Below are positions 1-41,319 of a stretch of 41,319 bases of DNA, piece by piece (the stretch's first letter is position 1; each line of letters starts with the position of its first letter). The stretch is from a virus: positions 1-41,319 of the IMG/VR virus record IMGVR_UViG_3300024999_001865; one strand, written 5' to 3'. The translations under genes were made by a program, and so were the position numbers. The notes beneath the pieces were generated by a model. The model saw nothing but the letters and a program-made list of their open reading frames with translations. It was not told the origin of the DNA and did not search any database.

Positions 1-54
1 ATCCTTCTTTATTATTTTATGAAAATTAATTTCGTCCTTTTAAGTAATGTAAAT

Positions 55-122
55 AATCAGTAGCAGAGAGGAAGGACGAACTCCCTTTTCAATAAGTTAA
101 TTACTCTTATTGGCTACTGATT
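55..122 (-). ncRNA. Structured RNA element A (stem enclosing a hairpin)
   Basis: A 10-bp outer stem pairs 55-64 with 113-122. Inside it is a hairpin with arms 91-96 and 106-111. Read on the minus strand, the loop of this hairpin is AGTAATTAA. Between the hairpin and the outer stem lies a purine/pyrimidine-rich segment with a weak internal stem. The same loop recurs in a similar structure at 34045-34104. It sits downstream of the lysis operon and could be a terminator, a processing site or a small RNA. No U-tract follows directly, so a simple intrinsic terminator is not favoured. The function is unknown. Confidence 0.45.
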
Positions 123-217
123 AAAATCTAAATCTGAACATAATATAAAAGAAGAGAATCTTAAATTAATAAAATCCTCTCAAATCGAACTAAATAGCCT
201 AATATTTCTTTTATACC

Positions 218-310
218 CTATTTTACCTCTCCCATGCTTCCACTACCTCTTGATTTCTTCGATTTACTACCTAGTCTATACCTATCCCATAAAATGAGAA
301 ATTCATTTTA
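218..310 (-). pseudogene. Short coding-like remnant without a start codon
   Basis: This frame encodes about 30 residues ending in a Ser/Lys/Gly-rich tail (LGSKSSKKSRGSGSMGEVK) before TAG. It has no start codon because an in-frame TAA precedes it. The neighbouring 48-residue gene ends in an ATGA overlap (stop TGA at 303-305). The ATG in that overlap opens a short frame (MNFSFYGIGID) that is one frame away from this remnant. A single-base change could therefore have broken a translationally coupled small gene. This is an inference from composition and frame only. Confidence 0.25.
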
Positions 311-449
311 GTTTATCTAATGATTTATAAATGCTTAATTTTGGTAATGTCTTAATTATTTCTGAATTTTCATTAATTAATTTAAAAGTTATTTCATTTG
401 CTTTTTCCAATGACAATATTTGCTCATTAGTTAATAAACACACACACAT
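303..449 (-). CDS. Small hypothetical protein (48 aa) downstream of the lysis genes
   Basis: The frame starts at ATG (449-447) about 10 nt after a GAGG Shine-Dalgarno and runs 48 codons to TGA. The protein begins MCVCLLTNEQILSLEKANE and is otherwise a charged, helix-forming Lys/Glu/Leu sequence. No family is recognised. The start overlaps a (CA)5 microsatellite, so slippage there would change the frame at codon 2. The gene follows the holin in the minus direction, separated from it by a long inverted repeat, and may be the last gene of the lysis operon. Function unknown. Confidence 0.45.
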   Translation of the reverse strand: MCVCLLTNEQILSLEKANEITFKLINENSEIIKTLPKLSIYKSLDKLK

Positions 450-520
450 TTACTATCTACCTCATATTTTTCATTTATTTCCACCTTAGTAGAATATTTT
501 CTTAAAATACACCATATTTG

Positions 521-656
521 CCTCTCTAAAAACCCTTATACCACAACACTTTCAGACCCACAATAAATTGAAATGCACAGAAATGAGTCTAGAATCAATT
601 GGAATTGCTTATTAGAGTAAATTGTAAGGGTCTGAATGTTTGAAAGCTTAGAGAGG
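521..656. repeat. Nested long inverted repeat between small gene and holin
   Basis: Two nested 9-bp inverted pairs are visible. The outer pair is CCTCTCTAA (521-529) with TTAGAGAGG (648-656); the inner is TTCAGACCC (551-559) with GGGTCTGAA (628-636). No gene is seen in the 450-722 gap other than this structure. It could fold as a large imperfect hairpin ending the lysis transcript, or act as a protein-binding or replication site. Nothing decides between these. A comparable inverted structure lies at 39470-39583. Confidence 0.4.
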
Positions 657-722
657 TGTTATTTTGTGATATTATTGTTGGTTATTGTTTAATCAATAAT
701 TATAAATTAGTTATAAATATAA

Positions 723-908
723 TTAAAATTTATCTCCTTCAGTTGGATTATTAAGAATTCCAAATCCAGTAAGAGCAACAAGAATTAAATTAACCAATTC
801 ATCAGCTTGAGGAATTTCATAACCGATATAAGTCTTACTAACAAACGTAATCAGCGAAGCAACTGACAACCACAATCCCCATGATTTGAATCTGTTTTGA
901 TTTTGCAT
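723..908 (-). CDS. Holin, phiLC3 family (Phage_holin_1)
   Basis: A 61-residue protein with the phiLC3 holin signature: a KSWGLWLS amphipathic start, one hydrophobic segment (about residues 10-25), the IGYEIPQADELVNLILVALT stretch and a C-terminal GFGILNNPTEGDKF. The length matches the family. Holins of this family oligomerise in the cytoplasmic membrane and release endolysin at a set time. The ATG has an AAGGA Shine-Dalgarno 9 nt upstream. It follows the coiled-coil membrane protein and the amidase endolysin on the same strand, forming a lysis cassette. Assignment is strong because the conserved C-terminal motif is complete. Confidence 0.9.
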   Translation of the reverse strand: MQNQNRFKSWGLWLSVASLITFVSKTYIGYEIPQADELVNLILVALTGFGILNNPTEGDKF

Positions 909-944
909 TATTATTTCCTTCTTTCTTTAATTGTTTTATTTTGA

Positions 945-1358
945 CTACATTACAGGTGGAATTACAACTCCCTTTAAAGCAAAATATCCAATCGTGACAG
1001 CACTTATCAAACCACCTATTATCCCAAGTATTTTTAACGTAATATTAGCACGATTCCCTAAACGAATTTTCATTAATTCATTATTATCTTTATTATCTTC
1101 TTTTTTAATTTCAAAAGCATTAGAATTAGTATTAATTGCAATTTGACTCAACGTGTTCATAAGTATATTTGTTGTCTGTAGAGATGTATTTTCCATACGA
1201 ATAAGCGTGGTTTTGAGATCCCCAATCTGAGAGTCGATATGTGTGAATCTTTCTGAGTGAGAAGCATTTTTAATTTGTAAATCGACAATCTTTTCTGCGT
1301 GATCAGATAGTTGGGATTCATGTTTTTCTAAAACTTCTTTAATTTCATTTTCGTCCAC
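945..1358 (-). CDS. Coiled-coil protein with C-terminal membrane anchor, XhlA-like lysis accessory
   Basis: About 137 residues: a Glu/Lys/Asp-rich N-terminal half with heptad-like spacing (roughly 1-85), a basic stretch, then one transmembrane helix near the C-terminus (about 105-133, ILGIIGGLISAVTIGYFAL). This resembles XhlA/hemolysin-like phage proteins, which have a soluble coiled coil and a C-terminal anchor next to a holin. I chose GTG at 1356-1358 because GGAGG lies 8 nt upstream; the ATG at 1371-1373 overlaps that Shine-Dalgarno. It lies between endolysin and holin. A role in holin function or membrane tethering is inferred from position and topology. Confidence 0.6.
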   Translation of the reverse strand: MDENEIKEVLEKHESQLSDHAEKIVDLQIKNASHSERFTHIDSQIGDLKTTLIRMENTSLQTTNILMNTLSQIAINTNSNAFEIKKEDNKDNNELMKIRLGNRANITLKILGIIGGLISAVTIGYFALKGVVIPPVM

Positions 1359-1464
1359 TTCTAACACCTCCATAATTAATCTGCCCTCCCTTATTTACTT
1401 GATTTTGTTTTATTTATATGATATACTAAGTAAATTGCAATAGTTCTATAAACTAATGCAATCA

Positions 1465-1497
1465 AAGGAGATTTCAGAGGGCAATCTGAGTCTCCTT
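1465..1497 (-). terminator. Hairpin after the endolysin gene, weak terminator candidate
   Basis: An outer 7-bp stem (AAGGAGA 1465-1471 with TCTCCTT 1491-1497) encloses a CAGA/TCTG stem (1475-1478 and 1485-1488). It lies directly downstream of the amidase stop codon. The following minus-strand sequence is only weakly U-rich, so this may attenuate rather than end transcription into the holin genes. Confidence 0.35.
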
Positions 1498-1510
1498 GCT
1501 TGTTGTTTGT

Positions 1511-2407
1511 TTAAAGTATATTAATTACTTGTTGCAATGTATCTTTGGCAGTTAATCCTGAAAGAAGTTTTTCATTCTTAGCTCCTACACTAGAGCCTCC
1601 AACTACGTATAAAGTAACTGCCTTTAAGCAATCTTTATTAAAACTTTTATCAGCATTTCTGAAGTAAATCGCACAATTATTAAATTTCTGTGATACTAAC
1701 ATACATGCACCTAAGTCATTTAATGAATATCCGAGGACTGCAAAATTCACGTTATCACTTCCTTGATTATTATTTGTTTGAGATTGAATAGTTGAAGTAG
1801 TTGATCTAGATGGAGTAATTTGAGTAATAATAGATTGATTTTGTTGCTTGTAAACCAAACCTAAGAAATTACATATTCCTCTTGTTATAGCACTTGAAAC
1901 CTTCTCATCCCATGATGAATCTTTCATTAATGCTTCTTCTTTAGGATTTGAAATGAAACCTACTTCTATTAATACTGCTGGCATATCTGTTTCCCTGAGT
2001 ACATGATAATTTGCCGTTTTCAAACCTCGATCATAAAGTCCAGTAGCAGGGACTAATTCTTTGTGTATTGCTTGCGCTAATACTCTTCCTTGACCTGTAG
2101 TATTTAATGAAAAAGTTTCTACCCCATGCGAGTTAGCAGAAAAGGCATTGCAATGAATACTTATGAAATAGTCTGACTTCCAATTATTTGAAACATTCGT
2201 TACATCCCATAAATCTCCATCTTGGATTACCAATGTTTCTATATTGTTAAATTGTAATTTTGTGCTAACTAAATCAGCAATTTCTTTTGTTTCAATATAT
2301 TCTTTATATCCAGATGCCCCAATTGCACCTGTATCTATTCCATTTGAACTTGAATTTCCTATTCCTTTATTACCATGACCTGCGTTGATTGTAATTTTAT
2401 ATGCCAT
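1511..2407 (-). CDS. Endolysin: N-acetylmuramoyl-L-alanine amidase (Amidase_3) with C-terminal wall-binding domain
   Basis: 298 residues. Residues 1-175 form a zinc-dependent Amidase_3 domain with the metal ligands INAGHG (H11), an acidic ligand in ETKEIA (about E42), SIHCNAF (H85), and the catalytic E148 in AVLIEVGFISNP. It cleaves the bond between N-acetylmuramic acid and L-alanine in peptidoglycan. A Ser/Thr/Gln/Asn-rich linker (about 185-220) leads to a roughly 75-residue C-terminal domain with a TLYVVGGSSVG motif, resembling the clostridial cell-wall-binding repeat 2 family in degenerate form. No signal peptide is present, as expected for a holin-dependent endolysin. ATG 2407 has an AGAGGTGG Shine-Dalgarno. 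It heads the lysis cassette. Confidence 0.88.
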   Translation of the reverse strand: MAYKITINAGHGNKGIGNSSSNGIDTGAIGASGYKEYIETKEIADLVSTKLQFNNIETLVIQDGDLWDVTNVSNNWKSDYFISIHCNAFSANSHGVETFSLNTTGQGRVLAQAIHKELVPATGLYDRGLKTANYHVLRETDMPAVLIEVGFISNPKEEALMKDSSWDEKVSSAITRGICNFLGLVYKQQNQSIITQITPSRSTTSTIQSQTNNNQGSDNVNFAVLGYSLNDLGACMLVSQKFNNCAIYFRNADKSFNKDCLKAVTLYVVGGSSVGAKNEKLLSGLTAKDTLQQVINIL

Positions 2408-2430
2408 TTTTATCCACCTCTAAATAATAT

Positions 2431-3360
2431 CTAAGACAATTCTTTAATTTTGGATTCTAATATTTCTTCAATATTATCAAAATCGTAATACCAAATCTCT
2501 AATAGATTATAACCATTTTGTTCTGCATATTCTTTTTTGCGTTTGTCGTGTTCTACTTGTTTTTCAAAATCTTCTATAGTTTTATGAAACCAAGGAAGAT
2601 ATTTTTCATGTTGTTCTCCTTGATACTCGATAAGAAGATTATAATCTATTGCGAAGGAATCATATGACAAGTTTCCTCCTCCTAAACCAACAAGACCTTC
2701 AAACTCCTTTTGTGGTATAAAATTTATATTATTTTTTTCATGATACCTTTGTATTACTTGTTCTCCTTTGGACTCTGCACAAAGTGGGCATCTCCTACCT
2801 CTTAAAAAATTATGAGGTGTTACTGGATACTCGTGACCACATATATTATGTTTCATCTGGACATATTTTTGTGCATCTATGTATTCACTTAAAACAAGAT
2901 AGTTATCTTCTTCTAAACAATAAACTTCTTGCTTGAATTGTTCTGTCGTTTTCTTTTCATTGCCATAACATTTTGGACATCTTTTATTTTTTAAAAAGTT
3001 TTTAGGAGTAACAGGATATTCATGATTACATATATTATGTCTAACCATAAGATGAGTAATATTGTTAAAATATGGTTCTAAAAAGATATATTCATCCTTA
3101 ACTAAATCATAAACTTTCTTTGTAAATTCTTCTTGCTTCCTTCTTCTTTTTTTAATACTTTTTTCTTGAGAACATTTAGGACATCCATGTTCACGAAGTA
3201 AATTATTTGCTGTAGGAGACCATTCATGACCACAAGTATGTTTCACTAAAACCTTTTCTGATGTTTTGGTGAATATGCCTAATACTTCTATTTCATTATT
3301 GAATTTTTCTTTAATTTCTTCGCAAAATTCTTCTTGTGTTCTTCTTTTAACTTTTCCCAT
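2431..3360 (-). CDS. Free-standing homing endonuclease: three zinc ribbons plus Vsr-like (EDxHD-type) nuclease
   Basis: 309 residues. Three repeated zinc-ribbon-like modules (about 40-195) share HxxCxHExxVTPxNFLxxxxCPxC spacing, with end motifs GCPKC, RCPKC and RCPLC. The C-terminal 100 residues contain INFIPQKEFEGL, DYNLLIEYQGEQH and EHDKRKKEYAEQNGYNLLEI, the pattern of very-short-patch-repair-like nucleases related to I-Bth0305I. The ribbons probably read DNA and the C-terminal domain cuts it. It lies between the endolysin and a small DUF5659-like gene, with a paralogue at 32711-33982. No flanking exons of a split gene are visible, so it appears to be a selfish intergenic insertion. Confidence 0.75.
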   Translation of the reverse strand: MGKVKRRTQEEFCEEIKEKFNNEIEVLGIFTKTSEKVLVKHTCGHEWSPTANNLLREHGCPKCSQEKSIKKRRRKQEEFTKKVYDLVKDEYIFLEPYFNNITHLMVRHNICNHEYPVTPKNFLKNKRCPKCYGNEKKTTEQFKQEVYCLEEDNYLVLSEYIDAQKYVQMKHNICGHEYPVTPHNFLRGRRCPLCAESKGEQVIQRYHEKNNINFIPQKEFEGLVGLGGGNLSYDSFAIDYNLLIEYQGEQHEKYLPWFHKTIEDFEKQVEHDKRKKEYAEQNGYNLLEIWYYDFDNIEEILESKIKELS

Positions 3361-3378
3361 TTAAAACCTCTCCTTCAT

Positions 3379-3567
3379 TTAGTTGTGTGAATTATTATTT
3401 TTATAATCTGCGTACCTTTTCAAAGCAATTTGTAATTCTTCACTATCGTTAAAAATAAAAATATTTCTTCTTGTTTTCATGTCTTGTCTCATGAGTTTTA
3501 CTACAAAACCTTTCATCATTAAAAATCCAGCAAGACGTTGAGAGTATGCACTAAACTCTTTAACCAT
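3379..3567 (-). CDS. Small DUF5659-like protein (62 aa)
   Basis: 62 residues with FSAYSQRLAGFLMMKGF followed by MKTRRNIFIFNDSEELQIAL. This matches the pattern of DUF5659-type small proteins of clostridial phages and plasmids: a short beta-alpha fold with a conserved RRNIFIF strand. No catalytic residues are apparent. It is preceded by an intrinsic terminator (3601-3626) that separates it from the truncated amidase and is followed by the Vsr-like endonuclease gene. Its role is unknown; family members are often placed near phage regulatory or lysis genes. Confidence 0.55.
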   Translation of the reverse strand: MVKEFSAYSQRLAGFLMMKGFVVKLMRQDMKTRRNIFIFNDSEELQIALKRYADYKNNNSHN

Positions 3568-3600
3568 TTAAAATCAATCCTTCACTTAAAATTAGACAAA

Positions 3601-3626
3601 TAAAAAGAAGGTGTTTTAACCTTCTT
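3601..3626 (-). terminator. Intrinsic terminator after truncated amidase gene
   Basis: An 8-bp stem (AAGAAGGT 3605-3612 with ACCTTCTT 3619-3626) with a 6-nt loop is followed on the minus strand by a U-rich tract. It directly follows the stop codon of the truncated Amidase_2 gene, which shows the short reading frame sits in its own transcription unit. Confidence 0.65.
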
Positions 3627-3654
3627 AATATAATCAAACAACAATATTAGGGAT

Positions 3655-3906
3655 TTAATTTCCTTGATAACTTCCTGTATGCCATGCTATTTCATTCTCT
3701 GGAATAAACTGATAAATTTCATTTTCTACCCAATCTATAATATAATGAACAGATGATTGTCTATCTGCATTGTTCCAATAATTATAGTGATTGAGAGAAG
3801 TTGCAGAAATATTACTTGTGCTGTGAATTACAATTCCTTTAAGATTGATAAATTTTTCTTTTGGTCTATTCATAGATATAAATTGTTGTTTAATATAATA
3901 TGACAT
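3655..3906 (-). pseudogene. Truncated N-acetylmuramoyl-L-alanine amidase (Amidase_2), N-terminal part only
   Basis: About 83 residues with the start of an Amidase_2 (T7 lysozyme-type) domain: GIVIHSTSN with the first zinc-ligand His, then HYIIDWVENEIYQFIPENEIAWHTGSYQGN, where the protein stops. Complete domains are about 130-150 residues and carry further zinc and catalytic residues (a later His and Cys or equivalent) that are missing here. The start is ATG 3906, with AGGAAGG about 11 nt upstream, rather than the abutting GTG. A terminator follows immediately. It is most likely a remnant of an earlier endolysin, replaced by the Amidase_3 gene at 1511-2407. Catalytic activity is unlikely. Confidence 0.65.
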
Positions 3907-4098
3907 AATTATTTTCACCTTCCTAAATAAAAATAAAAAATTAAAACAAAGGAGATAATCTCATAAATTACCCCAAAACACAATTTATTCACTTTACCTA
4001 AAACCCTGCAACCCTACTCCCACTTCATTCTTAAAACCATAACTTCCAATTAAACACACCTTCTCTGGACTTAAGATATAAAAATATTTATTTATTAA

Positions 4099-4127
4099 TT
4101 GTATTTATCAACATAATGTGATATTAT
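4099..4127 (+). promoter_or_regulatory. Probable promoter of the integrase gene
   Basis: TTGTAT (4099-4104) and TATTAT (4122-4127) are spaced by 17 bp, about 55 bp upstream of the integrase ATG. The 3919-4098 stretch upstream holds no gene. It is markedly strand-asymmetric (C-rich, G-poor on the plus strand) and could contain the attachment site, but no core repeat can be identified from one window. Confidence 0.5.
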
Positions 4128-4183
4128 TAACTTATAGACAAAACATAAAATAAATATAAAAGAAAGGATTTGATACAAAACAT

Positions 4184-5170
4184 ATGTCAATTTACAGTGA
4201 ATTGCTCCAACAAGAATTAATAAATAATTTTCCATTGTTCAGAACAGATACAGAAATACATAATTTAGAATCCATACTATCAAGATATAATATTTCTATA
4301 ATTGCTCCATATACTAATGATATTTTAGACTTACAAGAAAAGGTTGGTTTATTTCTAGCAGGAAAGAAATTGGAGGGATTAAGCGATTTAACTCTAAAAG
4401 GATATGAGAGTGAATTAGGAATATTTGCTAAACATGTACAAAAGAAAGCAAATGATATTACAACTAATGATATTAGGATGTATTTAAAAAAATGGAACAA
4501 ACTTAAAATTAGTTCATTATCTAAGAAAATATCAATATTGAAAAGTTTCTTTAGTTGGTTAAGAAATGAAGAGATTATTGAGAAAGATAATGCATTTAGG
4601 ATTAAGACTCCTAAGAAGGAGAAGAGGTTGCCTAAAGGTTTATCAATTGAAGAACTAGAGTTGGTCAGAGAATCATGTACAACACCAAGAATGCGTAGTA
4701 TGTGCGAAATATTCTATGCTACAGGCTGTCGTTTGAGCGAAATACATGATATTAATAGATTTAATGATATTGATTGGGGAGATATGAGCATGATAGTTAT
4801 AGGGAAGGGAGATATACAAAGAAAGGTTTATTTTGGTTATAAGGCTAGATATTATCTACAAAAATATTTAGAATCAAGAGATGATAAGGAACCTGATTTA
4901 TTTATATCTGAACGTGAACCGCATAAGGGATTGTCGTGTAGAGGAATCGAAAGAGAATTTAAAACAATGTTAAAGAACAGTGGATTAAGGAAAGAATTTC
5001 ATCCGCATACTATGAGAAGTACCTTAGCCTCATTACTCCTTGAAAATAATACAAATCTAGCGGTAGTTCAAGAAATACTTGGTCATTCTGACCCTAACAG
5101 CACCCGTATTTATGCTAGAGTTTCTGAGGGGCATATTAATCAAGAATACAAGAAACGTTTTAATCAGTAA
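4184..5170 (+). CDS. int: Tyrosine recombinase / phage integrase
   Basis: 328 residues with a SAM-like N-terminal core-binding domain (about 50-135) and a C-terminal catalytic domain (about 150-325). The catalytic set is complete: R183 in TGCRLSE, K208 in GKGD, H275-x-x-R278 in HPHTMR, H301 in LGHSD and the nucleophile Y310 in STRIYARV. It would catalyse site-specific strand exchange for prophage integration and excision, or for XerC/D-like dimer resolution on a circular replicon. It is encoded opposite to its neighbours, with its own promoter (4099-4127) and a GNRA-loop terminator (5204-5235). The best Shine-Dalgarno (AAAGGA) is unusually far, about 14 nt, from the ATG. Confidence 0.9.
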   Translation: MSIYSELLQQELINNFPLFRTDTEIHNLESILSRYNISIIAPYTNDILDLQEKVGLFLAGKKLEGLSDLTLKGYESELGIFAKHVQKKANDITTNDIRMYLKKWNKLKISSLSKKISILKSFFSWLRNEEIIEKDNAFRIKTPKKEKRLPKGLSIEELELVRESCTTPRMRSMCEIFYATGCRLSEIHDINRFNDIDWGDMSMIVIGKGDIQRKVYFGYKARYYLQKYLESRDDKEPDLFISEREPHKGLSCRGIEREFKTMLKNSGLRKEFHPHTMRSTLASLLLENNTNLAVVQEILGHSDPNSTRIYARVSEGHINQEYKKRFNQ

Positions 5171-5203
5171 AGTTAAAAATAAATTAAATACATATCCAAT
5201 TGA

Positions 5204-5235
5204 GAATAGAGTATAGAAATATACTCTATTCTTTT
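5204..5235 (+). terminator. Intrinsic terminator of the integrase gene
   Basis: A perfect 12-bp stem (5204-5215 with 5220-5231) is closed by a GAAA tetraloop and followed by TTTTGTG. It lies 34 bp after the integrase stop and before the convergent tailspike gene, insulating the two transcription units. Confidence 0.85.
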
Positions 5236-5289
5236 GTGTTTATATATCTTATGAAAAATAAATCTAATGAACTTCTGCTGTCTACTACG

Positions 5290-7005
5290 CTATACTTCTA
5301 TCAAGCCGAACCCTTTCCATGCTCCGGGTGTTCCAGCAGTTATACATACCCAACCTTGATACCCACCTGTAGCAGGATTGTTATTCATAACCTTATCGCC
5401 CTTTAACCAAGTGCCAACTGTAGGAATAGCAGCACCATCAGCAATTATATTAATACCACTAAACTGATACCCACGAGAAGGGTTCAGAACATCGACTATA
5501 TTGCTAGGGTTATCTTTCCATGTGAAACCGCTAATATCATCCCCTGTATCGAATAATCCCCTAGACATAGGATATGGAATATCAACATATTTGGTATACA
5601 CGCCACTTGTAGTGCCTCTATAAATCCTAGTCATTGGCAAATACAATATAGCTGGTCCAAGTACAATTTTTCCATAAGACGCTAAACTTGCAATCACAAC
5701 AGATTTTTCCACACCAGTATTCACGATACCTAACATTCTTACAGTATCAAATATTGAAGCTACTTTATAAAAATAAGTACCGAGACTTCCCCTAAATATG
5801 AGGTTAGAATTTTCATATGCTGACGCTGCTGATAAATAATTATAACCATCATCACTATTGCCTAATATTATTTTGTCGTTTTTTATTACTTTTCTCTTAA
5901 CTGTCAAGGAATTTGAATTACTTAAAATCTTAGTTCCCACACCTGTTCTTAATGCAACTCCACAATTGTAGGCGTAGGCATATGGCATACCATAACTTTC
6001 AATTTCACGATAACAATTATTTAAAGTTAGTTCACCATTATAACCAGAAATATCTATCTCCTCGAAATCCACAGCATAATCGTACATCTGATATTTTAGT
6101 TTAAATACGACATCATTGAGAGTTACTGGTCTACTAATATCTCCACTAATTGTGGATTGTGTGTCAGAAACAACAATGCAAGCACTATCCACTCTTTTCC
6201 AATAATACCCACCATTTATCCTCACGTTACTATTTTCGATGAGGATTGTTCCTCTTTCAAAATGCGAATTGTTTAGAGAGACTGCCTCACAATTTGAATA
6301 CTTATGATCGCCATTTATGCATCCTTCAACGATACACCCTAATGCACTACTAACGGAAACTGCTTTAAAAAATGCCTCTGGTAGATAATTAGCACAAGCT
6401 ACAGATCGAATATGAACACCATCGCCCTGACCAGTTTTAGTAATTGCATAAACAGTTGATGACATATGGTCATAAATATTGACATAATTAATATCAAATA
6501 GATCAATATAATCACCTGAACTGATAATCGTGCCATAGTATCTCCTAGAACGAATATCTTCAGTTCTTATCGGACAAGCAACAAAAAATAACTTTAAATT
6601 TAGAATTAGACTTGAATTATCACTATTGAGATGCTTTATTTCGGAAAATTTATAGGGATATATTTCATCCCAAGTGGAAGCATTGGCACTGTTTAAACTG
6701 AATACATAACCATTAATATATGTTCCAGCAACAGGAGTAATTGTGCAGAAATTAAACTCTAGCGTTATGCCAACAGGGGCAAATATTGTACCACTAACTA
6801 CATACTCTTTTAATCTCTCAAATACAACTGTACCACCAACACCAACGAAATTGATAGCCTTCTGGATTGCTAAAGTACTGTCTATATCATCCACTAATTC
6901 AAACTCTCTAACATGTACAGCAATGTCCTTCATTACTGTCGCATCCTCAGCCTTATCCGTCAGATACTGCGCAGGAGTTACAACCCCTTGTAATGGCGAA
7001 GTCAT
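5290..7005 (-). CDS. Tailspike-like protein with pectate-lyase-type beta-helix
   Basis: 571 residues. After a short leader (MTSPLQGVVTPAQYLTDKAE), residues 50-90 (DDIDSTLAIQKAINFVGVGG then VVFERLKEYVVSGTI) match the start of a Pectate_lyase_3 right-handed beta-helix, as found in tailspike depolymerases and receptor-binding proteins. Repeating short beta strands with Asn/Gly/Ser turns continue to about residue 400. The C-terminal tail (GDKVMNNNPATGGYQGWVC then GTPGAWKGFG) is a typical fibre-tip domain. It probably binds or cleaves cell-surface polysaccharide. It is the last gene of the minus-strand fibre cluster, starting 1 bp after the preceding stop. The enzymatic specificity cannot be read. 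Confidence 0.72.
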   Translation of the reverse strand: MTSPLQGVVTPAQYLTDKAEDATVMKDIAVHVREFELVDDIDSTLAIQKAINFVGVGGTVVFERLKEYVVSGTIFAPVGITLEFNFCTITPVAGTYINGYVFSLNSANASTWDEIYPYKFSEIKHLNSDNSSLILNLKLFFVACPIRTEDIRSRRYYGTIISSGDYIDLFDINYVNIYDHMSSTVYAITKTGQGDGVHIRSVACANYLPEAFFKAVSVSSALGCIVEGCINGDHKYSNCEAVSLNNSHFERGTILIENSNVRINGGYYWKRVDSACIVVSDTQSTISGDISRPVTLNDVVFKLKYQMYDYAVDFEEIDISGYNGELTLNNCYREIESYGMPYAYAYNCGVALRTGVGTKILSNSNSLTVKRKVIKNDKIILGNSDDGYNYLSAASAYENSNLIFRGSLGTYFYKVASIFDTVRMLGIVNTGVEKSVVIASLASYGKIVLGPAILYLPMTRIYRGTTSGVYTKYVDIPYPMSRGLFDTGDDISGFTWKDNPSNIVDVLNPSRGYQFSGINIIADGAAIPTVGTWLKGDKVMNNNPATGGYQGWVCITAGTPGAWKGFGLIEV

Positions 7006-7006
7006 C

Positions 7007-7399
7007 TTATATCACCTGCCATTTAACTTGCATTGTTGCCCCAACTGATAATTGCAGATTGTAAGTGGACTCAGACAATAGGGATATATCAAACTCGTAC
7101 CATGCACCAGCAACCAACGTTGACCCACTATTTAATGTTCCAGAAATCCCATCGACTACTAAAGATAAAACTCCTGCTGTGTTTGTCATTACCTGCAAAA
7201 CTGATTTTGAATACTTTGCAGATGTGTAATTTGCGGCAAGTATATTTGTGTTTGCGGTAGCGACTTTGTTGGTTTGGTTATTCGCTAAACTCCCAGCAAT
7301 GGAAGTTTTTAAATTCCCATCGGCATCTACCTCAATTTTTCTAGGTAGATTATTAGGATCATTTCCTAAAATTGGACTTGGATTAGTTATAAAACCCAT
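7007..7399 (-). CDS. Small beta-sandwich virion-associated protein (fibre cluster)
   Basis: About 130 residues: a short N-terminal part with NNLPRKIEVDADGNLKTSI, then a beta-rich domain (YSKSVLQVMTNTAGVLSLVVDG, GAWYEFDISLLSESTYNL, MQVKWQVI). I chose ATG 7399 because AAGGAGG is 8 nt upstream; the in-frame TTG further up overlaps that Shine-Dalgarno. No signal peptide or catalytic motif is visible. The gene is tightly coupled to the tailspike gene (1 bp gap), suggesting a structural or assembly role at the tail tip. The C-terminal strand pattern resembles the ends of the next two proteins, so the three may be diverged copies of one fold. Confidence 0.5.
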   Translation of the reverse strand: MGFITNPSPILGNDPNNLPRKIEVDADGNLKTSIAGSLANNQTNKVATANTNILAANYTSAKYSKSVLQVMTNTAGVLSLVVDGISGTLNSGSTLVAGAWYEFDISLLSESTYNLQLSVGATMQVKWQVI

Positions 7400-7500
7400 T
7401 TTTAATTCCTCCTTCAAATTTATTATTTATTTATTATTTATAATTATAAAAAGGACTACTATTTAAATTTTAAGCAATCCTAAATTATATGAAATTAAAT

Positions 7501-8166
7501 TTAAGTAGAATACGTACAAGTTAATATTGCATTTGTAGCATCAATTGCGATGCCTTTAAAATTAGCAATATCACTATTTGAGTTTAATTCTATTAAACTT
7601 CCATCAACTGCGAGATGACCTATCAAAGCAGTGGGAATTCCTCCGTCAATCCGAAATCTAATATTATTTCCTTCAACTGATATATTTGCTTTTGTATTTG
7701 TTACATAGGTTAATACTGTTAAAATAGTTCCTCCTGCAGTATTATCTACAGTTACTTGTTCAAATGCAGTTGCTTCTTTATCAGCAATAGTAATAGGATC
7801 TGTAATTTTCTTGATTCCTGCTGTATCTTTAATTGCAGTTAATATTGTTTCTAATTGATCTATATATGTAATAATTGCATCCTGTTTTGCTTCTGTCGCA
7901 GGAGCAGATATTACTTTTGCCAATAATGATGCCAAAGTTGTTTGTGTCGCGAAATCTTTAGCAATTAAAGTATCCTGCTTTGCTTCTGTTGATGCCCCAG
8001 TTGGCAATGCACAAGACAATACATCTACATCTCCAATATTATTTGTTCCTGATGGCAAAGCTGTACTTACTGTTACTTTTGGTGAAGATACTACATCTGT
8101 TGCAGTAATCCAGTCATATTGTTTCTTAAAATATGAAACTATTGTTGATAATTCTATTAAAGCCAC
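7501..8166 (-). CDS. Phage structural protein with repeated TEAKQD motifs
   Basis: 221 residues. The N-terminal half carries two copies of a short repeat (LPTGASTEAKQDTLI about 53-68 and PATEAKQDAIITYIDQLETI about 88-107), a motif common in minor structural proteins of tailed phages. The C-terminal half is a beta-rich domain (KANISVEGNNIRFRIDGGIP, HLAVDGSLIELNSNSDIANF). No enzymatic residues are recognised. It is co-oriented with the fibre genes and probably forms part of the tail-tip or fibre attachment complex. The exact role is unknown. Confidence 0.55.
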   Translation of the reverse strand: MALIELSTIVSYFKKQYDWITATDVVSSPKVTVSTALPSGTNNIGDVDVLSCALPTGASTEAKQDTLIAKDFATQTTLASLLAKVISAPATEAKQDAIITYIDQLETILTAIKDTAGIKKITDPITIADKEATAFEQVTVDNTAGGTILTVLTYVTNTKANISVEGNNIRFRIDGGIPTALIGHLAVDGSLIELNSNSDIANFKGIAIDATNAILTCTYST

Positions 8167-8219
8167 GAAAACACGACCTTTCTATCTTTATTTGCTTAGT
8201 TTTAGTTTTAAAAATTTAA

Positions 8220-8462
8220 CTATAACGCTGTTCCAGACCATTTAATTTGAGTTCCACTTGATGCCATTATTTGGATAGAATTGATTAATTCATTCACAAC
8301 AATTACAAAAGAAGTTGTCATAGTATCTGAATTGTTAATCCTAATAGGGATTTGATCTTTTGCTTCAATAGTAATGCCAGAAAGTGGATATTGAAATGTT
8401 ATAATTTCGTTATTAATTACAGTAGTATAAAAATCATTTGAAGATAGAATCATGGTTGCCAA
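8220..8462 (-). CDS. Small virion-associated beta protein (80 aa)
   Basis: 80 residues, nearly all beta strand: FYTTVINNEIITFQYPLSGI, IPIRINNSDTMTTSFVIVVN, then SSGTQIKWSGTAL. The ending resembles that of the 7007-7399 protein (MQVKWQVI). The start TTG 8462 lies about 13 nt after a GAGG Shine-Dalgarno; the downstream ATG (codon 4) is an alternative. It begins the distal fibre block, directly downstream of the terminator of the secreted-protein cassette. No family is recognised; a structural role is inferred from neighbours. Confidence 0.45.
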   Translation of the reverse strand: MATMILSSNDFYTTVINNEIITFQYPLSGITIEAKDQIPIRINNSDTMTTSFVIVVNELINSIQIMASSGTQIKWSGTAL

Positions 8463-8540
8463 TATTTTATTTTCACCTCATTTCTTAAACATAAATCTTA
8501 TGGAAATATTGTTCAAGCAATTATTTATACTTAAACACAA

Positions 8541-8570
8541 CAAAAAGACTCCTGAAATCAGAAGTCTAAA
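8541..8570 (-). terminator. Terminator of the secreted-protein cassette
   Basis: A 9-bp stem (minus-strand AGACTTCTG with CAGGAGTCT) with a 4-nt ATTT loop is followed by TTTTTG. It lies 35 bp after the dockerin-like gene stop, closing a transcription unit opened by the promoter at 10167-10195. Confidence 0.8.
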
Positions 8571-8604
8571 AATAAACCAACTTATAAGTTAATTACTTAT
8601 CCAA

Positions 8605-9273
8605 TCACATCATCTGAAAATCTCCATCCCTTAATCCAACCAAGTATTGCATCAAAACTATTACATTTTTCACACTTGGTTTAAAATAATTAATAGTATC
8701 ATAAGGAAATATAGACCCCATATTTACAACATTAATTTCGCTACTATCTTTAATTCCTGCTAAATATTGTAACCCTCCAACAGCATCACTCAAACCAACC
8801 TCATCACCATCATTCAATATTTTACCTCTGCAAAAACTAACAATCTTAACTTGCTCTAAATTAAAATTAACTTTAACCTCAGTATTATTACCAACTTTTC
8901 CAATTAAACTAATCGGAACAAAACACAATCCATTATCATTTTCATTAATATTGTTTCCATTATCAGAAATTACTAGTTTGCCATTTACATTATCGTCAAT
9001 AAATTCAAATGATCCTAAATTATCAATATCAATTACTTCTCCAATTTTAACATTATAAACATCATAATTTATCTCAATATTGTAATCTGAAATATCATTA
9101 TAGACACTTAAATATAAACCCGTTTTCTCAAACATAACTTTAGTTTCAATATTAAAATTATTCTCCTGAATAACTTCAATATTTGTAACTCTAAAATCGT
9201 TTTCTAGTGCATAAACACTTTTAACATTAAGAAATATTAAAACAATTATCAATACTAAACATATTCTCTTCAT
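8605..9273 (-). CDS. Secreted protein with C-terminal dockerin-like region
   Basis: 222 residues. Residues 1-22 (MKRICLVLIIVLIFLNVKSVYA) form a signal peptide. Residues about 25-150 are beta-rich and acidic, with a cohesin-like appearance (FEFIDDNVNGKLVISDNGNN). Residues about 150-222 contain two helix-like repeats, GDEVGLSDAVGGLQYLAGI and KPSVKNVIVLMQYLVGLRD, resembling a degenerate dockerin or calcium-binding duplicated motif; the canonical DxNxDG loops are only partly kept. It would be exported to the host surface, which is unusual in a phage fibre cluster. It starts 1 bp after the preceding secreted-protein stop, so translation is probably coupled. The dockerin assignment is tentative; the export signal is clear. 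Confidence 0.6.
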   Translation of the reverse strand: MKRICLVLIIVLIFLNVKSVYALENDFRVTNIEVIQENNFNIETKVMFEKTGLYLSVYNDISDYNIEINYDVYNVKIGEVIDIDNLGSFEFIDDNVNGKLVISDNGNNINENDNGLCFVPISLIGKVGNNTEVKVNFNLEQVKIVSFCRGKILNDGDEVGLSDAVGGLQYLAGIKDSSEINVVNMGSIFPYDTINYFKPSVKNVIVLMQYLVGLRDGDFQMM

Positions 9274-9274
9274 A

Positions 9275-10117
9275 TTAATTACTCACATATTGAAAATTAA
9301 TCCACATTGGATTTGTAATATTATTGCCATCTAAATCTTTAATTGAATCTTTGACAATAATGTGATATTGTTTATTTTCATCATATGGTAAATTATACTT
9401 TAAATTCATAGACTTTTTATCATTTGAAATTATAATTGAGTAATCTGTTAATTGTGTAAGATTATAATCATTATTTATACTAAAATCTAAAATCATATTT
9501 CCAGTCGTTTCAAATAATAAAACTGATTCATTGTTAATTGTATTAATATCAGCTTCTCTAGAAAATGAGATTTTAACAATATTTGTTGAATTATTAATTC
9601 CTAATTGATTTTGGCTATACAATTTAAAATTAGAAGGAAGTACATAGAATTTATAATTTGAAAATGATTTTTCTCCCATGTTGTCCAAACTGTCAATTGC
9701 CGTAACTTTGTTAATTGTCCATACTCCAATATCTTCAGAAGCAAAATTCTTTTGAACAACCCATCTGTCTATACTAGTGGATAATTTTATTAAATTTAAT
9801 GTTTGTTCTCCATTAGGAGTTGCACAATTAATAGATACATTCTTGATTGTTGATGTAGTATCCGTTGCATTTACATTAATATAAATAGTAATATCTTCAC
9901 CTACAGTTAAAAAAGAATCTGTTCTATTTCCTAAATACCCATTCATTGAGGAAATAGTTGGTGATTGCGTAGGGGTAGAAGTTTCAGATATTACTTGCAC
10001 ATTGGTGATTTGAATAGGAGAATCATCAGATGCCAATGTTATCGATGTGGTTGATAATAAAAACATGAAGGTTACAATTGAGGTGATTAATTTTTTGATT
10101 TTTAATTTAGATGACAA
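9275..10117 (-). CDS. Secreted protein with Ig-like (Big_5-type) domain
   Basis: 280 residues by the TTG start. A basic N-region plus LITSIVTFMFLLSTTSITLA forms a signal peptide ending near residue 30. Two beta-sandwich regions follow: about 35-165 and about 170-278. The second has the SbsA/Big_5 pattern (IVKISFSREADINTINNESV, NDKKSMNLKYNLPY, HIIVKDSIKDLDGNNI). The best Shine-Dalgarno (GGAGG, 10138-10142) is 8 nt from an in-frame ATA at 10129-10127 and too far (20 nt) from the TTG, so initiation may be non-canonical. It is the first gene of a two-gene cassette with its own promoter and terminator, best read as a moron or lysogenic-conversion cassette. Confidence 0.65.
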   Translation of the reverse strand: MSSKLKIKKLITSIVTFMFLLSTTSITLASDDSPIQITNVQVISETSTPTQSPTISSMNGYLGNRTDSFLTVGEDITIYINVNATDTTSTIKNVSINCATPNGEQTLNLIKLSTSIDRWVVQKNFASEDIGVWTINKVTAIDSLDNMGEKSFSNYKFYVLPSNFKLYSQNQLGINNSTNIVKISFSREADINTINNESVLLFETTGNMILDFSINNDYNLTQLTDYSIIISNDKKSMNLKYNLPYDENKQYHIIVKDSIKDLDGNNITNPMWINFQYVSN

Positions 10118-10166
10118 TTTTAATTTTATATAAAATTCCTCCCCTTACTATTTTTGTATTACACTG

Positions 10167-10195
10167 ATTATATAGCAAGAAGAGGTTTATTTCAA
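10167..10195 (-). promoter_or_regulatory. Promoter of the secreted-protein cassette
   Basis: On the minus strand, TTGAAA (10195-10190) and TATAAT (10172-10167) are separated by exactly 17 bp, about 40 bp upstream of the first secreted-protein start. The rest of the 10118-10338 gap holds no gene. A near-consensus vegetative promoter suggests expression from the prophage state. Confidence 0.75.
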
Positions 10196-10338
10196 TAGAA
10201 ATTGAAGGTGAAAATAATTATATCATATTATATTTATTCAACTTATTTGCCTGTAAATAAGTTCCTCATATAAACAACTATGCCATCTGGCTTATCTCCA
10301 TTGAAATAAATGTAACTTCATATTATTTTAAAGATGGA

Positions 10339-11514
10339 TTACGCAACTATTGATGATATTTCTTCACTTTCTATGTATTGAAATTTATATCCTCCGCAGG
10401 TTTTACTTTGATTTCTTAAACACATATAGATTCCAGAGCTACTGTGTAGATTTAATTCTTTTGCACATCCTTTTTTAGATATCCAAGTTCCAATATACTT
10501 ATCATCCTTGCTATATACTCTAAAAGGCATAATATTTAATTCCTGTAATTTTTTGTCGTTAACTTCATCACAATAAATAAATATATAACCCCTATGTGAA
10601 CGGGTTTTATTTCTTAAGCAATTGCTTATAGTTGATTTTTCTAAATTTAAATCTTTCACACAATCTGCTTGCTTGCTATATTTGGCTACTAACTCTCCTG
10701 TTTTTTCATCATAAACATTGAATAATTTATATTTTAAATGATTCGGGATTTCTTGATTTAGATTATCAGCATATACAAAATAATAATCATGACAAGATCC
10801 ATATACAACCACTAATACTACATGGTAAAATATCTAATTGTCTAGCACATTCCGTTTGATTAGTAAACTGTCCAATATGTTTATAAGTTTTTAAAGAGTA
10901 TACATTAAATTGTTTTGACGAAACTATTGGTGAGTTAATTTTATTTAATATTTCTTGTAAATTTGTTTTTTCTTTCTTATCATGATAAACAAAAATATAA
11001 TTTTTATAGGTAAACATTTTTCTATTTAAACATTTCCGAATCGTACGACTATTTAAATTTAAATCTTCTGCACATAAACTAGCATTTATCCATTTCCCTA
11101 TGAACTCCTCATTTAAAGTATATACACTAAATTCTTTACCTCCTCTGCTGATTGAATGAACTATTCTTTGTTCTCTTGTTCTTTCAAAACTACCATCTCC
11201 ACCCAATGTAGAATTATACCCTTCTTTAAATGTATTAAATTTATTTATGTAGTATATTTCTAATTCCTTTAATTCTTCAATGTTATTTGCATAATCTATA
11301 ATCTCAAAATTTATATTTTTAATACCATATTTTTTTTTATTGCTTTTGTAAAAATACTTCCAATATTCCCACCTACTGTATGCTCCATAATTCTTCTAAT
11401 TAGTTTTCTAGTGGTAATACCTACATATTGCTTACCACTTGGAGAAGTTGCCAAATATACAATAAATTTAGTTGTATCTTTATTTGTGGATACAATATAA
11501 TTATATTTACTCAA
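10339..11514 (-). pseudogene. Frameshifted GIY-YIG homing endonuclease with NUMOD1-type repeats
   Basis: Three adjoining frames make one protein. 11514-11311 has the GIY-YIG start (FIVYLATSPSGKQYVGITTR, with the conserved Arg region RRIMEH). After an A9 run near 11330, the frame continues as YGIKNINFEIIDYANN through GYNSTLGGDGS. NUMOD1-like repeats follow (KEFSVYTLNEEFIGKW, KQFNVYSLKTYKHIGQ, KLFNVYDEKTGELVAK, MPFRVYSKDDKYIGTW), each with a helix-turn-helix that would bind DNA. One extra A in the A9 run restores frame at the first break. The second break, near 10800, seems to be a deletion of about 10 nt inside a repeat. It is probably a decayed free-standing homing endonuclease. Confidence 0.75.
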
Positions 11515-11544
11515 GGAGGCATCAACCTTTCTTTTTTAATAATT

Positions 11545-11576
11545 AAAATAAGCAGAAAATATTTTCTGCTTATTTT
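11545..11576. terminator. Perfect 32-bp palindrome, bidirectional terminator
   Basis: The two 16-bp arms 11545-11560 and 11561-11576 are exact complements and end in A/T tracts on both sides, so either strand yields a hairpin followed by U-rich RNA. It lies just after the CmpB-like gene stop and just upstream of the decayed endonuclease. Confidence 0.75.
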
Positions 11577-11586
11577 CAAATTTGTT

Positions 11587-12102
11587 CTATTTTCCAGTAA
11601 ATAAATCTTTGTAAAATTTAACTAAATCAATTACATCATTTTTATCTTCATCATAAATATAATAGGTAAGATGAGAATCTAATGTAATTATCATCGGCGT
11701 AATCAAAAAAAACCAAAACAAACAATTAACTAACTCAATCTGTCCAAGAAAATTAAATTTGCTATCTGCATATGACCATATTGATAAATTTAACCACATA
11801 TTTAAAATTACACCTGAAATTAATTCACCAAAAGTAATTAAACTTCCACCAATTAAAACTTTTTGATATGCTTTTAAATAAAAATACTTATTACTATCAC
11901 ATAGAAATGCAATGATTAGACTCAAACATCCAGAAAGGGTTCCCATATAAATTGAAGTGTAACCAACCAAAGAGAATAGAGTTATACCTTGAAATCCAAT
12001 CATATCTCCTGATATAACTCTTACAATTACTTCAATGTTCATATATAAACTTGCAAAAACAAAAAAGTGAATTAGTTTACTTTTTAGATAATGCTTTCCC
12101 AT
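11587..12102 (-). CDS. Polytopic membrane protein, CmpB-like (putative ABC-transporter type IV family)
   Basis: 171 residues with about five hydrophobic segments (near 10-28, 38-68, 80-105 and 120-145, with a weaker one between). The central signature GELISGVILNMWLNLSIWSY followed by FNFLGQIELVNCLFWFF matches the CmpB-type family (PF06541), whose members have a conserved W-x-Y-x-x-x-x-F-N-x-x-G-x-I core. The biochemical function of that family is unknown. It overlaps the upstream DUF4376-like gene by 19 bp, so it is translated within the fibre operon. In this place it could be a holin-like, exclusion or surface-modifying protein; this is inference. Confidence 0.6.
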   Translation of the reverse strand: MGKHYLKSKLIHFFVFASLYMNIEVIVRVISGDMIGFQGITLFSLVGYTSIYMGTLSGCLSLIIAFLCDSNKYFYLKAYQKVLIGGSLITFGELISGVILNMWLNLSIWSYADSKFNFLGQIELVNCLFWFFLITPMIITLDSHLTYYIYDEDKNDVIDLVKFYKDLFTGK

Positions 12103-12713
12103 GTGATCACTCCTACAGATTCTATATCTAAACAGTTCATTACTTGATTTCTCAACACTTCAAATTTGTAAATATATATTTGTTTATGTGTCAAGGCATC
12201 TTTTGCCAACTGAATCATTTGTTCTGCTGTAAATGGAGTACAAAGATTTTCATTTGCAGATTTCCATATAATAGGTATTGTAGCATCTGCACTTAACATG
12301 GAAATATATCCCATAATGTTTGTTTGATCGAGGGCTGAAAATGAGAATTTTTCCTCAAATCCCCTGCAAGAACTATAGAATCCGTTTAATATTGTTTGGT
12401 TACACTCTGTTGATAATTCCATTATTTTGTTCTCTTTAATTCTCAATAGATATAACTCATCATCATTTTCCACTGTAATCACATCTACAATATTATGATT
12501 AGCATCAAATACTAATTGGACATGTTTGTTGTTTTGCAAATCATTAGCAATTGATTTTACTTTTACAGAATCATAAATTCTATACTCTGCTTGATTATCA
12601 GATAATCCATCAGACAATTTTAATGAATTTACCTCATCTATTGTTAAATTGTCTGATAATATATATGATAATGAAGTTATTTTATCTGTTGCTGTGTCAT
12701 AAACAATATACAT
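12084..12713 (-). CDS. Fibre-associated protein with DUF4376-like C-terminal domain
   Basis: 209 residues. The N-terminal 90 residues are beta-rich. Residues about 90-195 (LLRIKENKIMELSTECNQTI then LNGFYSS, FSALDQTNIMGYISML, CTPFTAEQMIQLAKDALTHK) follow the DUF4376 layout: a helix, a beta hairpin that mentions the substrate-like loop, and a closing helix with HK. DUF4376 proteins are found next to tail-fibre genes in many phages. It starts 26 bp after the fibre gene ends and overlaps the CmpB-like gene. It is probably a fibre cap, chaperone or tail-tip component; there is no direct evidence for the choice. Confidence 0.6.
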   Translation of the reverse strand: MYIVYDTATDKITSLSYILSDNLTIDEVNSLKLSDGLSDNQAEYRIYDSVKVKSIANDLQNNKHVQLVFDANHNIVDVITVENDDELYLLRIKENKIMELSTECNQTILNGFYSSCRGFEEKFSFSALDQTNIMGYISMLSADATIPIIWKSANENLCTPFTAEQMIQLAKDALTHKQIYIYKFEVLRNQVMNCLDIESVGVITWESII

Positions 12714-12739
12714 TTTTTCACCTCAATTATCTTAATAAA

Positions 12740-14431
12740 TTAGTTTTGTACTACTGTATTTATTGCATTAGTTAATGTACCGCAAAGGGTTGCATTAGAA
12801 ATATAAGTTGCCACAGTTGTATTATATATTCTCACACATATCGTCGAACCTGCCGACATTTCAACAGTAGTGTCTACTGAAAAATTTATATAGGAACTTG
12901 AATAAGTAGATGCTGTTCCACCAATAGAAGTACCGTTGATATCAGTAACCATCAAAGAGACAGCATAAGATGGGTTGCTAGTCTTTATTTGTCCTTTTAT
13001 TCTAAACATCCCAGAATATACGGTTTTAAATGATTTTACAATAGTTCCAGGTAAACTTGAAGTACTCGCACCTCTCTCAGCAGGAGCAGATAATAATACA
13101 ACATCAGAAGGAGTATATCTTTGAGGTAAAACAATAATATCACCTTCCCATGTAATACTAGGAACACTCACTGTTGGACTTGTATCTGTTATTGCTACTC
13201 GCGTTAATGTCCATTTGATTTTAAGAGATGTATATGTTGAAATACTCAAATCAGATATATCTGCAATAGATGTTATATTAGATTTAAGGACAACATTTGC
13301 GGAACTTAATATATCACAAACAACAGTAGTATTTGTAGGAACTGTTTGAGTCCATTTTGCATTTCCCCATTTTTTAAGTAAACTTGGAGATATAGTTTTT
13401 GTGATTGTGCCTGTTAAAGCAGGAAGTTGTGCTTGGATAGATGTGAAGACATAAACAGTTGTATTATCTGTTGTACCATAATAAAGTCCACCAGTTAAAT
13501 TAATATCTGTGCTAGTATAAGGAAACGCAGACGTTGTAGTGTTTTGTGCTATATTCCATATAGAAATATTATTATCAACAACAATATAATAATCAGTATT
13601 CGCTTGAAAAGGATATTGGACATAAAAAGGAGTTCCTGTAGAAACTGTAGATATATCCATTGTATATAAAACAGTTTTAGCACTACTCCAAACATGTAAA
13701 CGAGAATATCCACTATTAAAAGAACTTAGATTAGCTATTACACCCCATAAAGCGTTATTTACATGAATTTTTACTCCAAATGCTCTATCAAGTCCTGCAT
13801 ATGTACTGGTTGGTGCAGTTAATGTTGCAGTTGTACCAATACCTGAAGTAGATAAATTAGCAACGTTAGAAGTATCTAATATTGTCGAACTATATGTCTC
13901 TGCTCCATTGAATCCATATATTTGCTTATATCTTCCATTGTTTGGATCAATTTGACTATAATCTTCAATATTTAATTTTTTATCTAATTCTACTTTTAAT
14001 CCTGCTGGATGCACTGCTTTTGTAGAGTCTGTTCCTGCAGTTGTTTCAATAGCAGTAGCAAGCTCAACATGCCCTTTTACTGTTTCTGATGAGTCTTTTA
14101 TTATATGTTGATTATAATTAACTATATGAGCATTATAAGTTGATACATGTGAATCAAAGTCAGATGTTTCTACTTTAGCATTAAATTCTTCTGCTGATGG
14201 TATATAGGATTCAAGTGCGTTTGAAATTACTGCTAAAAGACCTTCTTGTCCTTGATTTTCATAAAGCGATCCTAATGTTTGGTATGTAACACCAGAAGTC
14301 AATGAAACATAGGAAACATTGCCAGATTGAGAACGAGGTTTTGTATCATATAATGTTTTCATATAATTTGCTTCTGCTGTGAAATTATCATTTGTACTTG
14401 AATTATTAGGAAGGTTTAATTTTATAGACAT
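12740..14431 (-). CDS. Tail fibre protein with phage_fiber_2 repeat
   Basis: 563 residues. Residues about 95-160 carry a heptad-like His/Asn stretch (DSHVSTYNAHIVNYNQHIIK) followed by VKGHVELATAIETTAGTDST and KAVHPAGLKVELDKKLN, the classic phage tail-fibre repeat (PF03406) that forms trimeric shaft segments. The remainder is beta-rich with two sandwich-like domains (about 180-330 and 440-560). The N-terminus (MSIKLNLPNNSSTNDNFTAE) probably attaches to the baseplate. It is transcribed after the 14480-16150 receptor-binding gene and before the DUF4376-like gene. A host-recognition role is well supported; the receptor is unknown. Confidence 0.8.
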   Translation of the reverse strand: MSIKLNLPNNSSTNDNFTAEANYMKTLYDTKPRSQSGNVSYVSLTSGVTYQTLGSLYENQGQEGLLAVISNALESYIPSAEEFNAKVETSDFDSHVSTYNAHIVNYNQHIIKDSSETVKGHVELATAIETTAGTDSTKAVHPAGLKVELDKKLNIEDYSQIDPNNGRYKQIYGFNGAETYSSTILDTSNVANLSTSGIGTTATLTAPTSTYAGLDRAFGVKIHVNNALWGVIANLSSFNSGYSRLHVWSSAKTVLYTMDISTVSTGTPFYVQYPFQANTDYYIVVDNNISIWNIAQNTTTSAFPYTSTDINLTGGLYYGTTDNTTVYVFTSIQAQLPALTGTITKTISPSLLKKWGNAKWTQTVPTNTTVVCDILSSANVVLKSNITSIADISDLSISTYTSLKIKWTLTRVAITDTSPTVSVPSITWEGDIIVLPQRYTPSDVVLLSAPAERGASTSSLPGTIVKSFKTVYSGMFRIKGQIKTSNPSYAVSLMVTDINGTSIGGTASTYSSSYINFSVDTTVEMSAGSTICVRIYNTTVATYISNATLCGTLTNAINTVVQN

Positions 14432-14479
14432 ATTAGTTTATCACATCCTTTTTTATTGGGTTAATTGTTTTAATTAATA

Positions 14480-16150
14480 TTAATACCTAATACTAATTTC
14501 TGTCTTAAAATATCTATTAGTTATTCCGTCTAAACTACTTAACTCACTCCATGTAATTTTATCTGCACTTGAATAATGAATAATATTAACTCTTGATGCA
14601 TTAGTTTGTGGTAAAAATTCAATTACATCTATAGATATTGGTATAATGAAAGACTTATAATTTCTTATTACAGGACTATCAATGGCAATAAATTGAATAA
14701 TACTTGAATTTGTTTTTGCCTCATAAGTATTTTGATCTACTTGAACAAATGAAGAAACTAGCGTTGTGCCAATATTTGGAGGAGTAAATATTTCTATAGG
14801 CCAACTTAAAGAATCATTTTCAATTGCACTCGTATATTGATATCCTTGCATTTTTAACCCAACTGCCAAAATGTATGTATTGACCCAATCTCTAAAATCT
14901 GATAATGAAGTTGTAGTAAAAGAGTAAGCTAATCCACAAACATTAATTCCTAATGGGGTAGCCAAAGATACAGTTGCTGTGTATTTTTTAAATGCTTCTG
15001 AAAAACCACCAATATTATATCCTGCATAACCAGAACTATTGCAATAAAAACTTTCTAGTAACACCCAATCATCAGTTGTCATATGGGTTGCAATTCCAGT
15101 TGGATTATAGGTTGCATTAACAACACTACTTAAACAATCATCAGGAATCCATGCATTGGCAAATACGTTTAATAATGTAGTGTGGGCATAGTCAGTTAAA
15201 ATATTTTGTGATATTCTATCTACTCCCCAATCGTATCCAAACATATCAAAGAAAACTCCATAATAATTTGAAATTTGACAACGATCCATAATTGCTTTTG
15301 CAGAAATTATTAAATCTGACAATAATTCTCCACCAAATGGGCCAACTTGTGCATATCCATATATTTTTACACCACTGGCAATAAGAGCATTAACTACAAC
15401 TGATTGTCTAGTATTTAGTTGACTTGGTTCATGCGTAACGACAATATCTGCCTTACTTAATTTATCAATACTATATGCAACATTATTCATTCCGTCCACA
15501 TTCGCCAAGTCTCCATAATAAAAATAGACATTTTTTAAAGATATATTGCCACTTGTAATTGGAGAATTTGTTACTTTTGCTAAATCTTGAATAGTAGAAG
15601 ACCATCTGCCATTTGTTCTAGCAGTATCTCCGTCTTGAAAAACTTCTGCATTCCAAAACGTTAATTTACCAGTTGTATTGCGCGTAAAGATATAAGCATA
15701 AAGATATTTCATTGGAATTAATGGATTTACAGTAATAGAAAATTGTTGCTCGCTCCAAGTTCCTGCAAGAAAATTAATTTGCGAACTAAACATATCAACT
15801 CCTTCTGTGCCACTTGGCCCTGAAGCATTAGATAAGACTAATGATATAGAAAAACCTGTACCAAAAGATGCAATAGTTTCTCCTTTTGCTATAATTCTAA
15901 ATGTTATTTGTTTAGCCACAGTTTGGTTAATTGTATCAATTGCATTTAAAAAATTATTCGATGAAGTTGTATTATTAAAAGTAACTTTATTATTATCAGT
16001 TGTCGTCCATCCTGTGCCATTTTGTTGCCATACTGAATCTAGTGGATATGAAGAAAATAAAGTTTCAGGTGAAGTAATTATTTTATTGTTTGATTTTATT
16101 GATCCTTCGAAAATACCATTGTTTATATTAAGATATAGGGGAGTTGCCAT
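14480..16150 (-). CDS. Large tail-tip protein with TIM-barrel glycosidase-like domain
   Basis: 556 residues. Residues 1-190 are a beta-rich carbohydrate-binding-like module. Residues about 205-420 look like a TIM barrel of the glycoside-hydrolase-like type: NVYFYYGDLANVD, ADIVVTHEPSQ, ASGVKIYGYAQVGPFGGE, YYGVFFDMFGYDWGV (acidic residues at a strand end, as in a catalytic site) and LLNVFANAWIPDD. A C-terminal beta domain (about 460-556) follows. It may degrade or bind a surface glycan during infection. The closest-looking families are phage fibre proteins with a DxFGYDxGV motif; I cannot name a GH family. It lies between the baseplate genes and the tail fibre. Confidence 0.6.
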   Translation of the reverse strand: MATPLYLNINNGIFEGSIKSNNKIITSPETLFSSYPLDSVWQQNGTGWTTTDNNKVTFNNTTSSNNFLNAIDTINQTVAKQITFRIIAKGETIASFGTGFSISLVLSNASGPSGTEGVDMFSSQINFLAGTWSEQQFSITVNPLIPMKYLYAYIFTRNTTGKLTFWNAEVFQDGDTARTNGRWSSTIQDLAKVTNSPITSGNISLKNVYFYYGDLANVDGMNNVAYSIDKLSKADIVVTHEPSQLNTRQSVVVNALIASGVKIYGYAQVGPFGGELLSDLIISAKAIMDRCQISNYYGVFFDMFGYDWGVDRISQNILTDYAHTTLLNVFANAWIPDDCLSSVVNATYNPTGIATHMTTDDWVLLESFYCNSSGYAGYNIGGFSEAFKKYTATVSLATPLGINVCGLAYSFTTTSLSDFRDWVNTYILAVGLKMQGYQYTSAIENDSLSWPIEIFTPPNIGTTLVSSFVQVDQNTYEAKTNSSIIQFIAIDSPVIRNYKSFIIPISIDVIEFLPQTNASRVNIIHYSSADKITWSELSSLDGITNRYFKTEISIRY

Positions 16151-16215
16151 AAAGAATTAATCATCTCCTTTCTAAAAATATTTTGATTGAATGTTATATT
16201 GAATGTTATATTTTA

Positions 16216-16503
16216 TTATTTTTTGATTGATATATATGCATTTGATAATGAAGAAAGGGAGTGAAGTTCTACTTCATCTCCAATTAAAAGAGTTGCACCA
16301 GTCTTATTTAAAAGAGAGGAAATTATGACAGATTCACCAATTAATTGAACGTCTGCTGTGGTATTATCAACTGAAACTGCAACTAATTTGGCAACCCACC
16401 CTTTAAGATTTCCGAATTTTGAGTATTCTGCTTGAAATATTTGTCTTGCTTTCTTTTCAATGTATTTATCTAAAAAATCAATTTCTTCTCTAGCGAATCC
16501 CAT
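16216..16503 (-). CDS. Small baseplate-associated protein, OB-fold-like
   Basis: 95 residues: a charged N-terminal helix (EEIDFLDKYIEKKARQIFQAE) then a compact beta barrel-like part (WVAKLVAVSVDNTTADVQLI, LIGDEVELHSLSSLSNAYIS). The TADVQLIG...LIGDEVEL pattern is typical of small OB-fold proteins (gp5/spike-N-like) encoded beside baseplate hub genes. It follows the hub-like gene at 16530 and precedes the TIM-barrel protein. It is probably a baseplate connector or spike base. Confidence 0.5.
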   Translation of the reverse strand: MGFAREEIDFLDKYIEKKARQIFQAEYSKFGNLKGWVAKLVAVSVDNTTADVQLIGESVIISSLLNKTGATLLIGDEVELHSLSSLSNAYISIKK

Positions 16504-16529
16504 ATTGCACCACCTTTTCCTTCTTTAGT

Positions 16530-17669
16530 TTAAATGAAAGGTATTTCCTTAGATTTTATTGCATTAATAGACATCTGACCATTTGTTTGTAAAGATATGC
16601 TAAGATCGTTTATAATAAAACGTTCTTGATTAAATCCCAGTTTTGGGTCTGTAAGTGTACAAATTTCATCTACATCCAAATGATACATACATATACTATT
16701 AATTTGAACTTGATTTTGTATGGCTGTTTTTCGTTTAAGAATGTACTCACTTAAATCAATACATTGTTGAACAGTTGAAATAGTATCTGTTGTATAGTAA
16801 AATACTCTTTCTCTGTTATTTAGGTTTGGTATTGAAGTTGGTGAAAGTAAATTTAAATTGCTTGTCTTATAGGATACTGAAGTTCCAGAGAAATTTGATC
16901 CAACTACACGACAACTGTTAAATACCTCAGACCATTTATGAGTAGATGTAGCACCTTGATAAACAAATTGATCAGGAGAGAAATCCCAAAGAGATGATTT
17001 CACACTATCATCAGCATCTTTAGAAATTACAAGTTGACCAAACTCATTGTAGTAACACGAACAACTATAAATCTGAGCTAAATCCACAAGGATTTTACCT
17101 AAATTATCAGTTGGTTCATAAATCATAGTATATGGGTTTGTTAACCCTAAAAGAGATATATCAATAATAGGAGGTTTTGTGTCTCCACTCAATTGCAAAA
17201 CACTTCTTATTGCCTGAGATATATCTGTTCCTATATTTATTATATAGGAATTTCCTAATTCTCCTCCTAAATCAGAGTTCAATAATGAGAATTTATCCGT
17301 ACCTGAAATTCTAATAGTTGATTTTGAATAGATGCTTGAGACCACTGGATCATCAACAATAAATATCCCTTGTGGCAAAAAGAAGTCAGTGCCATCAGGG
17401 AGTTCCAATCCTAATTCTAGAGAGAATTTTTGATGAATATAGAAATTTTCGATGTTCGGAATATATTTATTGTCTAGATTTATGATTTCGAAATCACAAG
17501 TTCTTCTTACCCCATTATTTCTCTGACAATTGAGGTTTCCAATACTATTCTCTAGGAGATAAGTTATTTCCTCTCGAATACTTTCATCATCACGTAATAA
17601 ATTTATTCGTATTTTGCGCTTGTATTTTCCACTGTCAATAGCCAATAAATAATCTTGGAATGAAGACAT
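16530..17669 (-). CDS. Baseplate hub / tail-tip protein (gp27-like, ReqiPepy6 Gp37-like)
   Basis: 379 residues. The layout matches siphoviral hub proteins: an N-terminal beta domain with YKRKIRINLLRDDESIREEI and RTCDFEIINLDNKYIPN; FLPQGIFIVDDPVVSS; ISGTDKFSLL; a central helical/beta part with LGKILVDLAQIYSCSCYYNE and FGQLVISKD; and a C-terminal barrel ending LGFNQERFIINDLSISLQTN. It would form the ring at the distal tail on which fibres and spike are mounted. It is separated from its normal upstream partner (19625-20482) by the IS607-type element. Confidence 0.65.
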   Translation of the reverse strand: MSSFQDYLLAIDSGKYKRKIRINLLRDDESIREEITYLLENSIGNLNCQRNNGVRRTCDFEIINLDNKYIPNIENFYIHQKFSLELGLELPDGTDFFLPQGIFIVDDPVVSSIYSKSTIRISGTDKFSLLNSDLGGELGNSYIINIGTDISQAIRSVLQLSGDTKPPIIDISLLGLTNPYTMIYEPTDNLGKILVDLAQIYSCSCYYNEFGQLVISKDADDSVKSSLWDFSPDQFVYQGATSTHKWSEVFNSCRVVGSNFSGTSVSYKTSNLNLLSPTSIPNLNNRERVFYYTTDTISTVQQCIDLSEYILKRKTAIQNQVQINSICMYHLDVDEICTLTDPKLGFNQERFIINDLSISLQTNGQMSINAIKSKEIPFI

Positions 17670-17690
17670 TATTTATACCCACCGTTACAA

Positions 17691-17709
17691 GAAACTTATA
17701 AAACTATAT
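17691..17709 (+). repeat. Left inverted terminal repeat of the IS607-type element
   Basis: GAAACTTATAAAACTATAT, exact inverse of 19548-19566, lies just outside the hub gene start. Confidence 0.8.
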
Positions 17710-17851
17710 TAAAACTAATAAAGTTTATGTTCTTTTTCTGTTTCATCGCGTCCAATTTTGTATCATTTCTAATACTACTTTTGTTTGATATAACGCTCCA
17801 TAGACTTAAATTCCCGACCAACGAATCGGTATTATTAAACAGTTTTATATC
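17691..17851 (-). ncRNA. Putative omega (reRNA) guide RNA at the 3' end of tnpB
   Basis: TnpB nucleases use an RNA made from the 3' end of their gene and the element end, with a guide taken from flanking DNA. The tnpB-to-end stretch is non-coding and contains hairpin-forming segments (for example AACTGTTT and the CCGATTCGTTGGTCGG arms) followed by conserved-looking purine-rich sequence. The guide would be read from the phage sequence just beyond 17691, inside the leader of the hub gene. The exact RNA boundaries are not determinable by eye. Confidence 0.45.
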
Positions 17852-18994
17852 TTAAACTGCTAATCTACCATATTCTCTTAAATTAATACTTGCATTCTTA
17901 TCTCTATCTAAAATAACTCCACATTCCTTGCAAACATATTCCCTATCTGAAAGTTTTAACCCTTTGTCTATACTTCCGCATCCAGAACACATTTTACTTG
18001 ATGGATAAAATCTATTTGCAATTATTAATTTAACTCCATACCAATTACATTTATACTCAATTTTTACTCTGAAATCATATAGGCATTGTTCTTGAATTGC
18101 CTTTGACAAATGTCTATTCTTCATCATTCCTTGAATATTTAAGTCTTCCAATACTATATACTCTGGTTTGTTTTTCACCAAAGCAGTAGTAATTTGATGA
18201 CTGTAATTTGTACGAATATTTGTTAATCGTTGATGAACACTCTTTATTTTGTCTTCTAGTTTTATAATATTTTTAGTCTTCTTGTAATTTTTCCCTTCTT
18301 TATTATTTTCATATTTTCTTGATACTTGACGTTGAAGTCTTCTAAGTTTCTTTTTAAGTTTTCTTACTGCCTTAGTCTTGTTAATATTCTTAAATGGTTC
18401 ATCAATATTACTAATAATTGCTAAATCTTTAATTCCAAGATCGATTCCAATTGGTTCAGACATTTCTTTCTCAATTGTTAAGTCTCCAACTTCAATTCCT
18501 ACCGATATCCACCAATGTAACCCATCGAATGTTACTCTTGGATTCATATATTTAACATCTTTGCTAAAAGGGATTCTGTCAAATTCAGCTAATTTAACTT
18601 TACCAACTTTTTCAATCTGACAATGTTTTTCTGTGAACTTAATTTTAACATTGTCTTGATAAAAACTAGGTTTACTTCTTTTACGAGTTTTGAATTTAGG
18701 AAATTTACTTAAACCTTTGAAAAACTTTTTATAAGCATCGCAAGCATCTTTAATTGCTTGTTTTGTGATATTGTTAGAATATTTATATAACCATTTAAAC
18801 TCATCAGTTTGTTTTAATTGAGTAAGTTGTTTTCGTATTTCTCCATCATTTAAAAACTTACCAGTTTCTTTATAATATTCCTGTATTTTAGCAATAGCAA
18901 AGTTATAAGCCCATCTACCCGTTCCAGCACAACCAAAAAGATTGGTGTATTGTTTATTATTTGGTTTTAACTGAACTTTAGTTGTCTTTATCAT
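17852..18994 (-). CDS. tnpB: TnpB RNA-guided nuclease (IS607/IS605 type)
   Basis: 380 residues, usual TnpB length. An N-terminal OrfB helix-turn-helix (about 1-110) and beta-barrel region precede the RuvC core. The RuvC catalytic triad is intact: D185 in GIDLGIKD, E283 in VLEDLNIQGM and D363 in ILDRDKNASINL. A zinc finger lies between the last two (C336, C339, C355, C358). It cuts DNA guided by an RNA from its own 3' end and helps the element persist after excision. The start overlaps the tnpA C-terminal remnant by 17 bp in the arrangement normal for IS607. It is intact although its transposase partner is broken. Confidence 0.93.
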   Translation of the reverse strand: MIKTTKVQLKPNNKQYTNLFGCAGTGRWAYNFAIAKIQEYYKETGKFLNDGEIRKQLTQLKQTDEFKWLYKYSNNITKQAIKDACDAYKKFFKGLSKFPKFKTRKRSKPSFYQDNVKIKFTEKHCQIEKVGKVKLAEFDRIPFSKDVKYMNPRVTFDGLHWWISVGIEVGDLTIEKEMSEPIGIDLGIKDLAIISNIDEPFKNINKTKAVRKLKKKLRRLQRQVSRKYENNKEGKNYKKTKNIIKLEDKIKSVHQRLTNIRTNYSHQITTALVKNKPEYIVLEDLNIQGMMKNRHLSKAIQEQCLYDFRVKIEYKCNWYGVKLIIANRFYPSSKMCSGCGSIDKGLKLSDREYVCKECGVILDRDKNASINLREYGRLAV

Positions 18995-19482
18995 CTTCCA
19001 CCAACTCCTTTATTAGTTTACGTGCTTTATTGGCTCTTTTTCCTTGTAATCTACAACTAAATACAGTAATAATTTGAACTAAATCTTCTACTAATTCTTG
19101 TTACTCAGTTTTTTCAATTTTATAATTACTAACTCGTTTAATTAATTGTTTTAATCCTTTTTTGTTGTAGTTAATTCCACTTCCAATGTCAGTGATTATC
19201 TCGTAGGGTTTCCCTTTGGAGTTAAGATATATCTTCATATTTTCTATTTGGCGTCCAAGATCGTCTTTTTGTTTATTAGAAGACACTCTGCAATAACCAA
19301 TTGTAATTCTGTCTTTGGTGTCTTTAATATTAAAACTTTATTAACTTGTTCGGGAGAATAATATCTATAACCATTAGAACTAACATGATGTGGTTTTAAC
19401 TTCCCATTGGCATCCCAATTCCTTAGTGTTTGGGAGTCTTGTCTATTAATTTAGCAAACTCATGTATAGTATAAAATTTCAT
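18978..19482 (-). pseudogene. tnpA: Degraded IS607-family serine recombinase (TnpA)
   Basis: From ATG 19482 the frame reads a MerR-like DNA-binding helix-turn-helix (MKFYTIHEFAKLIDKTPK, then after a frameshift TLRNWDANGKLKPHHVSSNG). A second frameshift near 19320 leads into the resolvase domain: GYCRVSSNKQKDDLGRQIEN with the catalytic Ser region. The protein hits TAA at 19101 after EKTE. Directly beyond, in the same frame, is the family C-terminus (QELVEDLVQIITVFSCRLQG), so an internal stretch of roughly 45-60 residues is deleted. Two frameshifts plus a deletion mean it cannot act; transposition would need a partner in trans. Confidence 0.8.
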
Positions 19483-19500
19483 TATTTTCACCTCGTAATA

Positions 19501-19528
19501 ATTATACTATATTGAGTTATAAAGTCAA
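19501..19528 (-). promoter_or_regulatory. Promoter of the IS607-type element
   Basis: On the minus strand, TTGACT (19528-19523) and TATAAT (19506-19501) are spaced by 16 bp. An AGGTG ribosome-binding site and the tnpA ATG follow. Near-consensus boxes suggest tnpB is still transcribed through the dead tnpA. Confidence 0.75.
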
Positions 19529-19547
19529 CAATATTTTAGAAACTTTT

Positions 19548-19566
19548 ATATAGTTTTATAAGTTTC
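19548..19566 (-). repeat. Right inverted terminal repeat of the IS607-type element
   Basis: Exact inverted copy of 17691-17709. It lies upstream of the element promoter and about 59 bp from the end of the distal tail gene. Confidence 0.8.
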
Positions 19567-19624
19567 CTTCATCTGTTTACTACCTCTGCGTTTTTATAAT
19601 TATTTATTCATTAATATTATTTTT

Positions 19625-20482
19625 CTAAACATCTGCCACTTCAACAATATCAAACGATACAATCATTATTTGTTGCTCAATTCCATCATCAAGGTTTTGA
19701 TATTTAAAATTATGTGTAAATACTTTATGTATACCCCCTTTACGTGTTTTCCATAATTTATTCTTGCCATTAAGAACGAAATCTTTTAAGGTATCAATGT
19801 AGTCAACACTCTGCTGTAAAAAACCATTAATATCAACTTCACCACAAATAGCCTGAATACTTGTTTTTAAATACTTACGTTTACCAATTGAAATTGCAGG
19901 ATATTGAGTATAATTATCATGGATAACTATATCTTCAACATATTCATTGTTGCCAGATTTTACATTCAAATCAAATTTATATGCCAATCCTTCATCTTCT
20001 GAAACCAAATAGTATCCATAAAAATTCATATCAATCTCATCAGTGACAAATGCCTCTGATACCTGTTCGGAATTTAAAGCATTTATTTGATACTCATATG
20101 TCTTAAACGGTTGTGCTTCATAATCTATAAACTCAGTAACGCCAACATTTACAGTGCCTAAATTCTTCAAGATACTACTTCCTGATTCTCTTCTACTAAC
20201 TTGCCAATGAGTTAAGGGAGAATCCAAACCTGAGACGTTTCCACCAATTAAATTATTCTCAAATTCTGCCATTAGGAGAGTTTTTGGTGTCCAAACTAAA
20301 TTTTCTGCAATTGCAGTATTTTGTAATGTTGTATTATCAATTTCTTCATTTTTTATTTGTAATTTATCTATTGTTGCATTTCCATAAACTTTGACAGATG
20401 TATATGATCTAAGTACAGGGCTAGGAATTCCAACTACTTTTTGGAAGGATGAAACGCCCAAAAAATTGCCTGAGAAAAACAT
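19625..20482 (-). CDS. Distal tail / tail-tip protein with fibronectin-like insert
   Basis: 285 residues, starting MFFSGNFLGVSSFQKVVGIP. The middle (about 75-160) reads like a fibronectin type III module: TPKTLLMAEFENNLIGGNVS, LTHWQVSRRESGSS, FIDYEAQPFKTYEYQINALN. The C-terminal half (about 165-285) is beta-rich (YKFDLNVKSGNNEYVEDI, WKTRKGGIHKVFTHNFKYQN, QQIMIVSFDIVEVADV). Its position between the tape-measure-proximal gene and the hub suits a Dit-like or adaptor protein of the tail tip. The fold assignment is from pattern only. Confidence 0.5.
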   Translation of the reverse strand: MFFSGNFLGVSSFQKVVGIPSPVLRSYTSVKVYGNATIDKLQIKNEEIDNTTLQNTAIAENLVWTPKTLLMAEFENNLIGGNVSGLDSPLTHWQVSRRESGSSILKNLGTVNVGVTEFIDYEAQPFKTYEYQINALNSEQVSEAFVTDEIDMNFYGYYLVSEDEGLAYKFDLNVKSGNNEYVEDIVIHDNYTQYPAISIGKRKYLKTSIQAICGEVDINGFLQQSVDYIDTLKDFVLNGKNKLWKTRKGGIHKVFTHNFKYQNLDDGIEQQIMIVSFDIVEVADV

Positions 20483-20500
20483 TAATTATTCACCTACTTT

Positions 20501-21691
20501 CTATTGAGGGAAGATATATTCATAAATTACATTATTTAATATAATTAGAACTTGTACGCCTTTTATTGCTATAAGAAAAGGTTGTAATGGCAATTCTTTT
20601 GGAGTTCCATTTAAAATAAAATTGTTATTATTATAGTAGAAACATCCAATTTCAGGATTATATCCGATTTCAAAAAATGTCAAATCAATATTTTCAAGAC
20701 GAATCATTTTACCTCCTGCAAATGAAACACTAGGAATATAATCAATTGTCAATGTAAAAATCTCAGGGATATCAACTTCAAACTCTACATAATTAGGTAC
20801 TGATGCTTTACCAAATAAATCATTTAGAAATAATGATGCGCCATAAAATTCATCATATGTACTAGTTTCGTCAAATGTTATTGTATCATCTACCGTATCA
20901 GATTCATTCCAAGTTATATCTAGATTTAATCCAGTATTTAATGTAGTAAATAAGCCAGAAACATATGCACTTGTGCCTGAAATTAATCCTGTACTTTGAA
21001 CAGGATTTGACCATTGTATTTTTGTCGCAGATAATTCTGGAAATAATGTTGCTGTAGGTTTTACAACAAGAGAAGGTGACGCATAAGATACAGTGAATGT
21101 ATAAATTGAAGATTGAATAACTACATTTTGTTGATTTGTTACAACTGTATACATTTTGTATGACAAATTATTTATAAATCCATCAAATTCATACGAAATT
21201 AAACCGCTATTGGAATTTGGTGTTGTTAAAATAATTTCATCATTAGAATTTAGAAAAACCATATACCAATAATTGGTAGATATATACTCTTCTTGAAAAT
21301 ATGTAACTACGAACGAATACTTCTTTGAGGTTATTGTTGATGGTACAGAAATTGTTAAAGTAGGTGTTGTGTAACAAAAAAAAGGAATTTGTCTTGAATT
21401 TGCTGATAAAGTTCCTTGCCAAACAGTAAAAACAGAAAAATATTGATTTCCATTTGTAAGACTGTTTATGGGAAGTGCATGTGATAAAATATCACCTTGA
21501 TATAATAAACTTTCTCCCAATGATATTTTAGCTGAGTCAAATACCAAGGAATTATTCATATTATAAATTTTTAGTTGATAAAAATCTATATAACTTCCTT
21601 GAATTTTGCATTGAAAATCTATTATTTGAGAAGAATCAATGGTGATATTAGATGGAGAGCAGAAATTTGGTTGATATAGGGCCAATTCCAT
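20501..21691 (-). CDS. Tail protein with Ig-like repeats
   Basis: 396 residues with three beta-sandwich-like segments. The first (about 15-105) contains FYQLKIYNMNNSLVFDSAK and QYFSVFTVWQGTLSANSRQI; the second (about 110-205) YSFVVTYFQEEYISTNYWYM; the third (about 270-395) EFEVDIPEIFTLTIDYIPSV with a C-terminal laminin/concanavalin-like ending. No enzymatic residues are evident. AGGAGG lies 3 nt before ATG 21691 and 9 nt before an in-frame TTG at 21685, so TTG may be the real start. The HNH gene upstream runs 70 bp into this gene. It is probably a structural tail-tip protein. Confidence 0.55.
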   Translation of the reverse strand: MELALYQPNFCSPSNITIDSSQIIDFQCKIQGSYIDFYQLKIYNMNNSLVFDSAKISLGESLLYQGDILSHALPINSLTNGNQYFSVFTVWQGTLSANSRQIPFFCYTTPTLTISVPSTITSKKYSFVVTYFQEEYISTNYWYMVFLNSNDEIILTTPNSNSGLISYEFDGFINNLSYKMYTVVTNQQNVVIQSSIYTFTVSYASPSLVVKPTATLFPELSATKIQWSNPVQSTGLISGTSAYVSGLFTTLNTGLNLDITWNESDTVDDTITFDETSTYDEFYGASLFLNDLFGKASVPNYVEFEVDIPEIFTLTIDYIPSVSFAGGKMIRLENIDLTFFEIGYNPEIGCFYYNNNNFILNGTPKELPLQPFLIAIKGVQVLIILNNVIYEYIFPQ

Positions 21692-22851
21692 TCACCTCCT
21701 GTTTTTTGTTCTATATATTCTTTTAATTGTTCGTAATTATTATTTTTTGATCCATATTTATGATGATATGAATCTATTTTATTTATTGCATGGCATTTAT
21801 CACACAATGTAATTCCAAAATCTACATTAAATCTCAACTCTATGTGATCTGAAAAATTATAAATATGATGTGCTTGAAGATTACCACCAGTATTATCACC
21901 ACAGCATTGACAGGTAAAATTATCTCGTTGATAAACCAATTTTCGCCATTCCTTATACTCTATAGAATGTCTAATTTTATCATTTTCCGAATTAATACCG
22001 CCTTTCCAATTAAAATTATTTTCTCCTGACACTGAATTTCTAAAAGATTTTAATTTAGTATAACGAGTTACACCATATCTTCTCATATTGGTGGCTGAAA
22101 TTTTATTTTTAATATCTTCATTTTGTAAATGATTTTTTACTCCGTATTTTTCTAATGATGTTTCTTCAATTTTCTTTTTAAATATTTCGCTTTGACTTAC
22201 ATGCTCAACCCCATATCTTTCTATGTTGGTTTGCATTCTTTTATCTTGTACAGATTGTAATTGTATAGCATACATCACACCATATCTTTCAAGATTTGTT
22301 TTTATAACTTTTTGTTTATATTCTTCAGTTTGTTGATAATAACTACCATATTTATCAATTTGAGTTTGTTTGGATTTTTCTACGAATTCAGGTAATTGCA
22401 TAATATGTTCAACACCATATTTTTCTACCATTGTTTTTTTGATTTTATCTCTTATAATTGGATTTTGAGCAGGTATTTCAAACCCATATCGGGCTAAATT
22501 TGTTTGCTTTCTTTTTTCTGTGGCTTCTGGTGATACTAATCTTTTTTCTGAGCCATATTTTTTTAGATTTATATCAAACATTCGTTTATATTTACAATCA
22601 TTGCAAGCATCTTTATCTATAATAGAATTATCTCTTTTTGTATAATCTTGATATTTTAATAATATTATGGTTTCTTTACCTTCATCTGCACAATAATCAC
22701 ATAAATATTCAATTTTTGCATGAGAGTTTAAGGTTAAATCCTCTACTCTAACTAAAATTTTCTTCTGATATAACCATCGATATCCTTTTTCTTCATAATA
22801 TTTTTTATCTCTTGGCGTACAAGTTACTTCAACCTCTGTACTTAACAACAA
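21622..22851 (-). CDS. HNH homing endonuclease with KYG-type repeats
   Basis: 409 residues. An N-terminal segment with two CxxC pairs (about 50-85, CDYCADEG and CNDCKYKR) is followed by about seven repeats of an R/KYGxxxxxQ...R/KxK unit (about 95-270), which probably bind DNA. The C-terminal HNH nuclease has CQCCGDNTGGNLQAHHIYNF and CDKCHAINKIDSYHHKYG (about 310-380), with both zinc-Cys pairs and the HH pair. Its last 23 codons lie inside the following tail gene in another frame. The start is TTG; an RNA structure overlaps its Shine-Dalgarno region. It is a free-standing homing endonuclease wedged between the tape measure and tail-tip genes. Confidence 0.85.
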   Translation of the reverse strand: MLLSTEVEVTCTPRDKKYYEEKGYRWLYQKKILVRVEDLTLNSHAKIEYLCDYCADEGKETIILLKYQDYTKRDNSIIDKDACNDCKYKRMFDINLKKYGSEKRLVSPEATEKRKQTNLARYGFEIPAQNPIIRDKIKKTMVEKYGVEHIMQLPEFVEKSKQTQIDKYGSYYQQTEEYKQKVIKTNLERYGVMYAIQLQSVQDKRMQTNIERYGVEHVSQSEIFKKKIEETSLEKYGVKNHLQNEDIKNKISATNMRRYGVTRYTKLKSFRNSVSGENNFNWKGGINSENDKIRHSIEYKEWRKLVYQRDNFTCQCCGDNTGGNLQAHHIYNFSDHIELRFNVDFGITLCDKCHAINKIDSYHHKYGSKNNNYEQLKEYIEQKTGGEWNWPYINQISALHLISPLILLK

Positions 22852-22869
22852 ATTAAATCACATTCCTTC

Positions 22870-22939
22870 CCGACAATTATTTAATAATTTATAAATCCCG
22901 ACAAAAAGACAAACAAAAACAACAGGGAAGAATTGTCGG
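22870..22939 (-). promoter_or_regulatory. Leader with mutually exclusive CCGACAA/TTGTCGG pairings
   Basis: The plus-strand TTGTCGG element (within 22931-22939) can pair with either of two upstream copies of CCGACAA (22870-22878 and 22898-22904). On the minus-strand mRNA this places the first arm early and the two competing partners later; the last one abuts the GGAAGGA Shine-Dalgarno of the HNH gene. It could control translation of the endonuclease, or be chance repetition. Confidence 0.3.
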
Positions 22940-23009
22940 TTTCTTCTCAGATGTGTCATGACCACATCCTATCCCCGTTGAAGAATTGCATATTAAATTT
23001 AAACATTAC

Positions 23010-23048
23010 AAAAAAGAGACATTATTATATTTGAATAATAAGTCTCTC
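23010..23048 (-). terminator. Intrinsic terminator after the tape measure gene
   Basis: The minus-strand hairpin pairs GAGAC...ATTATT with AATAAT...GTCTC (with a small bulge), followed by TTTTTT. It lies 13 bp beyond the tape measure stop, so the endonuclease and tail-tip genes downstream need read-through or another promoter. Confidence 0.7.
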
Positions 23049-23061
23049 AAATTAACACAAA

Positions 23062-26000
23062 TTAAAATTGTTGAGTTTTTGTTCTCCTAGATAAACCCTG
23101 CAATTGAGAAATTAAATCATTAGCGGAGTTGGAATTAACCGTGAGATTTTGTATTGTAATTCCACCATTAGAACTACTATTGCCTTTATTAATATTGCTC
23201 ATATTATTTATAAAATTAGGCATTTGTGGCAATTTGATATTACTTAATGAATTAAAAGCTATATTTGGTAAATTATGAATCATGCTCCATAATTTCTTAC
23301 TATCCGTAGAATTAAAAATTGTTTCTGCACTTGATTTTGTTCCATGTAACATTGCCAAACCTGTAGAATCGTTTACTCCACCTGAAGCATATCCAATTGC
23401 TTTATTCCAAGCATCTTGATATTGACCGTGTGGTGCTGTATACCCATCAATATGATTTTGATATGTTCCAGTTGAATTAGGAGAATTAATAGATGTATCA
23501 TTCGAAGATGAATTTCCATTAGACGGACTAGATGTACCACTTACAATAGCATTATTTAATTGTGCATTTGCATCTGCTATTGCTGATAATCGAGCATTCA
23601 ATGATTGTAATTTTGAACTTAAAGATGTAATAGCATTATCTAAATTATTATTATATGTCTTTAATAATCTATCTGATAATACATCCATATTCTTCCACTG
23701 AGTATCAAAATTATTTTTCATGGTTGAAAATGCATCTTCTTGAGATTTAATTGAATCTTGCTCTGCTTTAATTTGATCTTGTAGGAGTTCTTTTTGATGT
23801 TTTACTGCATTATCTTTTTCCCATTTTTGATAATCTGTTTGTGTTTTTGCTAGATTTTCTTGAGCAGACTCTACATTCTCTTGAGCAGATTCTACATTCT
23901 CTTGAGCTTCCTTTACTTTCTGAGGATTAGCTTGCCAAGTCCATTTATCATCAACAAGAATTCTAGTATCTCTTTCATTAGAAACATTATTTAACTCTTT
24001 TAGTGCTTTTGAAAGTTCTAATTGCGATTTTGAAAGTTCCAAATTTGCTTTAGAAATATCTAAGAGTTTTTCTTGTTTGTCTATAGATTCTTGCTCTAAA
24101 TCATTTTTTTCTTCTAAAGCATCAATTTGAGATTGATATCCTTCAATTATAGTTTCATGGGTAGTTTTATAAACATTTAATTTTTCTTCTTCGGCATCTA
24201 AAACAGATTGTGCGATTAATTTTTCTGCATCTATGACTTGTTTTGCTAAATCTTGAGCTGTATTTTGGAGAGATAATTGATAGGAGAGTTGAGATTTTGT
24301 AGCATCTTCTATTGATTTTGTTAATGATTCTTTTGATTCAATTGATAATTTATCACTTGACAATTGAGAATTCATATAATCAATAGATTTTTGTTGAGTA
24401 TCAATTAAATCTTCAGTTATTCTAGTTTGGATTATTAATTCATCACCATATTCTGATGATGTATCGAGGGTGAGTGCCATACGAGATTTTGAGAGTTCAA
24501 GTTGAGTGTTTGATTCATCTATTGATGCTGTAAATGTGTCTATTTTTGCTGATACAATGTCGAAGTTGATTTGGGGAAGGGTGGAGTTGAGATCAGAAAT
24601 GGCATTTGTTGTATCATCTATAGCTTTTTTATTTTCTACCCATGCTTTTCTGAGCTTCTGGATTTTAGTGAATTCTGCTTCCATTGTTTTCTGCTTAATT
24701 GCACTGGAGGCGTTGAATTCAGCAATGTAAGTAGTAGATTGTTCATTGTCATCTGTATACCATCTCCACATTCCTTGAGGAGTTGCTTCATTTATTTTTG
24801 TTTTTTGATCTTCAAGTTGTTGGAGTTGAGTTTCTTGAGATGCAATGAGTTCTGTGGTTTTTGTGAGAGATAATTGATAGTCTTTTTTTGAGTTTGACTG
24901 TTCAATTTCTTTTTGTAGGGAATCATTTTTTGCTTTTGTGAGATTTACTTGAGCAGATGTTTCTTTTATTATTGAATCCGTTGGTTCAATATAAGCAGGA
25001 TCAGTTAGTTCTAGTGCTTTTTTATCACCAATCTCATTGACTGCTGTTTGATTATTCTTACGAGCGTTGAAATCTGAAAGTATAGTTGAGACGTAATTTC
25101 TAGTCTCAAGTGGTGCTATTCCACTAATATCTGCAAATGTTGTTCCACCTGTTTGCTTAAGTGCCTTTTTTACGTTTCCAATTCCCCAGTTGTAACTTGC
25201 TAAAGCGAGTTCTTTGTCATTATTAAATGCAGACATCATTTGAGCAAGATATTTAGAACCCCCTTCAATTGATTGAGCAGGGTCATAGACATTCGATACT
25301 CCTAAGTCTTTTGCTGTTCCAGGCATAAGTTGGGTCAGACCAGATGCACCTGATGCATTATGAGCTTTTGCATTGAATCCTGATTCTTTTTTGATTACTG
25401 CATCGACCAATGTTGCTGATAGGTTGTTTTGTTTTGCACTTTCGCGAATTAGGTCTGCGTATGGACCTGTTACTACTTCTGGGATTTCTTCTTTTTTCTT
25501 AGAAGGATCTTTGTTTAAATCTGGATTTGCTGATGCTATTAGGTCTGAAGGAGTTATTTGGGATGAAACTTCAATAGCTTTCAAAGCATCTGCTAAGGAT
25601 TGGAATTCGTTCATAGTTGATATACTATTTGACAGTAAATCGTGGTTTTTCCATGCATCGTTATTACTATTGGTCGATGCGTTAAGTTTATCTATTGAAA
25701 GTTGTCTAGCTTGCTCTACTGTCCCAATAGATTCTATTTCCTTTATACTAAACCCTAATTTAGCCAATAGTAATTTTTTAGAAGCTTCTAACTCTTGTTT
25801 ATTTTGGTCTAACTTTTTCTTAAAAGCTTCATCATTAGCCTTCATGACTTTTTCAATGGCATCTTTATTAATTGTTAGCAAACCATTTTCTTTGACCATA
25901 TGCTTTGCTAATTCTGGATGTGCTTTAATTAATTTATACAATTCTTCTGTGGTCATTTTATGACCATCATTCATTTTTGCAACAGCGGAGGCTAGGTCTT

Positions 26001-27952
26001 TAGCATTTTCGAGATAGTCTTCAGTTGAACCGTCAACGTCTTCTAATGCTTTGGAGATGTCATATATTTTTTCTTTAGCTTCAGGTGCAACACCACTCAA
26101 TATAAGAAGACCTTCAACAAATGGTTTGATAATATCCATAGACATAGTTGGATTAGCTCTTGAAATAGCAGTTATTAAATTGTTGATTGCGTCTTGATGT
26201 ATTTTTGTAGCTTCGGAAGCTTTAATACTGCCCTTTTGAAGACCAGTTAGCGAAGTATTCCATTCGTCCATAATTGGTTTAATGTTTGCGTCTGTTTTAA
26301 AAGTATTAAACATCTGAGATAAAACTTGTGATGGAACTTTACCACTTTCATTTATTTCAGATATTATTCCCATATATGATTTTGAGAAATTACTTAAAGA
26401 ATTAGAAGATAAATTCAAAGATTCTAGTTCTGTTTGAGTGACTGCTTTTAATCCACTACTCATTTCAGAATTTGCTTTTAATATCTCACCTTGAACGGTA
26501 GCAATATCACCTTTGATTTTATTAATATCTATATCGAATCCTGCTACTTTTGATAACTTTTCATCTGGTGTATAGGTGTTATTTGGGCCTAATACATTAG
26601 TTCTGACTTGTTCTTTTTTAGCCAAATCATCTTTTAGATCATTTAACTTATTTTGCTTTTCAATTATATCATCCATTTGAGAAGATTCATTCTTATAGAA
26701 ATCACTAACTAATTTTTGTTTATTGATTTCTAATTCTTCTCTTTTTAAGTCTAAATATTCACGAAGACTATCCGCAGAACCTAATATTGCCTTACCTTCT
26801 GAGTCAAAACCTTCTACAGATTGAGGTAAGAGCGAAGATAATTTTTCAGTTGCCTCCGATAGTTTTTGAGTCTCTTCTGTAGTTTTATTTTTCTTAGTAG
26901 ATAGTTCATCGTATGTGGATATTAAAGTTTCTGATTGTGTTATTTCAGAAGATAGTGTTGATATGTTATTTTTAATACTATCAAAAGCATCTTTTGCTTT
27001 TTCTTTAGCATGAATCCAAGAATCTGCAAAACTCATTACTTTACTAATGACAAACATAAGTGCAACCGATAATCCTAACGTGGCAACCGCCTGAAACGTA
27101 GCCATAGCAACCCTTGTTGCAACCGCAGATGATGCTAATGATCTCATTGCATTACTAATTCCTGTAATAGCAATACCTAATCCATTTGCCCATCCAGTTC
27201 TTCCCATTGCAGTTTGTTGTACAATAGCCAAACGTAGATTTGTTATGTACCCCATAACTGAAACACTTGCCATTTGGAAACCAACAACGAATGGATTTAC
27301 TCTCCATGTATTTGCGAGGCCACTAAATTGTCTCATAACTATTGCCGTTTCCATTACAGATGTTTTAAACGCTAACATTGGAGCAATTAAGAATGACCTA
27401 CTCATAAAACCTTGGAATTTAGTAGAAAATAATGATGCCGTTAAAACAACTGTTGCCAATATGGTTGGAATTCCACCCATCACATTAGCAAAACTTGCGA
27501 AGCCTGATATTACGATTGTTAAACCTTTTACTAAGTTTTTCCACGTATCTGTATTTATTGAATTTAAATAAAATTTCTCCCAAGATGCGGTTAGTCGTGA
27601 TACGGAGGCAGACAAACTGTCATTATAAATAGCCTGTTTTTGTGCTGTTACGCCTTCACTCTCTTGTGCAGCAGTAGTATTTTGTAAAACTTTGTCGTAA
27701 TTTGTCATAAGAGAAATAAATGCATTTCTTCTATACATACCAGCAGCAGCAGTTGCAATAGATTGACGTTCCACATCATTTAAAATCTTCCATTTTTCGC
27801 TTAATTCCGACAAAACTTCTCCCATTGGTCGAATCGTGTCGGAAGATGATTTAATTGCTACTCCAATGGCGTTAAATTTCTTTTCGATACCTTTAAATTC
27901 TTCTGGATTTGATTCTTCTCCTACATTAGATATTCGTGAAATTACGGTTCTT
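23062..27952 (-). CDS. Tape measure protein, exon 2 (with internal lytic transglycosylase domain)
   Basis: Exon 2 starts at 27952 with the last base of a split Leu codon (TT|A) and gives RTVISRISNVGEESNPEEFK before the internal Met at 27825. The whole spliced protein is about 2152 residues (exon 1 gives 522 full codons). Two hydrophobic stretches near joined residues 670-705 and 805-830 are typical tape measure membrane segments. Residues about 1357-1490 form a soluble lytic transglycosylase domain (catalytic Glu in IKKESGFNAKAH, then GLTQLMPGTAKDLG and LALASYNWGIGNVKKAL) to open peptidoglycan during DNA entry. Long coiled coils follow to about 1980. A Gly/Ser/Asn-rich tail ends the protein. 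Confidence 0.88.
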
Positions 27953-28202
27953 CATTCTGTTACTTTCGCTTATTTGTAAATAAACTACTGACTATTCAAA
28001 ATAATGAATAGCGGAAATGGTTCTTCTTTAGGTAATTATTTCATACCGACCATTTCTCTCTCCCTTATATAGTGGTTATATAGGAGATGTTCTGACTGTC
28101 GCTTGTATATCTATCATTTTGATAAATACACTTCTCTCACTCAGTCGATCAACGTCTTATATTGATTAATTTGATAAATATAAACATAGGTGGCACTATG
28201 TT

Positions 28203-29237
28203 TTAGGAAATTAATTTATTTATTACTTCATTATACTCACTTTTTGTGTATTTTTTAAATGTATAGATGTTTTTATAAAATTTATTGTTGTTGCAATTTC
28301 TATATATCGCATCACTGGCAGAACTACTAGATATAGTTATTCCTTTTTCTACAAGCCAATTGGCACATTCATTTAAAGAAGAATGTGTAATTATTAATTT
28401 ATTGTTCCTATCATATACTTCAATAACAGAAGAATTAGAAAATGATTTTTTATTTACATCGTTTACTATAAAATTAATAAATTGTCCTTGATTAGACATA
28501 ATTTCATTAAATTCATCTTTATTAATAGTGTAGAATAATAATCCTTTATAGTTTTTATCCTTATCAATATTGGTACGAATTGCTTTCTTGCCTCCATTGT
28601 GATTTTTAATTAAACCAATTCCAGTTAACCACTCTCCACACAGAGATAAAGACTCGGAACAATTTATTATATTATTGTTTGTATCTTTTACTAGAATGCA
28701 TTTAGAGTTATATCTGTTTAATCCTTTATTCTTATCCTTGACAGAACCAGAATTTCTTAATTGAAATCCAAACTTTCTTAAAACTCTACCAATAATAACA
28801 TCACTTACTTTGAAATATTTAGAAATCTCATAAGATGATTGACCTTTGTTTGTATACATATCAATAATTTCATCTTTATAATCTTCTATGTCAAACCCAT
28901 GAGATTCCATTCTATTTCTTTTAGTTTCTTCTTCAGAAGGTTTATAACCACTAACTCCTTCCCCTCCATCAGTCATATTGCATAAACTAAATCCATCTAC
29001 AAATCTGTATTCATTTATATACCAACATTCGTATTCAAATGCCTCGTTTTCAGATAAATTTTCTTGTAAAATATGCACTACTGTTTTAGTTTTATTATAT
29101 ATATTCTTGAAATATTTGCTTCTTCCTATAGTTTTGCACCATCTATCATTTTTACCTTTTCCTACATAGAATGGTTCATTAGAATCTAACCTAATCCATT
29201 CATAAACATAATATATATTATTATTGTCTATTATAAT
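28203..29237 (-). CDS. Intron-encoded GIY-YIG homing endonuclease
   Basis: The GIY-YIG core begins YVYEWIRLDSNEPFYVGKGK (about residues 10-30) with the conserved Arg region (NDRWCK) and continues ENEAFEYECWYINEY with the Glu. A recombinase-like helix-turn-helix (YEISKYFKVSDVIIGRVLRK) and two NUMOD1-like repeats (SKCILVKDTNNNIINCSESL and SSVIEVYDRNNKLIITHSSL) complete the DNA-binding part. There is no ATG, GTG or TTG before the GIY motif. An in-frame GTG at 29078 would remove the YVY and FYVG motifs. AGGAGG (29252-29257) precedes a 13-bp tandem duplication, and in-frame ATA/ATT codons are the only possible starts. The coordinates given use ATT at 29237. It lies inside the intron. Confidence 0.75.
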   Translation of the reverse strand: MIIDNNNIYYVYEWIRLDSNEPFYVGKGKNDRWCKTIGRSKYFKNIYNKTKTVVHILQENLSENEAFEYECWYINEYRFVDGFSLCNMTDGGEGVSGYKPSEEETKRNRMESHGFDIEDYKDEIIDMYTNKGQSSYEISKYFKVSDVIIGRVLRKFGFQLRNSGSVKDKNKGLNRYNSKCILVKDTNNNIINCSESLSLCGEWLTGIGLIKNHNGGKKAIRTNIDKDKNYKGLLFYTINKDEFNEIMSNQGQFINFIVNDVNKKSFSNSSVIEVYDRNNKLIITHSSLNECANWLVEKGITISSSSASDAIYRNCNNNKFYKNIYTFKKYTKSEYNEVINKLIS

Positions 29238-29287
29238 TGTCTATTATAATTCCTCCTATAAAATTATTTATCCTAAAATTTTACATA

Positions 29288-29320
29288 CAAAAAGAAGAGT
29301 AGTTAGGATTCTACTCTTCT
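29288..29320 (-). terminator. Terminator-like hairpin inside the group I intron
   Basis: A perfect 10-bp stem (29293-29302 with 29311-29320) with an 8-nt loop is followed on the minus strand by TTTTTG. It lies between exon 1 and the endonuclease gene. It may be a peripheral intron hairpin that resembles a terminator, or a real attenuator limiting transcription of exon 2. Confidence 0.5.
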
Positions 29321-29523
29321 CAATGGAATGATCAGTCCCATCTATCTCTTTGTAAAAATTATCAATATTAAGTATTTATCAAATTTAATCAATATAAGTT
29401 CGCCCCTGTCGTCTCAACCACGAGACTTCCAAGTTATCTGTAATATTCGCCACAAATATTACAACAATCAGAGAGAATTTGTTAAGGTGGTTTATGAATT
29501 ATGCCACCAGAGCACCAAAAAAT

Positions 29524-31091
29524 AATGCATTGGCGTTTTCTGAGCCGCTACGTCTAGTGACCTCTATCATGGTGGACAGGATGCCAGTCGTAGTCGAAAT
29601 ATCCAACCCTGCGTCTTTTGCCACACTACCAACAGTTCTTAATCCGCTGGAAATCTCAGCAACACCTTTAGGAAAGTCTAATTGCAACATTCGTGCTGCA
29701 CCAAGAATAGAATCAGTAACTCCAGTTATTTCATTAGCAGTTAAACGATATTGGGTCATTACCCCCATTAACTCATCACTGGTCTGCTCAATTCCCTGTC
29801 CAGTGATGGAACTAAGAGTCACCGCACTTCGACTCTTAGTTAAAACCTCTTCAATTGTAGAGGTGTACGTCCCGAAGACAGCTATGGCTTTCATTACTGT
29901 ATCTGTTGTTGCTCCCATTTCAGTAGCAAAAGCATTAGCAGTATTTGTTATTTCACTAAAAACTAAATTAGTATCAGACATTTCCAACTGTAAATTTGTG
30001 AATAATTTTGATTGCCCAGACATAAATTCAAATGCCTCTTGTAATTTATGGAGGCTATTCATCACCAAAGTCGAGGCTACTATCCATAGCGGGAAACGTT
30101 GCAATGCGATGGAAAAACTTTCTCCTAGTCCAATTTGTCTATTAGCTAAATTACCAGTAGATGTACTTAATGAATCCATTTGACCTCTAAGCATATTGTA
30201 ATTACCAGAAACACTCATGCTTTGAGTTTCATTTAACTTGTAAGTTTGAGTTACCTGTTGCATTCCTGTACTTAAAGTTCTCAATTTAGCATTTAATAAT
30301 TCTAAATCAGGTATTAATTTTGCAGTTTTAAAATCAATAGGATTGCTACCAGATTGTTGTTTAAGAATATTAAATTGAGTAGACACATTTTTTAAATCAG
30401 AAAAAGTTCTTTGTGCTATTGCGGTTGACTGATTAAGCAAATCTGGGACTTTGGTACTTGAGCCAATTTGTTGAAATGACCTACTCGCTTCATCAAATTG
30501 ATATTTAAGTCTAATGGTTTCATTTTGTGCATTTTTTAATACAGCAATTAATTTACCTGCTTGATCATAATCATAACTAATTAAAGTATTGCTTTTGTAT
30601 TGACCAGAAGCAGTTAAACTATCAGCAAAAGTCTTAGCCTGTGCTAGTGACCCAGTTCCAGGAGTTGCAACACTGGTTTGACCTTGAACTTGAACCCTAA
30701 TTAATGGCCTTAATCCTTCTATTTGTTGCTTTAATTTTGCAATTTCAGAAGGAGGAACAAATAGAGTTAAATTAATTCGTTTTCCATCAATTTTAGATGT
30801 ATCAAGTTTTAAATTACCTAATTTAAAAGAAATAGATTCTATTTTACTTTTTATTTCTTTCGTTGCATTTGAAGGAAGTTTTACATTATTTATTGATACA
30901 TTCTCTAATTTAATTGAGAGTTTATCCAAATTCGTTTTTAAAGCATTTAATGCACCAGAATCTATTTTTATTTTATCAATTGTAATTGGATTTGCTTTTA
31001 CAAAATTATTTAATTTATCAATTGTAGCTTTTATTTCTGATTGGTCGTATTTTATTATTAATTTAGCACCAACAGTATATGTAGTACCCAT
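29524..31091 (-). CDS. Tape measure protein, exon 1
   Basis: From ATG 31091 (MGTTYTVGAKLIIKYDQSEI) the frame runs 522 full codons and then TT at the splice site. Without splicing it would add FFGALVA and stop. The N-terminus has long amphipathic helices (KATIDKLNNFVKANPITIDK; ALKTNLDKLSIKLENVSINN). Residues about 390-522 hold the conserved tape measure core (NTANAFATEMGATTDTVMKA, LMGVMTQYRLTANEITGVTD, TTGILSTMIEVTRRSGSENANAL), in which the intron sits. The tape measure sets tail length and acts during DNA injection. It follows the gp10-like protein gene by 14 bp. Confidence 0.88.
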
Positions 31092-31105
31092 TAAACATCA
31101 CCACC

Positions 31106-31567
31106 TTATAATTTTTTAATTGCATCACCTACTGCTTTATCTATTAAATTAGCAATATTATCTGCATTGTTTTCTATCGTATTTTTCATAAATGATCTTG
31201 GGCGATTATATCCATAAGGATATTGAAAATCATACCCCTCCCCAGTTTCTACTATTCCTGCGTATGACTCTAATGGATTGTTTGAATCATACATATGATG
31301 ACTTTGTGCAACATTATCATCCACATAAACATCTATGCTTATTCCATTTAAATCCTTATTTATGGGAGACTTTTTTACAGCTCTTTTCAAATTATAAGTG
31401 CGTTCATACATTGGATCTGATGGAGTATATTTATCATATACATCTAAATCTATATGTTCACGGACATCATCAATTAATACATCTCCAATAATTTTTAATT
31501 GACTAGATAATTCTTGCTCTAGTTTCTTTATTAAATCATTTGCTAAAAATGATATATCTTTTGGCAA
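31106..31567 (-). CDS. HK97 gp10-like tail completion protein
   Basis: About 153 residues with LANDLIKKLEQELSSQLKII then VDDVREHIDLDVYDKYTP-type middle (DVREHIDLDVYDKYTPSDPM), AGIVETGEGYDFQYPYGYNR, PRPRSFMKNTIENNADNI-like end (RPRSFMKNTIENNADNIANL). The layout, an N-terminal helix, a beta meander with the Y...R...F motif and a C-terminal helix, matches HK97 gp10-like proteins, which finish the head-tail joint or the tail terminus. I prefer TTG 31567, 8 nt after AGAAGG, to the GTG at 31576 that abuts it. It is the last gene before the tape measure. Fair confidence from position and pattern. Confidence 0.55.
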   Translation of the reverse strand: MPKDISFLANDLIKKLEQELSSQLKIIGDVLIDDVREHIDLDVYDKYTPSDPMYERTYNLKRAVKKSPINKDLNGISIDVYVDDNVAQSHHMYDSNNPLESYAGIVETGEGYDFQYPYGYNRPRSFMKNTIENNADNIANLIDKAVGDAIKKL

Positions 31568-31596
31568 CTTTTTCACCTTCTTTTGTTATATTTCTC

Positions 31597-31626
31597 TTTA
31601 CAATTGCATATCTATTAGTATATAAT
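31597..31626 (+). promoter_or_regulatory. Promoter of the plus-strand membrane-protein gene
   Basis: TTTACA (31597-31602) and TATAAT (31621-31626) are 18 bp apart. An AAGGAG site follows at 31637-31642, giving a very short leader. Confidence 0.6.
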
Positions 31627-31650
31627 TGGAAATAAAAAGGAGTGTTTAAC

Positions 31651-32157
31651 TTGGGTAAAATAGTATTAGCAATAATAATATTTATTATAATAATGGCTAT
31701 AATGGAAATAATTAATGAACCAAAAGATAAAAAGTTAGAGCGATTAAAAACTACAAAGCAAACTATAAATTCAATATCATTAATTCATATAGACGGAATA
31801 CCTAATTATGGTAATGGAACAAAAGTAAAATTTTCAAAGACTCCAAATGAAATAACTATTGATAAAGCTTATTCTATCCCTACAAAAAACATAGAATCAA
31901 CCTTGTTTAATTCTTCCAAGGAACTTACAGAACATCAAAAGAGTGTTGTAGGAAGATCATTACTTGGAGGACTATTATTAGGCCCAATAGGTGCTGTAAT
32001 TGGAGGAATATCAGGTGTAGGAACACAAAAAGAAACATCAATGATATGGGTGATAACTATTAATTATAAAGAGCATAGTCAAAACAAAACAATTGTATTA
32101 GCAACTGAGGACGAATTTATGATTCCACGTTTAAAAACGGCATTAAACGTATATTGA
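31651..32157 (+). CDS. Membrane-anchored protein with glycine-zipper segment, opposite-strand cassette
   Basis: About 168 residues. An N-terminal transmembrane helix (GKIVLAIIIFIIIMAIMEII) is followed by a soluble beta-rich part (YGNGTKVKFSKTPNEITIDK) and a Gly-rich segment SLLGGLLLGPIGAVIGGISG (about 110-130) that looks like a glycine zipper, then a beta-rich end. TTG 31651 is chosen, 8 nt after AAGGAG; the GTG at 31642 overlaps that site. It has its own promoter (31597-31626) and terminator (32163-32194) and is read against the tail operon. A host-membrane or superinfection-related moron is the likeliest reading; function is unknown. Confidence 0.6.
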   Translation: MGKIVLAIIIFIIIMAIMEIINEPKDKKLERLKTTKQTINSISLIHIDGIPNYGNGTKVKFSKTPNEITIDKAYSIPTKNIESTLFNSSKELTEHQKSVVGRSLLGGLLLGPIGAVIGGISGVGTQKETSMIWVITINYKEHSQNKTIVLATEDEFMIPRLKTALNVY

Positions 32158-32162
32158 ATACC

Positions 32163-32194
32163 AAAAGAACCCATATTTCTACGGGTTCTTTTTA
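32163..32194. terminator. Bidirectional terminator between moron and tail chaperone
   Basis: A 10-bp stem (AAAAGAACCC 32163-32172 with GGGTTCTTTT 32183-32192) ends in T-rich sequence on the plus strand and in TTTT on the minus strand. It follows the moron gene and also the tail chaperone gene read from the other side. Confidence 0.8.
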
Positions 32195-32216
32195 TTTATT
32201 ATTCTATAATAATTTA

Positions 32217-32678
32217 TTATTTATCAACGTCCAATATTTCTACTTTTTTATTTTCTTCTACCATTTTTTCTACACTTTCCTTAAATTGTTCTGCAACATT
32301 CCCCATTTTTAAAAGTTCATTTTCTGGCAATAAATCAAGAATTTTTCCAAACAATTCTAGTTCAATTAATTTATCTGCCATTATTAATAATTTTTCACCT
32401 TCATCTTGAATAGGGATATTTGTAAAGTATTTTAGCATAAGCATTGGAAGGATAATACTATCTTTTAGATTATCAATATTCTCCATATCCTCAAGTTCTT
32501 CAATAATATTCATGTAATCAATCATAATCTTTTGGGTGTCCGTTTTTTTGAGATATTTAGAGAACTCTATTTCATATTCCTCACCAAAGCGGTCTGTTAC
32601 CCTTTCTGTAATTTTCTCATTGAATTTACTGAACCCTTTGTTTAAAGATACCTCATTTAATTTTTTAACACTTGCCAT
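32217..32678 (-). CDS. Probable tail assembly chaperone
   Basis: 153 residues, highly helical and charged: VKKLNEVSLNKGFSKFNEKI, EYEIEFSKYLKKTDTQKIMI, then MADKLIELELFGKILDLLPE. Length, helicity and position just before the gp10-like and tape measure genes fit a siphoviral tail assembly chaperone (the lambda gpG position). No slippery heptamer with an extended overlapping frame is visible at its 3' end, so the usual frameshift-made second form seems to be absent or displaced by the plus-strand cassette. It starts 32 bp after the Vsr-like endonuclease stop. Assignment is by context and composition, not motif. Confidence 0.5.
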   Translation of the reverse strand: MASVKKLNEVSLNKGFSKFNEKITERVTDRFGEEYEIEFSKYLKKTDTQKIMIDYMNIIEELEDMENIDNLKDSIILPMLMLKYFTNIPIQDEGEKLLIMADKLIELELFGKILDLLPENELLKMGNVAEQFKESVEKMVEENKKVEILDVDK

Positions 32679-32710
32679 TTTATTTTTCCTTCTTTCTTTA
32701 AATATTTAAT

Positions 32711-33982
32711 TTATATAGATATTTCTTTAACGCTGTTTATGCTTGCATCATTTATTATAGGAGCGTTGTTTGCCAAAACATTTTCTAATATCTTTTCAAT
32801 CCTATCAAAATCCCAATACCATATTTCTAGAAAATTAATGTTATTGTCTTCAGCATATTCTTTTTTGCGTCTGTCATGTTCCTGCTGTATCATAAACTCT
32901 ACATCACTTTGGTTTCCTGCTGTTCCATCATGATATTGCCCTTGATATTCTATAAGAAGATTTATGTTTGGCAAGTAATGATCATATGATAATAATCCAT
33001 TACCAACTCCTCGTAAACCTTCAAATGTTTTTTGTTGTATAAAGTAATTTTTTATGCGTTTTTCTAATTGATTCAATGAACTATATTCTTCTTGACTAAT
33101 CTTAACCCAATCATTGTCTATCAAAATATTATCAATCGATTTTTCGCCTTTTGATTCACTACATTCAGGACAACCTCTGCCGTTGTTTCTATCTGCTATT
33201 CTAGATATCCATTCATTCCCACATTCTTTACATATCCAAAACACCTTTTCTCCACTTTTAGGTGCAAATTCATTTGGTCTTTTAGTATTTTTCTTGTAAT
33301 TCCATTCTTCACAAAGTATTGGATTTATAATTAATAAATTATAATCTTCGGATGGTAAATTATGTGAACAATAAGGACAGTTATGATTATCAATACCCCT
33401 TTCATATACACGGGTACTCCATTCATGTTTTGGATTGTCTTTGCATTGCCACCACACTTCTATATTACTTCCCGGCGTAACATCACAAGGGGCTATATTG
33501 ATATTTTTTATAGGATGCCACTCTTTAATTAGATCAGGTCTTTTTGTTGCTAAACAATTAGACAAACCTACTTGTTTACCATGACAAACCCCACAACCTT
33601 CACCCTTATAAATAAGATGCCAAGTTGAATTAAATATTTCTCCACATTCTTTTTTAAAACATTTCCATTTTAATTTTTCATTAGTGCCTTTATAAATTTG
33701 ATTGTCTAATAATTCATATGGTTTATTTTCTAATTTACACCACAATTTAATATTTTGAATCGTGAATAGATTTGATTTATGAAACTTTTCAGGATAACTT
33801 TTGTTGTATTTTAAATTATCAAATTTAGCCATATAATAATAACCTTCTTGATCTTTAAACACTAATTTTTGTCTGTTGTTTGTATATATCTCACTTACTA
33901 AAATCAAATTGAATTTATTTAATGCAAATTGTTTAACAACATCTATTGTAATTTTATCAAATTGATTATTTCCACTTCTCAT
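32711..33982 (-). CDS. Homing endonuclease: zinc ribbons plus Vsr-like nuclease (second copy)
   Basis: 423 residues. The N-terminal 100 residues are of unknown type. Three zinc-ribbon modules follow (about 115-275): CFKKECGEIFNS with CGVC, CKDNPKHEWS with CPYC, and CKECGNEWIS with CPEC. The C-terminal 105 residues (QKTFEGLRGVGNGLLSYDHY, NINLLIEYQGQYHD, EHDRRKKEYAEDNNINFLEI) are clearly related to the 2431-3360 protein and to EDxHD/Vsr-type homing endonucleases. It lies upstream of the tail chaperone with no broken gene around it. A DNA-cutting selfish gene is the best reading. Confidence 0.75.
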   Translation of the reverse strand: MRSGNNQFDKITIDVVKQFALNKFNLILVSEIYTNNRQKLVFKDQEGYYYMAKFDNLKYNKSYPEKFHKSNLFTIQNIKLWCKLENKPYELLDNQIYKGTNEKLKWKCFKKECGEIFNSTWHLIYKGEGCGVCHGKQVGLSNCLATKRPDLIKEWHPIKNINIAPCDVTPGSNIEVWWQCKDNPKHEWSTRVYERGIDNHNCPYCSHNLPSEDYNLLIINPILCEEWNYKKNTKRPNEFAPKSGEKVFWICKECGNEWISRIADRNNGRGCPECSESKGEKSIDNILIDNDWVKISQEEYSSLNQLEKRIKNYFIQQKTFEGLRGVGNGLLSYDHYLPNINLLIEYQGQYHDGTAGNQSDVEFMIQQEHDRRKKEYAEDNNINFLEIWYWDFDRIEKILENVLANNAPIINDASINSVKEISI

Positions 33983-34044
33983 CTTTCTACCTCCAAATTT
34001 AATAATAATTTAACTCCATATTCTCCAAAACAAAATTATATAAA

Positions 34045-34104
34045 TACAAGGGAGAGTCTTGGAGGTGACTCAATCAGGTTAATTACTCCTGATTCTCCCT
34101 TGTA
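34045..34104 (-). ncRNA. Structured RNA element B (three-way junction)
   Basis: An 11-bp outer stem (34045-34055 with 34094-34104) encloses two hairpins: GAGTC/GACTC (34054-34058 with 34067-34071; minus-strand loop ACCTCCAA, anti-Shine-Dalgarno-like) and AATCAGG/CCTGATT (34072-34078 with 34088-34094; minus-strand loop AGTAATTAA). The latter loop is identical to that of element A at 55-122. It lies after the stop of the 34125 gene. A terminator, processing site or regulatory RNA is possible. Confidence 0.5.
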
Positions 34105-34124
34105 AAACTATCAAACCAAAATCT

Positions 34125-34445
34125 TCACAAATCTAACTCAATCTCAATATCAACAATAACCATATTCTCATCTTTACCATTACTAACAAAATCCTTATGT
34201 ATCAAAATAACTTCATCTAAATCAACTTCTAAGGCTTTAAAAACAATACTACACCCAATCTCGCCATTCTTAATTTTCAAAGCCTTAAGCACATCATTAC
34301 ATGCCTTAAAATCCACAAATCCTCTACATTCCTCGCTGAAAGTTCTGTAAGAAACATATAATAACTCACCATCAATTTTCTTGAAGCAATCCCTACGAAC
34401 AAAATTACCGTACTGATCTTTGATTACCCAAATCATCTCTTTCAT
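34125..34445 (-). CDS. Hypothetical protein (106 aa)
   Basis: MKEMIWVIKDQYGNFVRRDC then alternating beta strands and a helix (CNDVLKALKIKNGEIGCSIV), ending in an acidic strand MVIVDIEIELDL. No family is recognised. ATG 34445 is preferred, 11 nt after AGAGGAG; the GTG at 34457 abuts that site. A strong promoter (34512-34540) lies upstream and the structured RNA element B follows the stop, so it is a single-gene unit. The WVIKDQYGNFV pattern resembles the start of the 37383 protein (VYVIKDSNNRFGG). Confidence 0.5.
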   Translation of the reverse strand: MKEMIWVIKDQYGNFVRRDCFKKIDGELLYVSYRTFSEECRGFVDFKACNDVLKALKIKNGEIGCSIVFKALEVDLDEVILIHKDFVSNGKDENMVIVDIEIELDL

Positions 34446-34511
34446 TATGTAATACACTCCTCTATACTTTACTAAAATTTAAAGCAAAATATTCATCTGC
34501 TCTATAAATAT

Positions 34512-34540
34512 AGTATAGCATGAGAAGTAAAAAGTGTAAA
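34512..34540 (-). promoter_or_regulatory. Promoter of the 34125-34445 gene
   Basis: Minus-strand TTTACA (34540-34535) and TATACT (34517-34512) are 17 bp apart, about 65 bp upstream of the ATG. Confidence 0.7.
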
Positions 34541-34583
34541 GCCTAAATGATAAAAATATATCAAATATATTTTAGCAATTTTA

Positions 34584-34820
34584 TCATCTGGAATCATGAT
34601 CAATCTTATACTCTATAAGATCATCTACTTTGCAATGAAGAACAAGTGCTATTCTCACTATTACATCAAGCATCATATTATCAGCTCTCATTATCTGATA
34701 AAGTCTGGCTGGAGTTATATCCATTTGACCTGCTAAAAATGTTTTTGTTGCTCCAGTAAGTGCTTGGTGTTCTTTAATTTTTCTTTCTATATTATTTGTA
34801 ATAATAATTGGTATTGACAT
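34584..34820 (-). CDS. Xre/Cro-like helix-turn-helix regulator
   Basis: 78 residues from ATG 34820, which has GGAG 9 nt upstream (an in-frame ATG at 34853 lacks a site). The protein is one DNA-binding domain: ERKIKEHQALTGATKTFLAG, QMDITPARLYQIMRADNMML, then IVRIALVLHCKVDDLIEY. The pattern is the Cro/CI (HTH_26-type) fold, with the recognition helix around residues 35-45. It probably represses a nearby phage promoter. A weak promoter (TTGTTT/TATAAT with 16 bp, about 34859-34886) lies upstream with repeated TTGAT motifs that could be operators. It is transcribed toward the 34125 gene. Confidence 0.8.
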   Translation of the reverse strand: MSIPIIITNNIERKIKEHQALTGATKTFLAGQMDITPARLYQIMRADNMMLDVIVRIALVLHCKVDDLIEYKIDHDSR

Positions 34821-34974
34821 CCTACAACACTCCAATCTTTGTTTATCAATCATCCTATATTATATCATCAACTCTATTATAAACAAAGTATCAACTGTAT
34901 CATATCTTCTATAAATTATTATACCATCTAAACAACTATATTGTCAAATAATTTTATTTATGAATTTGTTATTG

Positions 34975-36126
34975 TTAAAAATTATTATTCAATTCAATTC
35001 CATGTTCCTTAAATTTATTTATTAACCCTTTTAATCCATGTTTCATATCCTCTGGATAAAGTTCTAACAAAGTTAAATTATTATCTTTACATATTCTTTG
35101 TTTCTCTTCTGTTCTTTTTTGGTAAAATTCTTTCCTTTGTAACCCAAAATATTCAACAATTATATCATTTGCTAAAAACCAATCACATCGTTTATATCCA
35201 CAACGAACATCATTTGTGAAAGCTGAGTAATAAACTTCTTTTTTGTATCCAAGGCTATTATCTATAAATAAATTGGTAATAATTAATTCTGGTTGAGATA
35301 AACATAAATCATTATTTTTTGATCTATATGTATTATTAGAGAATATATTTCCACTATAATTAGGCTCTAGTCCTGCTTCTTGACAAGCATTGACATAACC
35401 ATTAAAGCATCTTATATATGTTATATGATGTGCCATTTCTTTATTTTCACTTATCTCCTGTGCAATGGGAGTTCTTCCTAGAACCAATGCAAAATCCTTT
35501 AGATCACTTATTAATTTTTCTCTATTATATGTAATATATAGATGTTCATCATCGTCTTTATTTAGTCCCATTTTTAATCCTTGTGCCATAACTGCATTTG
35601 GTGTTCTGTTGAAAATCTCACTTAAATCACTATTAGTTTTATTTGAATATATTAATTTTAATTTCTCTAAGTCATTGTCAGACCATTTCTCTCTAGAAAT
35701 CAATCCTATTCTATTCGCTTTAGTATTGATTCCACTTTCAGTTCTGTAAGGAAGCATTTTTAATAATTCTTTTGTTGTTATTTTATTATAATATTCCTTT
35801 ATAATATCTAATTCTTCTTGTGTATAATCATCTCCAACGGTTCTAGTTATTCCAAAATCATGAGCTTTATGTGTTATTGTGTCTTTAGGAAATGGTGCCA
35901 ATAGTTCTAATAACGTACTCCAGTCTGATAATGGATAATGTAATTTTAATAATTTAGTATAATTTTCCGTCCATTTATTCTTTTTTGTATTGATATTATT
36001 TTTCTTTAGTATGTAATAAACATAAGACGCATCATTTAAATTATATTTCTTGGCTAATTCATTCGGTGTCATCCCATTCAAATAGTCGTTAATAACTCCT
36101 GTATAATCTTTTTGTTGTTTTGCCAT
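34975..36126 (-). CDS. Homing endonuclease with repeated helix-turn-helix modules and Vsr-like nuclease end
   Basis: 383 residues. The N-terminal 190 residues hold several Myb/SANT-like or resolvase-type helix-turn-helix units (GMTPNELAKKYNLNDASYVY; YTQEELDIIKEYYNKITTKE; WSDNDLEKLKLIYSNKTNSD with LSEIFNRTPNAV). The C-terminal part (QPELIITNLFIDNSLGYKKE, RCDWFLANDIIVEYFGLQ, EEKQRICKDNNLTLLELYPE) has the D...hhhEYxG...K pattern of PD-(D/E)XK and Vsr-like nucleases. The combination is typical of phage homing endonucleases. No flanking gene is visibly split. The nuclease subclass is uncertain. Confidence 0.65.
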   Translation of the reverse strand: MAKQQKDYTGVINDYLNGMTPNELAKKYNLNDASYVYYILKKNNINTKKNKWTENYTKLLKLHYPLSDWSTLLELLAPFPKDTITHKAHDFGITRTVGDDYTQEELDIIKEYYNKITTKELLKMLPYRTESGINTKANRIGLISREKWSDNDLEKLKLIYSNKTNSDLSEIFNRTPNAVMAQGLKMGLNKDDDEHLYITYNREKLISDLKDFALVLGRTPIAQEISENKEMAHHITYIRCFNGYVNACQEAGLEPNYSGNIFSNNTYRSKNNDLCLSQPELIITNLFIDNSLGYKKEVYYSAFTNDVRCGYKRCDWFLANDIIVEYFGLQRKEFYQKRTEEKQRICKDNNLTLLELYPEDMKHGLKGLINKFKEHGIELNNNF

Positions 36127-36407
36127 TTAATAAAATCACTCTCCTATTTTTTAATAACCTAAGCCAACTACAACTTTCTCCTATGTTCTAAATTTTTACA
36201 CACAAAAATAGAGAGTAACCCATAGGAGTAGATCACTCTCACAAAATATAAAATAGCAAAATCAAAGCGTCCAATGATTTGCTAAAACTATCAAATCAAA
36301 TTAAATTGATTATGTTAATTTTGATCCATACTCCCAATCACAAAAAGAACCCACCAAAACCAGTGGATTCTTCTCAAAATCTTTAATATTCTTCTCAAAA
36401 TCAATTA
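36127..36407. other. Gene-free stretch with two hairpins
   Basis: No reading frame is credible here. GAGAGT/ACTCTC arms near 36213-36240 and TAGCAAAATC/GATTTGCTA arms near 36252-36282 form hairpins. The second is followed by AAAACTATCAAA, which also follows structured RNA element B at 34101-34115. A further weak hairpin (CCAC...GTGG with GAATC) lies near 36350-36375 after the PIN gene, probably its terminator. Confidence 0.4.
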
Positions 36408-36878
36408 CTATCCAACTAACAGTTCTTCATACATCCTAATAAACTCCTGAGAACTAACTATCTTAATATCACTTTTATCACTTTCTTCTATTACATGCAT
36501 ACCACTTCTAAAATCATTACTGATAAGATAATTAGCTTTTCCCTCAATTGCACATTTCAGAAACATCTCATCATAAACATCATTAATTTTTGGACATAAT
36601 GTTTCTGAAGTATCAACAGATGTTGCCAAATAGAACATCTCAGCTAATTTTTGCATAAAAGGAATTCTAGATTTGTCACTACTCATATTCTTGATAGCAT
36701 ACTTCTTAGCAACATAAATTAATTCTCCAATAGTATCTTGTGAAAATAATAATTTCAATTTATTAATAAAAATTAATTCTAAAATATAATTACAACTACC
36801 CAAATCATCTATCCAAGAGTTTAAAAATATATTGGTATCAATAACTACTTTTGGACGCAATCTTCTTTTAATTCTCAT
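36408..36878 (-). CDS. PIN-domain ribonuclease toxin (VapC-like, PIN_3 family)
   Basis: 156 residues, the normal length for a single PIN domain. The acidic metal-binding residues are in place: D in KVVIDTNIFLNSW (about residue 13), E in DTIGELIYVAKKYA, D in NDVYDEMFLKCAIEGKANYL and D in ISNDFRSGM. PIN_3 toxins of this type cleave RNA in toxin-antitoxin systems. The ATG overlaps the end of the small upstream gene by 11 bp, the usual antitoxin-toxin arrangement. It would stabilise a plasmid-like or prophage state or act in phage defence. Confidence 0.82.
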   Translation of the reverse strand: MRIKRRLRPKVVIDTNIFLNSWIDDLGSCNYILELIFINKLKLLFSQDTIGELIYVAKKYAIKNMSSDKSRIPFMQKLAEMFYLATSVDTSETLCPKINDVYDEMFLKCAIEGKANYLISNDFRSGMHVIEESDKSDIKIVSSQEFIRMYEELLVG

Positions 36879-37065
36879 ATCTTTTGATTCCCAACGATTT
36901 TCTAGCTTGCTCTGGAGTAATTCCTTTTTCTTTCATGGATTGTTGAATTATAACTTTAATATCATTTAAACATGTCATTTGCTTTTTGTATTCATATTTC
37001 ATGAGCGTTGTACACCTCACTTTCTTATGGCAATTTTTCTTTCTAACTTTTCTAACCATCTTCAC
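36868..37065 (-). CDS. Probable antitoxin of the PIN toxin
   Basis: About 65 residues from GTG 37065, which has GAGG 8 nt upstream; an alternative ATG lies at 36999 after GAGGTG. The N-terminal part is Lys/Arg-rich (VRKVRKKNCHKKVRC). The C-terminal part is helical (LNDIKVIIQQSMKEKGITPE then QARKSLGIKRYEN). No named antitoxin family is recognised. It is coupled by overlap to the PIN gene and preceded by an extended -10 (TGGTATAAT, -10 at 37102-37107). The assignment rests on size, charge and gene order. Confidence 0.55.
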   Translation of the reverse strand: MKMVRKVRKKNCHKKVRCTTLMKYEYKKQMTCLNDIKVIIQQSMKEKGITPEQARKSLGIKRYEN

Positions 37066-37119
37066 AATACATTCCTCTTTCAATGTAAATTTGATAATTC
37101 AATTATACCATATAAAGGA

Positions 37120-37143
37120 ATTAAAGGGGATAATAAAATCCCC
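37120..37143 (-). terminator. Terminator between the acidic-protein operon and the toxin-antitoxin pair
   Basis: The stem GGGGAT (37126-37131) with ATCCCC (37138-37143) and a 6-nt loop is followed on the minus strand by TTTAATTCCTTT. It separates the 37180/37383 genes from the toxin-antitoxin promoter. Confidence 0.55.
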
Positions 37144-37179
37144 ATAATATTCAAATTAATAACCAATAAACCCAAACCT

Positions 37180-37380
37180 TCACAATCTAACTAAAATAAA
37201 CATCAAAACTTTCCTAACAAACCCTCTAACCAAACCATCCCTAACTTCTACTTCACCATTCCAACCACAATCATTCCCATAATCATCTTCAAACTCTTCA
37301 CTATTCCCATAATATTCCTCATATTCATACTCATAATTCTCATAATAATCCCTACAAGGAAACTGTATTAACTTTCCCAT
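37180..37380 (-). CDS. Small Tyr/Glu-rich acidic protein (66 aa)
   Basis: MGKLIQFPCRDYYENYEYEY then a run of Glu/Tyr/Asp (about residues 14-36) and a hydrophobic C-terminus (GLVRGFVRKVLMFILVRL). No family is recognised. The strongly acidic middle suggests a DNA mimic or a partner-binding peptide, but this is a guess. It starts 2 bp after the preceding gene's stop, so the two are probably translated together. Confidence 0.45.
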   Translation of the reverse strand: MGKLIQFPCRDYYENYEYEYEEYYGNSEEFEDDYGNDCGWNGEVEVRDGLVRGFVRKVLMFILVRL

Positions 37381-37382
37381 AA

Positions 37383-37823
37383 TTAAACCAACTTCACTAT
37401 CTGATCTATGTATTCATCACTTATACCACCTATATTAATCTCCACCCCCTTATACTTCCTCTTAATTTCCCTCACACATTTACGATATTTCCCAACAAAT
37501 CCCTTCTTAACATCCTTAACTACAATCGAACTATCCCAACTACCACTACCTCTTATAAACAATCCTGCAATATCTTCACGACTATTAAATTCTACAATTA
37601 CCCAATCCAAATCATATTCTGCTAACAAATTTAACTCATATAACTCAGAAATCTCATTTTCTAAATTAATTCTACCATGAACACCCTCATACCATGTCGT
37701 AGGATAAATTGTAGAATAGTAGTCCCATTTATAATCTCCTCTGCCAGTAATACTATTAGAACAAATATCAAGATTACCACCAAAGCGATTGTTTGAATCT
37801 TTGATTACATATACTTTTTCCAT
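37383..37823 (-). CDS. Hypothetical protein (146 aa)
   Basis: MEKVYVIKDSNNRFGGNLDI is followed by aromatic-rich sequence (YKWDYYSTIYPTTWYEGVHG) and an alpha/beta C-terminal half (DLDWVIVEFNSREDIAGLFI; VGKYRKCVREIKRKYKGVEI). No family is recognised. It is the first gene of a two-gene unit with a 17-bp-spaced promoter overlapped by an inverted repeat. The first residues resemble those of the 34125-34445 protein. Confidence 0.5.
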   Translation of the reverse strand: MEKVYVIKDSNNRFGGNLDICSNSITGRGDYKWDYYSTIYPTTWYEGVHGRINLENEISELYELNLLAEYDLDWVIVEFNSREDIAGLFIRGSGSWDSSIVVKDVKKGFVGKYRKCVREIKRKYKGVEINIGGISDEYIDQIVKLV

Positions 37824-37883
37824 TTATGTATCCTCCTCTATACTAATATTTCAAGGCCGATTAGTTATCAACCCCTTAATAAT

Positions 37884-37937
37884 ATTATAGAGGATTATAG
37901 ATGTAATTACAAGTGTAATATCTAATGTGATTACATC
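37884..37937 (-). promoter_or_regulatory. Promoter with overlapping operators for the 37383/37180 operon
   Basis: Minus-strand TTGTAA (37912-37907) and TATAAT (37889-37884) are 17 bp apart. The palindrome ATTACA-AG-TGTAAT (37906-37919) covers the -35 box. A larger inverted pair, GATGTAATTAC (37900-37910) with GTGATTACATC (37927-37937, one mismatch), surrounds it. This suggests a repressor site. Confidence 0.6.
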
Positions 37938-37965
37938 ATATTCAACTGTTTAAACTATATTATCT

Positions 37966-38142
37966 CTATTTACCTAATGATTCCTTAGTATTACTACTAT
38001 TATCTTTACTTAGCATCGTTTCAATCAGAAATCTAACTAATTCTGAAACACTAGTCTGATTATCTTCTGCCTTTTTCTCTAATTGTCTTTTTAACTTTGG
38101 ACTCAATCTTACAATTATCTGTTCACTTTTAAGTCTTGACAT
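37966..38142 (-). CDS. Ribbon-helix-helix (CopG/Arc-type) regulator
   Basis: 58 residues from ATG 38142, with GGAG 8 nt upstream; the longer in-frame start at 38196 has no site. The sequence is one ribbon-helix-helix unit: SEQIIVRLSPKLKRQLEKKA followed by EDNQTSVSELVRFLIETMLS, with the beta strand IIVRLS and the helix-turn SVSELVR. Such dimers bind short inverted repeats. A perfect 9-bp inverted repeat overlaps its own promoter at 38254-38273, so autorepression and control of the divergent P63C gene are likely. It could also be a ParG-like partition regulator. Confidence 0.8.
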   Translation of the reverse strand: MSRLKSEQIIVRLSPKLKRQLEKKAEDNQTSVSELVRFLIETMLSKDNSSNTKESLGK

Positions 38143-38243
38143 TTGTATCACTCCATTCTGTTCTATTATACCAGATTTCATATGCTGTAACCACATATGT
38201 ATTTAGGAGTGAAAAAATGTTATTGTTTATCTCTACAATAATC

Positions 38244-38273
38244 ATATTACTACTTTGACATATTTATGTCAAA
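38244..38273 (-). promoter_or_regulatory. Autoregulated promoter and operator of the ribbon-helix-helix gene
   Basis: Minus-strand TTGACA (38272-38267) and TAATAT (38249-38244) are spaced by 17 bp. The perfect inverted repeat TTTGACATA-TT-TATGTCAAA (38254-38273) covers the -35 box and spacer, so a bound dimer would block polymerase. A second, extended -10 (TGGTATAAT, 38165-38170) is nearer the gene. Confidence 0.7.
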
Positions 38274-38289
38274 TATATTTATTTTTTAC

Positions 38290-38318
38290 TTTACAAATCC
38301 CATCCAATCAGGTATAAT
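38290..38318 (+). promoter_or_regulatory. Promoter of the P63C-domain gene
   Basis: TTTACA (38290-38295) and TATAAT (38313-38318) are 17 bp apart. It lies 16 bp from the ribbon-helix-helix operator and fires away from it. A leader of about 145 nt follows, with an AAAGGAG site at 38332 that precedes only tiny frames. Confidence 0.75.
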
Positions 38319-38470
38319 ATTCTAAGGATAGAAAGGAGTGGATATTATCATTCGTGATGGGCCAGAGATATAGATACATAATGTTATCAGCAAATCCAAG
38401 CATCAATAGTAATTCATAAAAACAAATACAAAAATAAATTAAATTATAAGAAAGAAGGAATATATAAAAC

Positions 38471-39385
38471 ATGGAAAATATCACAGACCAACAACAAATT
38501 CTAAAAGCAACGCACTTTGGTAAAATTACTATTGGAGATAAATCCTTAACTTGTGCTGTATTAGAAGATGGCACTAGAATATTATCTACCACAGCAATGT
38601 TTAAAGCATTTGATAGACCAAGAAAAGGTAAAAACAAGGAGGAAAATGCATGGACTGATATGCCTGTTTTTATGGGTGCGAATAACCTCAAACCCTACGT
38701 AGATAAGGCTTTGAGTGCAGGGACTCATTTTTCAATTAAGTACATCGCTAAAGATAAAAGAATATTAGATGGATACAAAGCAGAAGTCCTACCAATCATC
38801 TGCGACATTTATCTTCAAGCAAGACAAGATGATATTTTACTTCCTCAACAATTAGATATGGCACATGCTTCAGAAATTCTTGTTAGATCATTGTCAAAAA
38901 TTGGTATCATTGCCTTAGTAGATGAGGCCACTGGATATCAATTAGAAAGGGAGAAAGATGAATTACAAAAATTATTATCTGTATATATTAATTCTGAATT
39001 CATTTCTTGGGCCGTTAGATTCCCTGATGAATTTTATAAAGAAATATATAGGTTAAGAGGATGGGAATATAAGGGCAAAGCAAAAACACCATATGTTGGT
39101 AAAATTACAAATTGGTTAGCATATTATAGATTGCCAGAAGGGATTTTAGAAGAATTAAAAAGACTAAATCCAATTCTAAATGAAGCAACAAAATATAGGA
39201 AACATAATCTATGGCAAAGATTATCAAAAGAACAAGGTGTTAAGCATTTGGACATGCTTATTAGTACATTAACCTCAATGATGAGAGGTTGTGATACGTG
39301 GGAAGAGTTTGAAAAATTCTTTAGGAAATCATTTGATGTTTCTATTGAGTCAACCATAGACAGACCTGTTGTCTTAGTTGAATAA
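38471..39385 (+). CDS. P63C-domain protein
   Basis: 304 residues. The N-terminal region is typical of P63C proteins: ATHFGKITIGDKSLTCAVLE, DGTRILSTTAMFKAFDRPRK, NNLKPYVDKALSAGTHF. The P63C domain itself (about 195-290) has INSEFISWAVRFPDEFYKEI, YRLRGWEYKGKAKTPYVGKI and LNPILNEATKYRKHNLWQRL. P63C (PF10546) proteins occur in phages and mobile elements; their function is not established. An AAGAAGGAA site precedes the ATG. It stands alone on the plus strand with a promoter and terminator and faces the ribbon-helix-helix gene divergently. Confidence 0.85.
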   Translation: MENITDQQQILKATHFGKITIGDKSLTCAVLEDGTRILSTTAMFKAFDRPRKGKNKEENAWTDMPVFMGANNLKPYVDKALSAGTHFSIKYIAKDKRILDGYKAEVLPIICDIYLQARQDDILLPQQLDMAHASEILVRSLSKIGIIALVDEATGYQLEREKDELQKLLSVYINSEFISWAVRFPDEFYKEIYRLRGWEYKGKAKTPYVGKITNWLAYYRLPEGILEELKRLNPILNEATKYRKHNLWQRLSKEQGVKHLDMLISTLTSMMRGCDTWEEFEKFFRKSFDVSIESTIDRPVVLVE

Positions 39386-39404
39386 ATAAATAAATAATAT
39401 TATT

Positions 39405-39436
39405 AGAGACTCTAAGTTGGATTAGAGTCTCTTTTC
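39405..39436 (+). terminator. Intrinsic terminator of the P63C gene
   Basis: An 11-bp stem (AGAGACTCTAA 39405-39415 with TTAGAGTCTCT 39422-39432) is followed by TTTCTTG. It lies 20 bp after the P63C stop. Confidence 0.8.
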
Positions 39437-39469
39437 TTGTTCCCTTTTTATTATAAATCAATCCTATCC

Positions 39470-39583
39470 CACTCTCAAACCACAAAATCACTCGACCCAC
39501 ACAAATTGCACCAATCAATAATTCTAACTCAACAGAAGCGAAACTGAGGCTTGTGGATGGAATTTGAGAGTGATTTTGTTTGG
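39470..39583. repeat. Overlapping inverted repeats in the rep-proximal gap
   Basis: CACTCTCAAA (39470-39479) is the inverse of TTTGAGAGTG (39563-39572). The neighbouring CACAAAATCACTC can also pair with GAGTGATTTTG (39568-39578), so the arms compete. The 39437-39644 gap has no gene. The layout could be a replication origin, a terminator for the minus-strand genes or a recombination site. Nothing decides between these. Confidence 0.35.
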
Positions 39584-39644
39584 GTAATTTGTTTGGGTGG
39601 AATTTTGCTATTAAATTGATTTTTGTTTAATAGGAGAGAAGTTT

Positions 39645-40040
39645 TTAATTCTTCTCTCCTTTACAAATTATAACTGGATACCCATTACTCTTAACACCAT
39701 ATTCTTCTTTTAATTCCTTATTTGCTCTAACTCTTATGTATCCTAATCTCTCTAATTCTCCACGCATTTTACGAAGCTGAATATTAGTAACTTCCCATCT
39801 ATATTCTTTAGACAAATATAATACAATTTCTTTTTCAGTTGTATAATTATTTTCACTTACTAATTTCTCAACAACTGAAACAATTTTCTCTACTCTCTCA
39901 TCGCTTTTCTTAGTTGTTGTCCTATCTTTAACTGATTCTATTATTTCACCTGTTTCATAATCAATATCCTTGGATGCAACCTTTTTATATTGAGGATAAA
40001 TATTTTGTGCAACTTCTAAACCTTCTGTTCTATAAAACAT
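39645..40040 (-). CDS. Winged-helix-like protein, probably the 3' remainder of a longer gene
   Basis: 131 residues from ATG 40040, but the frame stays open upstream to about 40130 and encodes NFYPFDQLNNIESQGVKWKQ without a start codon, directly against the stop of the GIY-YIG gene. The C-terminal 85 residues (VEKIVSVVEKLVSENNYTTE then IVLYLSKEYRWEVTNIQLRK) look like a winged helix. The last residues (RVRANKELKEEYGVKSNGYP, VIICKGEKN) match the end of the GIY-YIG protein next door. It is either a small DNA-binding protein or the tail of a gene broken by the endonuclease insertion. Confidence 0.5.
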   Translation of the reverse strand: MFYRTEGLEVAQNIYPQYKKVASKDIDYETGEIIESVKDRTTTKKSDERVEKIVSVVEKLVSENNYTTEKEIVLYLSKEYRWEVTNIQLRKMRGELERLGYIRVRANKELKEEYGVKSNGYPVIICKGEKN

Positions 40041-40132
40041 CTCATATGAAGTACCTTTTACTGTGTATCCATTTTGTTTCCATTTAACTCCTTGGGATTC
40101 AATATTATTAAGTTGATCAAAGGGATAGAAGT

Positions 40133-40873
40133 TTATTTATTACAAATTATCAAGGGATATCCACTAGTAGATATATTGTATATTCTCTTTAATTCACTAT
40201 TTGCTCTAATCATAGATAATCCTAAATTTTCAAGTTCTTTATTAACTAAAGTATTAAATTCTTTTTTATAATACCATTTTGCTGTTTCTTTCGCACAGTC
40301 ATAAATATTTGCAAACTTATTTATGATATCATCTATAGTAAAGAATATTTCTCCAGAAAAAGATTTAAGGCAATCAACGAATATCCCAAATCTTTCATCT
40401 TGAGTATTTTTACCATGTCTTGGTTTAACCTCACCGCATTCTATCAGTTTAAAATTTAAATTCTGAGCAATATATTCAATAGAGTATTTCAATTCTTTAG
40501 CTATTTCCTCTATTGTTTTTCCTTTATTGTACATATCTACGAGAATTTCAATATTAATCTTCTTTCTCTTCTCTTTTTTATATTCTTTGAATAATAATTC
40601 ACTTATTATAAAGCTAACTTTACCACCATTAAGATAGTCTACATTATATAATGGATTTTCATTTGCAATATAGTATATTTCATAGATATGTGCTTCATTC
40701 CTAGTCATTTTATCGCTAACACATATTTTCTTGATTTCGTTTGCCCAAGGTTTATCTTGTTTATGTTGTCTTAACCTAAGTTTCATACTATTTGTAATAC
40801 CTACATAAAGTAATTCATTATTTACATTATAGAATTTATAAATCAGATTATTATTTTCTATTGTTTTGCTCAT
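40133..40873 (-). CDS. GIY-YIG homing endonuclease with borrowed C-terminal winged-helix domain
   Basis: 246 residues. Residues about 10-95 form the GIY-YIG nuclease: LIYKFYNVNNELLYVGITNS, the Arg region MKLRLRQHKQ, and NEAHIYEIYYIANENPLYNV with the catalytic Glu. A helix-turn-helix (YNKGKTIEEIAKELKYSIEY) follows at about 110-135. The C-terminal 80 residues (FTIDDIINKFANIYDCAKET to MIRANSELKRIYNISTSGYP, LIICNK) are homologous to the end of the 39645 protein. This suggests the endonuclease carries a copy of its target's 3' end so that the interrupted gene keeps a terminus. It lies between the RepL-like gene and that remainder. Confidence 0.8.
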   Translation of the reverse strand: MSKTIENNNLIYKFYNVNNELLYVGITNSMKLRLRQHKQDKPWANEIKKICVSDKMTRNEAHIYEIYYIANENPLYNVDYLNGGKVSFIISELLFKEYKKEKRKKINIEILVDMYNKGKTIEEIAKELKYSIEYIAQNLNFKLIECGEVKPRHGKNTQDERFGIFVDCLKSFSGEIFFTIDDIINKFANIYDCAKETAKWYYKKEFNTLVNKELENLGLSMIRANSELKRIYNISTSGYPLIICNK

Positions 40874-40921
40874 ACTTAAATGGCCTCCTCACATTTTATA
40901 AATAATATTATACATTAGCAT

Positions 40922-41308
40922 CTACATTAAATCAAACATTTTCACAGTATCTATATCTAAATTTTTTCCAGTAGCATAATATTCAGGATTTACATAGATT
41001 ACTTTCTTGTGTCCAGATTGTTTTAATTTAAATAACCCCTTTAATTCAAGAGCTTTTACTGCTTTTCTAATTGTTCTTTCTTTTAATCCAAGAATAGGTT
41101 CTAATTCTTCAAATGTGGGAACTTTATCATTTATCATAATAGAATTAGAAGGGAAGACTGTAAAATCTCTTAATATGTAATATACAAGTTTCTCATTGAC
41201 TTCTAATTTCATATTTAACAACTCCTCTAATTTAAAACGATATACAATATTAAAATCTCCACCTTCATATGTTGTTTTTGTTTCTTTTTTAGGTGGTTTC
41301 TTCTTCAT
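40922..41308 (-). CDS. RepL-like winged-helix protein (possible replication initiator)
   Basis: 128 residues. A basic N-terminus (MKKKPPKKETK) leads to a winged helix-turn-helix: VNEKLVYYILRDFTVFPSNS, VPTFEELEPILGLKERTIRK, AVKALELKGLFKLKQSGHKK, then the VIYVNPEYYATGKN wing and tail. The ending resembles RepL-type plasmid initiators, in which a VNP motif follows the wing. A transcription regulator with the same fold is possible. It lies near the window edge. If it is a replication protein, the inverted repeats at 39470-39583 are candidate origin sequences and the element may replicate as a plasmid. Confidence 0.6.
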   Translation of the reverse strand: MKKKPPKKETKTTYEGGDFNIVYRFKLEELLNMKLEVNEKLVYYILRDFTVFPSNSIMINDKVPTFEELEPILGLKERTIRKAVKALELKGLFKLKQSGHKKVIYVNPEYYATGKNLDIDTVKMFDLM

Positions 41309-41319
41309 TAAAATTTGAT

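Follow-up and report, generated by a model that had tools for sequence, protein, structure and literature searches.

The pair of genes in the tail-fibre region

The DNA analysed here (the window) is a virus record of 41,319 bases, the minus strand of which bears tail and lysis genes; the host is a low-GC, probably clostridial, bacterium. A pair of genes, ORF B and ORF A, lies in the tail-fibre cluster. The features of the pair and of its surroundings are the following:

10195-10167, minus strand: sigma-A-type promoter TTGAAA-17-TATAAT, 11/12 consensus bases
10144-10138, minus strand: Shine-Dalgarno sequence GGGGAGG of ORF B, from the sequence
10117-9275, minus strand: ORF B, 280 aa, TTG start
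9273-8605, minus strand: ORF A, 222 aa, ATG start
8567-8546, minus strand: intrinsic terminator closing the unit, 9-bp stem followed by TTTT
8463-11586: insert of 3,124 bp between the 80-aa gene and the CmpB-like gene
10339-10812, minus strand: NUMOD-type homing-endonuclease fragment in the insert (domain search)
10787-11206, minus strand: second NUMOD1 fragment in the insert (domain search)
11311-11514, minus strand: short GIY-YIG-like fragment of 67 aa in the insert (by eye)
11545-11576: hairpin of 14 bp after the CmpB-like gene; the scan scored it as terminator-like for the plus strand, and on the minus strand it has just a short T-run
8220-8462, minus strand: 80-aa gene downstream of the insert, kept in relatives at 75-85% identity
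11587-12102, minus strand: CmpB-like membrane gene upstream of the insert, kept in relatives at 26-32%

The original prediction described a closed, autonomous unit made of a near-consensus promoter, two genes with a 1-bp gap and a strong terminator, and each of these elements was confirmed. The promoter has the predicted 17-bp spacing; when the 221-nt gap upstream was dinucleotide-shuffled, 30/2000 sequences reached its score of 11. Taken together, promoter-like sites were at chance level in the 10 kb of AT-rich sequence scanned (70 found, 71.3 expected), so the promoter call rests on its score and its position. For the terminator (−11.7 kcal/mol, z −3.3), none of 1000 gap shuffles produced an equal. 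As predicted, 1 bp separates ORF B from ORF A, and both are coding-like in frame, with every other frame scoring worse. The true start codon of ORF B is uncertain: the TTG (10117) sits 20 nt beyond the Shine-Dalgarno sequence, and an in-frame ATA at 10129-10127 has the more suitable spacing.

The pair sits in an insert missing from relatives

Related contigs were located through a tail protein, which led to L002, and through the 80-aa gene, which led to five contigs, one of them (L007) being the L002 contig. In those long enough to show it, the 80-aa gene lies 45-112 bp from the CmpB-like gene, versus 3,124 bp in the window. The site is empty in all four informative contigs (L003, L004, L005, and L007) of the five found; L006 begins too near the gene to be informative. 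Because L004 and L005 resemble a single phage and L002 shares an identical CmpB-like protein with L004, the empty-site contigs represent two to three lineages, not four. ORF A, ORF B and Big_5 had no match in the related records, which may themselves be fragments. The relatives without the insert therefore indicate an acquired insert, in which the pair lies beside homing-endonuclease remnants; this strengthens the reading as an autonomous cassette. The GC content of the insert (25.7%, versus 29.6% for the window) does not set it apart, since some neighbouring genes are equally low.

Both absence from the same place in close relatives and possession of an own promoter and terminator, the latter at sequence level, are traits by which morons are recognised. 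Judged by this arrangement, the pair is an accessory cassette (moron) rather than part of the virion-gene block. Moron-type extra phage genes usually alter the infected cell, and their usual setting is lysogeny. The prophage state assumed in the original prediction is only a possibility: the window has an integrase gene at 4184-5170, for which only one of five related records gave a match, a weak one.

Other features of the window were noted. The amidase-like gene at 3655-3918, which the integrase gene adjoins, is shortened to 87 aa, versus 223 aa in L003 and L007, with 88-89% identity to these across its first 83 residues. The tape-measure gene is apparently split into 29499-31091 (PhageMin_Tail) and 23062-27825 (SLT), with a homing-endonuclease-like ORF (28203-29078) between the two parts; no group I intron was found (Rfam, gathering threshold). 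A RAGATH-18 RNA (17735-17804, 69.6 bits) lies on the minus strand inside the tail operon, directly 3' of a TnpB-like gene on the same strand (17852-18994).

ORF B has an SbsA-type Ig-like domain

The original prediction assigned cohesin/dockerin-like and SbsA-type Ig-like domains to the pair and took these to be host surface traits. Searches for the three families recovered Big_5 in ORF B and neither cohesin nor dockerin in ORF A. The Big_5 domain (PF13205, SbsA-type Ig-like) spans residues 177-275 of ORF B and scores 27.2 bits against a curated Pfam cut-off of 23.6, rising to 31.5 bits when the C-terminal half is searched alone. The N-terminal half is predicted, with low confidence, to be all-beta. 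Among 391 genomes, four gave matches to ORF B at E ≤0.001, in five places and at the domain level only. These matches fall in clostridial secreted or wall proteins, although at G231 the similarity is largely confined to the signal region of a different kind of protein. They include a 270-aa clostridial secreted protein that combines a cohesin (54.7 bits) with Big_5 (L077, 991-1800). The Big_5 domain of ORF B is thus of the kind found in clostridial secreted proteins, which agrees with the proposed host-type trait. The single-sequence AlphaFold model of ORF B is of low confidence (pLDDT 47); its Foldseek matches, which were given little weight, are weak and Ig-like (best PDB E 1.6e-3, best viral E 2.7e-4).

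A cohesin or dockerin label for ORF A is not supported

ORF A reached the cut-off of no family in domain searches. Pfam gave no match to cohesin (PF00963) at E up to 10 and none to dockerin (PF00404). Profiles of our own were built from 25/30 cohesin loci and 28/30 dockerin loci, after dropping those cut by contig ends or otherwise unclean; in a second cohesin profile, four cellulosomal cohesins were removed and L077 was added. Against the cohesin profile, 5/2000 shuffles of ORF A scored as well without composition correction and 56/2000 with it, which makes the cohesin likeness of its middle region suggestive at best.

Type I dockerins have two calcium-loop repeats, DxNxDG. Canonical dockerin calcium loops are missing from ORF A by eye, and with the dockerin profile 106/2000 and 100/2000 shuffles were as good without and with composition correction, respectively. 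The C terminus has a weak QYLxG-type double repeat (QYLAGIKD/QYLVGLRD) that was equalled in 3/2000 shuffles, with the split picked after looking; it may at best be called dockerin-like. A dockerin identity of ORF A is not supported, given the lack of a Pfam match and own-profile scores that are common among shuffles.

Comparisons with whole proteins gave a similar outcome. Alignment of ORF A with the 227-aa cohesin-dockerin ORF of G049 is at chance (683/2000 shuffles as good). In the 391 genomes its matches are marginal (28/391 at E ≤0.1, best 7.5e-4) and at chance level, with no chromosomal homologue among them; by eye, none of eight loci inspected among the 30 matched places listed holds a recognisable cohesin or dockerin protein. 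The single-sequence AlphaFold model reached a pLDDT of 31. The cohesin/dockerin-like label given to ORF A was therefore not borne out, as Pfam finds neither domain and our own tests range from suggestive to null.

Export, anchoring, and homologues

Signal-peptide likeness was judged by a simple rule of hydropathy and positive charge. Of 45 window genes tested, three encode proteins with a strongly hydrophobic N terminus; ORFs A and B are the only two of these free of a later membrane segment. As the original prediction had it, both thus have signal-peptide-like N termini and look exported. No LPXTG-like motif, lipobox, CW_binding_2 domain or membrane anchor was found in either protein, nor any carbohydrate-binding or wall-anchoring domain. 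Since neither has an anchor motif, retention of either one at the surface is a guess.

Virion-structural folds, which the original prediction named as one finding that would count against it, did not appear: domain searches returned no virion-structural family and no PHROGs family for either protein. Relatives of the two were found in no phages, viral contigs or plasmids, and none of ORF A in genome contigs. Without a whole-protein homologue, no conserved function can be read for either.

Related large phages encode a wall-binding secreted protein

Two relatives, G002 and G003, lie on virus records of 230,300 and 227,247 bases. Both ends of G002 were examined; they hold no tRNA, and their genes are phage-like by eye. 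The size of these records and the phage-like ends of G002 suggest that the window is possibly just a piece of a large phage genome.

Both G002 and G003, two of the six records searched, encode a secreted protein of 543 aa that has three CW_binding_2 domains. In G002 its gene (L091, 7259-8890) is among tail-side genes, between homologues of tail genes, with a terminator after it. The same protein occurred in six virus contigs of the scan, all 100% identical. That large relatives have a further secreted protein, one of cell-wall-binding type, strengthens the reading of the pair as a cassette for exported proteins. Among named phages, five of the eight records matching CW_binding_2-type proteins are Clostridioides or Peptoclostridium phages, and in all three C. 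difficile phage records inspected the gene is in or near the lysis region (endolysin). Two further observations were made at L091: terminators there and in the window look alike by eye, and a lipoprotein-like ORF (12751-13242; LSGC lipobox by eye) is found just upstream of tail genes.

Proposed role of the pair

We consider it about an even bet (probability of roughly 0.5) that the pair is a moron, acquired into the tail-fibre genes of a phage of low-GC, probably clostridial, bacteria, and that its secreted proteins modify the host envelope. The infected cell would make both proteins from the cassette's own promoter, with transcription that probably does not depend on the late operon; the latter would resume beyond the terminator through read-through or another promoter. 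Both proteins would be exported by the Sec route through their N-terminal signal peptides. Outside the membrane they would serve as binding modules without enzymatic activity, an Ig-like one in ORF B and a beta one, with a possible cohesin/dockerin likeness, in ORF A; their partners might be each other or the host wall. Most probably the benefit would be a changed envelope that makes adsorption or DNA entry harder for competing phages, so that the pair possibly confers superinfection exclusion. This reading draws on an analogy, by role and not by family, with CwpV, a cell-wall protein of C. difficile with which phages adsorb and DNA entry is stopped (PMC4737114).

Among possible benefits, a changed envelope ranks first and host adhesion next, with a virion role less likely. 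The pair could be host adhesion or nutrition genes that aid attachment to surfaces or polysaccharides and have no anti-phage role. Big_5 and cohesin do co-occur in a clostridial secreted protein (L077), and cohesin and dockerin are above cut-off in 22/60 and 27/60 genomes of Clostridia, respectively. What makes this explanation doubtful is that neither protein has a carbohydrate-binding or wall-anchoring domain, that ORF A is without a chromosomal homologue among the 391 genomes and that ORF B has domain-level matches only. The adjoining NUMOD and GIY-YIG-like fragments, together with the single occurrence of the pair and its lack of homologues, would also fit passenger genes, that is, an unselected host fragment brought in with the homing-endonuclease remnants. 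We regard this as quite unlikely: neither frame is interrupted, both look coding, and the promoter, ribosome site and terminator are all preserved.

The position of the pair among fibre genes could point to accessory virion proteins that decorate the tail or fibre with Ig-like domains. Phage tails commonly bear such domains, and phage Ig-like and baseplate proteins are among the weak structural hits obtained with the low-confidence model of ORF B. We regard such a role as quite unlikely, given the signal-peptide-like N termini, the own promoter and terminator, the lack of a PHROGs family, a Big_5 domain of the type of clostridial secreted proteins and the absence of the pair from relatives that keep the neighbouring tail genes. 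It is very improbable that the unanchored, Ig-like ORF B protein and a degenerate cohesin/dockerin-like ORF A protein assemble extracellularly by cellulosome-type pairing into a coat that blocks competing phages, as one of a changing series of cassettes in these large phages of clostridial-type hosts.

If the preferred reading, a change of the envelope, is true, a secreted, unanchored protein of conversion or exclusion would be added to those known in phages of Clostridia. It would also suggest that large phages of anaerobes swap cassettes of extracellular proteins at tail-side sites.

Comparison with known systems

The unit resembles phage morons and lysogenic-conversion genes (PMC6469090, PMC7067206) in being acquired, having its own promoter and terminator, lying outside the virion block and being absent from relatives. 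It differs from them in being a secreted two-gene pair without homologues. Among the papers listed, no title or abstract described a phage-borne secreted cohesin/Big_5 pair.

With CwpV (PMC4737114) the pair shares only the proposed role, an extracellular hindrance of phage DNA entry. CwpV is host encoded, wall bound and phase variable and shows no sequence relation to ORF A or ORF B, which lack CW_binding_2. The Ltp-type superinfection-exclusion proteins (PMC3952083) are likewise phage encoded and extracellular; they are, however, lipoproteins, whereas ORFs A and B have no lipobox. The small clostridial cohesin-dockerin (G049) and cohesin-Big_5 (L077) proteins are also small and secreted, and Big_5 is common to L077 and ORF B. 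Their domain order was suspected for ORF A too, but ORF A gives no match to either the cohesin or the dockerin profile. The CW_binding_2 proteins of CD2301, phiCDKH02, LIBA6276, G002 and G003 bear a wall-binding domain, in contrast with ORFs A and B, which have none. They share with the pair that they are host-type secreted proteins encoded by late or tail-side genes in phages of Clostridia.
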